DNA from: Halorubrum cibi
GTDB taxonomy: Archaea; Halobacteriota; Halobacteria; Halobacteriales; Haloferacaceae
NCBI RefSeq assembly: GCF_900182635.1
Contig: NZ_FXTD01000008.1
Span: 123,459 to 187,458 of the forward strand
Reading direction: 5' to 3'
DNA length: 64,000 nucleotides
Each line of letters starts with the position of its first letter. Position 1 is the stretch's first letter. Under the pieces are notes generated by a model that made no database searches, had not been told where the DNA came from, and saw only the letters and a program-made list of their open reading frames with translations. A program made the translations under genes and the position numbers. Shown here piece after piece: positions 1 through 64,000 of this stretch.

Positions 1-4
1 CTCG

Positions 5-286
5 TTACTCCCCGAACAGCTCGTCGACGGCGTCGCCCGCGGCCTCGGTGGCCGCCTCGGCGACCGCCTCCGGGTCGGAGTCGTCGTCGCCGTCGGGAGC
101 GTTCAGGTAGACGTCGACGTCGAGGACGCCCTTCTCGAAGGTGACCGTGACGTCGAGGTCGGTCACGGCCGACTGGTCGTAGTGTTTGAAGACGACCCCT
201 TCGGCCGCCTCCGCGGCGGTACGAACGACCTCCTCGTCCGTCGGCCCGTCACTCGTCGATTGCTCGCTCGACGCGTCCTCGCTCAT
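5..286 (-). CDS. DUF3194 family protein
   Basis: A 93-residue acidic protein of unknown function. Residues 1-18 are Ser/Asp/Glu-rich, followed by a compact alpha/beta domain (about 20-63) and an Ala/Asp-rich helical tail. Its position directly after prefoldin beta (6-bp gap, same strand) is the usual haloarchaeal place for the DUF3194 family, which supports the call. It is probably cotranscribed with prefoldin, but nothing in the sequence fixes its biochemical role. Confidence 0.8.
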   Translation of the reverse strand: MSEDASSEQSTSDGPTDEEVVRTAAEAAEGVVFKHYDQSAVTDLDVTVTFEKGVLDVDVYLNAPDGDDDSDPEAVAEAATEAAGDAVDELFGE

Positions 287-292
287 CGGTCT

Positions 293-688
293 CTACGCGC
301 CGCCCGCGCCCGGACCGCCGGGACCCATCGGGCCGCCGCCCGCGCCGCCCTGGAGCATCTGCTGGAGCTCGCCCTGGAGGTCGTCGAACTGCTCCTGGAC
401 GCGCTCCTCCTGTTTCTCGAGCTGCTCGGTGCGGACCTCGAGGGAGTCGACCTTGTTCTCGAGGTCGTCGTAGGCGGACTCGTAGTCGGTCTCGACGAGC
501 ACCTCGCCGATCTCGCGGTACATGCCGGCGTCCTCGTCGACGTCCTCGAGGGCATCGAGCGCCGTCTTCGACTCGTTGAGCGCGGTCTTCGCCTGCTCCT
601 TCTGTTCTGCGACCTGCTGTGCGGTCTCCTGTAGCTCCTGAAGCTCCTCGATCTTCTCCTGTGCCTCGGGCGGCATGTTCCCTTGCAT
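293..688 (-). CDS. pfdB: Prefoldin subunit beta
   Basis: A 131-residue beta subunit of the archaeal prefoldin hexamer, which hands unfolded proteins to the thermosome in the cytosol. The start [12 protein letters not shown] is chosen because it begins the family-typical N-terminus; the longer open frame upstream is Arg-rich and not prefoldin-like. Two Gln/Glu/Lys-rich coiled-coil arms (about 8-45 and 72-112) flank the central hairpin, and the protein ends in a Gly/Pro-rich tail. It sits in the conserved neighbourhood L37ae, RpoP, Pcc1, prefoldin, DUF3194, although 194 bp separate it from pcc1. Confidence 0.93.
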
Positions 689-882
689 GGGCGGACCGAG
701 GCGGTCCGGACGGAAAAACCCCCGACTTCTCCGATGAGAACGAGAACCGCCGTGAACCGGCGGAAGACGGGTAGAGTCGAACGAAAACGTCTCTCGCACC
801 GCGTCGTCGATCGGCGTGTCGCTCCCGATTCGCGTGCGCCCCAACCAGTTCGCGTGCGGTGTCGCTACTCGCGTCCGCGGTG

Positions 883-1134
883 CTATCGATCCCGGCTCAC
901 GCCCTCGGCGACCGTGACCAGTCGCGACCAGCTGTTGATCCCCGCCCGCAGCGCGACGAGGTCGGTCGCGGTCACGCGGACGCGGACGACGGAACCGTCT
1001 CGCTCGACGGTCGCGCTCGATCGCGACTCGTCGAGTTCGCCGACCTCGGGCGCGAGCGCGTCGGCGATGATCCGGGCGCGCCGCTCGTCGGGGTACTCGA
1101 AGGAGAGAAGCGTTCCGTGGTCGCAGTCGGTCAC
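883..1134 (-). CDS. pcc1: KEOPS complex subunit Pcc1
   Basis: An 83-residue Pcc1 homologue, the small dimerising subunit of KEOPS, which makes the t6A37 modification of ANN-decoding tRNAs. The sequence has the family pattern of a beta-strand opening ([10 protein letters not shown]), a helix [12 protein letters not shown] and a C-terminal [12 protein letters not shown] helix. The start is GTG at 1134, 12 bp after the rpoP stop, so translational coupling with RpoP is likely. Length is normal for archaeal Pcc1. Confidence 0.88.
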
Positions 1135-1146
1135 GGCGGGGTCGGG

Positions 1147-1281
1147 TTACTCGACGTCGACTTCCTTGATGTCGCCGCCGCGCTCCTTCAGGAGGACGCG
1201 GTGGCCACAGTAGGGACAGCGGACGCCGCCGTACTCGTCGAGCGTGACGTCGCGCTTACAGCGGGAACACTTGTAACTCAT
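1147..1281 (-). CDS. rpoP: DNA-directed RNA polymerase subunit P (Rpb12-like)
   Basis: A 44-residue zinc-ribbon subunit of archaeal RNA polymerase. It begins [12 protein letters not shown] and carries two CxxC knuckles, CSRC (residues 5-8) and CPYC (22-25), that bind one zinc. The ATG overlaps the last base of the L37ae stop codon, giving a tight translational unit. Length and the two knuckles match the Rpb12/RpoP family. Confidence 0.95.
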
Positions 1282-1547
1282 TATTCCTCGTCGGCGAGCG
1301 CGGCGCGGATGGAGCGGCGGACAGTGCGGCCGCCGGGGGTCTCGGGGCGGTAGGCCCCGCCGGTGAACGTCTCGCCGGTCTCCTCGTTCACCCAGATGCC
1401 GGTGCCGACGCGCTTGACGTCGTCGCCGTCGACGGTCGCGTTCTGCATCTCTCCCTCGATGTCCTTGACCCGCTTTCTGGCGACGCGGCCGTAGCGAGCC
1501 CCGAATCGGCCCGCACTGCCGGTGCTTCGTGCCTTGTCCTCAGCCAT
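1281..1547 (-). CDS. rpl37ae: 50S ribosomal protein L37ae, lacking zinc-ribbon cysteines
   Basis: An 88-residue L37ae (eL43) homologue of the large ribosomal subunit. The conserved opening ([18 protein letters not shown]) and the GTGIW and [12 protein letters not shown] blocks identify it. The four cysteines that normally form the C4 zinc ribbon are absent: the regions before and after GTGIW read [12 protein letters not shown] and VNEETGETF. The internal ATG is preferred because the upstream frame is not L37ae-like. It is first in the cluster with rpoP. The loss of zinc ligands is discussed in the findings. Confidence 0.9.
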
Positions 1548-1722
1548 AGTGTGCCCGAGTACCGTCAGCGTGGGTAAAAAGGCTACGAGTCGGCCACGCC
1601 CGTGCGCCTCCGTGGCGTATCCGTTCCTCGAACTCACGTTTCTCGGATGCGTCCTCGAAGGAACCATCGCTCACTGGCGAGGTTCGTCGATCGAATCGAG
1701 ATCGGAGTGAGTAGAACGGGTC

Positions 1723-2036
1723 GTTGCTAGCGCGGTGAACACCGCCAAAGCCCCAGTCGCGAGGACTCGCGCGGCTTGTTGCGCGCTTCGGTCGCTCGCG
1801 CTGCTCGCTCCCTCAGTGCTTACTGCGCCGTGCTTCGTCCTTCCGAGAGACTTCGTCTCTCGACTTCCCGCTCGCTTACGCTCGCGGGAATCACGACTGC
1901 CCCTTTGAGTCCCACCCCGCTCAGCCCCGCACCTCATACCTCCCCAGCCTCGCGGTTCGCGCTCTTCGAGCGCTCACCGCGTCCCTCGCAGTCGGACTCG
2001 CGCCCTCCGGGCGCTCACCGGCGCGCCACCGCACCG
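1723..2036 (+). repeat. Interspersed intergenic repeat, copy A
   Basis: This occupies most of the 562-bp gene-free interval between L37ae and thi4. It contains blocks shared with a reverse-complement copy near 30.4-30.7 kb, including GCGCGGTGAACAC, CAAAGCCCCAG, TGCCCCTTTGAGTCCCACCCC and CACCTCATACCTCCCCAGCC. It is rich in short hairpins, such as TCCCGCTCGCTTACGCTCGCGGGA. No long haloarchaeal-like open frame is convincing here. Its function is unknown; it could be a mobile or structural-RNA repeat. Confidence 0.7.
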
Positions 2037-2109
2037 CGAGTCGGATCGGTACTCGCACGACACCGACCACAACGACTAATACTACCCAGTAATACCACTA
2101 AGTCGTATC

Positions 2110-3036
2110 ATGGACTTCGACGGCTTCAGCGACGTGAGCGAGACCGACGTAACGCGCGCCATCGGGCAGGACTGGTCCGAGGAGTTCCTCGAGTTCTCCG
2201 AGAGCGACGTCATCGTGGTCGGGGGCGGCCCGTCCGGGCTGATGGCGGCGAAAGAGCTCGCCGACCGCGGGGTGAAGGTGATGGTCGTCGAGAAGAACAA
2301 CTACCTCGGCGGCGGCTTCTGGCTCGGCGGCTTCCTCATGAACAAGGTGACCGTCCGCGACCCCGCCCAGGAGGTGCTCGCCGACCTCGGCGTCGACTTC
2401 GAGCCCGCCGAGGGCGTCGAGGACCTCTACGTCGCCAACGGGCCGGAGGCGTGCTCGGGGCTGATCAAGGCGGCCTGCGACGCGGGCGTCAAGGTCCAGA
2501 ACATGACCGAGTTCACCGACCTCGTCGTGCGCGAGGACCACCGCGTCGGCGGGATCGTGATGAACTGGACGCCCGTCCACGCGCTTCCCCGCGAGATCAC
2601 CTGCGTCGACCCCATCGCGGTCGAGTCCGAGGTCGTGATCGATGCCACCGGCCACGACGCGGTCGCGATCAACAAACTCGACGAACGGGGCGTCCTCGAG
2701 GTTCCCGGCATCTCCCACGCAAGGGAGCACAACACTGGGATGGACGCGACCGACGACGACGAGTACGGCGCGCCCGGCCACGACTCGCCGGGCCACGACT
2801 CGATGTGGGTCGGCGAGAGCGAGGACGCCGTCGTCGAGCACACCGGCGTCGTCCACGACGGACTCGTCGCGAGCGGGATGGCGGTCGCGACCGCCTACGG
2901 CCTCCCGCGGATGGGACCGACCTTCGGCGCGATGTTGGTCTCCGGCAAGCGCGCGGCGCAGGCCGCGCTCGACGACCTCGACGTCGACGCCGGCGACGTG
3001 CGGCTCTCCTCCCGGCCCGCCCCCGCCGACGACTGA
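2110..3036 (+). CDS. thi4: Thiamine thiazole synthase Thi4
   Basis: A 308-residue Thi4 family protein that makes the thiazole moiety of thiamine from NAD, glycine and a sulfur source in the cytosol. The dinucleotide-binding motif GGGPSG is at about residues 38-43, followed by an acidic strand end ([13 protein letters not shown]). Cys165 in the ITCVDP motif matches the sulfur-donating cysteine of yeast and Haloferax Thi4, whereas methanogen homologues have His. The C-terminal [20 protein letters not shown] block is typical. No TPP riboswitch is seen in the short upstream region. Confidence 0.95.
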
Positions 3037-3055
3037 TCCCGTCCGCACGCGACTC

Positions 3056-3958
3056 CTAGTCCCGGCTGACGTCGAGGTCCTCGTCGACCCGGAACCGGAT
3101 CCCGTCCGGCGTCTCGTAGACGAGGTCGTCTCCGTCGGCGATGACCGGCCACGACATCACCGTGGCGATGCGATCCCAGCCGGGGTCGACCCCGTTTCTC
3201 GCGAAGAAGTCGGCCATCGGCTCCCGGTCGTCGGTGGCGTAGAGCGGATGTGCGATGTGCCGGCGTCCGCAGTGATCACACGCGAACCGGATCATCCCGT
3301 CGTGGTTCACGTGGCGGAACCCGTATCCGTCGTCTCCCGGCTCCTCGCCCTCCGCGGGGGGGAGCGTGACCGTCACGTCGTGACCGCAGTTCGGACAGAA
3401 CCCGTCGGCCATCGCCCGGAAGGTGTGTACCGAGCGGAGATGGGAACGCTCGAAGGCGGTCTCGATGTCGACTCCCGACACGCCCGACGGCGGATACGCG
3501 AGCGACGCGAGCGCTCCGTCGAGGACGAGTTCGTGATCGATCAGTCCGATACACTCCTGACACTGCGTCACGAGATATCCCCTGCGGTAGAAGGCCCGGA
3601 TCTCCCCTCCACAGCGGTAACACTCCCCGTCGACCGGTTCGGCCTCGACGGTCGGATCGTCGGTGAGTATGCCGGTCCGTCGAAGTCGAACCACCTCGCG
3701 GCCGGACTCGGCGAGCCGGTAGCCGCTCTCGGTCTTCGTGACGAACTGGTCGGTGAGCTTGTCGAGGTGGTAGCTGAACCGGCCGCTGTCCTCGACGCCC
3801 ACGTCGGCTTTGATCGTCGAGTACGCGGCGTTGCCCGCGATCGGCCCGGACGCGACCGTCAGATCGTACAGCGAGTCGAGGATCGCGAGCCTCACCTCGC
3901 TGTCGAGCACGGAGAACGCGAGCGCGTCCCGAGATCGAATCGCGGCGATACTGTCCAT
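3056..3958 (-). CDS. Winged-helix regulator with zinc-ribbon domains
   Basis: A 300-residue haloarchaeal regulator. Residues 10-105 form an ArsR-like winged helix (DSEVRLAILDSLYDL, then SGRFSYHLDKL). The C-terminal part holds cysteine pairs CYRCGG, CQEC, CPNC and CDHC, suggesting two zinc ribbons. The ligand and target are unknown. It is monocistronic and convergent with thi4. A perfect 12-bp palindrome lies 46 bp before the start, which suggests autoregulation. The family call rests on the fold pattern. Confidence 0.75.
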   Translation of the reverse strand: MDSIAAIRSRDALAFSVLDSEVRLAILDSLYDLTVASGPIAGNAAYSTIKADVGVEDSGRFSYHLDKLTDQFVTKTESGYRLAESGREVVRLRRTGILTDDPTVEAEPVDGECYRCGGEIRAFYRRGYLVTQCQECIGLIDHELVLDGALASLAYPPSGVSGVDIETAFERSHLRSVHTFRAMADGFCPNCGHDVTVTLPPAEGEEPGDDGYGFRHVNHDGMIRFACDHCGRRHIAHPLYATDDREPMADFFARNGVDPGWDRIATVMSWPVIADGDDLVYETPDGIRFRVDEDLDVSRD

Positions 3959-4003
3959 TCGTCCGTCAGGTGTGGTAGTAAGTGCTTATGTATTTCGTTC
4001 AAA

Positions 4004-4015
4004 ATGACATGTCAT
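4004..4015. promoter_or_regulatory. Perfect 12-bp palindrome upstream of the winged-helix gene
   Basis: ATGACATGTCAT is its own reverse complement. It lies 46 bp upstream of the minus-strand regulator start at 3958, just upstream of an AT-rich TATA-like stretch (ATACATAAG on the minus strand, about 3985-3993). The position fits an operator or an activator site for a dimeric HTH protein. This is inferred from sequence symmetry and spacing only. Confidence 0.5.
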
Positions 4016-4230
4016 GCGTTCCGGACACACGGGTCACGGTCCGAGGCGTGCGAACGGTCGGCCGTACGGGCCGCGATCGGACTCCGGGAGATCCGTCGTG
4101 ATCGTCCACGATCGTTCTCGATGGATACGCCGAAATACGACGGCTCGGGTGTGTATTCCGGCTTCTCTCGTTCCGATCGGATCGCGGCTCGACCGTGTGT
4201 CTTTTTCCGGCGCTGCGCCGAACTGGACGT

Positions 4231-5991
<1,761 letters not shown>

Positions 5992-6060
5992 CGCCCGGTC
6001 GAGCCGTCGCCTCCGAATCGCGCCCGCCAGTCATTTATCCGGCACGCGTCTACGGCGAGT

Positions 6061-6294
6061 ATGAGCGGCGACGACACCCGAAGCCGGGCGAACGAGGTCC
6101 GGACCGACGAGGGGGACGACGAGGGTCGCGAGTGGCGCTTCAGCGTCGACGACGTGGGCCCCGACGGGGTGACGGAGGACACCTCGACGCCCGAGACGGA
6201 GCCCATCGAACCGGGTTCGATCGACGCCGAACACGCCGTCTTCGTCGTCCTCGGGGTCGCGCTCGTCGTCGGCGTGTTCGTGTTCGGGTTCTGA
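6061..6294 (+). CDS. Small acidic single-span membrane protein
   Basis: A 77-residue protein with an acidic soluble N-terminal part (about 1-55) and one C-terminal hydrophobic segment (AVFVVLGVALVVGVFVFGF), so it is probably tail-anchored with the acidic part in the cytosol. Codon use is haloarchaeal and the ATG follows pyruvate kinase by about 70 bp. It resembles conserved haloarchaeal proteins of unknown function; I do not recognise a biochemical role. Confidence 0.7.
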   Translation: MSGDDTRSRANEVRTDEGDDEGREWRFSVDDVGPDGVTEDTSTPETEPIEPGSIDAEHAVFVVLGVALVVGVFVFGF

Positions 6295-6380
6295 TCGGTC
6301 GACGGCGTGAATCGAGTGAACGAAGTCCCGAATCCCGCCGGGAGACGTGACGCCCCGGCAGCCGACCGCCTTTTCGCCGG

Positions 6381-7109
6381 TCAGTTCATCAGTTCGCCGC
6401 CGTTCACGTTCAGCGTCTCGCCGGTGACGAACCCTGCGTCCCGGAGGTACGCGGCCGCCTCGGCGATGTCCTCGGGTCGACCGAAGCGGTCGACGGGGAT
6501 CGCTTCGAGCTGTTCGCGCTCCTCCTCGGGCGTTCTGTCGCCGGTCATGTCCGTCTCGACGTGACCGGGCGCGATCGCGTTCACCCGCACGTCGGGCGCG
6601 AAGTCGCCGGCGTGGCTGCGGGTGAGCGAGACGAGTGCGCCCTTCGAGGCGGCGTAGTGACACTCGATCGGCGCGCCGGTGTGCGCGAGGATGGAGGAGA
6701 CGTTCGAGACCGAGGGGCCGTCCGCGGAGTCGCGGAGGTGCGGCAGCGCCGCCTTCGTCACGTTGAACGCGGAGTTGACGTTCACGTCCATGACCCGGTC
6801 GAAGTCGGCCGGGTCCAGGTCCTCGGTGTACACGTGCTGGTCGATCCCGGCGTTGTTGACGACGTGGTCGACGCCGCCGAACGCGTCGGCGGCGGTCTCG
6901 ACCAGTCGGGCGGCCGCCTCGGGATCCGAGACGTCCGCCCCGACGACGACCGCCTCTCGGCCCAGGTCCCGGACCTCCGCCGCGACCGACTCGGCGGCCT
7001 CCTCGCTCGTGTGGTAGTTGACGGCGACGTCGTAGCCGTCCTCGGCGAACCGAAGCGCGATCCCGCGACCGATCCCCCGCGACGACCCCGTCACGACTGC
7101 GGCTGGCAT
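6381..7109 (-). CDS. Short-chain dehydrogenase/reductase, FabG-like
   Basis: A 242-residue SDR oxidoreductase. It has the cofactor motif TGSSRGIGRG (8-17), NNAG in the central strand, a Ser of the VSNVSS segment and the catalytic YAASK. The nucleotide-binding region resembles NADPH-using 3-oxoacyl-ACP reductases, but archaea lack a bacterial-type fatty acid synthase, so the substrate is unknown. The start MPAAVVTGSS is chosen at the beginning of the Rossmann fold. It is convergent with the small membrane protein gene. Confidence 0.88.
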   Translation of the reverse strand: MPAAVVTGSSRGIGRGIALRFAEDGYDVAVNYHTSEEAAESVAAEVRDLGREAVVVGADVSDPEAAARLVETAADAFGGVDHVVNNAGIDQHVYTEDLDPADFDRVMDVNVNSAFNVTKAALPHLRDSADGPSVSNVSSILAHTGAPIECHYAASKGALVSLTRSHAGDFAPDVRVNAIAPGHVETDMTGDRTPEEEREQLEAIPVDRFGRPEDIAEAAAYLRDAGFVTGETLNVNGGELMN

Positions 7110-7272
7110 GTCTCTCCGGTCCGGGCCGACCGACTTCGTCCTTCCGGACCCGGCGAAAGAAGTGGTGGAGACACCGACTCGCCGGCGCGTGCCGGGGTCA
7201 TCGACCGTCCGTCGCCTCACCGACCGTCTGTCGACTCACCGATCGTCTGTCGTCTCACCGAATACACCGGCG

Positions 7273-8085
7273 TCACGGAACCCGACCTACCGTCACCTCG
7301 AAGGGAACGAGTTCGACGCGCTCGTACTCGCGCTCGCGCATCGCCGCGACGACGTCGCGACCCATCTCCCGCCAGCGCCGGCGGAGGTCGTCGTACGCCG
7401 CCGCCGACAGCGCGTTCCGAAGCTCCTCGCGGTGGTCATCGAGCCCCGCGCCGGACGCCTTCCGGGCGGCCGACTCGAGGGCCGGCTCGGCGTACGGCGG
7501 GGCCGTCCGCTTCTCGTGGAGGTACCGCCGCGTCCGGACGTCGACGAGGCCGGCGTCCACGAACAGCGACTCGACGCGGTCGCCGAGGGCCACGTCGGTC
7601 TCCACGCCCGCGAGGTACGCCTCCCGTGCCTCCCGCTCGAGGTCGGCCTCGCGATCGACCGTCGAGGAGACGGTCACGTCGGCGTTGTTCGGCTCCACGG
7701 CCGCGACCAGATCCGCGGAGACCCGCGCGAGCTCCCGCACCGCCCGCGCCGGCTCGGGTAGGTTGACCAGCAGCGCCTGACACGCCGCGAGGTCGACGGC
7801 GTCCTCGCGGAGCGGCAGCCGGGTCGCGTCCCCGGCGGCGTACGAGGCGAGCGCGGACGTCTCCTCGCGGGCGACGTCGAGCAGGCTCGTGTCCGCGTCG
7901 ATCCCGATAACGGTCGCGTCCGGTCCCGTCTCCTCGGCGAGCACGCGAGTGAACTCACCTGTCCCGCAGCCGACGTCGAGGACGCGCTCGCGGTCGGGAA
8001 GCGAGCAGTCCGCGAGCGCCTCGCGCCCGTCGGCCCACATCCCCTCGCGGGTGAACTCGAGGTACTCGGCTGAGAACCGTCTCAC
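7273..8085 (-). CDS. Class I SAM-dependent methyltransferase
   Basis: A 270-residue methyltransferase. Motif I is VLDVGCGTGEFTRVL (about 37-51), followed by an acidic motif II (IGIDADTSLL) and a motif-IV-like ACQALLVNLPEP. The C-terminal half is Arg-rich and helical, with ATG/GTG alternatives; the GTG at 8085 includes the N-terminal helix before motif I. The substrate cannot be read from the sequence. The neighbours are unrelated, so there is no pathway context. Confidence 0.8.
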   Translation of the reverse strand: MRRFSAEYLEFTREGMWADGREALADCSLPDRERVLDVGCGTGEFTRVLAEETGPDATVIGIDADTSLLDVAREETSALASYAAGDATRLPLREDAVDLAACQALLVNLPEPARAVRELARVSADLVAAVEPNNADVTVSSTVDREADLEREAREAYLAGVETDVALGDRVESLFVDAGLVDVRTRRYLHEKRTAPPYAEPALESAARKASGAGLDDHREELRNALSAAAYDDLRRRWREMGRDVVAAMREREYERVELVPFEVTVGRVP

Positions 8086-8124
8086 GCCGCCCCGTTCGCG
8101 GCGGCGCGGATTAAGGGGCGGGGT

Positions 8125-8568
8125 TCACTCGCTCGACCCGATCCCGACGAGGTCGGCGACCAGCGCGGCGGTGACCCCCGCACAGAAGCCGACGAACGCG
8201 CTCGCGACGCTGTGGGTCAGAAACGAGCCCGTGAGCTCGGCGATCCACACGCCGTCGACGCCCGAGACCCCGATCGCGCTCGCGACCGCGAGGGACGCCC
8301 CGAGGACGACGACCGGAACGACGCCGACCGCCAGACAGGCCGGTCCGCCGCAGCGAGCGTACGCGCCGACGGCGGCGATCGGCGCGGGCGCGTACACCGC
8401 CACGAACGGCAGGGTCCGCGCCGAGAGGGTCGTCACCGTGCGGTGATCGATCGCGCTCGCCACGAGGGTCACCGCCGCGACGAGCCCCACGGCGACGGTG
8501 AACCCGACCACGAGCCCGACCGCTCGCTCGCGTCGGCGACCGAACAGCAGCGCTTTCGTGGTCGTCAT
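8125..8568 (-). CDS. Integral membrane protein of unknown function
   Basis: A 147-residue hydrophobic protein with about four membrane spans (roughly 16-38, 52-70, 77-98 and 118-141) and a basic N-terminus (FGRRRER) consistent with positive-inside orientation. It has no recognised motif. It lies between a methyltransferase and endonuclease IV, 39 bp upstream of the methyltransferase start on the same strand, so cotranscription is possible. Confidence 0.65.
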   Translation of the reverse strand: MTTTKALLFGRRRERAVGLVVGFTVAVGLVAAVTLVASAIDHRTVTTLSARTLPFVAVYAPAPIAAVGAYARCGGPACLAVGVVPVVVLGASLAVASAIGVSGVDGVWIAELTGSFLTHSVASAFVGFCAGVTAALVADLVGIGSSE

Positions 8569-8659
8569 GCGTCGCGTTCACACGCCGGACGGACTTAAAA
8601 GCGCGTCAGACGGGATCTTCCCCACCTCCACGTTCTTCGCGTCGTCCCCCTTCGCGTCC

Positions 8660-9535
8660 TCACTCGTGGCGAAGCTCCCGGACGCGCTCGACGTTCCACG
8701 CGAAGCTTTTGCCGTCCTCCGTCGGGGTCTCCAACACGAACGGGACGTCGGCGAGGTCGGGGTGGTTGATCACCCGCTCCATCCCCTCCTCGCCGATGAG
8801 CCCCTCGCCGACGTGGGCGTGTTCGTCCTTGTTTGTGCCGCAGGCGTGTTTCGAGTCGTTGAGGTGGACACACTTCAGATGCTCGAGCCCCACCACGTCG
8901 TCGAACTCCGCGACCGTCTCGTCGACCGCCTCGGCCGTCGAGAGGTCGTAGCCGGCCGCGAACGCGTGGGCGGTGTCGACACAGACGTCGACGTCGGTCT
9001 CCGTCCGGTCGATGACGCCCGCGAGGTGTTCGAACTCGCCGCCGAGTTTCGTCCCCGCGCCCGCGTCGCTCTCGATCAGGATCGTCACGTCCTCGGGGAC
9101 GTCGACGTCGTCGATGACGCTCGCCGCGTTGTCGAGCCCGCCCTCGACGCCCGCACCGGTGTGGGCTCCGAGGTGGACGTTCACGTAGGGGATCCCCAGC
9201 GCGGCGGCGGCGTCGACCTCCCGCTGCATCGACTCCAGTGACTTCTCGCGAAGCCCGTCCTTCGGCGTACAGAGGTTGACGAGGTAGGAGGTGTGGATCA
9301 CCCACGGCCCGTCGAGGTCGCGCTCGGTGTGCTCGCGGAACAGCGCCGCCTCCTCCTCGCCGATGTTCGGGTCCTCCCACACCTGCGGGGAGTGGGTGAA
9401 GATCTGCCCGCAGTTGCCGCCGAACTGCGTCTGTCTGAACACCGCGTTCGCGATGTTTCCGTGCGGGGGCGTCTCGGGATCGTTGGATGCTCTCGACGTG
9501 GAGATCGAGACGTGCGCGCCGATCTTCAGGCTCAT
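8660..9535 (-). CDS. nfo: Endonuclease IV (deoxyribonuclease IV)
   Basis: A 291-residue AP endonuclease that cuts 5' of abasic sites in base excision repair. It begins [12 protein letters not shown], the family N-terminus, and contains the metal-site segments [35 protein letters not shown] and [25 protein letters not shown]. Length matches E. coli Nfo. It lies 53 bp from the lipoate ligase gene on the same strand. Confidence 0.95.
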
Positions 9536-9588
9536 ACGAGCGATAGACGGGGGAGGGGAAAAGCCGCTTCGGAAGGCGCGCGATCGAA

Positions 9589-10431
9589 TCACTCCCGATC
9601 GCCCGGACGCGAGCGAACCCAGTCGTCGTCGCGGTACCGCGCCTCGACGAGTTCGCTCGCGCGGTCGAGTTCGGCGTCGGTCCACGACCCGTCCCGATCG
9701 AGCGAACCGACTCCGTCCGATCCGTTCCCCGCCTCCACCCACGCCGCGAGCGACTCCTCGACCGCCCGAACCGCCTCCTCGCGGTCGATGTCGGCCAGTT
9801 CGTCGATCCCGACGACGCGCTCGCGAAACGTCTCGGGGGCGACCGGCGGGTCCGCGAACGCGTCGAGGTGTGCCTCGGCGTCGACCGAGAAGGAGAGCGA
9901 GCCGTGCTGGACCACCGCGTCGCGGGTGCGGTACTGCGCGTTGCCGGCGATCTTCCGGCCCGCGGCGACCACGTCGTGAGCCGGGTGGAGCTCCCGAAGG
10001 TAACACGCGGGGTGGTACAGCTCCGGGACGGCCTCCTCCACGTAGTCGGCGTCGATCCCGAGCCGGTCGAACGCCTCGAGGATCGGTTCACACAGCAGGT
10101 GGTAGGCGTCGAGCAGCTTGCCCGGCACGTCCCCGGCGGGGACGGCGATCGAGTAGGCGATATCGCCGTGGGCGTCGTGGAGGATCCCGCCGCCGCCGGT
10201 CCGTCTGCGGGTGACGTCGACGCCCGCACGCTCGCAGGCGTCCCAGTCGACGGTCTCCGGGTCCTGTCCGTACCCGAGCGTGAGACAGGTCGGGTCCCAG
10301 CGGTACGTCCGGACGGTGCCGGGTCCACCCTCGCTCGCGGTCTCGGCCGCGACTTCGTCGAGCGCCATCTGCATCGGCCCCGGTCGACGCTCCTCGCGGA
10401 TCAGCCGCCAGTCACCCTCCGGCGCGGTCAT
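9589..10431 (-). CDS. Lipoate-protein ligase A family protein
   Basis: A 280-residue protein of the lipoate/biotin ligase fold that probably attaches lipoyl groups to 2-oxoacid dehydrogenase or glycine cleavage proteins. Key motifs are [20 protein letters not shown] (nucleotide/lipoate binding) and [13 protein letters not shown] with the reactive Lys. A C-terminal helical extension (about 215-280) resembles the accessory region of LplA. Octanoyl transfer instead of ligation cannot be excluded. Confidence 0.85.
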
Positions 10432-10576
10432 GCGTCCCCGTCGACGCGGCGACCCGAAAGCGGTTGCGTTCGTCGGCAGATCGCGATCGTTCTCGATTTG
10501 TTATCGCGACATGCGATTTATAGTCGTGATTCGGCGAACGCGGGCCGTTTTTAGGAATCCCCGGAGTAGGGGCCGT

Positions 10577-11488
10577 ATGGTACGCAACGTCGCCGGCGAC
10601 ATGGCGGATCTCGACCCCGAGGACTTCTACCTCCTCTCGGGCGTCGAGCAGGGGATGCGCTTCTCTGAGTGGGTTCGCCGCGACAAACTGCCCGACTACG
10701 CCGATCTGACGGCAGAGGAGATCGACTACCGGATCGACCGGTGTCTCGACCGCGAGCTGATAGAACGAAAGACGATCCAGTACGAGGGCTACCAACTCAC
10801 CTTCGAGGGGTACGACGCGCTCGCTCTCCGGACGTTCTCCGAGCGCGGGACGATAGACGGCGTCGGTTCACCGCTCGGTCTCGGCAAGGAGGGCGACGTC
10901 TACGAGGTCCAGTCGTTCAAGCCCCTCGCGCTGAAGTACCACCGCGAGGGGTACACCAACTTCCGGGCGGTCAACCGCGAGCGCGAATACACCGCCGACC
11001 GCGACCACGTCTCGTGGATGTACACCGCGCGAAAGGCCGCCGAACGGGAGTACGAGGCGATGGAGGCGCTGTATCCCGACGTGGCGGTTCCCCGCCCGGT
11101 CGACCACAACCGCCACGCGATCGTGATGGACAAGTTCGCCGGCGTCGAGCTCGCCCGAGCCAAGCTCGAGCCGAAACAGGCGGCGGGCGTCCTCGATCTG
11201 ATCTACCGGGAGCTGGTGACCGCCTACGAACTCGGCTGGATCCACGCGGACGTGTCCGAGCACAACGTCGCCGTCTCGGAGGACGGCGTCACGGTGTTCG
11301 ACTGGCCGCAGGCGGTCCCGACCGACCACGAGAACGCCCGCGAGTTCCTCGAACGCGACGTCGCCAACCTGCTTCGGTACTTCGGTCGGAAGTATCCCCA
11401 CGAGATAGACCGTGAGACCGATACCGCGGCGATCGCCGCGGCGATCGCCGACGGCTCCTTCGAGACGGTTCGATCGTTCGAGAGCTGA
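10577..11488 (+). CDS. rio2: RIO2-type serine/threonine protein kinase
   Basis: A 303-residue atypical kinase involved in small-subunit ribosome maturation in archaea and eukaryotes. The N-terminal winged helix occupies about 1-90. The kinase core has a P-loop-like GKEGDVYEV, the Lys in LALKYHREG, the catalytic HADVSEHNV (Asp base) and the metal-binding VFDW. The chosen ATG begins MVRNVAGDM; an AT-rich TATA-like TTTATAG lies about 60 bp upstream. It stands alone on the plus strand. Confidence 0.92.
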   Translation: MVRNVAGDMADLDPEDFYLLSGVEQGMRFSEWVRRDKLPDYADLTAEEIDYRIDRCLDRELIERKTIQYEGYQLTFEGYDALALRTFSERGTIDGVGSPLGLGKEGDVYEVQSFKPLALKYHREGYTNFRAVNREREYTADRDHVSWMYTARKAAEREYEAMEALYPDVAVPRPVDHNRHAIVMDKFAGVELARAKLEPKQAAGVLDLIYRELVTAYELGWIHADVSEHNVAVSEDGVTVFDWPQAVPTDHENAREFLERDVANLLRYFGRKYPHEIDRETDTAAIAAAIADGSFETVRSFES

Positions 11489-11596
11489 TAAATCACATTC
11501 TGCGATATAGAAATTGTACGTGATGTTGCGAATGCCAGCCAAAACGTACAGAGGAAACTGAACCCAGAGGAGTGAGACCCGGCTACGCGGATGCTA

Positions 11597-12879
11597 CGAA
11601 TTCGACGACGCCGAGATGGTCGTGGTTTTCGGTCGGCGACGCCTCGGGAAGACACGGCTCGTCCAGCACTCGCTCTCCGACCGTGACGACGCAGCGTCTA
11701 TCAGGCCACGGAGACCACCTCGCAGATACAGCTCGACGAGTTCGTCGATGTCGCCTCGGAAAACTTCTCCAGCATCACGCAGATCAAACGGAACTGGGAA
11801 GCGCTGCTCGGATATCTTGGAGATCAGGACGGAATCGTGGTCCTCGACGAATTCCCGTATCATCGAAGCCGACGAGAGCCTCCGTCGTGGTTCAGCGACT
11901 GTGGGAACAGCGGCTCCGGAACGCTGATTCTGATCGGGTCGTCGATCAGTATGATGGAAGAAGGACGCTTCTCGGGAACAGTCCCTTGTATGGGCGATTC
12001 ACCGAACGACTTGACCTCAGACCTCTCAACTTCGCTGCTACACGGGAGTTCGTTCCGAACGAGACCTCGGAAGGACTCTCACCGAGGAAGTCCTCTCCCA
12101 GAAGGGACCTCCATAACGACCCGGGGTACGTGCTTCGCTCCGAACTCACGGACCCGAACCGATACTTTGCGATCCTCACCGCCATCGTCGCGGGAAAGAC
12201 GACGTCGAGCGAGATCGCTCAAGCGATAGGAACCGATGGGAAGCAGATATCCACGTACACACAGAAGTTAGAACGGTTGCGGCTCATCGAGCGGGAGGTC
12301 CCGATCACCGAAGAGAAGGCGAAGTCACGCCGGACGCGCTATCGAATCCTGGATCCGCTGTTCCGGTTCTGATTTTGCTTCGTTTACGGCAAGGAGGATC
12401 GATACGAGCGCCTCGGGGAGAACGCCTACGACGCGGTCATTGAGCTGGATCTCTCGGATTTCGTGAGTCACGAGAGACTCTGCCAAGACGCACTCCCCGG
12501 CCTCTACCCCGCAGAGACGTTCCTCGATATCGGTCGCTGGTGGTACAAGGAACACGAGGTTGACGTCGTCGGATTCAGCACGGACGGGAAGATGGTCGTG
12601 GGGGAGTGCAAGTTCACGAACGCACCGCTTGACTACGGAGCTCTCGCCTCGATCGAAGGCCACGCCGCCGAGATACGCTGGACGCCGGACCGCGGTGAGA
12701 GGGACGCTGAGTACGCCTTATTCACCCGAAATGGTGCGACACAGTCGGTTCGAGAAGCCACGTCCGAGCGCGATGACGTACAACTTTTCGGGCTGGGAGA
12801 TGTTACGGAACACGCGCGTACGCTCTCAAACACACGAGGGCGGGAGATGTTCGATAGCCGCTGCTCAGAATTGAACTAA
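11597..12879 (+). pseudogene. Decayed archaeal ATPase/DUF234-nuclease gene
   Basis: This is a remnant of the same family as the intact gene at 62104-63495. Recognisable pieces are Walker A (VVVFGRRRLGKTRLVQ) in one frame, VLDEFPY and LIGSSISMMEE in a second, and DPGYVLRSELTDPNRYF to LDPLFRF in a third, so at least two frameshifts are needed. A TGA at 12370 replaces the Trp of the paralogue's FRFWFRFLYG. The distal frame continues to the nuclease-like EVDVVGF and VVGECKF. The N-terminal ~35 residues are missing. It lies between rio2 and secY. Confidence 0.88.
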
Positions 12880-12914
12880 TCGCGGAACAGACTAATGGAT
12901 TTTGATAAAACAGC

Positions 12915-12960
12915 GTAAGAACGGCTAGAACGCCCGTTTGCGTTCTAGAACTGTTCTTAC
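12915..12960 (-). terminator. Long stem-loop at the secY stop, terminator candidate
   Basis: An inverted repeat reads GTAAGAAC on the left and GTTCTTAC on the right, with an inner stem CTAGAACGC pairing with GCGTTCTAG. The right edge overlaps the secY stop codon. On the transcript, the stem is followed by a U-rich stretch (CUGUUUUAUC). The position at the end of the 25-gene operon supports a termination or mRNA 3'-stability role. Confidence 0.6.
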
Positions 12961-14435
12961 TCGTTTCCGAACATCTGGCGCATCATCGGATGCATCTCCA
13001 TGAGCTGCTCTTCGGCGATCTCCTCGTACAGCTTGTACGTGATCGAGACCGCGAGGAGCAGCCCGGTACCGGAGACCTGTCCGATGGTGCCGAGTAAGTT
13101 CGCCATCACGGCGAGCAGCCCGACGAGCGCGCCGCCGATGACGGTCACCTGCGGGATGTAGCGCTCCATGACCTTCTCGACGACCTGCGGGTTCCGCCGG
13201 AATCCGGGAATCTGCATCCCGGAGTTCTGGATCTGCTGGGCGGTCGCCTCCGGCCCCATGCCGGTGGTCTCGACCCAGAAGATCGCGAAGACCGCCCCGC
13301 CGACGACCATGAACGTCAGGTCGATGGCGAGCCGAACGGCGATCATCCACGGCTCGACCGACGCCGGGATCTCGCCGAGGAACCACATCCACTCCGTCCG
13401 CGCTTGGATCGGATTCAAGTAGTAGAACAGCCCGGAGAGGGGTTCGCCCTGGTCGCTGTACTCGCCGAGCCACGCGGGCATCCCCGCCCACTGCGAGGAG
13501 AGGATCTGCCCGAGGAACTGGACGTTCGCCTGAAGTGCGCGAACGAGGATCATCGGCAGGACGGACGCGTAGATGAGCTTCACCGGGAATCGTCCCCGAG
13601 CGCCCTTCACGCGGGCGTGTGACAGCGGGATCTCGACGCGGACCGACTCCGCGTACACGACGATCCCGAAGATGAACACCGTCGTGAACAGCGCCAGGAC
13701 GTTACCGGGGTCGAAAAGCAAGTTCTGGAGACCCTCGGCCGTGAACGGCGACAGCGAGACGGGGACGTCGCCGAAGACGATCCCGTACCAGCTCGCGAAG
13801 AAGCCGGGGGCGCCGAGCGCCGAGAAGCTGAAGAAGCCGCCGACGATCTGCTGGCTCACGGCGGCGATGATGAACAGCCCCACGCCGGAGCCGACGCCCC
13901 ACTTGCTCACGATCTCGTCCATGAACAGGATGAGGACGCCGCCGACGAAGATCTGTGCGAAGATCAGGACTTGGACGCCGAACTCGCCGATCCCGAGCGC
14001 CTGTCCGACGGCCTGATCGGCTGGAAGGAACTCGCCGGTGAACACCATCGGTGCGGCCGTAAGGGCCGTGACGATGACCACCAGAAGCTTCTGGAGGCCC
14101 TGATAGAGGACCTGATCGCGCGGGTCGTCCGTGTCGAGCCCGAGCAAGTTCGCGCCGCCGAGCAGCTGTAAGACGATGGACGCCGTGACGATCGGACCGA
14201 TTCCGACCTGTAACAGCGAGCCCGACTCTCCGGCCAACACCGAGCGGAACTGCCCGAAGAAGTCGCTCCCCTGTCCGGCCGCCAGGCCGAACGGGTTGAT
14301 GTTGGTCAAAAAGAAGTAGACGAGCAGGATCCCCGCCGTCCACATGAGCTTGCGTCTGAACGGGACGTGCCCCGCAGGTCGCTCCACGACGGGCATCCGC
14401 GAGAGCACCGGTTCGGCGACCTCCTTCCAACTCAT
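12957..14435 (-). CDS. secY: Preprotein translocase subunit SecY
   Basis: A 492-residue channel-forming subunit of the SecYE-beta translocon in the cytoplasmic membrane. Ten hydrophobic spans are visible. Family blocks include the N-terminal PFRRKLMWTAGILLVYFF, the plug-region segment after it and the SITYKLYEEIAEEQLMEM C-terminus. It is the last gene of the S10/spc cluster, 2 bp after L15. No adenylate kinase gene follows it here; a decayed ATPase gene lies downstream instead. Confidence 0.97.
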   Translation of the reverse strand: MSWKEVAEPVLSRMPVVERPAGHVPFRRKLMWTAGILLVYFFLTNINPFGLAAGQGSDFFGQFRSVLAGESGSLLQVGIGPIVTASIVLQLLGGANLLGLDTDDPRDQVLYQGLQKLLVVIVTALTAAPMVFTGEFLPADQAVGQALGIGEFGVQVLIFAQIFVGGVLILFMDEIVSKWGVGSGVGLFIIAAVSQQIVGGFFSFSALGAPGFFASWYGIVFGDVPVSLSPFTAEGLQNLLFDPGNVLALFTTVFIFGIVVYAESVRVEIPLSHARVKGARGRFPVKLIYASVLPMILVRALQANVQFLGQILSSQWAGMPAWLGEYSDQGEPLSGLFYYLNPIQARTEWMWFLGEIPASVEPWMIAVRLAIDLTFMVVGGAVFAIFWVETTGMGPEATAQQIQNSGMQIPGFRRNPQVVEKVMERYIPQVTVIGGALVGLLAVMANLLGTIGQVSGTGLLLAVSITYKLYEEIAEEQLMEMHPMMRQMFGNE

Positions 14436-14437
14436 CG

Positions 14438-14935
14438 TTACGCCTCGTCAGTCTCGTCGTCGGAAGTGTTTTCTGCTTCGTCGGCGGCTTCCTCGGCGCG
14501 CTCCGAGAGCGTCGCCTCCCCGCCGGCGGACTCGATCCCCTCGACCGCCCCGGCCGTGAACGCGTCGGCGGTGACGCGGAGCTCGCGGCGGACCTGTCCG
14601 CCGCCGAGCACCTTCACCACGTCGGCGTCGTGACCGTCCTCGACGACGTCGCGGGCGTCGATGACGTACGCGTCGCCGTCCTCCTCGGCGAGGCCCTCCG
14701 CGACGTACAGCGCTGCGTCCTCGTCGAGCTTCTGGGCTTTGACCTCGAGGACGTTCGTCTTGGAGTCCTCGGGCCGCTTGAAGCCGTGCTTGCCGAGCGG
14801 TCCGTAGTTGTGGTACTCGTGTTTCGATCGACCGGCCGCACCGCGACCTCCGCGGTGACCGGCGCCGCGCCGGTTCTTGTGCGTGCCGCCTCCGTGCGTC
14901 CGGGAGCCGCGCTGTCGGCGTTTCTTGCTCGTCAT
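14438..14935 (-). CDS. rplO: 50S ribosomal protein L15
   Basis: A 165-residue uL15. It begins MTSKKRRQRGSRTHGGG, followed by the basic Gly-rich KNRRGAGHRGGRGAAGRSKH typical of L15. The C-terminal part (VKVLGGGQVRRELRVTADAFT) is the globular domain, followed by an acidic tail of about 25 residues. Its ATG overlaps the L30 stop by 4 bp, and secY follows after 2 bp. Confidence 0.97.
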   Translation of the reverse strand: MTSKKRRQRGSRTHGGGTHKNRRGAGHRGGRGAAGRSKHEYHNYGPLGKHGFKRPEDSKTNVLEVKAQKLDEDAALYVAEGLAEEDGDAYVIDARDVVEDGHDADVVKVLGGGQVRRELRVTADAFTAGAVEGIESAGGEATLSERAEEAADEAENTSDDETDEA

Positions 14936-15396
14936 CGCATCGCCTCCAGGAGCGCGTCGATCTCCTCGGTGGAGTGGCGTCCGAGTTCGCCACCCTCCAC
15001 GATCGGGTGTTTGATGCCGTCGTGACCGCCGCGCGGGGCGTGGAGACGGAGCGTCGGGGAGAGACCCTGCTCGCGCAGCGTCGTCTCCTCGGCGACGACC
15101 GCCTCGGCCAGCGCCGCCACGTCGTCGTAGTCGGTGTGTTCCGCGATCCACTCGTCGTCGACGTCGGCGTCGCCCTCGAGGGGCTCGCCGCGCCGCTCGA
15201 TCGTGGCCGTCACCGTCTCGACGCTCGGCTCGCCGAAGGCGACCAGATCGTTCACCTTCGTGATCATGCCGCGGTAGGAGTCGGTCTCCGGAACGAACGT
15301 CGCGTGGTTGACGCGCCCGACGTTCAGCATGTCGAGCGTGTCGACGACGCCTTCGTTCACGTTGACCTCTCCGCGGAGTTGAACGATCGCCTGCAT
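14932..15396 (-). CDS. rpmD: 50S ribosomal protein L30
   Basis: A 154-residue archaeal uL30, longer than the roughly 60-residue bacterial protein. The start [15 protein letters not shown], the TLDMLNVGRVNHATFVP block and the C-terminal extension with GLSPTLRLHAPRGGHDGIKHP are typical of archaea. The ATG overlaps the S5 stop by 1 bp and its own stop overlaps L15 by 4 bp. Confidence 0.97.
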   Translation of the reverse strand: MQAIVQLRGEVNVNEGVVDTLDMLNVGRVNHATFVPETDSYRGMITKVNDLVAFGEPSVETVTATIERRGEPLEGDADVDDEWIAEHTDYDDVAALAEAVVAEETTLREQGLSPTLRLHAPRGGHDGIKHPIVEGGELGRHSTEEIDALLEAMR

Positions 15397-16043
15397 CACT
15401 CGCTCACCTCGTCGTAGTGGACCTGGCGCGCGTGCTGGGGCGTGCGGGACTGCGCCGCGTTCTCCAGCGCGTTGAACGTCGCCTTCGCGAGGTTCACCGT
15501 CGTCCGGGTGTTGCCGTCGGAGTTCGTCCAGGCGTCCTCGACGCCGGCGAGCTCTAAGATGTTCCGCACCGTCTCCGCGGCGGCCAGCCCGAGTCCCTGC
15601 GGGGCGGGCTTTATCTCCACCGTGACGGAGCCGGCCTTCCCCTTCGCCGTCCGGGTCAGCGAGTTCGTGCCGCCGGGCTGGTCCTCCCACGAGCCCGAGC
15701 CGCGGTCGACCTCGATGACGTTCAGCTTCGCGACGTCGATCGCCTTCTGGATCGCGCCGCCGACCTGGTCGTCCCGCGCCTGCGCGTATCCGAGGTAGCC
15801 GTCGCGGTTGCCCACCGCCACGACGCACCGGAACTTCACGCGTCGGCCGGAGTCGGTCATGCGCTGGACCATGTTGATGTCCAGCACCTCGTCTTCGAGC
15901 CCCGGAAGGAGCTGGTCGACGATCTCGGCCTCCTTCAACGGGAGGCCGGAGTCGAGCGCCTGTTCCATCGACGTGATGTCGCCGTCCTGTACCTTGCGGC
16001 CGAGCCGCGTTCGCGGTTCCCAGCCGTCGTTGTGTCTACTCAT
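15396..16043 (-). CDS. rpsE: 30S ribosomal protein S5
   Basis: A 215-residue uS5. The N-terminal extension ([20 protein letters not shown]) is archaeal/eukaryotic. The dsRNA-binding-like domain ([19 protein letters not shown]) and the C-terminal domain ([21 protein letters not shown]) are intact. It overlaps L18 by 8 bp and L30 by 1 bp. Confidence 0.97.
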
Positions 16044-16593
16044 GGTCCTCCTGTAGCTCGTCGAGCACGGTATCGAAGTGCTCGGGTAACTCGCCGGCGT
16101 CGAACTCCCCGCTGTACAGCGGCTCGTCGAGCTGCTCGGCGTACGCGGCGATGTGCTCGCCTCGCGTGCGCGACCAGTCGGCCAGCACGTCGTCGTTGTG
16201 GGGGATCTCGAGGCCCGCGTCGATCGCTCCTTCCTGTACCGCGAACGTCTTGTTGCCGGGCGTCGCCGTGTTGAGCCCGATGTCGAGGACGGCCTCCTCG
16301 AGGCCGGCCTCGACCGCGCGAGCGCCCGCGAGGTATCCCGTGAGGTACGCGCTGGGGAGGTTGCCCGTAGGGGCTTCCCAGCCGTACTCCGCGAGGTCCT
16401 CGCTGGAGGCGGCCGCGTGGGTCTCGTCGCCGTCGGGTCCGGGAGTGACCAGCTGCGCCCTGACGTGAGCGTTGCTCACCCGGGCGACCAGGCGAGGCTT
16501 GCCCGATTTCAGCAGGCGCAACCTCTGGTGGTAGTCCGTCCGGACCTCTCGGCGACGACGCATCGGCACCTTGTATCGTGGTCCTGTCGCCAT
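16036..16593 (-). CDS. rplR: 50S ribosomal protein L18
   Basis: A 185-residue archaeal uL18, a 5S rRNA-binding protein. It has [28 protein letters not shown] at the N-terminus and [18 protein letters not shown]. The central [26 protein letters not shown] block is the archaeal form. The ATG overlaps the L19e stop by 1 bp. Confidence 0.97.
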
Positions 16594-17054
16594 TAGTCGT
16601 TCACCTCGTAACCGTACTGCGTCCGGATGTACGCCTCCAGCCGAGCGACGTCCTCGAACTCGCCGCCGCTCGCCTTGTTGTAGAGCGTGCGGTACTCCGT
16701 GGCGTCGAGGACGTCCTCCCCGTCACGGAGTTCCTTCAGGCGAGCTCGCTGTGCGCGGATCCGCGCCTTCCAGTCGTCTTTGGTGTTCTGTCGCGCGCCG
16801 GCTTTCCCCTTCCGGGAACCGGCACCCTTCTTGTGGCCGTACGAGCGCTTCTCCGCGCGCTCGCGGGCCCGACCGCGGGAGTTCGTCTTCGCGTCTTTCG
16901 CGCGGATCGTTCCCTGCTCGATGAGCTCGCGAACGTCCTCGCGGGTGATCGCGTCCTCGATCTCCTCCTGTGCCTCGGGGTCGAGCCAGACGCGGCCCTT
17001 GCCGACGTCGAGTTCGTCCGCGGCCAGTCGTTTCTGCGCCTTCAGATCACTCAT
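16593..17054 (-). CDS. rpl19e: 50S ribosomal protein L19e
   Basis: A 153-residue eL19, found only in archaea and eukaryotes. The N-terminus [26 protein letters not shown] and the basic helix [26 protein letters not shown] (about 75-98) are diagnostic. It overlaps L32e by 8 bp and L18 by 1 bp within the spc part of the operon. Confidence 0.97.
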
Positions 17055-17757
17055 CGTCCACCTCCACCTCGACGTAGGTCGGGTTCAACACGCGGATGTC
17101 GCGCTCCTCCGCCTCGTCCTCGATCAGTTCGCGCTTGCGACCGCCGACCTTCGAGGCGATCCGCACCGCCTGCGTGTCGCCGTCGACGCCCTCGAGGTCG
17201 TCCGTGTTGTGAACGCGGACCTCCTCGAAACCGCTCGGGTGGAGGTCGCGCGAGGCCGTCGGCGAGCGGAAGCCCGCCTCGACGACGGGACCCTTCGCCT
17301 TCATGCGACGGCGCTGCTTGGAGAGCCCGCCGCGCGGCTTGCGCCACGACGTCGGGATCCGCTTTTTCTTGTGGTAGTCCTGCCGGTTGAACTGCGGTTT
17401 CCCCTCGCGGTGCTTCTGTGCGAGCGCGCGAGCGGTCTCCTCGTCCAGGTCCGGCGTCTTCTCGGCGTGGCCGCGGGGACGAAGCTCCGTCTCGACCTCC
17501 TCGTCGGACTCGGCCGCCGCGGCCTCCTCCTCCTCGTCGGTCTCGTCTTCGATCTCCGCTTCGGCCTCCTCGTCGACCTCCAGACCGCCGACGTCGGCTT
17601 TGATACGCGCGGCGAGCGCGTTGCCGACGCCGTCGACCTCGGAGAGCTCCGACTGGGAGGCGGCCTTCACGTCCTCGACCGTCTCGTAGCCGGCCTCGCG
17701 AAGCGCGTCCGCCTTCGAGGGACCGACGCCGCTGATGTCTTCGAGTTCGTCTGCCAT
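17047..17757 (-). CDS. rpl32e: 50S ribosomal protein L32e with N-terminal HhH extension
   Basis: A 236-residue eL32. The conserved core (about 130-236) includes [34 protein letters not shown] and [19 protein letters not shown]. The N-terminal ~60 residues ([23 protein letters not shown]) form a helix-hairpin-helix like those of DNA-repair proteins, joined by a long acidic linker; this extension is a known haloarchaeal feature. The start MADELEDI is chosen over an in-frame ATG three codons upstream, leaving a 1-bp gap after L6. Confidence 0.95.
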
Positions 17758-17758
17758 G

Positions 17759-18292
17759 TCAGGCACCTCCGGTCGGCTTCTCGACGATGTACACGCCGTC
17801 CTGGAAGACGCGCGTGTCCTTGTCGGTCACCTTGGTCAGCTGTTCGATGTCGGCGGCGGTCTGCCCCACGGCCTCCTTGTCGGAGCCCGAGAGCGTGACC
17901 GTCTCGCCGTCGACCTGTACGTCCGTGTCTCCGCGGATCGGGGTGCGTCGCTGCGCCTTCTCGCCGAGGAAGTTCTCGATGACGACTTCCTCGCCCTCCA
18001 CGCTGACCTGCATCGGGAAGTGGGCGTAGTACACTTCCATCGTGTACTCCCACCCCTCGGTCACGCCGTGGACCATGTTGGAGACGTGGCTCTCGAAGGT
18101 GCCGACCGTGGCGTTCGTCTTCGCGTCCTCGTTCTCCGAGGCGATAACGACAGCACCGTCCTCGACCGACACGTCGATGTCGGGGTACCAGAGGCGTCGC
18201 GTGACGCTCCCGTTCGGCCCCTCGACGGTGAGTTCGAGGTGGTCGGTCTCGGCGGAGACGTCGTCCGGAATCTCGATTTCGACTCTGTTCAT
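17759..18292 (-). CDS. rplF: 50S ribosomal protein L6
   Basis: A 177-residue uL6. It starts [16 protein letters not shown] and has the two-repeat L6 fold, with [25 protein letters not shown] in the middle and the C-terminal [22 protein letters not shown]. It lies 2 bp from S8 and 1 bp from L32e. Confidence 0.97.
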
Positions 18293-18294
18293 TG

Positions 18295-18687
18295 TTAGTA
18301 GACGTATGCGATCACTTGGCCGCCGATGCCCTCCTCGCGGGCCTCGTAGTGGCTCATGACGCCGTGGCTCGTCGTGACGACCAGCGTCCCGTAGTCACGG
18401 GCGGGGAGGTATCGCTTCTCCCACTTCTCGAAGTCGTCCGCACCCGCCGAGTAGCGGGGCTTGACGGCGCCACATTCGTTGATCGCGCCTTTCAGTTCGA
18501 CCTCGAACTTCCCGGCTTTCCCGTCGTCGACGTACTCGAAGCCGTCGACGTACCCGCGGTCGTAGAGGACCTCGAGGACGGAGCCGATGATGTTCGAAGC
18601 GGGCTCTACCGTGTACGACAGGTGGCCAACGCTCTCGGCGTTGTCCACGCCTGCGAGTGCGTTGGCGAATGGATCGTTTCCTGTCAT
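18295..18687 (-). CDS. rpsH: 30S ribosomal protein S8
   Basis: A 130-residue archaeal uS8. MTGNDPFANALAGVDNAE is the typical start, and the C-terminal signature VVTTSHGVMSHYEAREEGIGG is present. An upstream in-frame extension is rejected because it reads through the S14 gene. Gaps are 2 bp on both sides. Confidence 0.97.
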   Translation of the reverse strand: MTGNDPFANALAGVDNAESVGHLSYTVEPASNIIGSVLEVLYDRGYVDGFEYVDDGKAGKFEVELKGAINECGAVKPRYSAGADDFEKWEKRYLPARDYGTLVVTTSHGVMSHYEAREEGIGGQVIAYVY

Positions 18688-18689
18688 GA

Positions 18690-18863
18690 TCAGCTGTACT
18701 TCTCGAATCCCATGTCTCGAGCGACCTCGCGGAAGCACTGCCGGCAGAGGTTGATGTCGTACTTCCCGACTAACCCCTGCTCGCGGCCGCACCGCCGGCA
18801 GTCGTGCTGCTGGCCGGTGCGTTTCGCCGCGTGCTCGCCCGTCTCGTTGTTCGCTTCGCTCAT
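18690..18863 (-). CDS. rpsN: 30S ribosomal protein S14, zinc form
   Basis: A 57-residue type-Z uS14. Cysteines at 22, 25, 40 and 43 (CRRC and CRQC) form the zinc site, followed by [14 protein letters not shown]. The ATG overlaps the L5 stop by 4 bp. Confidence 0.95.
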
Positions 18864-19384
18864 TCCGTTACCTCAACGTCGAAGTGCGTTTCGAGGAACG
18901 CGACGGCGTCCTCGGCGGTCATCCGGTGGTTCGACGGGATCGAGCGGGTCACCTTGTCGCGCTTGGCGACGCGGTACCCCGGCCGGACGATCGTCGTCGT
19001 CACGTCGAGCCCGTAGATGCCGATGTTCGGGTCGTACTCCTGGCTCGGGAAGTCGGTGTGGTCTTCGACCCCGAAGCTCAGGTTCCCCGTGTCATCGAAC
19101 TGGCTCGCCGAGACGTCGACGAGGTCCAGTGCGGTCTCGAGGAACGTGTGGGCGTCCTCGCCGCGCAGCGTCACCTTGACGCCGATCGGGTCGCCCTTGC
19201 GGATCCCGAACTCGGCGATGGTGCGCTTGGAGGTGGTCCGGACCGACTGCTGGCCCGTGATTTCCTCGATGATGTTCTCGGCGTCCGCGAGCGGCTCACC
19301 GCCCTGACCGACGCCCATGTGGACGACGACCTTCTCCAGGTACGGCTCGCGCATCTCGTGGGACGCGCTCTCGGCGTCACTCAT
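18860..19384 (-). CDS. rplE: 50S ribosomal protein L5
   Basis: A 174-residue uL5, a 5S rRNA-binding protein. Family blocks are [24 protein letters not shown]-equivalent [31 protein letters not shown] and [21 protein letters not shown]. The start [10 protein letters not shown] is chosen over an ATG three codons upstream. It overlaps the S4e end by 8 bp. Confidence 0.96.
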
Positions 19385-20126
19385 CGTCCTCACCCGCCTC
19401 GTCGGCGTCGGCGGACTCCGCCGCCGCGTCCTCGTCGCCGGTGAAGTTCTCGTCGATGACGACGACGTACTCCTCGACCGTCTCGTAGCCGTCCTCGTCG
19501 TCGTCGACGACGACCGTGTTGGAACCGGAGCCGAGCGTGACGTCGATCGTCTCGATCTCGCCGATCCGACCGGCGTGCTGGCCGGTGGTAGCGGTGACGA
19601 GCGCGCCCTCCTCGTACTCGAAGTGGGCGACGACGTCCTTGGACTCGTTGTCGATGACGATCGAGTCCTTGGTGTCGTACTCGGTGCCGGCGTCCACGCG
19701 GACGTTCGTCCCGTCGTGAAGCGTCAGCTGGGCGTCCCCGCCGGGGACGACCGTCTTGTTCGTCACCTTCCCGAGTCGACTGCTCGCGGACTCCTCGTCG
19801 ACGGGCGTCAGCGCGAGCCGACCCCCCTCGTCGGGGAAGACGCGGAAGAACTCCCCGCGGACGGGGAACGCCAGGATGTCGAACATCCCGATCGGACGCT
19901 GCTCGTCCGACACCGCGTCCCCGTTCACGAGAACCGAGTCGTTGTTCAGCGCGTAGCGCGCCTCCTTCGTCGAGTCGACGTAGCCGAGCACGTCCCGCAG
20001 CAGGACGACGAGCGGGACGCCAGCCTCGCCGTGCGGGCCTGCGCCGGCCTTCACGGTGAACGTCTGGGTCTTCCGCTCGACCGGCCAGGAGTTCGGTACC
20101 GCCAGTCGTTTCTGATGTCGCGTCAT
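19377..20126 (-). CDS. rps4e: 30S ribosomal protein S4e
   Basis: A 249-residue eS4, archaeal/eukaryotic. It starts [21 protein letters not shown], with an S4-like RNA-binding segment ([21 protein letters not shown]) and a KOW-like region ([13 protein letters not shown]). An acidic C-terminal tail follows. The ATG overlaps the L24 stop by 4 bp. Confidence 0.96.
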
Positions 20127-20479
20127 TCGTTGTCCTCCTGGAGCCGCGCCTCGCGGCGGTCGTCCGAGAGGTCCAGATCCGTCACGCGGACGTTGCTCGC
20201 CGGGATCGGACGGGGAGCCTCTTCCCCGTCCGCCCGCTCGACGGTGACGTCCTCGACGGTGATCCGCTCGGCGGAGAGATCCACCGAGAGGACCTCCGCT
20301 TCGGTCCCCGCGGCGTCGCCGCGGAGCACCTCGACGGTGTCGCCCGCGTTGACGCGGACGCTCCGCTGGCCGTACTCCTCGCGGAGCTCGGGCGTGAGCG
20401 GGGATCGGACCTTCCGTTGCCGCTCGTGAAGCGACGCGGTCTCCGACTGTTTTCGTTGTTTGCGTGGCTGTTTCGTCAT
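20123..20479 (-). CDS. rplX: 50S ribosomal protein L24
   Basis: A 118-residue archaeal uL24. It has the basic N-terminus [11 protein letters not shown] and the KOW motif [27 protein letters not shown] (about 41-66). The start follows the L14 stop by 2 bp. The longer open frame upstream belongs to a shadow of L14. Confidence 0.96.
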
Positions 20480-20481
20480 GG

Positions 20482-20880
20482 TTACACGATCATCGTCGCG
20501 GTGGACGCGATGCTCCCGTAGCGCTCGGCGACCTCGCGGGCGACGGGACCTTTGATCTCCGTGCCCCGCGGCTCGTCGAGGTCGTCGATGATCACGGCCG
20601 CGTTGTCCTCGAACTTCACGCGCGTGCCGTCGGGACGGCGGATCGACTTGCGCTGGCGGACGACGACCGCCTCCAGCACCTGCCGCCGCATCTCGGGCGT
20701 CCCCTTGGTGACCGAGACGGTCACCTTGTCGCCGATACCTGCCTTCGGGTGGCGGTTCTTCGTGCCGGAGTAGCCGGCGACGGAGATCACCTTCAGCTCG
20801 CGCGCGCCGGTGTTGTCGGCGCACGTGATGAGAGAGCCCTTCGAGAGGCCCTGCGTGACGTCGGCTTTGAGCGCCTCCAT
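20482..20880 (-). CDS. rplN: 50S ribosomal protein L14
   Basis: A 132-residue uL14 at the subunit interface. [32 protein letters not shown] opens it, and [27 protein letters not shown] is the central signature. A GTG directly upstream of the ATG is an alternative start; either overlaps the S17 stop. Confidence 0.96.
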
Positions 20881-21224
20881 CACTGATCACCCGACAGGTT
20901 CTCGACGACGACGTGTGATTTCGTCTTCGAGAGCGGTCGCGTCTCCGCGATCGTCACTTCGTCACCTTCCTCGAGCGGCTCGAGCACGCCCGGCACGTGT
21001 GCCGGGATGCGCGAGCGACGCTTCATGTACCGGTCGTATTTCGGTACGAACACGTCGTATTCTCGCTCGACGATGACGGTCTTTTCCATATCCGTCGACA
21101 CGACCGTCCCCTCTCGGAGCTGGCCGCGGACGGGAAGCTGCCCGTAGAACGGGCACTTCTCGTAGTCGTAATCCTCCGGGTCGTCTGGCTCCGGAGGCAT
21201 GGGTACGTCGATTCCTATCGCCAT
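20880..21224 (-). CDS. rpsQ: 30S ribosomal protein S17
   Basis: A 114-residue archaeal uS17. It has the haloarchaeal N-terminal extension [18 protein letters not shown], then [21 protein letters not shown] and a C-terminal [22 protein letters not shown]. It overlaps RNase P subunit 1 by 10 bp. Confidence 0.96.
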
Positions 21225-21673
21225 TGTGAGACACCTCGTTCGGTGCGTTCGGCGGGCCGGTCCCGCAGCCGCGTGCCATCCACCGTTACGTAGACCGCGT
21301 CTTTGCACTCGCCTCGCCGGCTCGCCGCGTCGGTGTTCGGCACACCGGCCGCGGACGGGCCGGACTGACGGGGGCGGACCCCCGCAGTATCCGACCCGAG
21401 TTGGGACGCGGACCCCGACGACTGGCCGTCGTCGGCGGCTTCATCTGTGCGTGCGGTCGCCTCCTCGACGACCGCGAACTCCAGCGTCGTGCCCGACTTG
21501 GGCACGCGCCTGTCCGTCGCGTTCTCCCCCGATCCCGTCCGCACCACGAGGGTGTTTTCGGTCTCGTACAGCACCCGACCCGCGATCCCGACGTGGGCGT
21601 CGCTGTCGGCGTCGGCCACCCGAACCGGGAGGCCGACGAGTTCGTGCCGTACGAGCGTTTCGGGGGAGATCAT
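21215..21673 (-). CDS. rnp1: RNase P protein component 1 (Rpp29/Pop4)
   Basis: A 152-residue protein subunit of RNase P, which matures tRNA 5' ends. The start MISPETLVRHELVGLPVRVADADSDAHVGIAGRVL and the NTLVVRTG strand match Rpp29. A Ser/Gln/Asp-rich stretch (about 74-120) interrupts the barrel before the closing strand DAVYVTVDGTRL. It is placed between L29 and S17, the conserved archaeal position. Confidence 0.9.
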   Translation of the reverse strand: MISPETLVRHELVGLPVRVADADSDAHVGIAGRVLYETENTLVVRTGSGENATDRRVPKSGTTLEFAVVEEATARTDEAADDGQSSGSASQLGSDTAGVRPRQSGPSAAGVPNTDAASRRGECKDAVYVTVDGTRLRDRPAERTERGVSQWR

Positions 21674-21680
21674 GGGTCGG

Positions 21681-21893
21681 TTACTCGTCGTCGAAGTCGC
21701 CTTCTTCCGCCTGGATCGTCTTGATCCGGGCGATCGTCTTCTTCAGCTCGTTCACGCGGCCGGGGCTCTCGGGCATCCCGCCGGCCGCCTGCTGTGCCTT
21801 CGTGTTGAGGAGCTCGGTCTCGAGCTCCTCGAGTTCGACCTCCCGCTCGGCCGCGGTCATGTCGCGGATCTCGTCGGTGTAGAGGATCGCCAT
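21681..21893 (-). CDS. rpmC: 50S ribosomal protein L29
   Basis: A 70-residue uL29. [39 protein letters not shown] shows the two-helix hairpin; the C-terminal helix is [17 protein letters not shown]. It starts directly after the S3 stop. Confidence 0.96.
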
Positions 21894-22844
21894 TTACTCG
21901 TCCTCCTCGGCTTCCTCGTCGGCCTCTTCCATCTCGGCGACCAGGTCGGCCGCCTCCGATTCGATCTCCTCGTCGAGCTCGTCGAGCTCATCCGGTTCAT
22001 CGTCGACGTCACCGGTCTCGACCGGCTCCTCCGCGGGGGCGTCCGTCGCCTCCGTCGCGGTCTCGCCCGTCTCCTCGACGACCTCCTCGACGATCTCCTC
22101 GTCGATGACGTCTGCCGGGTCGTCGTCAGGCACGTCGACGTCGTCGTCGTCGGCCCCTGCGTCCGGGACCTCCTCGGGCTCCTCCTCTAAGAGTGCCTCG
22201 ACACCCTCGTCGCCGGCCGCGTCGGCCTGGTCGACCTCCGGGACCTCGGCGTCCTCGCGGACGTCGAAGTCGTCGGGCAGCTTCGCGCCCGGCGGGATGA
22301 TCTTGACGTTGACGCCGATGGTGCCGAGCTTCATCACCGCGACGCCTTGGCCGTGGTCGACGACCTCCTGGGCGGGCTCGCCGTTGTGCTTGATGTAGCC
22401 GCGGTTGAACTTCTCGACGCGCGAGCGCGCCCCGGTGACCTTTCCGGAGAGGACGATCTCGGCGCCGAGCGCGCCCGCGTCCATGATCCGGTCGATCGTG
22501 GTGTGGCCCGCCTTCCGGAAGTACCAGCCGCGCTCGAGCGCGTTCGCGAGCCGGTCCGCGACGATCTGAGCGTTCAGGTCGGGCTCGTCGACCTCCTGAA
22601 CGTCGATCTGCGGGTCGTCCATGTCGAAGCGGTCCTCGAGCTCGGTGGTGATCTTGCGGATGTTCTTCCCGCCCTTCCCGATCACCATGCCGGGCTTTTC
22701 CGCCTTCAGGACGATCTGCGTGCCCATCGGTGTCTTGGCGACGTCCATGCCGCCGTAGCCGGCTCGGCCGAGCTCGTCCGCGAAGAACTCGTTGATCTGT
22801 GAACGGCGAAGGCCGTCCTCGATGAATTGGTGTTCGTCAGCCAT
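21894..22844 (-). CDS. rpsC: 30S ribosomal protein S3 with long acidic tail
   Basis: A 316-residue uS3. It has a KH domain ([20 protein letters not shown], about 49-68) and a C-terminal S3 domain ([35 protein letters not shown]). From about residue 215 the protein becomes a roughly 100-residue acidic tail of Glu/Asp with Ala and Val, a halophilic extension that makes it longer than other archaeal S3. It overlaps L22 by 1 bp. Confidence 0.96.
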
Positions 22845-23308
22845 TAGTTCTCAGCCTCCGGCTCCTCGATGATCAGTTCGACGTCCGCGAGCGTGGTGTT
22901 CCACTGGGTCGCCCCCGCGGCGCGCGGGTTCCGACCGGGTCGCTCGCCCACCTTGTGGGGCGCGACGTGTTTGATCACCATCTCCTCGCCGTCGAACCCC
23001 TGCTCGTCGGCGTTGTGCTTGACGTTCTCCAGGAGCTTCAGGAAGTCCTTGGCGGCCTTCGCGGGGTACCGACCCGCGTCCCAGCCGTCGATGTCGGATC
23101 GGTGGCCCGCGCCGGCGTTGTGCTGGCGCATCGGCACCGAGGTCTCCTCGTCGATGACTTCCCGGAGGAACTCCTCTGCGTCGGCGACCGTCTCGCCTTT
23201 GATCTCCCTGGAGATCTCCTTGCTGTCCTTCACGCTGATGGGCCGGTCGCGGAGCATCCCCTTGGCGGTGGTCTCCGGGTCGGCCTCGACGCTGTAGTTG
23301 ATTCCCAT
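22844..23308 (-). CDS. rplV: 50S ribosomal protein L22
   Basis: A 154-residue archaeal uL22 lining the exit tunnel. It has [24 protein letters not shown] and the loop region [36 protein letters not shown] blocks. The C-terminal [21 protein letters not shown] is diagnostic. Gap to S19 is 3 bp. Confidence 0.96.
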
Positions 23309-23311
23309 GGG

Positions 23312-23737
23312 TTACTTGAGGGGCACGAACTTCGAGGACCGGGTCGCGCCGATGCCGGCCTGACCGTGTTCGACGGTGCTTCGGGTCTGATGGAACTCGC
23401 CCAGGTAGTGGCCGATCATCTCGGGTTCGACCTGGACGCGCTCGAAGCTGTGTCCGTTGTACACGGAGAACGTGACGCCGACGAACTCCGGAAGGATCGG
23501 CATGTCGCGCAGATGCGTCCGGATCGGGTCGTCGGCGGTCGTCTCCTTGTCACGGCTTCGAGCCTTCTCGAGAAGCTTCTCCTTCTCGACGCTCAGCCCT
23601 CGCGTGATGCTTCGCCGCAGTCGTGCGGGGAGCAGTTCCGCGACCTCCTCTACGTCCATCTCCTGCAGCTCGTCGAGCGAGTGACCGCGGTAGGCGAACT
23701 CCTCGCCCTCGCGGCCGGTGCGGTATTCGGAACTCAT
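23312..23737 (-). CDS. rpsS: 30S ribosomal protein S19
   Basis: A 141-residue archaeal uS19. The N-terminal extension ([31 protein letters not shown]) precedes the core, which ends [20 protein letters not shown]. The ATG overlaps the L2 stop by 4 bp. Confidence 0.96.
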
Positions 23738-24456
23738 TTGTTGCTACCTCGTCCGGTCCGTTTGGATGCGATGTCCCCGACCTTGCGTCCCGGCGGGGCG
23801 TCCCGCGAGACCGACTTCGGCTGGCCGGGGTGTTGGCGACCGCCCCCGCCGAAGGGGTGGTCGACGGCGTTCATCGCGACGCCGCGTACGCGCGGGTATT
23901 TGGTCCCGCGCGCCTTCATCTTGTGGTGTTTGTTGCCGGCCTTGACGAACGGCTTCTCCGTCCGCCCGCCGCCAGCGACCACGCCGATCGTGGCGCGGCA
24001 CTGCGGGTCGAGCCGCTTCACTTCCCCGCTCGGAAGCTGGACGACCGCGACGTCGCGGTCGTGGGTGAGAAGCGTCGCCGAGACGCCCGAGGCGCGGGCG
24101 AACTTCCCGCCGTCGCCGCGGTTGCTCTCGACGTTACAGACGGGGACCCCCTCGGGGATCTCCGCCAGCGGGAGCGTGTTGCCCGGCTTGATCTCCGCCG
24201 AGACGCCCACCTGGATCGTCTCGCCCACGCGCACGCCCTCCGGCGCGAGCACGAGCCGCCGGTCGTCGTCGTCGAACTCGACCTCCGCGAGCGGCGCGGA
24301 ACGCGCCGGGTCGTGTTCGATCCCGACGATCTCGCCGGTGATCAGGTCGGTGTCCTCGAGCGTCTTGTGCGACAGTTCCGCCTTGTAGCGGTGGGAGGGG
24401 GCCCGGAACGTCGGGCCGCCGCGTCCTCGCCGCTGTCCTTGGATTCGTCGTCCCAT
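23734..24456 (-). CDS. rplB: 50S ribosomal protein L2
   Basis: A 240-residue archaeal uL2, near the peptidyl transferase centre. It begins [31 protein letters not shown]. The C-terminal [21 protein letters not shown] contains the conserved catalytic-site-proximal His. It sits 2 bp after L23. Confidence 0.97.
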
Positions 24457-24458
24457 CG

Positions 24459-24713
24459 TCAGAACACCCCGATCCGGGAGGCGACGTCGGTCGCGTCGTC
24501 CTCCTCGGAGAGCGTGACGGTCGCCTTCTTCTTGCCTTTCGACGTCACCTGCGTGTTCACGTCGGTGACGGTGACGTCGTACCGCTCGGAGACCTCGTCG
24601 CGGATCGCCGGTTTCGTCGCGTCGACGTCGACCAAGAACAGCAGCTTGTTCTTGAAGTCCATCTCGTTCATGGCCTGCTCGGTCACGAGCGGGTGTTCGA
24701 TGAGCGAGCTCAT
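24459..24713 (-). CDS. rplW: 50S ribosomal protein L23
   Basis: An 84-residue archaeal uL23. MSSLIEHPLVTEQAMNEMDFKNKLLFLVD opens it, with VTVTDVNTQVTSKGKKKATVTL as the second half. The ATG overlaps the L4 stop by 4 bp. Confidence 0.96.
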   Translation of the reverse strand: MSSLIEHPLVTEQAMNEMDFKNKLLFLVDVDATKPAIRDEVSERYDVTVTDVNTQVTSKGKKKATVTLSEEDDATDVASRIGVF

Positions 24714-25456
24714 CGGTCGGCCACCTCCTCGATCGCCGACTCGGTCCACAGCGTGAGCCGACCCGGGTGCGTGCCGGGCGCGAGGTCCTCTGCGTTGACC
24801 TCGCCGGCGGTCGCGACGTCGACGCCCGCGAGGTTGCGGGCGGCGCGCGACGGTTCCTCGCTCGTGACGACGAGCACGGACTTCGGCTGGCTGTACTTGC
24901 GACCGCGGGTCTTCCCGCGGCCGGCTCGGACGGAGCGACCCTCGTCGGCGCGCTCGACGTCGGCGTCGACGCCGACGGCCTCGAGGACGCCCAGGGCCTC
25001 CTGAGTCTTCTCGAGGTCCTCGAACTCGTCGCTCACGACGAGCGGGAGGTCCAGGTCGTCGTCGAACGCGTGACCGCGCTCGGCGACGAGCTCGGCGTCG
25101 GCGGTGGCCGCGATGGCCGACTGAACCGCGAGCTGGCGCTCCTTGTCGTTCAGTTTCTTCGTCTGGTCCTTCTCGGCCTTCGGGGGGTGCGCGGCGCGGC
25201 CCGACACCGCGTGCGGGACGCGGCGGGCGACGTTCTCGGAGCGCGGGACGTGAGCGAGCCCGCGCCCGGAGCCGAACGACTCCGCGGGGGTTCGCAGTCC
25301 GGCGAACTCGTCGGCCCCGTAGGCCTGTTTCCGGTTAGCCTGTGCGGCGCTGACCGCCCGACCGATGAGGTCCGGTCGGAACGCGGTCTCGAAGATCGCC
25401 GGCAGCTCGACGCTGCCCGCGTCCCCGCCGTCCAGGTCGTGTACTGTTGCGTTCAT
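24710..25456 (-). CDS. rpl4: 50S ribosomal protein L4
   Basis: A 248-residue archaeal uL4 (L1e type). It starts MNATVHDLDGGDAGSVELP and contains AQANRKQAYGADEFAG, GSGRGLAHVPR and a long C-terminal region ending in a helix. It is 3 bp from L3. Confidence 0.96.
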   Translation of the reverse strand: MNATVHDLDGGDAGSVELPAIFETAFRPDLIGRAVSAAQANRKQAYGADEFAGLRTPAESFGSGRGLAHVPRSENVARRVPHAVSGRAAHPPKAEKDQTKKLNDKERQLAVQSAIAATADAELVAERGHAFDDDLDLPLVVSDEFEDLEKTQEALGVLEAVGVDADVERADEGRSVRAGRGKTRGRKYSQPKSVLVVTSEEPSRAARNLAGVDVATAGEVNAEDLAPGTHPGRLTLWTESAIEEVADR

Positions 25457-25459
25457 GGA

Positions 25460-26476
25460 TTATCCCTGGTTGGATGCGGTGGATACGTACCGGACCTCGG
25501 GGTCGAGGCGCGGCTGGTCGTTCGGCCGGATGGCCGGGCGGAAGCGAAGCAGGCGCTTGTCCGGCCCCGGCAGCGAGCCCTTGATGAGCGCGTACTCGCC
25601 GTCGACCTCGCCGTAGTTGACGAAGCCGCCGTCGACGGAGGCGTCGTCGCCCTCGCCGAAGTCGATGAGGCGCTTGTTGAGCTCGGTGCGCTGGTGGTAG
25701 CCGGTCTGGCCCTGCTGGGGGACGGTGGAGCGCACGCGGGAGGGGTTCCACGGACCGAGGTTGCCGATCCGACGCCGCCATCCCTGGCGGGCGTGTTTGC
25801 CCTTCCGCTTTTGAACGCCCCAGCGCTTGACGGGACCCTGCGTCCCCTTCCCCTTCGTGACGCCGGAGACGTCGGTGTACTGTCCGGCGCGGAAGACGTC
25901 GCCGAACTCGTGGGCACCGCCGTCCGCGACGAGCTCGAGCGCGAAGTCGGCGCGCTCCTCGAGGGAGCCGCCGCCGACGCGCGTCTCCATCACGTCGGGC
26001 TCCTTCTTCGGCACGTTCGCGAGCTCCGAGGGGTTCGTGTGGGTGATGACGCGGACGTCATCGACCACGTCGTCCTCGAGCAGTTCCTCGAGTTCCGTTC
26101 GGTCCTCCTCGAAGGTGTCTTCGGCCGGCAGGTCGAGCGCGCGGTCGAGCTCCTCGTGGAACTCGGTCGCCCAGACCTCGGCAACCGGCTTCTGTCCGTA
26201 CGGCGTGTTCTCGTAGGCTCGCACGGCGACGGCGTGCATCGGCGGCGTCTCCACCACCGTGACGGGGACGGACTCCTCCATCCCCTCACGCGGCGAGTCC
26301 GCCTCGTCGTTGACCATCATGACGTGGGTCATCCCGGCCTTGTAGCCGGCGAAGCCCTGCAGTGCGGGCGCTCCGTCGTCGTCTGGCCACGAGCGGATGC
26401 GCGGTACCTCGCTGTCCGCGCGGGTGCGTGGGCCGTAGCCCAGCGAGCCTTTTCGTGGTCGGCTTGGTTGTGGCAT
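25460..26476 (-). CDS. rplC: 50S ribosomal protein L3
   Basis: A 338-residue archaeal uL3. It opens MPQPSRPRKGSLGYGPR and contains FAGYKAGMTHVMMV, DVSGVTKGKGTQGPVKRWGVQKRKGKHARQG and GNLGPWNPSRVRSTVPQQGQTGYHQRTELNK (the tip near the peptidyl transferase centre). It is the first ribosomal protein of the cluster, 4 bp after the SPOUT methyltransferase. Confidence 0.97.
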   Translation of the reverse strand: MPQPSRPRKGSLGYGPRTRADSEVPRIRSWPDDDGAPALQGFAGYKAGMTHVMMVNDEADSPREGMEESVPVTVVETPPMHAVAVRAYENTPYGQKPVAEVWATEFHEELDRALDLPAEDTFEEDRTELEELLEDDVVDDVRVITHTNPSELANVPKKEPDVMETRVGGGSLEERADFALELVADGGAHEFGDVFRAGQYTDVSGVTKGKGTQGPVKRWGVQKRKGKHARQGWRRRIGNLGPWNPSRVRSTVPQQGQTGYHQRTELNKRLIDFGEGDDASVDGGFVNYGEVDGEYALIKGSLPGPDKRLLRFRPAIRPNDQPRLDPEVRYVSTASNQG

Positions 26477-26480
26477 GTGT

Positions 26481-27347
26481 TTACTCCGTGAGTGTGAGCG
26501 AGCCGAGGGTCGCGAACAGAGCCTCCTCCGTTCGGACTACCCCGCTGCCCTGTGCCGGGATCGTGTTCAGCCAGAGGTCGAACCCCGGATCGGGTTCGAC
26601 TCGGCGGCCGTCGGCGACGGCCGCCCGAACGTCCTCGGGCGAGAGCCCGAGCATCTCCGGAAGCCCCCGTTCCGGCGCGCCGAAGGCGACGGTGTATCCG
26701 CCGGCCTCCCGCGCGTCGACGACGAGTTCGCCGAGCCGCGAGACGGAGAGTTCCTCCCCGTGTCGCGACGTGGCGACGGCGACGTCGTCGCCGGCGAGCG
26801 CTTCCGATAGGTCCGCACCCACGACCTGGAAGCCGACCTCGGGCTTCCCGGTGATGCGGGCGCGGACCGGTTCTCTCGAAGAGACCCTGATGGTGACGCG
26901 CTCCCCCCGCTCGACCTCAATTCCGGAGGGGACGAGCAGAGAGATCGGGTGTTCCTCCAGCGAGGAATTGACCCGGACGCGGCCTTCAGGTCCGACCTCG
27001 GTCACGAGTCCCTGTGTTGTCGACTCGTCCCCGTTCGGGGGCGAGCCGGTCCGCCACGGCACGCGAAGCGGCGGCAGCACGCCGACGTACCGGAGTTCCT
27101 CGCGTTCGCCCCAGAGGTCCTTTCGGAGCTCCGGGGGCGTCGCGGCGTACCCCAGCACGGCACGGACGTACTCCCCGCCCCGGTCCCGTTCGCCCTCCCG
27201 GTCGGGGAAGACGACGAGCCGGTCCGCCCGGAACACCGCCGCCGCACGGGCGACGTAGCCGAGTTTGCGAGTCGCCTCGCGATCGTCCTCGGCTTCCCGG
27301 ACGACCGAAGACGGAACACAGATCGTGAGTCCGTCTTCGGTGCGCAT
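26481..27347 (-). CDS. SPOUT-family RNA methyltransferase (DUF171 type)
   Basis: A 288-residue putative RNA methyltransferase, related to proteins proposed to make N3-methyluridine. The N-terminal part (CVPSSVVREAEDDREATRKLGYVARAAAVFRADRLVVF) is the SPOUT-like half, an OB-like insertion follows (VTEVGPEGRVRVNSS), and the C-terminal knot-like part reads VAFGAPERGLPEMLGL with LNTIPAQGSGVVRTEEAL. It is the first gene of the S10/spc operon, as in many archaea, which suggests an rRNA target. Confidence 0.85.
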   Translation of the reverse strand: MRTEDGLTICVPSSVVREAEDDREATRKLGYVARAAAVFRADRLVVFPDREGERDRGGEYVRAVLGYAATPPELRKDLWGEREELRYVGVLPPLRVPWRTGSPPNGDESTTQGLVTEVGPEGRVRVNSSLEEHPISLLVPSGIEVERGERVTIRVSSREPVRARITGKPEVGFQVVGADLSEALAGDDVAVATSRHGEELSVSRLGELVVDAREAGGYTVAFGAPERGLPEMLGLSPEDVRAAVADGRRVEPDPGFDLWLNTIPAQGSGVVRTEEALFATLGSLTLTE

Positions 27348-27383
27348 CGTGGCGAGACTGTACTCCTGATTCCGGACGACGGA

Positions 27384-27393
27384 GTAAAAGGAT
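27384..27393 (-). promoter_or_regulatory. TATA-like element before the S10/spc operon
   Basis: On the minus strand the stretch CTATCCTTTTACTCC lies about 40 bp upstream of the SPOUT methyltransferase ATG at 27347. The TTTTAC core is in the right place for a TATA box giving a short leader of about 15 nt. This is the only obvious basal element before the 25-gene operon; the call rests on composition and spacing. Confidence 0.35.
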
Positions 27394-27463
27394 AGCGGTC
27401 CGGTTTCGGGATTGTGGGGCGTTCACACGGGTCTATCCGGGCGATCCGGGAGTGACCGCCGCC

Positions 27464-28651
27464 CTAGTCGAACCCGCTCACCAGCGTGACGACCCACTGC
27501 GCGGGGTCGCGCTCCGCGCGCACCTCCACGCGAGTCACCCACTTCACCCACTGGAACCCTCGACGACCGGGCGCGACGAGACGCGCGGGCGCGCCGTGGC
27601 CGTGAGAGATCCGGTCACCGCCGACGCGGGTCGCGAGCAGGGCGTCCTCGGCCTCCGCGAGCGGGAGCGTCCACCGGTACCCCGTGACGGAGACGAACCG
27701 GACGTACGCCGGCTCTCGACCGTCGGAGACTCCGTCGTCCTCCGTCCCGTCGCTTCCCTTCGCCCCGTCGCCTCCTCCTACCTCGTCGTCCCCCTCCGCC
27801 CGGCCGCTCCCCTCCGCCCCGCCGGCCGCCGCGATCAGGTCGCCGACCCGCACGCCGCCCCACTCTTGAACCGTGTACCAGCCGCTCGTACAGTCGAGCA
27901 GGGCCGAGGTCTCATCGCCGCCGACGTGCTCGAGGTCGTCCGCGGCGAACTCCCGCGGCTCCGCGACGAGCCCCGTCACCGAGAGCCGGTAGCTCGCCCG
28001 GTCGATCGGGTCCGGGTCGTCGGCGACCCAGGAGGTGACCGGAACCGCGCCGTTCCCCTCTCCCTGGCGCGGCTGTGACCCGGTGAACCGGCGGTCCACG
28101 CCGGGTGTCGAGAGCAGCCGGTTCGCGCCCTGCTGGAGCCGGTAGACGATCGCGCCCGCGATCAACAGTAATCCGTACCGGATCGCGGTCCGCCGCCCCT
28201 CGAAATCGACTCGCCTCGGCGGCCGGAACCGGCTCGCGGCGTGGGCGGCGACGAGGGGGACGAGCGCCAGCCCGAAGCCGACGTGGACGGAAAGCAGCGT
28301 CCAGTAGGAGAGCCGGACGTCGAGCCCGAACACCCAGACGACCCCCGTCGAGACCGTTCCGACCGCGGCGACAAGCGTCAGGACCGAGAGGGCGGTCGAC
28401 CGCCGCCACAGCGTCCGGTCGGTCAGGCGGTGTCCCACCCGGGCGAGCTTCCAGCCGAGGAGGACGACGATCGCGAGCCCGAGCGCGCGGTGGAGCCAGA
28501 AGACCGGCCAGCCGGCGGGGGTCCCGACGGTGAAGGAGACCAGTCCGGTGACCGTCTCCGCCAGGACGACGACGAGGAGCGACCAGTCGACGATCCGCGG
28601 CGGCGGCTCGAGGCGGTCGAGGGCTCCCGAGAGCGTGCCACGAACCCCCAT
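27464..28651 (-). CDS. Membrane-anchored molybdopterin-dependent oxidoreductase
   Basis: A 395-residue sulfite-oxidase-family protein. The N-terminal ~180 residues carry five hydrophobic segments with His residues (VFWLHRALGL, LLSVHVGFGLA, VAAHAAS), resembling a cytochrome b561-like module. The C-terminal oxidoreductase domain has the Mo-ligand cysteine in LLDCTSGWYTVQEWGGV and SHGHGAPARLVAPGRRGFQWVKWV. A Gly/Asp-rich linker (about 290-320) interrupts the domain. An ATG nine codons upstream (28678) is an alternative start. Substrate unknown. Confidence 0.82.
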   Translation of the reverse strand: MGVRGTLSGALDRLEPPPRIVDWSLLVVVLAETVTGLVSFTVGTPAGWPVFWLHRALGLAIVVLLGWKLARVGHRLTDRTLWRRSTALSVLTLVAAVGTVSTGVVWVFGLDVRLSYWTLLSVHVGFGLALVPLVAAHAASRFRPPRRVDFEGRRTAIRYGLLLIAGAIVYRLQQGANRLLSTPGVDRRFTGSQPRQGEGNGAVPVTSWVADDPDPIDRASYRLSVTGLVAEPREFAADDLEHVGGDETSALLDCTSGWYTVQEWGGVRVGDLIAAAGGAEGSGRAEGDDEVGGGDGAKGSDGTEDDGVSDGREPAYVRFVSVTGYRWTLPLAEAEDALLATRVGGDRISHGHGAPARLVAPGRRGFQWVKWVTRVEVRAERDPAQWVVTLVSGFD

Positions 28652-28733
28652 GGGATCTCCTCGGTGCGAGAGCGACATAGGGCTGACGGGGGGTTACGGA
28701 CTGCGGGATTCCGGATCCCGGTCCCCGCTGGGC

Positions 28734-29492
28734 TCACTCCTCGAGCAGGTATCGGAACGCCTGGAGGTGGTTCTCACCGCTCTCCGTGACCGAGACGTAC
28801 TGGTACTTGGAGTGTTCCTCGATCTCGATGAACCCGCGGCTTTCGAGGGGATCGACGATCCGCGCGTTGAGCCGTCGGTAGTAGCCCCGGTCGGGGTTCT
28901 GGACGCCCTCCGCGTCGTACCGCTCCACGAACGGGAGCCCCTCGCGGCGGCCGTACTCGATGAGCTCCCGCTTCGTGACGGACCCCTCGCGGTCGACGTG
29001 ATCGAGGACCGCGACGTGTTCGCGCTTCGGCTCCTCGATGTGGTACTTCGGGAGCGTCTCCGGCGGCTCCGCGCCCGAGGCGACCGGTCGCTCCTCGCCG
29101 CCCGCGTACGTCTCCGCGCGCACGTAGTACGGCACGGCCCCCGTCGCCATACACGCGATCATCCCGCCGATCGCGGTCACCTTCGAGCCGGACGCGAGGT
29201 TGACGTAGACGCTGTGTTCGCGGAAGCGGTTGGCCACCTCCGCGATCGTCCCCAGCGAGCTGTACAGATCGAAGATGTCACACTCGATCGTCTCCGTCCG
29301 GATCCCGGCGTCCCGGATCCGCTCTCTGACCTCCTCGTGATAGGACGGCCGATCGACCCCCTCGTCGTCGGGGTTCGGCTCTAAGAAGAGCGCCTCGTCG
29401 GCGTCGGCGTCGACGACCGGCTCCACGATGCGGTCCTTCTCGTACCCGAGCGGGACGACGTGGATCCGCCTCGGTGCGTCCAGTTTCGCCAT
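28734..29492 (-). CDS. CARF-like sensor / winged-helix regulator (HFX_2341 type)
   Basis: A 252-residue regulator. The N-terminal ~145 residues look like a Rossmann CARF-type domain: IHVVPLGYEKDRIVEPV, a central strand/helix FREHSVYVNLASGSKVTAIGGMIACMATG. The C-terminal part (about 165-252) is a winged helix (KREHVAVLDHVDREGSVTKRELIEYG, LNARIVDPLESRGFIEIE). It resembles the HFX_2341 (DUF6293) family. The nearby region has no CRISPR array or cas genes. A strong inverted repeat lies about 50 bp upstream. Confidence 0.82.
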   Translation of the reverse strand: MAKLDAPRRIHVVPLGYEKDRIVEPVVDADADEALFLEPNPDDEGVDRPSYHEEVRERIRDAGIRTETIECDIFDLYSSLGTIAEVANRFREHSVYVNLASGSKVTAIGGMIACMATGAVPYYVRAETYAGGEERPVASGAEPPETLPKYHIEEPKREHVAVLDHVDREGSVTKRELIEYGRREGLPFVERYDAEGVQNPDRGYYRRLNARIVDPLESRGFIEIEEHSKYQYVSVTESGENHLQAFRYLLEE

Positions 29493-29540
29493 GTTCGCGA
29501 ATACGGGCCGTAGATATTGATTGTTGTGTCGGTACAGTCG

Positions 29541-29565
29541 ATTATGACGTTTGTGACGTCATAAT
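29541..29565. promoter_or_regulatory. Inverted repeat, operator candidate
   Basis: ATTATGACGT and ACGTCATAAT form a perfect 10-bp inverted repeat around a 5-bp spacer. It lies 49 bp before the minus-strand CARF-like regulator (start 29492) and about 170 bp before the plus-strand winged-helix gene (start 29733). The symmetry and length are typical of a dimeric HTH operator; autoregulation by the adjacent regulator is inferred. Confidence 0.6.
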
Positions 29566-29732
29566 ACCTATCCGACCGCACCTCGTCGCTTCAGAGAGAT
29601 GCTCGTTTCAACGAGAGAGAACGGTCAACCGATCGAGTGGTCTCTCCCCGACCGAGGTCTCTCCCCCGCCGTCGTCGCCCTCGTCGTCGAACACGTCTCG
29701 TCGCGCCGATCGTTCGCCACTGGTCTCGGACG

Positions 29733-30074
29733 ATGACGCTCGAACAACTCTCCCCGCCGCCGGCGGAGTCCGACTCCGACCGGGACCGCCGGACGACCAC
29801 GCTCGAGGAGTCCGACGGCCTCCTCGAGGTCCTCGCGTCGGCGACTGCCCGCGAGGTGATCGCCGTCGTCCGCGAGTCGCCCTCGACGCCCTCCGAGATC
29901 GCCGACGAACTCGACGTCTCGCTTCAGGCGGTCACCTACCACCTGCGCCGGCTCCAGCGCGTCGACCTCATCACGCCCGTCAGGGTGCGATATTCGACGA
30001 AGGGACGCGAGATGAACATCTACGACCTGTCGACCGAGTCGGTGACGATCGATCTCGCGGGGCCGGGAATGTGA
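29733..30074 (+). CDS. ArsR-like winged-helix protein
   Basis: A 113-residue regulator with a central winged helix (EVLASATAREVIAVVRESPSTPSEIADELDVSLQAVTYHLRRLQRVDLI, about 32-80), a wing (RYSTKGREMNIYDLS) and a short C-terminal tail. It lies between the CARF-like regulator and tRNA-Gly. No ligand-binding domain is visible, so the signal is unknown. The start MTLEQLSPPP is chosen because the upstream extension is Arg-rich. Confidence 0.82.
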   Translation: MTLEQLSPPPAESDSDRDRRTTTLEESDGLLEVLASATAREVIAVVRESPSTPSEIADELDVSLQAVTYHLRRLQRVDLITPVRVRYSTKGREMNIYDLSTESVTIDLAGPGM

Positions 30075-30117
30075 CAGGTTTAAGTGTCTCACCGGCGGAG
30101 CGTCTACCGCGAAGCAC

Positions 30118-30188
30118 GCACCGGTAGTGTAGTGGTATCACGCAACCTTGCCATGGTTGCAACCCGAGTTCAAATCTCGGCCGGTGCA
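30118..30188 (+). tRNA. tRNA-Gly (GCC)
   Basis: A 71-nt cloverleaf. The acceptor arms GCACCGG and CCGGTGC pair, the T arm is CCGAG-TTCAAAT-CTCGG, the anticodon stem is CAACC with GGTTG, and the loop TTGCCAT gives anticodon GCC (glycine). CCA is not encoded. A TATA-like GTTTAAGTG lies about 35 bp upstream. A partial copy of its 3' end lies downstream at 30248-30260. Confidence 0.97.
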
Positions 30189-30247
30189 TCTTCTCGCTGC
30201 GCTCGAAGATCCACCGGCCTGACTCCCGCTCGTTTCACTCGCGGGAG

Positions 30248-30260
30248 TCTCGGCCGGTGC
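30248..30260 (+). repeat. Duplicated 3' end of tRNA-Gly
   Basis: TCTCGGCCGGTGC is identical to the last 13 bases of the acceptor/T arm of the tRNA-Gly gene (30175-30187), 73 bp downstream. The spacer holds two hairpins: ATCTTC/GAAGAT and GACTCCCG/CGGGAGTC. It is probably a scar or a transcript-processing element; the companion tRNA-Arg has the same arrangement. Confidence 0.75.
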
Positions 30261-30343
30261 TTTCGTGAACCAAGTGGTCGAAATCACCGAGAAGTTCGAC
30301 GCTATCGACCGCTTTCGATCGGCAGCACCGATACAAAACTCGT

Positions 30344-30800
30344 GGCTCCGTTGGAATCCTCCGTAGACGATATGTCATAATCCGGCCGTGGTCAGTATAG
30401 ACGAGGAAGTGAGCGATCGCCGAAGCGGTGGCGCGCCTCCGAGTGCCCCGCAGGGGCACGAGGAGCCCGCGAGGGACGCGGTGAGCACTCGAAGAGTGCG
30501 AACCGCGAGGCTGGGGAGGTGTGAGGTGCGGGGCCGTGCGGGGTGGGACTCAAAGGGGCAGTCGCGAGGACGAAGCCCGGCGAAGCAAGCACCGCAGTGA
30601 AGGAGCGACAGCGACTGAGCGAGGAGCGCAGCGAGCCGCGCGAGTCCTCGTGGCTGGGGCTTTGGACGTGTTCACCGCGCCAGCAACTACTCCCTTCTTC
30701 TCACCTCGATCACTTACGAAACACCCGCCATATAAGCGCTCTTCAGCGACCGGCTGGTTCAGTCCGAATTCTATCTGAAAAAGGGGAGCTCAACGGAGCC
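30344..30800 (+). mobile_element. MITE-like element 2 (457 bp, IS6-type ends)
   Basis: The element is bounded by GGCTCCGTTGGAATCCT on the left and, as inverted repeat, AGCTCAACGGAGCC on the right. The 8-bp flanks AAACTCGT and AAACTCGC (7/8 match) look like a target duplication. The first ~60 bp and the last ~65 bp resemble the ends of the element at 47921-48370. There is no transposase gene; almost the whole interior is an inverted copy of the interspersed repeat. It ends 13 bp from the membrane-protein stop at 30814. Confidence 0.7.
30400..30686 (-). repeat. Interspersed intergenic repeat, copy B
   Basis: This is the reverse complement of the copy at 1723-2036. Shared blocks include GCGCGGTGAACAC, CAAAGCCCCAG, GCGAGGACTCGCGCGGC-like hairpins, TGCCCCTTTGAGTCCCACCCC and CACCTCACACCTCCCCAGCC. 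It lies inside the MITE-like element. The 30189-30813 gene-free interval consists of the tRNA-Gly trailer, this repeat and the element's ends. Confidence 0.7.
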
Positions 30801-30813
30801 AAACTCGCCGACG

Positions 30814-31113
30814 CTATCCGACGACGAACTCCGGAGCGAGGACGATGGCGACGAGCAGACACAGCAGTACGAGGATCGCGGCCAGCCGCAACACGCCGGC
30901 CGCGAGGCGTCGATCCTTCGGAAGCGACTCCGCGACTCCCGCCAAGACGGCCCCGAGGGCCATGACGAGCAGCCAGTCGCTCGAGCCGGCGTTACTGGTG
31001 ACCCCGGAGTAGGCGTACAGTCCCAGGAACGTGATCGCTCCCGCGAACTGGACGAGCGCGTTGGTCCGGCCGGACGGTTCGCTGAACACGAGGTCGGAGA
31101 GGACGGAGGGCAT
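30814..31113 (-). CDS. Small three-span membrane protein
   Basis: A 99-residue protein starting MPSVLSDLVFSEPSGRTN. Three hydrophobic stretches are seen at about 20-36, 45-60 and 72-95, with basic PKDRRLAAGVLR before the last. A longer open frame upstream (to 31245) contains a Cys-rich, non-family-like stretch and is less likely. It is convergent with a MITE-like element. No function is recognised. Confidence 0.6.
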   Translation of the reverse strand: MPSVLSDLVFSEPSGRTNALVQFAGAITFLGLYAYSGVTSNAGSSDWLLVMALGAVLAGVAESLPKDRRLAAGVLRLAAILVLLCLLVAIVLAPEFVVG

Positions 31114-31244
31114 CGTGCGTGTCTCTTCTTCGAGACACAAATAACGGCCGTCCGGATCTGATCCGATCTCGATCCGATACCGATCCGCGGGCGACGGCGA
31201 GACGACCGCCTCCGAAGGTCCACCCGAACCGCAACCGCACAGCA

Positions 31245-31350
31245 CCGCGCCTCACGCCTCCCCAGCCTCGCCGCGTCGGCGTTCGCGAACGCCGACGCGG
31301 GCTCCCTCGCGCGGTCGGTTCGCGCCCGTTGGGCGCTCACCGGCGCACGC
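31245..31350 (+). repeat. Interspersed repeat, partial copy C
   Basis: This ~105-bp stretch starts with CACGCCTCCCCAGCCTCGC and ends with GTTGGGCGCTCACCGGCGCA, resembling the last third of the copy at 1723-2036. It sits in the 303-bp gene-free gap between two minus-strand genes; apart from it I see no gene in that gap. A long hairpin GCGTCGGCGTTCGCGAACGC is inside. Confidence 0.6.
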
Positions 31351-31416
31351 CGACCGTATCGGCGGTGTGAACTCGGCGGTGGGGACGACTCCGCTGGTCC
31401 CACCACGGCCCGTCGT

Positions 31417-31944
31417 TCACCACGGCCCGTCGTAGTTCACGCGCGGGCGGTCGACGTCGACGCCCAACTCCCGCAGCGTCGCGGTCGCGTTCTCGACCGG
31501 CGCGGGCGCGGGGCGGTCGAGCGCGTCGGTCGTCACCTCGGCGAAGCGGACCCGCCAGTCGCCGTCGATCACGACCGTCGCCCGTCGCGGGATGTCGGCG
31601 TGCCCCTCCCACGACTCCGCGAGCAGGTCGTAGGAGTCGGCGACCCCGCCGTGGAAGTCCGAGACGACCGGGAACGGGAGATCGAAGCGGTCGACGTACG
31701 CGAACCCCGCGTACAGCGAGTCGCCGGTGAGCGCGACGACGGCCAAGTCCTCCCGGCCGTGCCACCCGGCGTCCCGGACCGCGGCGAACGCCGCGGTGGT
31801 CGTCGGGACGAAGCTCGCCGGCGCGAACGCGAGGACGACCGCGCGGTGCGACTCCACGAGCCGGTACAACGCGAGTTCGGTCGCCCGTCCGTCCGCGACC
31901 GCCGGCGCGGCGAAGTCGGGGGCCTTGACGCCAATGTCGATCAT
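31417..31944 (-). CDS. Peroxiredoxin-like protein without cysteines
   Basis: A 175-residue AhpC/TSA-fold protein. It has the N-terminal VKAPDFAAPAVADGR and a strand-helix FAPASFVPTTTAAFAAV where typical peroxiredoxins carry PxxxTxxC; here the peroxidatic cysteine position is Thr. No cysteine occurs anywhere, so no thiol peroxidase activity is expected. The RATVVIDGDWRVRFAEV block completes the thioredoxin fold. Role unknown; a binding or structural role is possible. Confidence 0.85.
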   Translation of the reverse strand: MIDIGVKAPDFAAPAVADGRATELALYRLVESHRAVVLAFAPASFVPTTTAAFAAVRDAGWHGREDLAVVALTGDSLYAGFAYVDRFDLPFPVVSDFHGGVADSYDLLAESWEGHADIPRRATVVIDGDWRVRFAEVTTDALDRPAPAPVENATATLRELGVDVDRPRVNYDGPW

Positions 31945-32022
31945 CGTTCGTCCACGGTCGCGTGCGGGACGGATAAGATCACGTCCGCGGGCGACGTTTC
32001 GAACGGGACGAACACACAGCGG

Positions 32023-32700
32023 CTACGTATCGAACGTCAACGACAGGTCGGCGTTGCCCTGGAGACCGAACATCGAGACGCCGGCCCCGCCGGTGACGCT
32101 CCACTCCCGAAGACTGGTGTGCGAGGAGACCAGGCTCCACAGCCGCGACGATATCGACGAGAGGGTGTTCTTGACCCACCCGAACACGCTCTTGATCTTG
32201 CTCGAGATCGATCCGGCGAACGACGACCGAAGCGTCTCGAACCGCTGGTCGACCAACTGTACCGTCCACATCACCTCAGCAACTGGATCGTCCGTCTCCT
32301 CCACGGGATCCCCGTCCTTCTCTTCGTCGTCGCTTGCTATCGGCCTGCCGTGTTCCGTCGGCTCGAAAACGGCTACCGCTCCCGAGAGAAGATGTAACGA
32401 CTCCACGAACTCGCGAGCGGCTTCCCAGGACTCGTGCCTGCTACCGGTGGGTTCACTCCGTTCAATTCCAAGGCTGGTTTCAGCGCCGGTTTCGCCGCGC
32501 TCGAACACGCCCTCACCGAGCGTGAACTCTTCGTCGATCGATCCTTCGTCCGTACGGTACTGCGTGAACCTCGTATCGTCGCGCACCGATTCGGGAAACA
32601 CGCCGACAATGGAACTGATCTCCTTGCGCGTCTCGTCGACGAAGGCTCCCCGGTACTCCTCTCGAATCTCTCGTTGCCATTTGTTCACGTCCTCCATCAT
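32023..32700 (-). CDS. Haloarchaeal protein of unknown function
   Basis: A 225-residue protein starting MMEDVNKWQREIREEY. The N-terminal ~110 residues are charged and mostly helical. About 140-165 is an acidic linker, and the C-terminal ~65 residues are Ser-rich and amphipathic with no clear transmembrane span. I do not recognise a domain. It lies downstream of the acyl-CoA carboxylase gene, 40 bp away on the same strand. Confidence 0.55.
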   Translation of the reverse strand: MMEDVNKWQREIREEYRGAFVDETRKEISSIVGVFPESVRDDTRFTQYRTDEGSIDEEFTLGEGVFERGETGAETSLGIERSEPTGSRHESWEAAREFVESLHLLSGAVAVFEPTEHGRPIASDDEEKDGDPVEETDDPVAEVMWTVQLVDQRFETLRSSFAGSISSKIKSVFGWVKNTLSSISSRLWSLVSSHTSLREWSVTGGAGVSMFGLQGNADLSLTFDT

Positions 32701-32740
32701 AACGGGATCGTTGGGCTCGGACTCTATAACCGTACCTGCC

Positions 32741-34597
32741 TTACAGTACCGTCCCGTGTTTCTTCTCGGGGAGGTCCTTCTCGACGTCCGCGTAGAAGTC
32801 GAACCGGGCGGCGAGTTGTGCGCGGAGGTCCGAGGGCGGGACGATCTCGTCGATGACAACCTCGCTCGCCATCCGGTGGACGTCGATCTCCTCGCGATAC
32901 TCCTCGCGGAGGCGCTCCTCCTCCGCGGCCCGCTCCTCGGGGTCGTCGATCTCGGCCAGTTTGCGGGCGTACACCGCGTTGATCGCGGCCTCCGGCCCCA
33001 TGATCGCGATCTCGCCGGAGGGCAGCCCGATGGTGCTCTCGGGGTCGTAGGCGGGCCCGCCCATCGCGTAGATCCCCGCGCCGTACGCCTTCCGGACCAC
33101 GACGGTCTGTTTCGGGACCGTCGCCGACGACGTGGCGTAGATCAGCTTCTTTCCCTTCTCCAGAATGCCGTCCTTCTCCACCTGCGAACCGGCCATGAAC
33201 CCCGGGGTGTCACAGAGGTATAAGAGGGGAATCTCGTAGGCGTCACACGTCCAGACGAACTCCGCGGCCTTCTCGGCGGCGTCGGGGAAGATCGCGCCCG
33301 AGCGCTCCGTCGGCTGGTTGGCGACGACGCCGACGGGCCGGCCGTCGATCCGGCAGAACGCGGTGAGTATCTCGGGTCCGTACCCCGACTTCAGCTCGAA
33401 GACGGACTCCGCGTCCGCGATCCGGTCGAGGAGGTCGCGCACGTCGTACGGGCGGGTCGGCGACTCGGGGATCAGCTCGTCGATCCCCTCGGGCGAGTAT
33501 TTGGGCGGCTTCGGATCGGCGCGCGGCGGCTTCTCGCCGGCCCGGTTCGGCAGATAGGCGATCAGGTCGGCGACGAGCTCGCGAGCGTGCTCCTCGTCGC
33601 GGGCGACGAGGTCCGCGGAGCCGGAGTGTTCGGCGTGGATCCGGGGACCGCCGAGGTCGGCGAGGTCTATCTCCTCGCCGGTGACCATCTCCACCATCCG
33701 CGGCGAGGCGATCGCCATCGCGGACATGTCCTCGACCATCACGGTGAAGTCGGCGAAGACGGGGGTGTAGGCCGCCCCGGCGATACACGGTCCGTAGAGC
33801 ACGCATATCTGCGGGACCGCGCCCGACAGCATCGAGTGGTTGTAGTAGTACTTCCCGATCCCCTCGCGGTTGGCGAAGAAGCCGGACTGTCGGTCGATCC
33901 GCCCGCCCGAGGAGTCCATCAGGTAGAGGACGGGGTTGCCCGTCTTCAGCGCGCGTTGCTGCATCCGGAGGAACTTCTCGACGCCCTTCGCCGCCATCGA
34001 CCCCGCCTTCACCGTGAAGTCGTTGGCCATGAAGTGGACGTCTCGTCCCTCGAACTCGGCACCTCCGGTAATGAGCCCGTCGGCGGGGAGGCGGTCGGCA
34101 TCGTCGTCGCGGTCGGCATTGCCCCCCTCGTCGTCCTCGACGTCTTCCCTGCCGCTCCGACCGGCCGCATTCGGGTGCCAGTCGTCGAAGGCGGCGAACG
34201 TCCCGTCCTCGAAGCGGATCCCCGCAGGGCCGTCGCCGGACGCGTCGGCGCCCCCCGAATCCGCGTCGCCCGCGCCGCGCGTTCCCCCCTCCCCGCCGAA
34301 CCAGAGGTCGAGGCGGTCGCGCACGAACAGCTTTCCCTGCTCTTCGAGTCGCTCGCGGTACTTCGCGGGGCCGCCCTCCCGGACGTCCTCGATCTCCGCT
34401 CGGAGGTCCCGCTCGCGGTCGGTGGGGCCGAGGTCGTCCTCGAGGGGGTAGGCCGTCTCCGGAGGGTCCGCGCTCGCCGCGGGCTCCTCGCTCTCCCCGA
34501 CGTGGACGTCGACCCTGACGCCGAGGTGCGCCGCGAGCGACCGGGCGATCGCCTCGGCCTCCTCGGGCGTCGCCGCCGACCCGACGCGGACCTTCAT
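32741..34597 (-). CDS. Acyl-CoA carboxylase carboxyltransferase subunit
   Basis: A 618-residue biotin-dependent carboxyltransferase, likely for propionyl-CoA and/or acetyl-CoA. The N-domain has VEKFLRMQQRALKTGNPVLYLMDSSGGRIDRQSGFF and CIAGAAYTPVFADF; the C-domain has VGVVANQPTERSGAIFPDAAEKAAEFV and GSQVEKDGILEKGKKLIYA. Residues 1-40 resemble a small accessory-subunit-like segment (see findings), and about 110-165 is a Gly/Asp-rich insert. The downstream Gly-Ala-Gly-Ile-Tyr block is intact. The start MKVRVGSAAT is chosen at the first compact fold segment. Confidence 0.9.
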   Translation of the reverse strand: MKVRVGSAATPEEAEAIARSLAAHLGVRVDVHVGESEEPAASADPPETAYPLEDDLGPTDRERDLRAEIEDVREGGPAKYRERLEEQGKLFVRDRLDLWFGGEGGTRGAGDADSGGADASGDGPAGIRFEDGTFAAFDDWHPNAAGRSGREDVEDDEGGNADRDDDADRLPADGLITGGAEFEGRDVHFMANDFTVKAGSMAAKGVEKFLRMQQRALKTGNPVLYLMDSSGGRIDRQSGFFANREGIGKYYYNHSMLSGAVPQICVLYGPCIAGAAYTPVFADFTVMVEDMSAMAIASPRMVEMVTGEEIDLADLGGPRIHAEHSGSADLVARDEEHARELVADLIAYLPNRAGEKPPRADPKPPKYSPEGIDELIPESPTRPYDVRDLLDRIADAESVFELKSGYGPEILTAFCRIDGRPVGVVANQPTERSGAIFPDAAEKAAEFVWTCDAYEIPLLYLCDTPGFMAGSQVEKDGILEKGKKLIYATSSATVPKQTVVVRKAYGAGIYAMGGPAYDPESTIGLPSGEIAIMGPEAAINAVYARKLAEIDDPEERAAEEERLREEYREEIDVHRMASEVVIDEIVPPSDLRAQLAARFDFYADVEKDLPEKKHGTVL

Positions 34598-34715
34598 GCC
34601 GGGTGAACTCCCGGACGGTCCTAAACTGTTTTCCATGAGAAACGCGCTCGCTGGAGGCTCCGTTGCCGTCTCCGCTTGACAATCCTTAAGCCGGCGACAC
34701 GGCTACCTCGCCGCA

Positions 34716-35435
34716 ATGAGAGTCGTCGTTTCCATCGGCGGGAGCGTGCTCGCGCCGGAGCTCGATCCCGAACGTGTCGCCGCCTACGCCGACGCGGTCG
34801 AGCGGCTGACGGCGGAGGGGTGTGAGATCGGTGCCGTCGTCGGCGGCGGCGGGGTCGCCCGCGAGTACATCACGACCGCCCGCGAGCTCGGCGGCAACGA
34901 GGTCGAACTCGACGAACTCGGCATCGGTACCACGCGGCTCAACGCCCGCCTGCTGATCGCCGCGCTCGGCGACGCGGCCGCGCCCGCGCCGGCGACGGGG
35001 TACGACGAGGCCGCCGCCGCGTTCCGCCGGGGCGAGGTCCCCGTGATGGGCGGGATAACGCCCGGACAGACGACCGACACGGTGGCGGTCGCGCTCGCGG
35101 AGTCCGTCGACGCCGACCTGCTCGTGTTCGCGACGAGCGCCGACGGCGTCTACGACGTCGACCCGAACCGCCACGACGACGCGACCCGGTTCGAGTCGCT
35201 GTCGCCAGCGGAACTGGTCGACGTGGTGCTCCCGATGAGCCGGGACGCCGGCTCGTCCGCGCCCGTCGACCTGCTTGCGGCGAAGCTGATCGACCGCGCC
35301 GGGATCCGCTCGGTCGTCCTCGACGGCACCGACCCCGACGCGGTCGTCGACGCGGTCCTCCGCGGCGAACACACCGGAACGAACGTGACCCCCGAGGGGA
35401 GCACCGAACCGGCGGCCTGGAGCGCGGAACGATGA
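34716..35435 (+). CDS. pyrH: UMP kinase
   Basis: A 239-residue amino-acid-kinase-fold enzyme that phosphorylates UMP to UDP. MRVVVSIGGSVLAPELDPERV is the archaeal-type start, GAVVGGGGVAREYI binds phosphate, and LVFATSADGVYDVDPN follows. The ATG of LysRS overlaps its stop by 4 bp, so the two genes are coupled. A TATA-like CCTTAAGCC lies about 30 bp upstream. Confidence 0.94.
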   Translation: MRVVVSIGGSVLAPELDPERVAAYADAVERLTAEGCEIGAVVGGGGVAREYITTARELGGNEVELDELGIGTTRLNARLLIAALGDAAAPAPATGYDEAAAAFRRGEVPVMGGITPGQTTDTVAVALAESVDADLLVFATSADGVYDVDPNRHDDATRFESLSPAELVDVVLPMSRDAGSSAPVDLLAAKLIDRAGIRSVVLDGTDPDAVVDAVLRGEHTGTNVTPEGSTEPAAWSAER

Positions 35436-37189
35436 CCGACGACGCTGCCGGGGACGACGATTCCGGAGACCCCGACCGCGACGACTCCCCACACATCCTC
35501 TCCGAGCAGGCGACGGGAGCCGAGGACGGGACCTCGGGGAACGACGAGTTCCACGCCTTCTGGGCCGACGTCGTCGCCGACGAGATCGAGGCGCGCGACC
35601 CCGACGACCCGATCGTGATCAAGGGGGGCGTCTCTCCCTCCGGCGTCGCCCACGTCGGCAACGTCAACGAGGTTATGCGCGGCTACTTCGTCGCCGAGGT
35701 GCTCCGCGACCGCGGCCACGAGGTCCGTCAGCTGTTCACCTCCGACGACAAGGACCCGCTCCGGAAGCTCCCGCGGAAGCTGGCGAACGCCGACGGGGAG
35801 ATCGTCGGGCTCGGCGACGTCGACGCGGGCGCGCTCGGGCGCAACCTCGGGAAGCCGTACACCGCGATCCCGGACCCCTTCGGCGAGCGCGAGTCGTACG
35901 CGGCCCACTTCGCGGCGCTGCTCTCCGCCGACGCCGAGCGCCTCGGCGTCCCCGTCGAGATGGTCTCGAACACGGATCTGTACGCGGACGGGAGCTTCGA
36001 CGACGCGGTCCGGACCGTCCTCTCCGACCTCGAAACGGTCCGCAAGACGCTCGGGAAGTACCAGGACAAGGTCGACGGCGAGTACGTCCCGTTCAACCCG
36101 GTCTGTGCGGCGTGCGGGAAGGTCACCGAGACGGTGACCGCGGTCGATCTCGAGGGGGGCACGGTCGAGTACGCGTGTACGGACCTGGAGGTCGGCGACG
36201 ACGTCATCGAGGGCTGCGGCCACGAGGGGACCGCCACGTTCCGGGAGGGGAAGCTGCCGTGGCGGCTCGAGTGGCCCGCGCAGTGGGACGTCCTCGACGT
36301 CGACTTCGAGCCGTTCGGCAAGGACCACGCCGAGGGGTCGTGGCCCTCCGGCGTCGACCTCGCGCGGACCGTCTTCGGCATCGAGCCGCCGGTGCCGATG
36401 GTGTACGAGTGGTTCACGCTCGGCGGGGAGGCGCTCTCCTCGTCGGCGGGCAACGTCGTCACGGTGCCCGAACTGCTCGAGATACTCGAGCCCGAGGTGG
36501 TCCGCTACTTCTTCGCGCTCCACCCGAAGAAGGCGCGGGACCTCGACCTCAAGCGGATCGACCTCCTCGTCGACCGCTTCGACCGCTTCGAGCGGGCGTA
36601 CTTCGGCGAGGTCGACGACGAGGAGCTGACCCGGTTCGCCGAGCGCGCGTACCCGTTCGTGATGGGATGGGAGTCCGGCCATCCGGCCACCGGCGCCGAC
36701 CGCCCGGACGACGCCGATCCAGCCGACCGCGTCCGGTTCCCGTACACCTTCGCCGCGGTCCTCGGCATGGTCGAGGACGAGGGGTTGCGCGAGCAACTCG
36801 CGCGCGACGAGGGACACGTCGACGACGACACCCCCGAGTGGGCGGTCCGGGAGGCGCTGTCGCGCGTCGAGCGAGCGCGGACGTGGGCCGAGCGCACCGA
36901 CAACGAGTACAACTACCGGCTCCAGACCGATCTCCCGGCCGTCGACCTCGAGGACGACGTGGCCGCGGCGCTCGACGCCCTCGCCGACTTCGTCGCCGCG
37001 GGCCACGACGGCGAGGCGATCCAGGCGGAGATGTACGAGACCGCCCGCGACAACGACGTCGAGGTCGCCGACTTCTTCGAGGCGGGCTACCGGCTCTTCT
37101 TCGACCAGCCGCAGGGTCCACGGCTCGGCGAGTTTCTCGGCGAGTTGGAACGGGAATTCGTCGTCTCGAGGCTCCGGCGGGAGGCGTGA
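35432..37189 (+). CDS. lysS: Lysyl-tRNA synthetase, class I
   Basis: A 585-residue class I LysRS, the archaeal form. The HIGH-like motif is GVSPSGVAHVGNVNEV (about 68-83). A zinc-binding stretch (CAACGK ... CGHEG) is in the middle. The KMSKS-like loop reads ALSSSAGN, lacking the usual first Lys. A C-terminal helical anticodon-binding domain (RYFFALHPKKARDLDLKRIDLL onward) follows. It is cotranscribed with pyrH and an 80-residue zinc-ribbon gene. Confidence 0.94.
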   Translation: MTDDAAGDDDSGDPDRDDSPHILSEQATGAEDGTSGNDEFHAFWADVVADEIEARDPDDPIVIKGGVSPSGVAHVGNVNEVMRGYFVAEVLRDRGHEVRQLFTSDDKDPLRKLPRKLANADGEIVGLGDVDAGALGRNLGKPYTAIPDPFGERESYAAHFAALLSADAERLGVPVEMVSNTDLYADGSFDDAVRTVLSDLETVRKTLGKYQDKVDGEYVPFNPVCAACGKVTETVTAVDLEGGTVEYACTDLEVGDDVIEGCGHEGTATFREGKLPWRLEWPAQWDVLDVDFEPFGKDHAEGSWPSGVDLARTVFGIEPPVPMVYEWFTLGGEALSSSAGNVVTVPELLEILEPEVVRYFFALHPKKARDLDLKRIDLLVDRFDRFERAYFGEVDDEELTRFAERAYPFVMGWESGHPATGADRPDDADPADRVRFPYTFAAVLGMVEDEGLREQLARDEGHVDDDTPEWAVREALSRVERARTWAERTDNEYNYRLQTDLPAVDLEDDVAAALDALADFVAAGHDGEAIQAEMYETARDNDVEVADFFEAGYRLFFDQPQGPRLGEFLGELEREFVVSRLRREA

Positions 37190-37432
37190 ATGTCCGAGGA
37201 CCGTTCTCTCGACGACTTCGCCTCCGCCGAGACCGACGAGGACGCCTCGGCCGACGGGGACGATCCCACTGAGGACGACTCGGACGAGCACGGTCTCGCC
37301 GACGTCGAGCCCGCCGAGTCGACGTCGACGTGGTCGGCGGACGGGGCCGACTGCGACCGCTGTGGCGCGACGGTCGAGCGGCGCTGGCGCGACGGCGACG
37401 GTCTCGTCTGCGCCGACTGCGCGGAGTGGTAG
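37190..37432 (+). CDS. Small zinc-ribbon protein (DUF7573 type)
   Basis: An 80-residue protein with an acidic N-terminal two-thirds and a C-terminal zinc ribbon: CDRCGATVERRW and CADC. It starts directly after the LysRS stop, so it is probably part of the same transcript. It resembles conserved haloarchaeal zinc-ribbon proteins found next to LysRS. Function unknown. Confidence 0.75.
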   Translation: MSEDRSLDDFASAETDEDASADGDDPTEDDSDEHGLADVEPAESTSTWSADGADCDRCGATVERRWRDGDGLVCADCAEW

Positions 37433-37586
37433 CCGTTCGTTTCCGCGGTCTCTGGGATCCGTCACCCGAAAAACGGGCGTTCGGTCCATCGGTTTTCCGA
37501 ATCGTTCCGCCACGGTGAACACTTAATACACGTCGGATCGACCCGTTAGTTACGGACGATATGCGGTGGGGTTAAGTGATATATAA

Positions 37587-38498
37587 ATGAAATCAGATCC
37601 GGATCGGCTCCTCGATCGGTCGCCCCGCGCCGTCGCCGGCCTGTACCTCCTCTTCGGCGCGGCGTGCGCGGTCGCGGTCGACGTCGCCGTCGGGACGCTC
37701 TCGGGCTCCGCGGCCCCGTTCTCGCCCGCCCGGCTCGCGGGCAGTCTGGCGCTCGTCGGGGCATCCTCGGTTTTCGTCTACGGCGCGGTGCGTCACCACT
37801 CCCGTCGGACCGTCACCGCTCGCGAGGAGTTGGAGACCTCGAACCAACAGCTCCAGGTGTTGAGCCGGGTGTTCAGACACAACGTCCGGAACGACCTCAA
37901 CGTCGTTCAGGGGTACGCCGATCTGCTCGAACGGCGTCTGGACGACGAACGCAGCCGCGAGTGCCTGGCGACGATCCGCGAGACCACGGAGGACATGGTC
38001 GAGATAAGCGAGAAGCTCCGAGTCATCGAGGACGCCTCGCCCGGCCCCGTCGAGGATCGCGTCGATCTCGTGACGGTCGTCCGTGAGGTGATCGAGGAAC
38101 TGGACGACGACCGGAACGACGTGGACCTCTCTCTCGATCTCCCGGAGCACGCGTGGATACACGCCGACGACTCGGTGAGCTACCCGGTTCGAGAGGTGTT
38201 CGAGAACGCGATCTCCCACAACGACGAACCGGGTCGCCGAGTCCTCGCACGCGTCGAGACGGAGGGAACGACGACCCGGCTCGAGGTCCACGACAACGGA
38301 CCGGGGATCCCCGAGGACGAGCGAGCGGTGCTCCGAGCAGAGGAGGAGACGCCGCTCTCACACGCCAGCAGCATCGGGCTGTGGCTCGTCAAGTGGATGT
38401 GCGAGCTTCAGGACGGCACGGTACGGTTCGACGCCACCGACGACGGAACCACCGTTCTGCTCCGGTTCCGGGCGGCAGAGAGGCCGACGGACGGATAG
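37587..38498 (+). CDS. Membrane sensor histidine kinase
   Basis: A 303-residue kinase with two N-terminal spans (about 16-37 and 50-68), no large external domain, then a dimerisation helix with His98 in FRHNVRNDLNVVQGY. The ATPase domain has N-box EVFENAISHN, G1 DNGPGIPEDE and G2 SSIGLWLVKWMC. No response regulator is adjacent. The AT-rich start region (ATATATAAATG) suggests a very short leader. Confidence 0.85.
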   Translation: MKSDPDRLLDRSPRAVAGLYLLFGAACAVAVDVAVGTLSGSAAPFSPARLAGSLALVGASSVFVYGAVRHHSRRTVTAREELETSNQQLQVLSRVFRHNVRNDLNVVQGYADLLERRLDDERSRECLATIRETTEDMVEISEKLRVIEDASPGPVEDRVDLVTVVREVIEELDDDRNDVDLSLDLPEHAWIHADDSVSYPVREVFENAISHNDEPGRRVLARVETEGTTTRLEVHDNGPGIPEDERAVLRAEEETPLSHASSIGLWLVKWMCELQDGTVRFDATDDGTTVLLRFRAAERPTDG

Positions 38499-38514
38499 AT
38501 CGAGACCGCGATCG

Positions 38515-38649
38515 TCACTCGAGTTCGGTGATGGTGACCGCGTACACCGCCCCGCAGTTGCCGCATTCGACGTGAACCCCACGGCTCGCCTGCCCTCGAG
38601 TGAACTCGGATATCTCCTCGGAACACGAGCACTCGAACTGGACTTTCAT
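38515..38649 (-). CDS. Small zinc-finger protein
   Basis: A 44-residue protein, MKVQFECSCSEEISE, with CSC near the N-terminus and a CGNC knuckle at about 29-32, ending ITELE. It resembles the small haloarchaeal DUF7560-like zinc ribbons of unknown function. It is convergent with the histidine kinase gene; the stop codons are 16 bp apart. Confidence 0.65.
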   Translation of the reverse strand: MKVQFECSCSEEISEFTRGQASRGVHVECGNCGAVYAVTITELE

Positions 38650-38812
38650 TGTACGATCAAGACACTATTCGTATTTAAAATACAGTGATCGATTCTCCGC
38701 GGTGATATTCGCGTGTACGAGTCCGGAACACGGCGGGTCGACGCTCCGGTCGTCCGTGCGATCCCCGGGGAGTTCACCGAGATAGGCGGTTCCCGGACGA
38801 CAGAGAAGCTGT

Positions 38813-40075
38813 CTATGACTGCTTCTCGATGTTCTCGACGACGGCGTCGGCGAACTCGCTCGTCGCGAGCTTCTCGCCGCCCTCGATCTGTCGGTGGAGG
38901 TCGTAGGTGACCTTCCCGGAGGAGATGGTCTCCTCGACGGCGTCACGCACGAGGTCCGCGGCGTCCGACCAGCCGAGGTAATCGAGCATCTCGCGGCCGG
39001 AGAGGATCATCGCGGTCGGGTTGACCTTGTCCTCGCCGGCGTACTTGGGCGCGGAACCGTGGACAGGCTCGGCGAGCGCGCGACCGTGGCCGTAGTTGAC
39101 GCCGGGCGCGATGCCCAGACCGCCGATCTGCGCGCCGGCGGCGTCGGACATGTAGTCCCCGTTGAGGTTCATCGTCGCGATGACGGAGTAGTCGCTCGTC
39201 CGGGTGAGAAGCTGCTGGAGCATGTTGTCCGCGATGCGGTCCTTGACGACGACCGTGTCCTCGGGCTGCTCGCCGTCGTACTCCTCCCAGAGCTCGTCCT
39301 CGGTGATGAACTCGTCGCCGTACTCCTCCTCGACGACCTCGTAGCCCCAGTCACGGAACTGCGCCTCGGTGAACTTCATGATGTTCCCCTTGTGGACGAG
39401 CGTGACGGAGTCACGGTCGTTCGCGAGCGCGTAGTCGAGCGCCTCGCGGATCAGGCGCTTGGAGGCGAACTCGGAGATGGGCTTCACGCCGATCCCGATG
39501 GGACCGTCGTGGAGCACGTCCTCGACGCCCATGTCGTCTTCCAGGAAGTCGCGGACCTGCTCGACCTCGTCGGTGCCGGCCTCCCACTCGATGCCGGCGT
39601 ACACGTCCTCGGTGTTCTCCCGGAAGGTGATCATGTCCATCGCCCCGGGATTCTTCACGGGCGACGGGACGCCGTCGAGGTGGTAGGTCGGTCGGACGTT
39701 CGCGTACAGGTCGAGCGTCTGGCGGAGCGCGACGTTCAGCGAGCGGAAGCCGGAGCCGACCGGCGTCGTCATCGGGCCCTTGATCGCGACGCGGAACTCG
39801 CGGATCGCGTTCACGGTGTCCTCGGGGAGGTTCTCGTCGTACTTCTCGCGGGCGCTCTCGCCGCCGTACACGCGCATCCACGCGATGGAATGGCCGGTCG
39901 CCTCGGCGGCGGCGTCGAGCACCTGCTGGGCGGCCGGGCCGACGTCGGTTCCGATTCCGTCTCCGTGAAGGATCGGAATGATCGGGTTCTCGGGAACGTC
40001 CAGTTCGCCAGTCTCCTCGTCGGCGAGAGTAATGCGCTCCCCGTCGTCGGGGACTTCGATCTTCTCGTAGCTCAT
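38813..40075 (-). CDS. icd: Isocitrate dehydrogenase (NADP-type)
   Basis: A 420-residue homodimeric isocitrate dehydrogenase of the TCA cycle. Substrate residues lie in TTPVGSGFRSLNVALRQ-like, and ENTEDVYAGIEW and the Mg-binding APGVNYGHGRALAEPVHGSAPKYAG blocks are present. The N-terminal VPDDGERITLADEE is the haloarchaeal form. It stands alone, flanked by a 163-bp intergenic region on the 3' side where I see no gene. Confidence 0.95.
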   Translation of the reverse strand: MSYEKIEVPDDGERITLADEETGELDVPENPIIPILHGDGIGTDVGPAAQQVLDAAAEATGHSIAWMRVYGGESAREKYDENLPEDTVNAIREFRVAIKGPMTTPVGSGFRSLNVALRQTLDLYANVRPTYHLDGVPSPVKNPGAMDMITFRENTEDVYAGIEWEAGTDEVEQVRDFLEDDMGVEDVLHDGPIGIGVKPISEFASKRLIREALDYALANDRDSVTLVHKGNIMKFTEAQFRDWGYEVVEEEYGDEFITEDELWEEYDGEQPEDTVVVKDRIADNMLQQLLTRTSDYSVIATMNLNGDYMSDAAGAQIGGLGIAPGVNYGHGRALAEPVHGSAPKYAGEDKVNPTAMILSGREMLDYLGWSDAADLVRDAVEETISSGKVTYDLHRQIEGGEKLATSEFADAVVENIEKQS

Positions 40076-40146
40076 GTCGGTCGAGGTTTCTCAGACCGCC
40101 GTAAAGTGCCTGCCGCTTTCCACGCGACCGTGTTCGGGAAGGGAGT

Positions 40147-41067
40147 TCACTCGGGGTACACTCGAACGTCGCTCTTCCGTACCCATCGGTAGCGACGACC
40201 GCCCCACACGAACGTCCGGCGAGCGTACGCGTACGCCATCAACGCCGGCATCGCGATCGCGACCGGGCCCGCGAGCAGGAACGTCGGTCGGCGGAGCCCC
40301 GCCCACGCGTAGGTCGCCCCGGAAAACAGGGTCACGAACCCGATCCCGATGATCGGCGCCGCGAGACACAGCGTCGAGAACGCAACCGCGAGCCCGACGT
40401 TGACCACGCTCGCACGAGGCGCGTGGTACCGCACGATCCACAGGAAGCGGACGAACCGCTCCAGCGACGCTCGGATCGACCCGCCGGCGGGCACGATCCG
40501 CATCCGTTTCACCGGTTTCACCTCGAGGTGATCGGAGAGGGTCCCGTCGTCGCTGACGGTTCGCCGGAGGTCGTCGAGGAACGCGGTCTGATCGAGATCG
40601 TCGTGCTCGAAGACGACCGCGCCGCCCCACGCGATCCCGCCGGCGGCGACCGCGAGCGTTCCGCCGACGAGGTAGGCTGGCTCGAGCAGGACTCCGAGCG
40701 GATCGCGACCGACGAAGACCGGAAGCTCCGTGGTCGGCCCCTGCCGCTCGTAGTCGGCGTGAAGCTCGGCGAGCCACCCCGGTGGATGCCGGAAGTCGTC
40801 GTCGGTCCAAACGATCCGGTCGCCCTCGGCCGCCTCCATCCCCGCGGCTATCGCGTTCGCCTTGCCCGAACACCCTTCGGGCTCGCCGGCGAGCACGACC
40901 CGAACTCCCTCGGCCGTCTCGCCTCGTCGGTCGGCGACCGGATCGTCGGCGTCGTCCGCGATCACGAGGAGTTCGTCCTCCTCCCCCAGCATCGCGGCGA
41001 CCTCCTCGCAGGCGTCGGTCCAGCGAACCGTCGGCAGGAGCACGGAGGTCGGCGGCGGGTCGGTCAC
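40147..41067 (-). CDS. Membrane glycosyltransferase, GT2 family
   Basis: A ~306-residue family 2 glycosyltransferase. The GT-A core has the NTP-binding WTDACEEVAAM region, VVLAGEPEGCSGKANAIAAGM and the acidic WTDDDFRHPPGWL motif. Two to three C-terminal hydrophobic segments (VVNVGLAVAFSTLCLAAPIIGIGFVTL and FLLAGPVAIAMPALMAYAY) anchor it. The acceptor is unknown; a lipid is likely given the membrane anchor. The start is uncertain: GTG at 41067 is preferred to TTG at 41094. Confidence 0.8.
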   Translation of the reverse strand: MTDPPPTSVLLPTVRWTDACEEVAAMLGEEDELLVIADDADDPVADRRGETAEGVRVVLAGEPEGCSGKANAIAAGMEAAEGDRIVWTDDDFRHPPGWLAELHADYERQGPTTELPVFVGRDPLGVLLEPAYLVGGTLAVAAGGIAWGGAVVFEHDDLDQTAFLDDLRRTVSDDGTLSDHLEVKPVKRMRIVPAGGSIRASLERFVRFLWIVRYHAPRASVVNVGLAVAFSTLCLAAPIIGIGFVTLFSGATYAWAGLRRPTFLLAGPVAIAMPALMAYAYARRTFVWGGRRYRWVRKSDVRVYPE

Positions 41068-41194
41068 GCCAGCCGGTTCGACCGCGGGGTACAAAAATCG
41101 GGCGTCGGTCCGGGGGCTCCGGACCGTCGCTCCCGCGTTCCGTCCGCCCCGCCGCTTTCCGGAGCCTTATGGGGTCGCCCTCGGAGGGTCGACC

Positions 41195-42106
41195 ATGCGC
41201 GTGATACTCCACGGCGGCGCGGGCGGCGCTCCGGACGAACCCGAACCCAGACAGGCGGTCCTCGACGAGGCGGCCGAGGCCGGCGCGGCCGCGTCGACCC
41301 CGCTCGACGCGGTCGAAGCCGGGATCCGCGTCCTCGAGTCGAACCCACGGTTCAACGCAGGCGTCGGCGGCGCGGTCCAGTCCGACGGGGTCGTTCGCAC
41401 GGACGCGGGTGCGATGACCTCCGATCGCGCGGTGGGCGCGGTCTGTTCGATGCCCGGCGTCGAACACGCCATCTCCGCCGCTCGGGTCGTCATGGAGGAG
41501 ACGCCGCACGTCTTCGTCTCCGGCGAGCACGCGGTCGACCTCGCCGCGGACTTCGGCGTCGAGACCGGCGTCGACCTCCTGACCGACGAGAAGCGCGAGC
41601 GCTACGAGGCCGAGGCCCCGCCGGAGGGGACCCCGAGCGAGCACCTCGAGTGGCTGGAGACGCGGTTCGGGTCGGGATCGGATCAGGCGGGCGGTTCGGC
41701 GAGCGGCGAGCGGTCCGAGCGCGACGCCCCCGATCACGACACCGTCGGCGCCGTGGCGACCGACGGCGAGACGTTCGCGGCGGCGACGTCGACCGGCGGG
41801 CGGTCGTTCGCGCTCGCGGGGCGCGTCGGCGACGTCCCGCAGGTCGGTTCGGGCTTCTTCTGTACGGACGCCGGCGGCGCGAGCGCGACGGGAGCCGGCG
41901 AGGACATCGCGCGGGTCACGCTCACGCGCCGAGCGGTCGACTTGCTCGAGGAGGGTCTCGGCGCCGAGGCCGCGGCCGACCGGGCGATGGCGGAGTTCGA
42001 GGACGTTACCGGCTCGCGAGCGGGCGTGATCGTCTGTGGCGACGAGGAGATCGGTGGCGCGTTCAACACCGAGGCGATGCAGACGAGCGTCGCTTCGAGC
42101 GAGTGA
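41195..42106 (+). CDS. Isoaspartyl peptidase / L-asparaginase
   Basis: A 303-residue plant-type (Ntn hydrolase) asparaginase. MRVILHGGAGGAPDEPE is the family start, NPRFNAGVGGAVQSDGVVRTDAGAM is characteristic. Autocleavage should expose the Thr in HDTVGAVATDGE, followed by GRVGDVPQVGSGFF. A Ser/Gly-rich linker precedes the nucleophile. The role is repair of isoaspartyl residues or asparagine catabolism. Confidence 0.92.
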   Translation: MRVILHGGAGGAPDEPEPRQAVLDEAAEAGAAASTPLDAVEAGIRVLESNPRFNAGVGGAVQSDGVVRTDAGAMTSDRAVGAVCSMPGVEHAISAARVVMEETPHVFVSGEHAVDLAADFGVETGVDLLTDEKRERYEAEAPPEGTPSEHLEWLETRFGSGSDQAGGSASGERSERDAPDHDTVGAVATDGETFAAATSTGGRSFALAGRVGDVPQVGSGFFCTDAGGASATGAGEDIARVTLTRRAVDLLEEGLGAEAAADRAMAEFEDVTGSRAGVIVCGDEEIGGAFNTEAMQTSVASSE

Positions 42107-42176
42107 GCGCGCCGGCCCTGCGACTTCCGTACTCCCGCTCGCTTCGGTCGGCGGCGAGGAGCGCGCGCCGTTTCGG

Positions 42177-44267
42177 TCAGTCGTCGGCGGGAGCGGGGTC
42201 GGCGGCGAGCGTGTCGTGTGCGTCGAGCAGGCCGACCGTCGCCAGCCGGATGGCGTGGGGCCACCCGAGCGGCGTGGCGCTGTCGGGCGTCCCGTCGTCG
42301 AAGAACTGCTCGGGGAGGTAGCCGGTCGGTTCACAGAGCGGGCCGTCCGGCGAGACGAGCCCGAGCAGCTCGCGGGCGCGCTCGGCGAACCGCTCGGCCC
42401 GCGGGTCGTCGCGGGCGTCGAGCAGCGCCGCGAGTTCTCCGCAGGCGTGAGCGCCCCACGCGGTCGAGACCGTCCACACCTTCTCGACCGGCTGGTCGCC
42501 GCGCCGCCAGCCGTCGCCCTCGTAACGGAACAGTCCCGATATCTCGTCGGTCTCGCGGGTCAGCCCGTCGACGACGCGCTCGACGTGTGAGACCAGCCGG
42601 TCGAGCCGCTCGTCGTCGACCGCGCCGCGTCCGTCGGCCTCTCCGTCCTCGATCGCGTCGTACGCGCGGTGCGCGCTCGCGAGCGCGAGCGTCGCTGAGT
42701 CGAGCCGGTCGTCGAGGTCGCCGTGGACCGTCTCGCGGAGCGCGTACCGGCCGCGGTCGGGGAGCCAGAGGTCGTCGAGCGCGTCGTACACCTCGCGGGC
42801 GCGGTCGCGGGCGTGGACGGCGGGATCGTCGCCGAACCGGTCGGCGTCGTCTTCCAGTCCCCGGCCGTGGCGCGCCAGCGCGCCGTACGCCTCGAGGAAC
42901 GTCGCGGTCGTGTGCGTGAACCGGCCGACCGAGTCCTCCCAGGCGTTCTGACAGGCCACCGGGCGGCCGTCGTCGGCGAGCGTCGAGTCGAGGCTCGCCA
43001 GCGCGTCGACGAGCGTCGCGTCGAGCCCGTCGACCTCGACTCCCGCCCCTCTCGCCCGCGCGAGGAAGGCGATGACGCTGCCGGTCTGGTCGGCCTGGTA
43101 GTCCACGTCGGGGCCGTCCTCGATGCGCGCGTTCGCCCAGCCGGGCGCGAGCGCGCCGTTCCGCGGCCAGACGCGGTGCGGCCAGGAGCCGTCGGGTCGC
43201 TGGGTCTCGACGTACATCTCGGCCGAGCGGACGTGCCAGTCGTCGAGCTCCAGCCCGAGCCGGTCGTCGGACTCGAGGAGGAACGTCGAGATCTCGGCGT
43301 CGTCGCGGAACCAGGTGTAGCCGTATCCGCCCGAGTGCTGGTAGTGCGGGTCGAAGTCCGGCCCGGCTATCCGGAGTCCGGTCTCGGCCGACAGCAGCGA
43401 CAGCACCCGCAGGTCCGCGACGACCGATCCGCGTTCCGGGACCGAGGCGGGCACGGCGGGCGTCGTGTCGGCGGCCGCGGCCGTCAGCGCCTCCCGAGAG
43501 TCGAGCTCAGCGAACAGCGCGTCGAGGCGGCTCCGGGCCGCTTCCCGGGGCGTTTCCAAGCCGTCCGAAAGCAGCGTTCCGAGGGTCGCCGCGCCGTCCT
43601 CGAAGGGAGCCTCGACGACGACCTCCCCGGAGAGCCGCTCCTCGTCGTAGCGGGCGGCGTCGCGGTCGCGCGGGAGGTCCATCGGCGCGTCGTCGAGCAC
43701 CTCGGGGAACGTGGGCGGGAGCTGGCCGCGGAGATCGTCGAGGCCGGTGGCGCTCGCGAGGAAGTCGTGTTCGTCGGCGTGATACACCTCGACCGCGTCG
43801 TCGTAGCGGAGCTGTCCGACCCGCTCGTCGCGCCCGTCCGGGGCGAACGCCGCGTACGCGACGAGCGCGAAGTCGTCGGCGTCGAGGTCGGCGTCCGAGG
43901 CGGGTTCGACGACCGCGCGCGTGAGGTGCGCGTCGTCGACGGCGAGGTCGTACCGGCGCACGGTCGCGCGGTCGGTCTCGTGGACCGTCTCGACGAGCGG
44001 CGTGTCGTCGACGTAACGCTGCCGTGAGCGGTCGGCCTCGAACCAGGTCACGTCGCCGTCGACGGCGAGGCCGAACCGCGAGCGGGTGAGCCCGCTCTTC
44101 CCGGTAAGCGGGTAGCCGAAGTCGCGGAGTCCGCCGTCGGGCGCGACGTGGACGAGCCGGCCGTCGCCGCCCGTGAACCGCCCCTCGACGGTGCGCCGCT
44201 CGCCCGCGAAGAGCCGCCCGTGGCCCGCGTGTCGCTTGTAGTCGTCGAGCGCGTCGCGTAGTTGCAT
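42177..44267 (-). CDS. Glycoside hydrolase family 15 (glucoamylase-like)
   Basis: A 696-residue GH15 protein starting MQLRDALDDYKRHAGHGRL. The N-terminal beta-rich domain (about 1-270) precedes an alpha/alpha barrel with GYTWFRDDAEISTFLLE, QRPDGSWPHRVWPRNGALAPGW, DVDYQADQTGSVIAFL and DEISGLFRYEGDGWRRGDQPVEKVWTVSTAWGAHACGELA. No signal peptide is seen, so it acts in the cytosol, perhaps on glycogen-like or imported oligosaccharides. It is divergent from the GH13 gene, so the two may share a control region. Confidence 0.88.
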   Translation of the reverse strand: MQLRDALDDYKRHAGHGRLFAGERRTVEGRFTGGDGRLVHVAPDGGLRDFGYPLTGKSGLTRSRFGLAVDGDVTWFEADRSRQRYVDDTPLVETVHETDRATVRRYDLAVDDAHLTRAVVEPASDADLDADDFALVAYAAFAPDGRDERVGQLRYDDAVEVYHADEHDFLASATGLDDLRGQLPPTFPEVLDDAPMDLPRDRDAARYDEERLSGEVVVEAPFEDGAATLGTLLSDGLETPREAARSRLDALFAELDSREALTAAAADTTPAVPASVPERGSVVADLRVLSLLSAETGLRIAGPDFDPHYQHSGGYGYTWFRDDAEISTFLLESDDRLGLELDDWHVRSAEMYVETQRPDGSWPHRVWPRNGALAPGWANARIEDGPDVDYQADQTGSVIAFLARARGAGVEVDGLDATLVDALASLDSTLADDGRPVACQNAWEDSVGRFTHTTATFLEAYGALARHGRGLEDDADRFGDDPAVHARDRAREVYDALDDLWLPDRGRYALRETVHGDLDDRLDSATLALASAHRAYDAIEDGEADGRGAVDDERLDRLVSHVERVVDGLTRETDEISGLFRYEGDGWRRGDQPVEKVWTVSTAWGAHACGELAALLDARDDPRAERFAERARELLGLVSPDGPLCEPTGYLPEQFFDDGTPDSATPLGWPHAIRLATVGLLDAHDTLAADPAPADD

Positions 44268-44370
44268 TGGTCGCGGGAACGTGTCGAACGGGGATGAACC
44301 TTTGGTGAAATTATCAATCACGATTTTTCGTGTCGGAAACGTTCAAGCGCGTCCGCGCTCGGGTGAGGAT

Positions 44371-46626
44371 ATGTACGAGCCCGGCCCGCCGCGAGTGACG
44401 AGCGTCGGGCGACCGGTCGAGTTGGCTCCCCGCGCTCCGGACCCGTCGGAGCGATACGAGTGGACGCTGGTCGAGGCGCCCGCCGACGGTGGCGCCACCG
44501 ACGACGACTCCACCGACGACGACTCCACCGACGACGACTCCAGCGACGAACGGGACGCTGCCGTCCTCGAGCCCGGCGATACCGGCCGCCCCGACGACCC
44601 GGTGGTTCACCTCCACCCGGACGCGCCGGGAACGTACGTCCTGCGGCTCGACGCCCCGGACGGTTCCCACCGCCAGCGCGTGCGAGTCTTTCCGGACGAG
44701 CGTCGCGAGACGACGATCCGCGTCCACGCGGACGACTTTCCGGTCGACGACGACGCGGTCGACCGGGTCTCGCTCCTGTGGCGGCACAACGACCGCCTGC
44801 TCGCTCGCGACCGGCCGACTCGCGAGGGCGACGAGTGGGTCTACCGGACCCGCGTCCCGCCGGGCCGTCACGGCGTCGGCTTCGTCGCCAACGACGACCG
44901 CGCCAACGAACGCCACGTCGTCCACGAGGTCGAGGGGCCGGGGCGTCCTCGGCTTTCGCTCGACTGGCGGGTCGAGCGCGGTGGCGGGAACGCCAGCGGC
45001 GACTACGATGGCGCAGGAGACGACATCGGCGGCCTCCGTCTCGTGGTGACCGCCGACGTCGACGTCCCGCCGGACTCGGAGACGGATCCGGAAGACGTCG
45101 AGGTGACCTTTCTGGTCGATGACCGGGACGCGGACCCCGAGACGATCGAACGGATCGAGGGCCGTGCGGAGGGGCACACGCTGTCGGTTCCGCTCGCCGA
45201 CCTCGAAGGGACCGACGGAAGCCGGAACGGACTCCGGATCCACGCGGTCCCCCACGCGGAGCGGCACGGCGCGGCGGCGACCCTGCGACTCGGTCGCGAC
45301 GCGGACGGGCGGCCGACGGCCGCCGATCCCCACGCTCGGCCGGCGTGGGCCGAGTCGCCGACGGTGTACGAGGCGTACGTTCGCTCCTTCGCCGGCGACA
45401 CGCTCCCGACGACGTTCGGGGAGATCGAGCGCAGGGTCGAGTACCTGGTGAGCCTCGGGGTCGACGCACTCTGGCTGACGCCCGTACTCGCCTCGCCGAC
45501 CGAGCACGGCTACCACGTCACCGACTACTTCGAGACGGCCGCCGACCTCGGCTCGCGGGCGGCGTTCGAGTCGCTGGTCGACGCCTGCCACGACGCCGGG
45601 ATACGGGTGATCTTCGATCTGGTGATCAACCACACCTCGCGGGACCACCCGGCGTTCCAGCTCCACTCGGCCGGCGTGCCGGCGTACGCCGACCGATACC
45701 GTCGGACCGACGCCGCCGTCGACGCGGCGGGAGTCGACTGGGCGGCGCTGCCCGCCGGCGAGGCCCCCGAGTACCGCTTCGACTGGGAGCGGATCCCGAA
45801 CCTGAACTACGACGATCCCGCCGTCCGGGCGTGGATGCTGTCGGTCGTCGACGAGTGGTCGGGCGTCGTCGACGGGTTCCGCGCGGACGTGGCCTGGGGC
45901 GTCTCCCACGGATTCTGGAAGGAGGTCGCCGACCGCGTTCCCGACGACTTCCTGCTGCTCGACGAGACGCTCCCGCACGACCCCTTCTACGGCGAGGGCG
46001 AGTTCGACCTCCATTACGACACCTCGCTGTACGGGACGTTGAACGCGATCGGGGCGGGACGGGAGCCGGCCGACGCGCTGGCGGACGCGTTCGAGCGCGC
46101 GCGATGGCTCGGCTTCGACGATCCGAGCGCACAGCTGCGCTACGTCGAGAACCACGACGAGGACCGCTACCTGGCGTCGCACGGCGAGGCGGCGCTGCGT
46201 GCGGCCGCCGCGGCGACGTTCACCCTCCCCGGCGCGCCGATGGTGTACGCGGGCCAGGAGCGCGGCAACGAGACGACTCGAGGCCCGTTCCGCTGGCACG
46301 ACGGCGACAACGCGCTCACCGCGTACCACCGACGGCTCTCGGCGCTCCGGGACGCCGAGCCAGCCCTCCGTTCGCGTGCGGTCGACTTCTCCGGCGGACG
46401 GTCGGCGATCGAGGTCGTCGACGGCGACCCGGACCGGGTGACCGCGTACGCGCGGACGGCCGATTCGACGCGAAACGAGGGGACCGCCGACCGCCTGCTC
46501 GTCGTGGTGAACTTCGCGGACGCGCCGGCCACCGTGGAGGTTCCGGACCGCGTCGACCGGGAGCTGTTCGCCGACGACCCCGCAGGTGGAGAGGTCGTCG
46601 TCGAGCACGTCGCGGTTCTCGCGTGA
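44371..46626 (+). CDS. GH13 alpha-amylase family enzyme
   Basis: A 751-residue GH13 enzyme without a signal peptide. The N-terminal ~340 residues are beta-sandwich-like, with an Asp/Ser/Thr 5-residue tandem repeat near residues 40-57. The barrel carries region I DLVINH, nucleophile Asp506 in FRADVAWG, acid/base Glu532 in LLDETLP and Asp596 in ENHDED. The chosen ATG follows the AT-rich divergent control region shared with the GH15 gene. Specificity is not evident. Confidence 0.93.
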   Translation: MYEPGPPRVTSVGRPVELAPRAPDPSERYEWTLVEAPADGGATDDDSTDDDSTDDDSSDERDAAVLEPGDTGRPDDPVVHLHPDAPGTYVLRLDAPDGSHRQRVRVFPDERRETTIRVHADDFPVDDDAVDRVSLLWRHNDRLLARDRPTREGDEWVYRTRVPPGRHGVGFVANDDRANERHVVHEVEGPGRPRLSLDWRVERGGGNASGDYDGAGDDIGGLRLVVTADVDVPPDSETDPEDVEVTFLVDDRDADPETIERIEGRAEGHTLSVPLADLEGTDGSRNGLRIHAVPHAERHGAAATLRLGRDADGRPTAADPHARPAWAESPTVYEAYVRSFAGDTLPTTFGEIERRVEYLVSLGVDALWLTPVLASPTEHGYHVTDYFETAADLGSRAAFESLVDACHDAGIRVIFDLVINHTSRDHPAFQLHSAGVPAYADRYRRTDAAVDAAGVDWAALPAGEAPEYRFDWERIPNLNYDDPAVRAWMLSVVDEWSGVVDGFRADVAWGVSHGFWKEVADRVPDDFLLLDETLPHDPFYGEGEFDLHYDTSLYGTLNAIGAGREPADALADAFERARWLGFDDPSAQLRYVENHDEDRYLASHGEAALRAAAAATFTLPGAPMVYAGQERGNETTRGPFRWHDGDNALTAYHRRLSALRDAEPALRSRAVDFSGGRSAIEVVDGDPDRVTAYARTADSTRNEGTADRLLVVVNFADAPATVEVPDRVDRELFADDPAGGEVVVEHVAVLA

Positions 46627-46683
46627 GACGGCCGTCCCGGCCGGCACCGACCGGTATAAGTGTCGCGTCCTCCGGTTCGACGT

Positions 46684-47769
46684 ATGGACGACCGGACGCT
46701 GACGGGTCTCCTCGGTCGGTTCGGGCTCTCCGAGAAGGAGATCGACACGTACCTCACCCTCCTCGAGTACGGCGAGGCGAAAGCCAGCACCGTCGCCGAC
46801 GCCGCGGGCGTCTCGAAACGCTACGTGTATAGCGTGAGCGAGTCGCTCGCCGACCGCGGGTTCGTCGAGGTCCACGACCACGCCGTGCCGACGACGGTCC
46901 GAGCCAGCCCTCCCGGAGAGGTGATCGAGCGACTTCGATCGGACGCGGACGCGATCCGACCCGGTCTCGAGGAGCGGTACTCGCGGGCGGAGCGCGAAAC
47001 CGAACAGTTCGAGGTGGTCAAATCCCGCGTCACCGTCATCAAACGGATCCGGTCGCTCCTCGACGGGGCCGACGCGGAGCTGACGCTGTCGATCCCCGCG
47101 AGACGCCTCTCCGCGGTCCGGGACGCGCTGGCGGATGCGGTCGATCGCGGGGTTCTCGTGCTGCTCGTGGTCACGGACATCGAGGACGCGGACGGCGTTC
47201 GTGACGCGCTCGGAGAGACCGAGGGAACGGACCCGAACCTCGACCGGATCGCGAGCGTCGTTCGAGCCTGGAGCGAGCCGATGCCGACGATCCTTACGAT
47301 CGACACCGGGAGGGGGCTGATCGCTCCCCCCGAGCTGTTGCGGCGGTCCGACTCCGACCGGCAGGCGATCGTCTTCGCCCAAGAGCAGCTCTCGCCCGTC
47401 ATCGTGGGCGCCTTCCTGGGGAACTACTGGCCCGCCGCGACCGAGGTGTCGCTCGCGGGTCCGACCGCGCTCCCGGCCGAGTACGAGGACTTCAGACACG
47501 CGGTGTTCCAAGCCACGCGACACCTCAGGGAGGGCGAGACCGTCCGCGCGACGGTCGCCGGGAGACGGATCGACGAGGACGCCGAACCGGTGGAGGTGAG
47601 CGGCCGCGTCCGATCGGTCAAGCAGGCGATGATCGAGCCGACGACCAACGAGTTCCCCGTCGAGAACTCGCTCACGATCGAGACCGACGACGGCCCCGTC
47701 TCGGTCGGCGGGCAGGGCGCGTTCGTCGAGGACGTGCTGGCGGATCTCACTCGGATCGAGATCGAGTGA
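46684..47769 (+). CDS. TrmB family transcriptional regulator
   Basis: A 361-residue TrmB-type regulator. The N-terminal winged helix (LTGLLGRFGLSEKEIDTYLTLLEYGEAKASTVADAAGVSKRYVYSVSESLADRGFV) is followed by a coiled segment and a C-terminal sugar-binding-like domain. TrmB proteins control sugar transport and metabolism, and this one follows the GH13 gene on the same strand, so it is likely a local regulator of the carbohydrate locus. A TATA-like GGTATAAGTG lies about 20 bp before the start. Confidence 0.9.
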   Translation: MDDRTLTGLLGRFGLSEKEIDTYLTLLEYGEAKASTVADAAGVSKRYVYSVSESLADRGFVEVHDHAVPTTVRASPPGEVIERLRSDADAIRPGLEERYSRAERETEQFEVVKSRVTVIKRIRSLLDGADAELTLSIPARRLSAVRDALADAVDRGVLVLLVVTDIEDADGVRDALGETEGTDPNLDRIASVVRAWSEPMPTILTIDTGRGLIAPPELLRRSDSDRQAIVFAQEQLSPVIVGAFLGNYWPAATEVSLAGPTALPAEYEDFRHAVFQATRHLREGETVRATVAGRRIDEDAEPVEVSGRVRSVKQAMIEPTTNEFPVENSLTIETDDGPVSVGGQGAFVEDVLADLTRIEIE

Positions 47770-47802
47770 CCGGTCGTCGTTCAGCATAATTCGAGGTGGA
47801 GC

Positions 47803-47845
47803 CTCCGACCTCAAGGAGCGAGCATAGCGAGCGAGTAGGTCGGAG
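47803..47845 (+). repeat. Stem-loop resembling a tnpB element end
   Basis: CTCCGACCT and AGGTCGGAG form a 9-bp stem around a loop CAAGGAGCG...GCGAGCGAGT. This resembles the hairpin after tnpB (ACGAGCG...GAGCGAAGT in the loop). It may be the left end of the tnpB element or the scar of a related element; it lies just after the TrmB gene and could also act as its terminator. Confidence 0.45.
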
Positions 47846-47920
47846 AGGAAACTGGCAACGCACGACGCAACCGCACGACGGTAGCTACCTGACTCCTCAA
47901 CGGATAAGTACCGTTAGATA

Positions 47921-48370
47921 GGCTCTGTTGAAATCCTTAGAAAGTGATATATTTCGACTCGGTGGCGGTCAGTACAGATGAAGCGCAAATTGTTCAGTAC
48001 AGAAAAATGTTCAGTATAGGATAGATAGACGAAAAGAACATCCCAAGTGCGATCTACCACCAGAGCTATTGATATATCGTTTCTACGTGGGATATGGTCA
48101 GGCTCAAATTTGTGTTCGCCGCTGGCGTTCTTGCGGCTCTTGGTGTAGCAGTCACTCAAGTAGTACAGCTGACGTTCATCGAGTCTACGGTAGTGAACGC
48201 AGCTATGGAGGGCCTTTTTGTCGGAGTAATGGTCTATCTTGGTCTCAAAACTCTCGAACTCTCTGTGAATCCGCAGTAGTTTTCGCTGGGTATGCTGGTT
48301 CGTCCGCAGCTCTCATCGACCGGCTGTTTCAGGCGAGAATATATCTGAAGAATAGGATTTCAACAGAGCC
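47921..48370 (+). mobile_element. MITE-like element 1 (450 bp, IS6-type ends)
   Basis: GGCTCTGTTGAAATCCT at the left is matched by AGGATTTCAACAGAGCC at the right (perfect 17-bp terminal inverted repeats). The 8-bp flanks GTTAGATA (47913-47920) and GTTAGATA (48371-48378) are identical, the target duplication of the IS6 family. There is no transposase; the interior holds a putative 61-residue membrane-protein gene. The element is inserted in the 5' flank of tnpB, 12 bp before the ATG after the duplication. Confidence 0.85.
48094..48279 (+). CDS. Small two-span membrane protein carried by the MITE
   Basis: A 61-residue ORF inside the 450-bp element. Two hydrophobic segments (about 5-27 and 36-54) are separated by a short polar turn, and MVRLKF gives a basic start. 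A TATA-like GATATAT (48071-48077) lies about 20 bp before the ATG, the spacing expected for leaderless haloarchaeal transcripts. There is no homologue that I recognise. Possible roles (toxin-like peptide, membrane sensor) are speculation. Confidence 0.5.
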   Translation: MVRLKFVFAAGVLAALGVAVTQVVQLTFIESTVVNAAMEGLFVGVMVYLGLKTLELSVNPQ

Positions 48371-48390
48371 GTTAGATAGTAATCTGAAAC

Positions 48391-49620
48391 ATGGAGGTGC
48401 GTCGAACTGCGCCGGTCAAGCTTGTTGTTCCCGATGAGCGGTACGACGACCTCCACGAATCCGCGCGACAGTTCCTTCACTGTGCGAATCGTGCCGCTGA
48501 ATTCTGTTGGGACGACGACTCCTACGCCAACTGCGTTACGGCGAACTCGACGGCACGGGACGCGCTCTACGAACAACTACGAGAGGAAACTGATCTTACT
48601 GCGAACCTCGTTCAAGAGGCGATCCGTCGTGCCGTCCAAGCGACGAAAGGATGCGTCGAACGGTGGAAACAGGGCAAACGCGTGAGCCAGCCGGAGTTCA
48701 CGTCGTGGAGCATGGTCTACGACAAGCGAAGCGCGACGTTCTACCGCAACCGTGTGTCTCTCTCGACTGTCAACGGGCGCGTCGAGTGCGACTTTGAACT
48801 TCCGGCGGATAGCCCGACTCCCTACGAACAGTACGTTCTCTCCGAGGACTACGAGTTCCGGGCGAGCACACTCCAATACGACAAGGCGACTGACGAGTTT
48901 TACTTCCACATCACGACGCGAAAGTACGATACCGACGAGTCCGAGGTTTCGGAAGATACCGAGCACCAAACAGTTCTTGGTATCGACCTCGGCGTCAACA
49001 GCCTCGCAGTAGCTTCGACCGGCACGTTCTGGCAGGGCGACGAATACGATCACTGGTGCCGTGAATTCGAGAAGCGACGTGGTGAGATGCAACAGCGCGG
49101 GACGCAAGCGGCGCACGACGCCCTGCTTCGCCTCGGAAAGCGGGAAGAAGCGTGGCGGAAACAGTACATCCACACCGTTGCCAACGAAATCGTCTCGGAA
49201 GCTGTCGATCACGATTGCGGTGTTATTGTGTTTGAGGACTTGACCAACATCCGAGAGCAACTTCCACAGGCGAAGTGGCACCACATCTGGGTGTTCCGAC
49301 ACCTCGCCGAGTATGTGGAGTACAAAGCGCCCGAACAGGGCGTCTCCGTGAAGCAAGTTGAGCCGAACCACACGTCCCAACGCTGTTCTCGAACGGACTG
49401 TGGGTTCACGCACGAGTCGAACCGTGACGGCGAACACTTCCATTGCCAGAAGTGTGGCTACGAGGTCAACGCAGACTACAATACAGCGAAGAATATCGGG
49501 CTACGCTATGCCCGAAAGCGACAACACAGACTCCGTTCCTCGCCCAAGTCGGGGAGCGGAGAGGCACCAGTAGACGTGCGTATAACTGGTGGGACGTTCA
49601 CGAGAGCAGAGCTCTCGTGA
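48391..49620 (+). CDS. tnpB: TnpB (IS200/IS605 type RNA-guided nuclease)
   Basis: A 409-residue TnpB. RuvC-like catalytic residues are Asp199 (GIDLGVN), Glu282 (FEDLTNI) and Asp362 (NADYNTAKN); the zinc finger has Cys332, Cys337, Cys352 and Cys355. The intact catalytic triad suggests an active nuclease guided by an omega RNA encoded at the 3' end. No TnpA is nearby, so it is an IS1341-type solo tnpB. A MITE is inserted just upstream, separating it from its left end. Confidence 0.92.
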   Translation: MEVRRTAPVKLVVPDERYDDLHESARQFLHCANRAAEFCWDDDSYANCVTANSTARDALYEQLREETDLTANLVQEAIRRAVQATKGCVERWKQGKRVSQPEFTSWSMVYDKRSATFYRNRVSLSTVNGRVECDFELPADSPTPYEQYVLSEDYEFRASTLQYDKATDEFYFHITTRKYDTDESEVSEDTEHQTVLGIDLGVNSLAVASTGTFWQGDEYDHWCREFEKRRGEMQQRGTQAAHDALLRLGKREEAWRKQYIHTVANEIVSEAVDHDCGVIVFEDLTNIREQLPQAKWHHIWVFRHLAEYVEYKAPEQGVSVKQVEPNHTSQRCSRTDCGFTHESNRDGEHFHCQKCGYEVNADYNTAKNIGLRYARKRQHRLRSSPKSGSGEAPVDVRITGGTFTRAELS

Positions 49621-49764
49621 GCCAACCAGAACGCTCCGCGTTCTGGTGACGTTGAACGGCAAGAGTCACCAGCCCATTGCTGGCGACTGATTGCTGGGAG
49701 TCCACATCAAAGCCCTACCCTCAACGAGCGAACCCCGTATGGGGGAGCGAAGTAGGGTAGTTTA
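49500..49764 (+). ncRNA. Candidate omega RNA / right end of the tnpB element
   Basis: The tail of tnpB and its downstream 140 bp contain several stem-loops, and the end has a stem CTACCCT (49715-49721) with AGGGTAG (49754-49760). Loop bases ACGAGCG and GAGCGAAG are typical of haloarchaeal tnpB element ends. TnpB omega RNAs are made from the tnpB 3' region, so this is the expected location; the exact RNA ends and guide cannot be read. Confidence 0.4.
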
Positions 49765-50253
49765 CATCCGGCGGTCGCGGAACGCGCGGATCACGTCCTG
49801 TCTGGCGATGAGCCCGATCAGGACTCCGTCGTCGTCGACGACCGGTAGGCGGTTGATGTCGGGGTCGCCGCCCGAGAGCAGCTCGAGCACCTCGTCCACG
49901 TCGTCGTCGGGGCTCACCGTGGCCGGGTCGGCGGTCATCACTTCGGCGATGGGACGATCGGCGTTTCGCACGAGGTCGATCCCGAGGTCGAGATCGCCCC
50001 ACGGCGGTTTTACCTGGTACGTCAGCGTATCGACGAACGGCGGGAGGCCGATCGGGATCCACAGCGTCTCCTCTTCCGGTTCGAACAGGTCGACGAGGTC
50101 GGACTCCGTGATCACGCCGATGACGACCCCGTCGTCGTCGACGACCGGGAACCCGGAGAAGGGGTTGCGGGCGAACTTGTGGAAGACGTCGCTCACGTCG
50201 TCGTCCGGAGAGACCGTCTTCACGTCCTCGACCATCAGGTCGCGTGCGTTCAT
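49762..50253 (-). CDS. CBS-domain protein
   Basis: A 163-residue protein with two CBS motifs: MNARDLMVEDVKTVSPDDDVSDVF ... GFPVVDDDGVVIGVITESDLV and a second ... RPIAEVMTADPATVSPDDDVDEVLELL ... RLPVVDDDGVLIGLIARQDVI. Between them a short Trp-rich segment (ETLWIPIGLPPFVDTLTYQVKPPWGDLD) is unusual. CBS pairs usually bind adenosine nucleotides; the ligand is unknown. The stop sits right next to the tnpB right end. Confidence 0.88.
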   Translation of the reverse strand: MNARDLMVEDVKTVSPDDDVSDVFHKFARNPFSGFPVVDDDGVVIGVITESDLVDLFEPEEETLWIPIGLPPFVDTLTYQVKPPWGDLDLGIDLVRNADRPIAEVMTADPATVSPDDDVDEVLELLSGGDPDINRLPVVDDDGVLIGLIARQDVIRAFRDRRM

Positions 50254-50405
50254 ACCTGAACCCTCGCGGTCACGGGTGGTAGTCGTTACGACGAGCGTCG
50301 CGTCGAGACGCGGTTGCGGTACGAACGACACGAAATCACGGAGGTCCGTCCGAAATCGTTCGTCTCGTCTTCGAGGACGGTAACGACGCCGACGGGTCCG
50401 GTCGA

Positions 50406-51539
50406 TCAGTTCCCGAAACCGTCCTCCCATCGGAAGGTCCCGTCGCGCTGGACGACTTCGCCGTCGACGGTCAGGATCGAATCCGCGCTCACGTCGCTTA
50501 TCATGTCGACGTGGACCGCGCTGTCGTTGCCCGGCTCGCCGTCCGGCAGGCAGGCGTCGTAGGCGCGGCCGACCGCGAGATGGACCGTGTCGCCCATCTT
50601 CTCGTCGAAGAGGATGGAGTCGGTGAACCGGTCGATCCCGCGGTTCATCCCGATGCCGAGCTCGCCGAGCCGACGGGCTCCCGGGTCCGTCTCGAGGACG
50701 CTCGCGAGCGCGTCCTCGCCCGCCTCCGCCGAGAAGTCGACGACCTCGCCCTCCTCGAAGACGAGGCGGACGTTCCTGACGCGGGTCGAATCGATCGTCA
50801 TCGGCACGTCGAAGAAGATCTCGCCCTCGGCGTCGTACGGCGCGGTGAACACCTCGCCGGAGGGCAGGTTGTGCGAGTCGTACGCCACCGATGCCGCGGA
50901 GTTGACCGCCGTCCGGCCCGCGATCGACATCGTCAGGTCGGTATCGGGCGCGTCCTCGCGTTCGGTGTGGATCCGGACCTCCTCGCCCGCATCGAGGATC
51001 CGCTTCATCTCCGCCATCTCCCCGGCGAGCGCCTCCCAATCGCGGAGGACGGCGTCGTAGACGAAGTCGCGGTATTCCTCGTAGGCCATCCCGGCCTGCT
51101 GGGCGAGGCTGCGGGTCGGATGGACCGTCGACACCCAGTCGGTGGCCATTCGCGCCTCGCGAACCGCCTGACGGGCCTTCGCGTAGGACCGGCGCGTGTC
51201 CCCGTCGACGTCGGCGGTTCCGGCCGTGTTTCGGCCGCCGCCCAGTCGGAGGTAGACGTCGGCCGCCTCGAAGAGGGCGCGGTCGACGGCGGGGTCGGGG
51301 AAGCCGTCACCGCGGGCGTCTCCGGCGGCGTCCTCGTGTGCCTTCAGGTACGCGCGAGTCATCTCCTCGGAGCCGTACAGCGTCGTCACGGCCGCGCCCC
51401 GTTCGCCGAGCGCCTCGGCGACCGCGACGCCGAGGTCGTGGGCGTCCTCGGCGACGCTCACGACGACCCGGTCTCCCGGATCGACCCGCGCGCTCCAGTC
51501 GACGAGCACTTCGGCGTGTTCGCGTACGCGTTCGTCCAT
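50406..51539 (-). CDS. M29 family aminopeptidase
   Basis: A 377-residue aminopeptidase T/AmpS-like enzyme. Family blocks include LRLGGGRNTAGTADVDGDTRRSYAKARQAVREARMATDWV, LPSGEVFTAPYDAEGEIFFDVPM, LGELGIGMNRGIDRFTDSILFDEKMGDTVHLAVGRAY and ends with VHVDMISDVS. Metal ligands are expected in the E/H clusters of these blocks. Cytosolic peptide degradation is the likely role. Confidence 0.9.
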   Translation of the reverse strand: MDERVREHAEVLVDWSARVDPGDRVVVSVAEDAHDLGVAVAEALGERGAAVTTLYGSEEMTRAYLKAHEDAAGDARGDGFPDPAVDRALFEAADVYLRLGGGRNTAGTADVDGDTRRSYAKARQAVREARMATDWVSTVHPTRSLAQQAGMAYEEYRDFVYDAVLRDWEALAGEMAEMKRILDAGEEVRIHTEREDAPDTDLTMSIAGRTAVNSAASVAYDSHNLPSGEVFTAPYDAEGEIFFDVPMTIDSTRVRNVRLVFEEGEVVDFSAEAGEDALASVLETDPGARRLGELGIGMNRGIDRFTDSILFDEKMGDTVHLAVGRAYDACLPDGEPGNDSAVHVDMISDVSADSILTVDGEVVQRDGTFRWEDGFGN

Positions 51540-51630
51540 GATCGACGAGTCGCGGGCGGGAGGTAAATCGGTGCCGGCGCGGTCGACCTGGAGACGCTCG
51601 AGGCGCACGCCCGCGACGCGTGAGAACTCG

Positions 51631-53430
51631 CTACTCCAGATCCAGGAGCGCCGCGACCTCGTCGAGGTAGTCGTCGTAGACTCCGACGGCCGACTCGATC
51701 GGGTCGGGCGAGGCCATGTCGATTCCGGCGAGTTCGACGACCTCGAGCGGGTAGTCGGAACCGCCCGCCTTCAGCATCTCGCGGTAGTCGGCCGCGGCGG
51801 ACTCGCCCTCCTCGAGGACGCGCTCGACGATCGCGGCGGCCGCCGAGATCCCGGTCGCGTACTGGTAGACGTAGAAATCGTAGTAGAAGTGCGGTATTCG
51901 CTCCCACTCGCGCTCGATGCCGCCGGTGAGTTCGGCGGGTTCGTAGTACTCGCCTTTGATGTCGGCGTACAGCTCGTCAAGCACGTCCGGCGTGAGCGCC
52001 TCGCCCGCCTCGACGCGCTCGTGGATCCGCTGTTCGAACGTCGCGAACATGGTCTGGCGGAACAGCGTGGATCGGAACCGTTCGAGGTACTCGTCGAGGA
52101 CGTGCGTCCGGAGCTCCTCGTCCTCGACGGTCTCGAGCAAGTGGTGGGTGAGGAGCGTCTCGTTGACGGTGGAGGCGATCTCGGCGACGAAGATGTCGTA
52201 GCTCGCGTCGTGCCACGGCTGGGCATCGCCCGCGAGCTCGGAGTGCATCGAGTGGCCGAGTTCGTGCGCCAGCGTGTACATTGAGGTCACGTCGTCCTGG
52301 TAGTTCATCAGGATGTACGGCTGGGTGTCGTAGGTCCCCGAGGAGAACGCGCCGGAGCGCTTCCCGCGGTTCTCGTAGACGTCGACCCAGCGGCTCTCGA
52401 GGCCCTCGGCCATCCGCTCCTGGTACGCCTCGCCGAGCGGCGCGACCGCCTCGACGATCCACTCGACGGCCTGGTCGTACTCCACGTCGGGTCCCTGATC
52501 GCCCGTCAGCGACATGTAGAGGTCGTGGCTTTCCAGCGTGTCGACGTCGAGTGCCCGCTCTTTCAGCTCGGCGTGCCGGTGGAGCGTCCCGAGGTTCTCG
52601 TCGACCGTGTCGACGAGCGCGTCGTACACCTCGACGGGGACGTTCGAGCCGTCGAGGGCGGCCTCGCGGGCGGTGTCGTAATCGCGGATCCCCGCGCTCG
52701 CGACGTGTTCGCGCACCGCCTTCTCGAGGCTCGTCCCCACGGTGTTTCGGACGTCGGCCCACTCGTCGTAGAAGGTCTCGTGAACCCGCTCGCGAAACGC
52801 GCGGTCCGAATTCGTCTGGAGCTTCGTGAAGTTGGCCTGAGTGATCTCCACTTCCTCGCCGTCGGGGTCCTCGACGACGCCGTAGCTCATGTCCGCGTTC
52901 GTCAGCATCGAGTATATCTCGCTCGGGGCGCTCGTGACCTCCGAGAGGTTCGCGAGCACCTCCTCGACCTCCGCCGAGCGCGTGTGCGGTTTCATCCGCA
53001 ACACGTCCTCCAGGTAGTGCTCGTACTCGGCGAGGGCGGGCTCCATCTCGAGGTACTCGGCGAGCCGTTCCTCCGTGAGCGACTGGAGCTCCGGCTGAAG
53101 GTACGAGATCGCGCTCGAGGCCTCCGACTGGAGCGAGGACGCTCTCGCGGACATCGCCTGGTACTCCTGGTTCCGCGTGTCCTCCGCGCTCCGGAGCTGT
53201 GCGTACACCGAGACCGCCGACAGCTCGCGAAACACCTCCTCTCGGAGTCTCAACAGCTCGAGGAGCGTCTCCGGGCTCTCCGTGACGCGACCCTCGTAGG
53301 CTCCGAGCTCGTCGATCCGACCCTCGACGTCCTCGTAGGCGGCCGCCCACGTCTCGTCGTCGGCGAACACGCTCTCGAGGTCCCACTTGTACGCCTCGTC
53401 GATCTCGGACCGCTCGGGAACCGAACTCAT
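51631..53430 (-). CDS. pepF: Oligoendopeptidase F
   Basis: A 599-residue M3 metallopeptidase. The zinc motif is HELGH (in TLAHELGHSMHSEL), with a downstream Glu in the FVAEIASTVNETLL segment. It is helix-rich throughout, as expected of PepF. It degrades oligopeptides in the cytosol. It is preceded by a 154-bp interval containing 16-bp tandem repeats. Confidence 0.94.
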   Translation of the reverse strand: MSSVPERSEIDEAYKWDLESVFADDETWAAAYEDVEGRIDELGAYEGRVTESPETLLELLRLREEVFRELSAVSVYAQLRSAEDTRNQEYQAMSARASSLQSEASSAISYLQPELQSLTEERLAEYLEMEPALAEYEHYLEDVLRMKPHTRSAEVEEVLANLSEVTSAPSEIYSMLTNADMSYGVVEDPDGEEVEITQANFTKLQTNSDRAFRERVHETFYDEWADVRNTVGTSLEKAVREHVASAGIRDYDTAREAALDGSNVPVEVYDALVDTVDENLGTLHRHAELKERALDVDTLESHDLYMSLTGDQGPDVEYDQAVEWIVEAVAPLGEAYQERMAEGLESRWVDVYENRGKRSGAFSSGTYDTQPYILMNYQDDVTSMYTLAHELGHSMHSELAGDAQPWHDASYDIFVAEIASTVNETLLTHHLLETVEDEELRTHVLDEYLERFRSTLFRQTMFATFEQRIHERVEAGEALTPDVLDELYADIKGEYYEPAELTGGIEREWERIPHFYYDFYVYQYATGISAAAAIVERVLEEGESAAADYREMLKAGGSDYPLEVVELAGIDMASPDPIESAVGVYDDYLDEVAALLDLE

Positions 53431-53510
53431 ACGTCCCCGTCGACCCCCTCGGCACTAAGCCTTGTCAAAGGCGGAAATGGGAGACCTCGAAACGGTCGAG
53501 GCGGGACGCA

Positions 53511-53583
53511 GTCAAAGCGGGAGGCGGTCGAAGCAGGAGGCGGTCGAAGCAGGAGGCGGTCGAAGCAGGAGGCGGTCGAAGCG
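53511..53583. repeat. 16-bp tandem repeat between rimI and pepF
   Basis: The unit GTCGAAGCAGGAGGCG occurs about four and a half times (one first unit diverged), ending at the stop codon of the acetyltransferase gene. The unit is not a multiple of three and lies in the intergenic gap upstream of pepF on the minus strand. It may be a replication-slippage product. Confidence 0.8.
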
Positions 53584-53584
53584 A

Positions 53585-54058
53585 TCACCCGCCGTGGATC
53601 CACTCCGCGAGGTCCACCACGAGCACGAGCGCGTCCTCGCCGTCGCGGTAGTACCGCTTCGCCCGCCGAACCGGCTCGAACCCCTCGGTCGCGTACAGCG
53701 ACCGAGCGGGATCGTTGCCCTCCCGGACCTCGAGCTTGACGACGGCCGCCCCGGCGGTTCGGAGCCGTCCGAGCCCGGCGCGCAACAGCGCCCGGCCGAT
53801 CCCTCGACCTCGAACGTCGGGGTGAACCGCGAGGTCCTTGATGTGGCCGATGTCGCGGCCGGCGTTCGGGGTGACGTCCGCGACGACGTACCCGACCACC
53901 GCCCCGTCCCGCTCGGCGACGAGGAAGGCCGGTTCGTCGATCAGCCGCTCGAAGGCGTCGTACGGCCACGGGTCCGAGAAGCACTCGCGTTCGATCCGGA
54001 GTACCGACAGGAGGTCGGCGCGCTCGACCGGGCGGATCGTCACCTCGGCGGGGGTCAC
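53585..54058 (-). CDS. rimI: Ribosomal-protein-alanine N-acetyltransferase-like (RimI)
   Basis: A 157-residue GNAT acetyltransferase. The acetyl-CoA motif VRGRGIGRALLRAG and KLEVREGNDPARSLYATEGF are typical of RimI, which acetylates protein N-termini. The start is GTG at 54058 (MTPAEVTIRPVERADL by translation); the upstream open frame is Arg-rich. It may precede pepF in a transcript. Confidence 0.85.
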   Translation of the reverse strand: MTPAEVTIRPVERADLLSVLRIERECFSDPWPYDAFERLIDEPAFLVAERDGAVVGYVVADVTPNAGRDIGHIKDLAVHPDVRGRGIGRALLRAGLGRLRTAGAAVVKLEVREGNDPARSLYATEGFEPVRRAKRYYRDGEDALVLVVDLAEWIHGG

Positions 54059-54107
54059 GTCCGCGCTTCGTGAGCGCCCGGAATAAACGCGACGGGCTCG
54101 TTCCGAC

Positions 54108-55808
54108 TCACCGTTCGATCCACGGCTTCGCGGCGTCGACCGTTGCCGGCGTCGGCGCACGGATCGCGAAACGGGCCCCGTCCGGGATCCGATCCGCGAT
54201 CCGCGGATCGGCTTCGATCGCCGAATTCGGTTCGACGACGTCGATCTCCCACCCGTGTGAGTCGACGATCTCGCGGACGATATCGAGGCCGTAGCCGGTT
54301 CCGTTGGTCCGCGTGGTGAAGCCGGAGTCGAAGACGTCCGGTCGATGTTCGGGGGAGATCCCGGGACCGTCGTCGGCGACGACGATCCCGCGATCGGTCG
54401 CGCTCACGACGACCGTGAGTGCGTCGTTTCCGGAGTCCGCTGGACTGTCAGTCGAACCGTATTCGACGCTGTCGCCGGACGCAGTCCGGCTGCCTGTGGA
54501 ACCGTGTTCCACACTGTCGCTGGATTCCGCCGGAATCCGGCTGCTAGTCGAGCCGTGCTCGACGCTGTCGCCGGGCTTCGCCCGGCTGCCCGTGGAACCG
54601 TGTTCCACACTGTTCCGAAACAGGTTCTCGAACGCCTGGCGGAGCCGTCCGCGGTCACCGCGGATCCGGGCGTCGTCGACGACGACGAGTTCCGCCTTCT
54701 CGTCGCCGGCGGTACCCCACGCGTCGTTGACGACTCCCTCGAGCGAGAACTCGGTCGGCTCGTCCATTCCCGACCCCTGCCGGGCGAGCGTCAAGAGCTC
54801 GCTGACCAGTTGCTCGATCCGGTCGGTCGCGCGCTCGCCGCGCTCCAACGGTTCGGTGTCGTCTTTCAGCCGCGCCATCTCCATCGATCCGCGGATCACG
54901 GACAGCGGATTCCGGAGGTCGTGTGAGACGATACTCGCGAAGCGGTCGAGCCGCTCGTTCCGATCGGCGAGCCGGCGCTCGCGCCGCTTTCGTTCGGAGA
55001 CGTCACGCGAGTTGATGACCAGTCGGCCGACCGCGGCGTCGTCGGGGAGCGCTCGCACCCGCGACTCGAGCCAGACCCAGTCGCCGTCGGCGGTCCGGTA
55101 TCGGTACTCCAACGCCTCGACGCGTTCGGGATCCGCGAGCGCCTCGTAGAACTCCGCCGTGATCCGGTCCCGGTCGTCCGGATGGACGTACCCGAGCGGG
55201 GATCGCCCGACGAGCGAGCCCTGCTCGTACCCGAGTACTCCCTCGACCGAGGGACTCTCATAGCGCACGCGGCCGTCCGCGTCGACGACGGTGACGATGT
55301 CGGTTCCGTACTCCAAGAACTCGCGGAATCGCTCGGGGAAGGTCCGCTCCACGTCGATGCGCCGTCCGGTGACGACCCGCCCGCCGAACTCCGGTGCGAG
55401 GTCGTCGTCGACGACGGATTCCACCCAGGCGTATCCGCCGTTCGCGCGGCGGATCCGATGGGTGACTCGCCGCTCGTTCGCGACCGCGGAGAGGGCGTCC
55501 GAGACCTCGTCTCGCTCGTTCGGATGGACGTACTCGAGGAAGTCGTTCCCGCGAATGGCCGCCCGATCGCCGCCGATCAGCGCCGGCATCGACGGCCCCG
55601 CGAACAGCACCTCGCCGTCGACGGCGACCGCGGCGAGGAACCGGTCGGGAGCGGCTCCGATCCCGCTCGACGCGTCGATCACCGAGCCGTCAGTGAGCGG
55701 CCGCTCCGTCCGATCCGTTCGGTTCCGGCCCCGGCGTTTCGAGCCCTCGTCGGCGGCGCTTGAAGCGACATCGGGGGCGGACCGTCGACCGGAGGAACGC
55801 GGTTCCAT
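54108..55808 (-). CDS. PAS-domain sensor histidine kinase with internal repeat
   Basis: A 566-residue cytosolic kinase. Residues 55-160 form one PAS-like domain (YVHPNERDEV), 165-275 a second (YVHPDDRDRITAEFYEAL). The phosphoacceptor is His296 in FASIVSHDLRNPLSVIRG. The ATPase domain has N-box FENLFRNSVEHG, G1 DDGPGISPEH and G2 GTGYGLDIVREI. Between the N-box and G1 lies a 60-residue insertion made of repeats of SVEHGST (about 399-461). No response regulator is adjacent. Confidence 0.9.
   Translation of the reverse strand: MEPRSSGRRSAPDVASSAADEGSKRRGRNRTDRTERPLTDGSVIDASSGIGAAPDRFLAAVAVDGEVLFAGPSMPALIGGDRAAIRGNDFLEYVHPNERDEVSDALSAVANERRVTHRIRRANGGYAWVESVVDDDLAPEFGGRVVTGRRIDVERTFPERFREFLEYGTDIVTVVDADGRVRYESPSVEGVLGYEQGSLVGRSPLGYVHPDDRDRITAEFYEALADPERVEALEYRYRTADGDWVWLESRVRALPDDAAVGRLVINSRDVSERKRRERRLADRNERLDRFASIVSHDLRNPLSVIRGSMEMARLKDDTEPLERGERATDRIEQLVSELLTLARQGSGMDEPTEFSLEGVVNDAWGTAGDEKAELVVVDDARIRGDRGRLRQAFENLFRNSVEHGSTGSRAKPGDSVEHGSTSSRIPAESSDSVEHGSTGSRTASGDSVEYGSTDSPADSGNDALTVVVSATDRGIVVADDGPGISPEHRPDVFDSGFTTRTNGTGYGLDIVREIVDSHGWEIDVVEPNSAIEADPRIADRIPDGARFAIRAPTPATVDAAKPWIER
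54426..54614. repeat. Palindromic repeat expansion inside a kinase gene
   Basis: Several palindromes alternate here, including GTGGAACCGTGTTCCAC twice, GTCGAGCCGTGCTCGAC, GCCGGACGCAGTCCGGC and CCGGGCTTCGCCCGG. They encode the SVEHGST-type repeats in frame. The same N-box-coding bases appear to be copied several times, so this looks like expansion of a palindromic element within the ATPase domain. Confidence 0.85.
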
Positions 55809-55888
55809 CTACTCGTCGAGAGTTCGGAGTGCGGGAGATAAACCCACCCGCTCAAATTATCAAAACGGAAACTACCGTGGACGCTCGG

Positions 55889-58375
55889 TCACGGGTCGCC
55901 GGTCGGCTCGACGGGGGCGGTCGTCTCGGCAGTCGGCGATCCGGACCGGAGTCGATCCCAGAGGAACAGCGCGGGCGGGAGCGCGATCACGGAGATGACG
56001 AACGAGTAGAACACGCTCATCGCGATCAGGACGCCGAAGTCGCCGAGCACGGGGGTGATCGCGAGACCCAGTGCGCCGGTCCCGAGCGCGGTCGTGAGCA
56101 TGCTGCCGACGAGCGCGCCCCCGGTCCCCGTGAGCGTCGTCCGCAGCGACGTCGCCACGTCGCCGTTCTCGCGGTACTCGTCGACGAACCGGGCGGTGAT
56201 GTGGACCGAGTAGGCGATCCCGATCCCGATCGCGATGGAGAGGATCGTCGCCGTCAGAGCGTTGAGCGGGTAGCCGAGGAACCGCATCGTCCCGACGAGC
56301 GACGTGACGGCGATCGTGATGGGGAACACGTTCACGATCCCGAGCATCGGCATCCCCTCCAGCACGCCGTAGGTGATCACGAGGAACACGCCGCTCAGCC
56401 CCACGGCGAGCACGAGTCCCTGGATCGCCGAATCGAATATGATCGCGGTGATCGCGTCGAAGACGACGATCTGTCCCGTCGCGGTCGCCGCGTAGCGGTA
56501 TCGGTCCGCCTGCTGCCGGCCGTCCGCGGAGACCTCGCTCTGGGTCGCGCCGCTCTCGACCGTGTACTCGACCTGCGCGCCGCGGCGGTCGTCGGTGAGG
56601 TACCGACCCGCATCCGAGGCGGCCGGCGAGTCGAACAGCGCCGCGTAGATCCGTTCGAGGTTGCGGTCGGGGATACCGTTCCCGTTCAAGTCGTTGCGCG
56701 CGACGAGCGCGGCGAACTCCTCGTCGTTTCGCGCGTGCGACCGGATGACCGTCACGATGCTCGTCGTCTCCGCGCGTCCCCCCTCGCCGACCGCCAGCGT
56801 GTCGGGCGGGTCGTCGGTCGGTGCGGCGAGCGCCTCCAGCGCGTGGTCCTCCTCGAACGGTCCCTCGACGTACACCGTGAGCGACGCGTCTTGGCTCGCC
56901 GAGAAGCTGTCCTCGAGCAGGCTCAACGTCTCGGTGACCGTGTACTCGCTCGGCGCGAACGGCTCGGGGATGTACTCGACGTACCCCGGCTCCTCCTCCG
57001 GCGGGAGGAAGTCCTCCTGTTCGAACGTCGTGTCGACGCCGGCCCCGTACGCGCCGAACGCCCCGCCGGTGAGAAGCAGGAGGACGACGAACACCGCCGG
57101 GGCGCGCTCGCCGACCGACACCGAGACGGCCAGCAGCCGGCCGAGTGCGGACTCCTCGGAGGCGATCGGCGTGGTGCCGAACTCGGGCACGCCGTACCGC
57201 TCTCTGAGCCGGTCGAGTTCGAGCTTCGCGGCCGGTAAGAACAGCCCGAAGATGAGGAACGTGAAGACGATCCCGACCGCCGAGACGATCCCGAGGTTCC
57301 GGATCGGGTCGAGCCCGGAGGTCACGTTCGCGCCGAACCCGAACACCGCGGTCACGGTGACGATGACGAAGGCGATCGCGAGCTGGTTCGCGGCGGTCCG
57401 CATCGCCGGCACCGCGTCGTACCCCTGGACGGTCTCCTCGCGGTACCGGTTGATGAAGTGGATCCCGAAGTCGACCCCGACCGCGAGCAACAACACCGGC
57501 ACGGCGATCTGCTGTTGATCGAACGGGATCCCCGAGAAGCCGAGGAACCCGAACGTCCAGATCAGCGTCATCAACAGCGCGAACAGTCCGAGCGCCAAGT
57601 CGATCGGGTCGCGGTACGCGACGACGAGGAATCCCAACAGCAGGACGACGACGACGGGCATCACGATGAGCAGCGAGTCGGCGATGACCCGCCCCGTCTC
57701 GGCGTTGATGATCCCGGTCCCGAAGGTTCGGATGTCCGCGGGCTCGTCGTTCGCGAGCGTCCGGACGTCGGTCTGTATCGATTGGAGGTCGGCTCCCCCC
57801 TGGGGCACGTCGTGTCTGATCACCGTGATCGTCGTCGAGGCGGACGCCTCGGTCGGGTTGAAGTCGTCCGAGACGGCCGCGGAGAACCCCGGATTCTCGC
57901 TCAATCGCCGGACGACTCGACGGAACTCGGCGTCGGTCGCGCCCGCGACCGCAGCCCGCATCTCCGCCGGCGTCTCAGCCGAGGGATCGATCGTCCCGGC
58001 AATGGCCGTCGCGGCCCCGTTCGCGGACGACATGTGGAGGTCCTCGCGGGAGTCGATCCGCTCCAACAGCCGCAACATCGTGAGCGTCTCCTCGCGGGTG
58101 AGAACGTCGTTCCCGTCGTGGATCAGCTGCGTCCGCTCCGTCTCCGCCGTGAACGGCTCGTCGAACTCGTTTTCGATCGCGTCGAGCGCCTCCTGTTCGG
58201 GGAGGTCCTCCGAGAACCCCTCCGTCGGGTTCGTCTGCGTCTCGACGGCGGTCATCCCGCCGGCGAAGACCGCGGTCGCGAGCAGGAACGCGACGACGAC
58301 GGTCCGCGGCCGCGAGACGATGACCTCGTTGAGTCGCGTGGTGGCGTCCTCGATCCACCGGCCGGCTCGGGTCAT
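55889..58375 (-). CDS. RND/MMPL superfamily exporter
   Basis: An 828-residue transporter of the hydrophobe/amphiphile RND type. Spans occur at about 25-45, 225-385 (five spans), 430-450 and 660-820 (five spans); two large external loops follow the first and seventh. Cys-poor, with sterol-sensing-like bundles. It starts right after the stop of the COG1361 gene order (adjacent on the strand), so the pair forms an operon with a divergent TetR gene. Substrate unknown. Confidence 0.9.
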   Translation of the reverse strand: MTRAGRWIEDATTRLNEVIVSRPRTVVVAFLLATAVFAGGMTAVETQTNPTEGFSEDLPEQEALDAIENEFDEPFTAETERTQLIHDGNDVLTREETLTMLRLLERIDSREDLHMSSANGAATAIAGTIDPSAETPAEMRAAVAGATDAEFRRVVRRLSENPGFSAAVSDDFNPTEASASTTITVIRHDVPQGGADLQSIQTDVRTLANDEPADIRTFGTGIINAETGRVIADSLLIVMPVVVVLLLGFLVVAYRDPIDLALGLFALLMTLIWTFGFLGFSGIPFDQQQIAVPVLLLAVGVDFGIHFINRYREETVQGYDAVPAMRTAANQLAIAFVIVTVTAVFGFGANVTSGLDPIRNLGIVSAVGIVFTFLIFGLFLPAAKLELDRLRERYGVPEFGTTPIASEESALGRLLAVSVSVGERAPAVFVVLLLLTGGAFGAYGAGVDTTFEQEDFLPPEEEPGYVEYIPEPFAPSEYTVTETLSLLEDSFSASQDASLTVYVEGPFEEDHALEALAAPTDDPPDTLAVGEGGRAETTSIVTVIRSHARNDEEFAALVARNDLNGNGIPDRNLERIYAALFDSPAASDAGRYLTDDRRGAQVEYTVESGATQSEVSADGRQQADRYRYAATATGQIVVFDAITAIIFDSAIQGLVLAVGLSGVFLVITYGVLEGMPMLGIVNVFPITIAVTSLVGTMRFLGYPLNALTATILSIAIGIGIAYSVHITARFVDEYRENGDVATSLRTTLTGTGGALVGSMLTTALGTGALGLAITPVLGDFGVLIAMSVFYSFVISVIALPPALFLWDRLRSGSPTAETTAPVEPTGDP

Positions 58376-60079
58376 CTATTCTCTCTGTGTGACGTAGAGG
58401 CCGCCCCCGAGGACGGCGAGTACGACGAGGACGCCGAGCACGAGCGGGAGGGTCCCGATACCCGACAGCGGGGAGCTCTCCTCGGGCTCGACGACGGTTA
58501 TCGGGACGCGGGTCGTGTCCGACAGCTGGCTGTCGCCGTCGGCGTCGTCGTACCGGAAGTCGAACGAGACGGGATACGTCTTCGTGACCCCCGACGACTC
58601 CGCGGAGAGGTCGAACGTCATCGTCGTCGACTCGCCGGGCTCCAGCGTCGACACGAACCCCTCGTCGTTGCTGCTGTCGAGCGGGCTATCGGCGAACAGC
58701 CGCGCCTCCACGTCGGTGACCGGCTCGTCGAGTTCGTTCGTCACCTCGACGGCCAGATCGACCTGCCCGCCGGCTTCGATCTCGCGCGTCTCGACGGCGA
58801 GACCGAACTGGTCGCGCTGCGGCTCGACCGTGTACAGCAGCTCGAGGTCGCGGTAGGCCCGCCGCTCGTTCTCCTCGTTTCGGTACTGGACGACGACGTC
58901 GGAGGTCCGTTCGATCGGCTCCGCCTCGCCGCCGACTTCGATCGGCAGCCGGAACGACCCGGACTCACCCGCCGCGAGCGTTCCGACCGCGACCGACGAC
59001 TCCCGCGGGATCACGTTCGGCGACTCCTCCGCGAACTGGACGACGACGTTGCGTGCGGGGTCCGGCCCCTCGTTCGTCACCGTTCCGTACAGGTCGCCCT
59101 GCTCGCCGACGTAGAGGTCCGCCTCGACGTCGGCGACGCTGAACCGCTGTTCGGCCCGCGGCGTCACGCCGACCGACGGGTCCTCGTCGACGCGCGGGTA
59201 CCCCTCCGGCGTCTCGAAGGTGACCGACCCGTCGAGGACGTACTCCCGGACCGACGCGCCCGGCGTGAACGCGACGTCGTAGCGGACGGTTGCGGTCTCG
59301 TTCGGCGCGAGCGAGTCTATCTGCGCCGTGTCGCTCGTGGTTCCGCCGAACGTGACTTGGGGGCTCGACGACGCCATGGCGACCGTGAGATCGCGTGCGC
59401 CGTCCGCCCCGATGTTGCGTACCTCAGCCTCGACGACGCCATCCTCGCCGACTTTCGCGTCGGTCGTCGCGTTCGTGATCTCGAAGCGCGCGTCGTCGTC
59501 GACCTCGACGTCGACCTCGGTCGTGAGCGTCCGCTCGCGGTCGTACGTCACCCCGCCCGACTGCTGGTAGGTGTAGGAGTACTTCACCTCGACGTCGATC
59601 GTGTAGGTCCCCTCTGCGACATCTTGGGGGACCGCCACGGCGATCGGCGCCTCCCCCGGCTTGTTCTCGGTGACGGCGCCGATCGCGAGGGTCCCGGTCT
59701 CGACGGTTAGGGGAGTATCCTCGGCGTCCGCTTCGACGCGGACGTTCCGCGCGGTCGTGACCACCGAGCGCGCCTCCGCAGTGCCGAGGTCCAGGTCGCC
59801 GTCGTTGGTGATCTGAAGCGGCAGCGTGTTCGTCCGGCCCGGATCGAGCGTCGGGTCCGACGTGCTGACCGCCAGATCCGGGGAGCCGCGGAGCAGCCCG
59901 CCGGACTGCTGGAGCGTCGTCGTCGAGGCCGTGGCGGCACCGACGCCGCTCCCCGCTCCGCCGACCCCTCCAGCGGCTCCCGCTCCGCTGCCGGTCGTCG
60001 CCGCGACGGCGAGACCGGCCGTCCCGCTCGTCAACAGCGTCACGGACACGAGAGCGACGAGGATCGATCGTGCGTTCAT
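58376..60079 (-). CDS. Exported COG1361-type protein, export partner
   Basis: A 567-residue secreted or membrane-anchored protein. A signal-peptide-like segment (about 1-27: MNARSILVALVSVTLLTSG) is followed by Gly-rich and Ser-rich stretches, three to four CARDB/NEW3-like beta domains and a C-terminal span (about 545-563) ending in TQRE. Such proteins often accompany RND exporters in haloarchaea, as here (adjacent genes, same strand). It may act as an extracellular partner of the pump. Confidence 0.82.
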   Translation of the reverse strand: MNARSILVALVSVTLLTSGTAGLAVAATTGSGAGAAGGVGGAGSGVGAATASTTTLQQSGGLLRGSPDLAVSTSDPTLDPGRTNTLPLQITNDGDLDLGTAEARSVVTTARNVRVEADAEDTPLTVETGTLAIGAVTENKPGEAPIAVAVPQDVAEGTYTIDVEVKYSYTYQQSGGVTYDRERTLTTEVDVEVDDDARFEITNATTDAKVGEDGVVEAEVRNIGADGARDLTVAMASSSPQVTFGGTTSDTAQIDSLAPNETATVRYDVAFTPGASVREYVLDGSVTFETPEGYPRVDEDPSVGVTPRAEQRFSVADVEADLYVGEQGDLYGTVTNEGPDPARNVVVQFAEESPNVIPRESSVAVGTLAAGESGSFRLPIEVGGEAEPIERTSDVVVQYRNEENERRAYRDLELLYTVEPQRDQFGLAVETREIEAGGQVDLAVEVTNELDEPVTDVEARLFADSPLDSSNDEGFVSTLEPGESTTMTFDLSAESSGVTKTYPVSFDFRYDDADGDSQLSDTTRVPITVVEPEESSPLSGIGTLPLVLGVLVVLAVLGGGLYVTQRE

Positions 60080-60315
60080 CTATCCCTCCGAACGACGGCG
60101 GAGCATCGGTGCCGTCCCGCCCGGTTCGAAGCCGCCCGATCGTCCGATCGACCCGCGCGAGAACCGACGCGTTCCGGTCGACCTTCGGCGTGGTCCTGCG
60201 TCCGTTTCATACTCAAACGTGAATCCACGAATCAATAACACCTTTGTTTTTGGATTCTTACTGCCGGCATGACCAGCGCCATACCGCCCCGGAGCGTTCA
60301 CGCGAGGGAGGACCA

Positions 60316-60924
60316 ATGAGCCGATTCTCCGAGTCCGAGCGCGACCGGATCCGCTCACAGCTCGTCGAGGACGGTGGCGAGCTGTTCGCCCGGTTCGGCT
60401 TCGACCGCACCCGGATCAAGGACGTCACCGAGGCGGTCGGCATCGGTACCAGCACGTTCTACCAGTTCTTCGACTCGAAGGAGGCGCTGTACGTCGCGGT
60501 GCTCCGCGCCGAACAGGAGCGGATCGAGGCGCACATCGAGGCGGCGGTTTCGGAGGCCGAGACGCCGCGCGAGGAGGTGCGAACGATGCTCCGGACCACC
60601 TTTCGGGAGGTCCGATCGAACCCGCTCGCCTCCCGGCTGATCGTCGGGGGCGAACTCCAGCAGCTGTACGACCAGCTCTCCGAGGACGACCGCGAGTCGA
60701 TCGGTTCCGACCCCCGGGAGACCGAACTCCCCTACGCCAGTCGCTGGGCGGCGATGGACGAGGTCCGGTACGACGATCCCGATCTGATAAACGGGCTGCT
60801 CCGCTCATTGATCTTCGTCACGCGTGCGCAAGACTCACCCATCACCGCCCTCCACGTCTCCGAGTACGAGGAGGTCGAAACCGCCCTGATCGAAACGATC
60901 GTCGACGGCCTGTTCGTCAGGTGA
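60316..60924 (+). CDS. TetR family regulator
   Basis: A 202-residue TetR-type repressor. The N-terminal HTH (LVEDGGELFARFGFDRTRIKDVTEAVGIGTSTFYQFFDSKEALYVAVLRAE) is clear; the C-terminal helical domain senses an unknown ligand. It is divergent from the exporter operon across a 236-bp region, so it probably represses it, as is common for RND pumps. The start MSRFSESERD is chosen at the first family-like residue. Confidence 0.88.
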   Translation: MSRFSESERDRIRSQLVEDGGELFARFGFDRTRIKDVTEAVGIGTSTFYQFFDSKEALYVAVLRAEQERIEAHIEAAVSEAETPREEVRTMLRTTFREVRSNPLASRLIVGGELQQLYDQLSEDDRESIGSDPRETELPYASRWAAMDEVRYDDPDLINGLLRSLIFVTRAQDSPITALHVSEYEEVETALIETIVDGLFVR

Positions 60925-60974
60925 GAAACGGGAGTCAGAAGCGTTAAACGCTCGCCCGAACGACCACCTCGTGA

Positions 60975-61047
60975 GGGCGCGTAGCTCAGCGGACAGAGCA
61001 CTTGGTTCCGGACCAAGATGCCGCGGGTTCAAATCCCGTCGCGCCCG
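60975..61047 (+). tRNA. tRNA-Arg (CCG)
   Basis: A 73-nt cloverleaf. Acceptor arms GGGCGCG and CGCGCCC pair, the anticodon stem is CTTGG with CCAAG, and the loop TTCCGGA gives anticodon CCG. The T arm is GCGGG-TTCAAAT-CCCGT. No encoded CCA. A partial copy of its 3' end lies at 61102-61116. Confidence 0.97.
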
Positions 61048-61101
61048 TTCACTTCGCTCACTCACGAGCGCGACTGACCTCCGCTTGCTTCGCTCTCGGG
61101 G

Positions 61102-61116
61102 ATCCCGTCGCGTCCG
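61102..61116 (+). repeat. Duplicated 3' end of tRNA-Arg
   Basis: ATCCCGTCGCGTCCG matches the tRNA-Arg 3' end (ATCCCGTCGCGCCCG, 61033-61047) with one change, 69 bp downstream. The spacer resembles the one after tRNA-Gly, with CTGACCTCCGCTTGCTTCGC compared with CTGACTCCCGCTCGTTTCAC. The repeated arrangement points to a shared process. Confidence 0.75.
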
Positions 61117-61244
61117 TAGCGTTACTAAGCGCATGACTTCGGCGGGGTACTGACGTCTTTCAGAGAAGCAGCGTTGCGGTTTTGAACGAAATCGAGATCC
61201 ATGTGTCGACTTTTCCGGATCGCGATGGAACACTACTCACACCG

Positions 61245-62066
61245 ATGGATGTGACGGAGGGAGCAGTTCGGGAGATATGTACCGACGCGGTTTTCGAACG
61301 CGGCGAGCGGTACCTTGCTGAGAACCGGATCCTCGATATTCATCGGGTTGACGCTACCGTGGCCGCCGTCGTGAGCGGCAGTCGTCAGTACGACGTGCGT
61401 GTCGACCTCGAAGCCGATGGGTTCGACCCGTGGTGTGACTGTCCGTACGACGGACCGGAGGCGTGTAAGCACGTCGTCGCCGTGTTGCTTCGGTGTGCCG
61501 ACGACTGTCCCCCGGACGAGGGAGATCGGCTCGACGCCGCACTCAAGGCTGCCGACGCCGACGATCTCCGAGACTTCCTCCGGGAGACGCTGGCAACCGA
61601 CGCTGCCGTCCGCGAACGCTTCTTTACCCGTTTCGGCGAGTCGTCGACGCAGTCGGTCGACGATCTGCGCGCTGCGATCAACCGGCAGTTCGAGGAGACG
61701 AATCCCGACTACTTCGTCGTCTTCGAACCGATCGATTTCTCGGAGTGGTTCGACCTCGCGAGCGAGTATCTCGATCAGGGACGGTACGCGTCGGCGGCGG
61801 CAGTATATCGTGCCCTCGTGGAATCACTCGACGATAACATGGAGCGCGTCGACGGAGCGTATGATCACTTCTCGCAGAGATTCACGCGAGCGCTCGACGG
61901 GTACGTCGATTGCGTGGCGGCCGAAGATGTTGACGCTGAGGAGGTCGCCGACGCTGTCGCGTTCCTCGAGGACCGGGCGACGTCCGGGACATCGTTGCTC
62001 AGCGAGCACTTCGAGCGCGCAGCGATGGAGTTGGAGGAAACCTTCACTGAGTGGCGAGATAATTGA
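61245..62066 (+). CDS. SWIM zinc-finger family protein
   Basis: A 273-residue protein with a SWIM motif (CDCPYDGPEACKH at about 64-76) and helical TPR-like segments downstream (SEYLDQGRYASAAAVYRALVESL). SWIM domains bind DNA or proteins. Start is uncertain: ATG at 61245 (MDVTEGAVRE) is preferred to TTG at 61182. It precedes a convergent ATPase gene and follows tRNA-Arg. Confidence 0.75.
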   Translation: MDVTEGAVREICTDAVFERGERYLAENRILDIHRVDATVAAVVSGSRQYDVRVDLEADGFDPWCDCPYDGPEACKHVVAVLLRCADDCPPDEGDRLDAALKAADADDLRDFLRETLATDAAVRERFFTRFGESSTQSVDDLRAAINRQFEETNPDYFVVFEPIDFSEWFDLASEYLDQGRYASAAAVYRALVESLDDNMERVDGAYDHFSQRFTRALDGYVDCVAAEDVDAEEVADAVAFLEDRATSGTSLLSEHFERAAMELEETFTEWRDN

Positions 62067-62103
62067 TTCTCCGCTGTCTCGCTTTTCGCCGCGCTTCAGT
62101 TGC

Positions 62104-63495
62104 TCACTCTCCGAGCGCGGCGACGATATCGCCGATCGTGTAAAGACGTACATCGTCGCGATCGGCGGCGGCTTCGCGGATGCTGTCCGTAAACCCGCTC
62201 CGAGAGAACAGCGCGTATTCGACGGTCCGCGTGCCGCCGCCCGACGGCTGCCATCGGAGTTCCTCAACGTGTGTCTCCAGCGATGCCAGCGCGCTGTAGT
62301 CGAGCGGCGACTCCTGATACTTACACTCGCCGACGACGAGCGTGTCCTCGCCGGTAAGCCCGACGACGTCGATCTCGTGGTCCTGATACCACCACTGTCC
62401 GACGTCAACGATCGGCGTCTCATCGTACAGCGTCCACAGGGCCTCACAACACAGTTGCTCGAAGGCGGGAGCGACGAAATCGGGCAGTTCCGGTTCGATG
62501 AGTCGTTCGTAGGCCTCGTCGCCGAACTGGTCGTACCGATCCGCACTCCCGTACAGGAATCGGAACCAGAACCGGAATAGGGGATCCCGAAGTCGGTACT
62601 GACTCCGCTTGGATCGCTCCGGCTTCTCGGTCACCGGTACGTGTCGTTCGATGAGCCGAAGCCGTGAGAGCCGGTCCAAATACGTCGATAGCTGGTTGTA
62701 GTCGATGCCGGTCACGCCAGCGATCTCGTTGCGGCCGGTTGCCCCGCCGGCGATCGCTTCGAGGATCGAGAAGTAGCGCGTCGGCTCTGTCAGCTCCATT
62801 CGGAGGACGTGCTCCGGCTCGTTGCGGAGCGATCCGTGACGAGTCAACACCGTCTGTTGGATGTTCTCGCCGAGCGATCGATCCGTGTCGAGTTCCTCGA
62901 GGTAGTAGGGGACACCACCGAACACACTCCACGCACGCACGGCCTCGTCCGCTGTCGCATCGTTTGGTAGAAACTCCGTCGCGGCGTCGAACGAGAGTTC
63001 ACGGATGTCGAGCGTGAGGGACGTCCGCCCGTACAGCGGGCTGTCTCCGAGCAGCGTCGCTTCCTCCATCATGCTGATCGACGACCCGACCAGAACGAAC
63101 GTCGTCTCCGACTCGTCGAACTCGTGGTCGAACAACGCCTGTAACACGGACGGAAGACTCTCGTCCTGCTCGATCAGGTACGGAAACTCGTCGAGGACGA
63201 CGATCGCGTTCTGTTCGGCCAGATACCTGAACAGCCGCTCCCAATCGGGACGAATATCTTCGATACCAGGAACTGTGTCAGCCGCGACCTCGATGAACTG
63301 TTCCAGTTGGAGTTCCCGCGTCTTCTGTCGTGCCTGATAGAAGACCGCGTTCTCTCGCCCCTCAAGCGCCTTCTTGACGAGTCTCGTCTTTCCCAGCCGT
63401 CGCCGCCCGTACACGACAGCGAGATCCGCATTCTCCGAGTCGAAAAGGCCGTGAAGCCGATCTAACTCCTCCGAGCGGTTCACGAAGTCTGTCAT
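62104..63495 (-). CDS. Archaeal ATPase with nuclease-like C-terminal domain
   Basis: A 463-residue protein. Walker A is GRRRLGKT (about 31-38), Walker B VVLDEFPYL (about 98-106), sensor VLVGSSISMMEEA. A winged helix (TGRNEIAGVTGIDYNQLSTYLDRLSRLRLIERHVP) precedes the C-terminal DUF234-like domain, whose EIDVVGL and VVGECKY resemble PD-(D/E)xK nuclease ligands. The family has been linked to defence or mobile elements, but the function is not established. A decayed paralogue is at 11.6-12.9 kb. Confidence 0.92.
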   Translation of the reverse strand: MTDFVNRSEELDRLHGLFDSENADLAVVYGRRRLGKTRLVKKALEGRENAVFYQARQKTRELQLEQFIEVAADTVPGIEDIRPDWERLFRYLAEQNAIVVLDEFPYLIEQDESLPSVLQALFDHEFDESETTFVLVGSSISMMEEATLLGDSPLYGRTSLTLDIRELSFDAATEFLPNDATADEAVRAWSVFGGVPYYLEELDTDRSLGENIQQTVLTRHGSLRNEPEHVLRMELTEPTRYFSILEAIAGGATGRNEIAGVTGIDYNQLSTYLDRLSRLRLIERHVPVTEKPERSKRSQYRLRDPLFRFWFRFLYGSADRYDQFGDEAYERLIEPELPDFVAPAFEQLCCEALWTLYDETPIVDVGQWWYQDHEIDVVGLTGEDTLVVGECKYQESPLDYSALASLETHVEELRWQPSGGGTRTVEYALFSRSGFTDSIREAAADRDDVRLYTIGDIVAALGE

Positions 63496-63999
63496 GGCGC
63501 TGAATTAGTGGGTGTGAGATAAAAATATTCTGAATAATCATATTATAGAATATCATATTTAGAGATATCATCGACCGAGGATTCCATCAAAGCAAAATTG
63601 GAATAGATCCGAGATCGAACATATACGGTGGCAATCTTATTGGAAATACTACTTTTTGTCTCAAATCACGAAAGGGATTTATAAACTATTTGTGTCATTT
63701 GAGATGATATGGCAACGAAAAGTCAGTTCCAGCGACTATCATATCTCATAGATGGTGGCGAATTAGTAGGAGTTCAACAGGGCCACGAATTTCTGAACGG
63801 TCTGAGTTGGTTTGGCATCTCCTAGGTGGTCTCGGTGGTAATGCTCTCGTTCGGGGAGGGCATCGCGATCGTCCAGGTAGTATAATCTGCGTCAAAATAG
63901 CAAGAACGCTCTTGTGTAGCACATTGTTGATTTCAGAGAGTTGCTTTGACGGCGTATTTGAGCGCTTTTCGTCCGGGTTTGCGGTAGAGTTCTCGTCTG
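63496..63999. other. AT-rich accessory tract at window end
   Basis: This 504-bp stretch is much richer in A/T than its surroundings (for example TATAAACTATT near 63680). It holds a putative leaderless 38-codon ORF and the end of a minus-strand reading frame. The composition and fragmentary genes suggest a foreign or mobile-element tract. Confidence 0.6.
63709..63825 (+). CDS. Putative small leaderless ORF
   Basis: A 38-codon frame starting MATKSQFQRLSYLIDGGEL and ending at TAG. A TATA-like TTATAAAC lies 25-30 bp upstream of the ATG, as for leaderless transcripts. It may be the remnant of a larger gene. No function is recognised. Confidence 0.3.
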   Translation: MATKSQFQRLSYLIDGGELVGVQQGHEFLNGLSWFGIS

Positions 64000-64000
64000 A
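63929..64000 (-). CDS. C-terminal fragment of an unidentified reading frame
   Basis: On the minus strand the window end encodes RRELYRKPGRKALKYAVKATL before a TGA at about 63935. It continues beyond the window. The basic, helical sequence fits the C-terminus of a transposase, but there is too little to classify. Confidence 0.3.

What the first reader, a model, noticed from the sequence alone, without database searches (positions are those of the whole stretch)
47921..48370. 450-bp IS6-like MITE carrying a leaderless small membrane-protein gene
The element has perfect 17-bp terminal inverted repeats (GGCTCTGTTGAAATCCT), identical 8-bp target duplications (GTTAGATA) and no transposase, which fits a non-autonomous IS6-family element. 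Unlike a simple internal deletion, it holds a 61-codon ORF with two predicted spans and a TATA-like box placed for leaderless transcription. A mobile unit moving a promoter and a small membrane protein could be a cargo, addiction or regulatory module.
Basis: partly seen in the sequence, partly recalled or inferred. Interest (0 to 1): 0.7.

Follow-up and report, generated by a model that had tools for sequence, protein, structure and literature searches.

The report
Transposase-free gene cassettes of salt-loving archaea
The 450-bp element is one of a widespread set of inserted DNA units in salt-loving archaea that share the same ends but mostly carry different genes, here one predicted to encode a small membrane protein; they are probably moved, and loaded with new genes, by the transposase of a related larger element.

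Summary
The element at 47921-48370 has perfect 17-bp inverted ends, an 8-bp target duplication and an exact empty site in another Halorubrum genome. It is not IS6-like: its ends match an IS5-family transposon (ISHla2 group) with an intact copy in the same genome. Its last 66 bp have matches in 144 of 293 genomes of the order. Between constant ends the copies carry mostly different genes. All 35 duplication-flanked relatives that keep the transposase have a 364-1893-bp slot after it; among 62 pairs with at least 90% identical transposases only 3 share slot homology. Transposase-less cassettes like the window's carry similar cargo and in a few cases a homologous gene. The boundary is sharp, about 12 nt after the transposase stop and 64-76 nt before the right tip. 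The 61-codon gene has relatives in 10 other genomes of 392 and looks under purifying selection. Verdict: a mobile insertion cassette of a haloarchaea-wide family with interchangeable cargo. Cargo capture through a neighbour's end is inferred from nested elements; the protein's function is untested.

The parts
47913..47920 (.). left copy of the 8-bp target duplication GTTAGATA
   Evidence: sequence; empty site in L212
47921..47937 (+). left 17-bp terminal inverted repeat
   Evidence: 17/17 complementary to the right one
47921..47964 (+). cassette-type left stub (34-bp end plus spacer), shared by cassettes with other cargo
47965..47977 (+). junction motif GCGGTCAGTACAG; the same motif follows the transposase stop codon in many transposase-bearing relatives
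47987..48019 (+). two further copies of a TTCAGTAYAG motif
   Evidence: direct repeat D1
48068..48078 (+). TATA-like stretch, 16-26 nt before the ATG (promoter untested)
   Evidence: sequence
48094..48279 (+). 61-codon passenger gene, predicted two-span small membrane protein
48295..48370 (+). right-end module of about 76 bp, shared with the transposase-bearing relatives
48354..48370 (-). right 17-bp terminal inverted repeat
48371..48378 (.). right copy of the 8-bp target duplication
48391..49620 (+). tnpB-like gene just downstream; the cassette lies 20 bp before its start (context, not part of the cassette)
30344..30800 (+). second, older member of the family in the window (457 bp, duplication AAACTCGT/AAACTCGC), GC-rich interior without a convincing ORF

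Best explanation
The element is a transposase-less mobile gene cassette (mobile insertion cassette) with the same 17-bp terminal repeats, the same kind of right end and the same 8-bp target duplication as IS5-family (ISHla2-group) transposons of haloarchaea, whose transposase likely moves it in trans, and it carries a passenger gene predicted to encode a two-span membrane protein. Shown: the ends, the duplication, the empty site, an intact transposase of that group in the same genome, and low dN/dS in the gene family. Also shown: the family is modular; a left part (either a stub of about 45 bp, or left end plus transposase gene), a short junction motif, a variable cargo and a right end of about 76 bp occur in many combinations. 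Inferred: new cargo is captured when the transposase pairs its left end with the right end of a neighbouring copy, after which inner ends decay; cassettes and transposase-bearing forms interconvert by replacing what lies left of the junction motif. Untested: transposition, expression, and what the 61-aa protein does (my guess is a small membrane accessory protein useful to the host).
For: Ends, duplication and empty site. IS5-family transposase with identical 17-bp ends and a perfect duplication in the same genome. 36 of 80 fetched loci hold a repeat pair with an 8-bp duplication (at most one mismatch), reversed-repeat control 0; second sample chosen by the left end, 22 of 47. All 35 duplication-flanked transposase elements have a slot with an ORF; 3 of 62 pairs with transposases at least 90% identical share slot homology. 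Sharp boundaries. L108 (cassette) and L112 (with transposase) are 92% identical over 439 bp from the junction motif on. Composite or nested units L097, L104, L086/L087. dN/dS 0.22-0.47 against the window.
Against: No movement or expression was measured. dN/dS among the relatives themselves runs from 0.18 to 1.02. For 12 of 30 cassettes and 7 of 35 transposase slots an ORF as long as the longest one appears in more than 10 of 100 shuffles, in part because fixed trimming cut true ORFs. In the wider transposase set (n = 25) the motif after the stop is only half conserved (0.68 and 0.64 bits). Clear remnants of inner right ends were found in only 2 of 136 slot-strands, fewer than capture by end-hopping might leave. 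The fetched L112 copy lacks a matched duplication.
Confidence: 0.85

Rival explanations
1. IS6-family MITE, as first proposed: the ends belong to an IS6 transposon and the ORF is incidental.
For: The 8-bp duplication and a TIR beginning GGCNCTGT resemble IS6 elements (recalled); three IS6-type transposase matches exist in the genome.
Against: The transposase that carries these ends is IS5 family. An IS6-type transposase found as passenger in L116 has its own ends GGCACTGTCTAGTTTAG, 8 of 17 positions different. No pair of the element's ends lies around the genome's IS6 matches.
Confidence: 0.03
2. Plain non-coding MITE with chance ORFs: the interiors are neutral filler and the reading frames mean nothing.
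For: Some members have no convincing ORF (window 30344-30800, L077, L096, L119, L087). The window's ORF is matched in length by 7 of 100 shuffles.
Against: Longest ORFs with two or more predicted spans: 10 of 30 cassettes and 17 of 35 transposase slots against shuffle means of 0.02 and 0.07, maximum 1. Known enzyme and transporter domains among passengers. Low dN/dS for the window's family.
Confidence: 0.07
3. Cargo exchange by ordinary homologous recombination between element copies, not by transposase end-hopping; the cassette is the same, the loading mechanism differs.
For: Constant segments flank the slot; L108 and L112 are collinear from the junction on.
Against: RDD cargo lies in opposite orientation in L106 and L159, which exchange between flanks would not give; composite L097 and L104 and nested L086/L087 show the use of alternative ends. 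Neither excludes recombination for other copies.
Confidence: 0.3

Closest known systems
Mobile insertion cassettes (MICs; term in PMC3129680, passages)
   Same: IS-type ends and target duplication around a passenger gene, no transposase, movement expected from a cognate transposase
   Different: Here one end family serves many unrelated passengers across much of an archaeal order, with a shared junction motif
Transporter IS (tIS; PMC3129680 and PMC7986276, passages)
   Same: IS with an extra gene unrelated to transposition: the 35 transposase elements read here
   Different: All 35 carry a slot, and its content is mostly different even between near-identical transposases
ISHla2 / ISHxa2, IS5 family (names from plasmid annotation)
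   Same: Transposase group, ends, 8-bp duplication
   Different: The window element lacks the transposase gene and has a different left stub
ISH2 and HqIRS32, haloarchaeal MITEs with an ORF (PMC3119063 and PMC10264941, passages)
   Same: About 520-531 bp, transposase-free, one ORF said to be expressed
   Different: ISH2 has 10-bp duplications and termini related to ISH8; it is one repeated element, not a set with changing cargo
Transposon passenger Hlac_3088 of Halorubrum lacusprofundi (PMC10544981, passages)
   Same: L200 carries a PGF-CTERM protein as passenger behind an ISHla2-type transposase, probably that gene (locus tag not checked)
   Different: Described in print as a single case
Integron gene cassettes (recalled)
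   Same: Many unrelated small genes between constant short sequences
   Different: Here DDE-transposase ends with target duplications; integrase and attC sites were not looked for

Membership tests
Mobile insertion cassette | IS-type inverted ends and target duplication, no transposase gene | tested here: met
Mobile insertion cassette | passenger gene not involved in transposition | tested here: met
   61-codon gene with relatives and low dN/dS, also found away from such ends in L144
Mobile insertion cassette | moved in trans by the cognate transposase | not testable with these tools
   cognate transposase present and intact in the same genome; movement needs an experiment
IS6 family | IS6-type (DDE_Tnp_IS240) transposase with these ends | tested here: not met
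IS5 family, ISHla2 group (as non-autonomous derivative) | same terminal repeat, right end and duplication length as transposase-bearing members | tested here: met
IS5 family, ISHla2 group (as an IS proper) | encodes its own transposase | tested here: not met
   no transposase ORF inside
MITE (characteristics as listed in PMC3119063) | inverted repeats related to a known transposon, often a target duplication, too short to code for a transposase | tested here: met
ISH2-type element | 10-bp target duplication (PMC10264941) | tested here: not met
   8 bp here; ISH8 termini were not compared by sequence
Toxin-antitoxin or addiction module | partner gene or recognised toxin or antitoxin family | tested here: not met
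   one ORF; no family over cut-off in Pfam or NCBIfam, none in PADLOC

The most novel reading that the evidence does not exclude
Haloarchaea run a transposon-based gene-cassette system: one IS5-type transposase serves a large pool of interchangeable cargo genes held between a short junction motif and a constant right end. Cargo passes between transposase-bearing carriers and transposase-less cassettes by exchange at that junction and by end-hopping, an archaeal counterpart in effect of integron cassettes, rich in small membrane proteins.
Probability: 0.4. Interest if true: 0.85.

Novelty: new variant of a known kind. Interest (0 to 1): 0.7.

Why it matters
Many small membrane proteins of haloarchaea have no known role or history (general knowledge). 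A family of cassettes that shuttles such genes, and ordinary enzymes and transporters, between genera, with a readable carrier and boundary, gives a concrete route for gene exchange in these archaea and a testable mechanism of gene capture by a simple transposon. One passenger that probably belongs here was already flagged in print as a candidate virus-exclusion gene (PMC10544981, passage).

Tried and rejected
A scan of genome contigs with the 61-aa protein gave no relative; the protein database and whole-genome searches did. Phage records: no match. Viral contigs: no exact match to a 28-base right-end pattern. A hairpin at the junction (GACC...GGTC) was considered by eye on the rows and dropped, since the 5' arm varies while the 3' arm stays GGTC; no covariation count was run. 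Inner end remnants were sought with weight matrices: right-type hits above the 99.9% null in 2 of 136 slot-strands (one of them only just), left-type hits nine in seven elements. In one search, 30 of 33 cassettes were used: L082 (transposase-type left end) and L099 (atypical left end) were left out by choice and L087 as too short; fixed trimming also cut some true ORFs (L069, L108, L135, L136), which works against the claim. In one search pairs without a duplication were added for cargo comparison only. For dN/dS, L144 and L155 (length differences), L156 and L157 (frame not found or partial) were left out. The IS6 relation was rejected. A defence-family search on ten small passengers gave one weak match, E 0.007. 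The window protein's weak Pfam matches (LydA holin E 0.024, DUF3917 E 0.052) are below cut-off. No structure was predicted.

Literature: ten searches. No title or abstract start in those capped listings describes this family as a cassette system; the library lacks most subscription papers, and two IS reviews that I asked for by id were not held. Passages of PMC3119063, PMC10544981, PMC3129680, PMC7986276, PMC11078007 and PMC10264941 were read; no paper was read whole.

Full report
What was checked. The element at 47921-48370 has 17/17 complementary ends and GTTAGATA on both sides. Its site is empty in other Halorubrum genomes: in L212 the same flanks meet across one GTTAGATA, and in L211, L213, L214 and L226 the flank alignments also overlap by 8 bp. 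It sits 20 bp before the start codon of a tnpB-like gene. PMC3119063 reports for Haloquadratum that 30 of 31 MITE targeting events hit PATEs or IS605-type transposons (passage). Contig sizes identical to named plasmids place the genus as Halorubrum.

Not IS6. In the window's own genome the element has 11 matches, itself and ten partial ones at the ends of copies with other insides. The repeat pattern gave 44 places within three mismatches, against two for the reversed pattern. Among the regions fetched, the 1535-bp element at C7:196286-197820 has perfect ends, a perfect duplication and a 273-aa transposase. NCBIfam calls that protein an IS5 family transposase, 209.8 bits against a cut-off of 140. 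Plasmid records name close relatives ISHla2 and ISHxa2. Around the three IS6-type matches of the genome no pair of such ends was found, only one lone 3-mismatch hit.

A family with constant ends and changing cargo. In the same genome other duplication-flanked copies carry a 114-aa membrane ORF (C1:223541), a 65-aa two-span ORF (C7:94760), a 549-aa 7TM histidine kinase (C7:201464, one mismatch in the duplication) and several ORFs in a 2663-bp unit (C5:236609). The last 66 bp of the window's element have a match in 144 of 293 genomes of the order and 58 of 87 genera (at most a few places scored per genome), and in 52 of 97 genomes of a class-level draw, whose rows are all of the same order. I fetched 80 regions in rank order; 36 of 80 hold a repeat pair with an 8-bp duplication of at most one mismatch (37 elements, 31 with an exact duplication), and the reversed-repeat control gave none. 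A second sample, chosen by the left end in named genomes, gave 22 of 47, 21 of them with an ORF of 45 aa or more. The titles of all 47 records are haloarchaeal. An identical 417-bp cassette lies in Halorussus litoreus and Natrinema pallidum with different duplications, which points to recent transfer.

The transposase-bearing relatives. The transposase is found at E 1e-80 or better in 43 of 146 genomes. Forty regions from that list were fetched, near rank order; left out were places already held, and G079:C60, G060:C3, G068:C1 and G051:C1 above the last one taken. With earlier loci, 62 transposase hits were read, 35 of them with a matched duplication. All 35 have a slot of 364 to 1893 bp between the transposase stop and the right tip; the longest slot ORF is at least 59 aa in each. 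Of the 27 without a matched duplication, seven show no right end within the fetched DNA, and in the rest the nearest right end with at most two mismatches lies 319 bp or more after the stop. Of 62 pairs whose transposases are at least 90% identical, 3 share any slot homology; of all 595 pairs, 8 do. In the ten elements closest to the own-genome copy, conservation stays high up to 12 nt after the stop (1.3-1.4 bits) and then falls to the null level; in the wider set of 25 those 12 nt hold 0.6-0.7 bits. Right ends (n = 40) are strongly conserved over the last 64 nt and weakly to 76. The segment after the stop reads GCGGTCAATACAG or a variant, and most cassettes' left ends close with the same motif (24 of 33 by a loose pattern). 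The longest passenger ORF points towards the transposase gene in 24 of 35.

Cargo. Thirty passengers were scanned with Pfam. Over cut-off: RDD, low-molecular-weight phosphatase (arsenate-reductase-like), GNAT, TehB-type methyltransferase, redoxin, PHO4 transporter, DUF4870, DUF7344, DUF6517, PBP, PQQ propeller, a weak amine oxidase, and one passenger that is itself an IS6-type transposase; 14 of 30 had no match. A PGF-CTERM surface protein is the passenger in H. lacusprofundi L200. It is probably the gene that PMC10544981 calls Hlac_3088, a transposon passenger whose expression exceeded that of the S-layer gene at one time point of infection (passage); the locus tag was not checked. Longest ORFs with at least two predicted spans occur in 10 of 30 cassettes (shuffle mean 0.02, maximum 1) and 17 of 35 transposase slots (mean 0.07, maximum 1); mean coding fraction is 0.63 and 0.68 against 0.39 and 0.35 in shuffles. 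For 12 of 30 and 7 of 35, however, more than 10 of 100 shuffles give an ORF as long. Span calls are simple hydropathy.

The window's gene. Relatives: 7 protein clusters besides its own, and 10 genomes besides its own among 392. Against seven that align without gaps dN/dS is 0.22 to 0.47; among those relatives it ranges from 0.18 to 1.02. In five of nine aligned relatives (L148, L149, L151, L152, L153) a GTACAG motif lies 84-95 nt before the conserved start, as one does 91 nt before it in the window; L150, L154 and L155 have none. L152 keeps a recognisable cassette left end with one mismatch but no right end within the fetched DNA. In L144 (Natrinema) the plasmid search found no such ends (only the ORF part of the query matched), so the gene also occurs outside recognisable cassettes. 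Some relatives have N-terminal extensions, so the start codon and the leaderless promoter remain open.

Modules and capture. L108 (cassette) and L112 (with transposase) are 92% identical over 439 bp, from the junction motif in one and two nucleotides after the transposase stop in the other to 5 nt before the right tip. Other cargo is shared between the two forms at lower protein identity: L012 with L165/L166 (36%), L026 with L173 (36%), L138 with L160 (29%), L082 with L159 (58%). RDD cargo sits in opposite orientation in L106 and L159. L097 reads left end, 80-aa ORF, right end, 373-aa gene, right end, with one duplication (one mismatch) outside all. L104 joins an inverted cassette and a transposase element inside one perfect duplication. 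L086 contains a 178-bp sub-unit, sharing its right end, that also lies alone at another site of the same genome with its own duplication (L087). I read these as use of alternative ends by one transposase. A composite of ISH2 and part of ISH8A bounded by one duplication is described in PMC10264941 (passage).

Limits. Nothing here shows movement, expression or function. The samples were drawn by similarity to this element and are not a census.

Noticed in passing
window 30344-30800; L096 104-708; L119 2064-2713: Three members of the family share a GC-rich interior (GC 0.63-0.65) with similar frames but no convincing ORF; a non-coding or decayed cargo.
   Followed up: partly
window 63768-63784: A lone copy of the terminal repeat with two mismatches (minus strand) near the window's end; no partner with a duplication found in the window.
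   Followed up: no
G000 C5:236609-239271 (L022), C15:576-1097 (L020), C7:110558-111178 (L023), C20:5183-5656 (L021): Copies with a second type of subterminal sequence (GATAG, then TACAGAGCGCG- or TACAGAGGGTG-like): a sister set of cassettes in the same genome.
   Followed up: partly
L116 1602-2343: An IS6-type transposase with its own ends lies in the slot of a transposase element directly after the stop codon, a probable later insertion.
   Followed up: partly
L090 2312-2824; L122 112-449; L124 1143-2632: Right ends repeated in tandem with one or no left end, possible intermediates of cargo capture.
   Followed up: partly
L025, L160 and other elements: In 24 of 35 transposase elements the longest passenger ORF points towards the transposase gene, so it would need its own promoter.
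   Followed up: no
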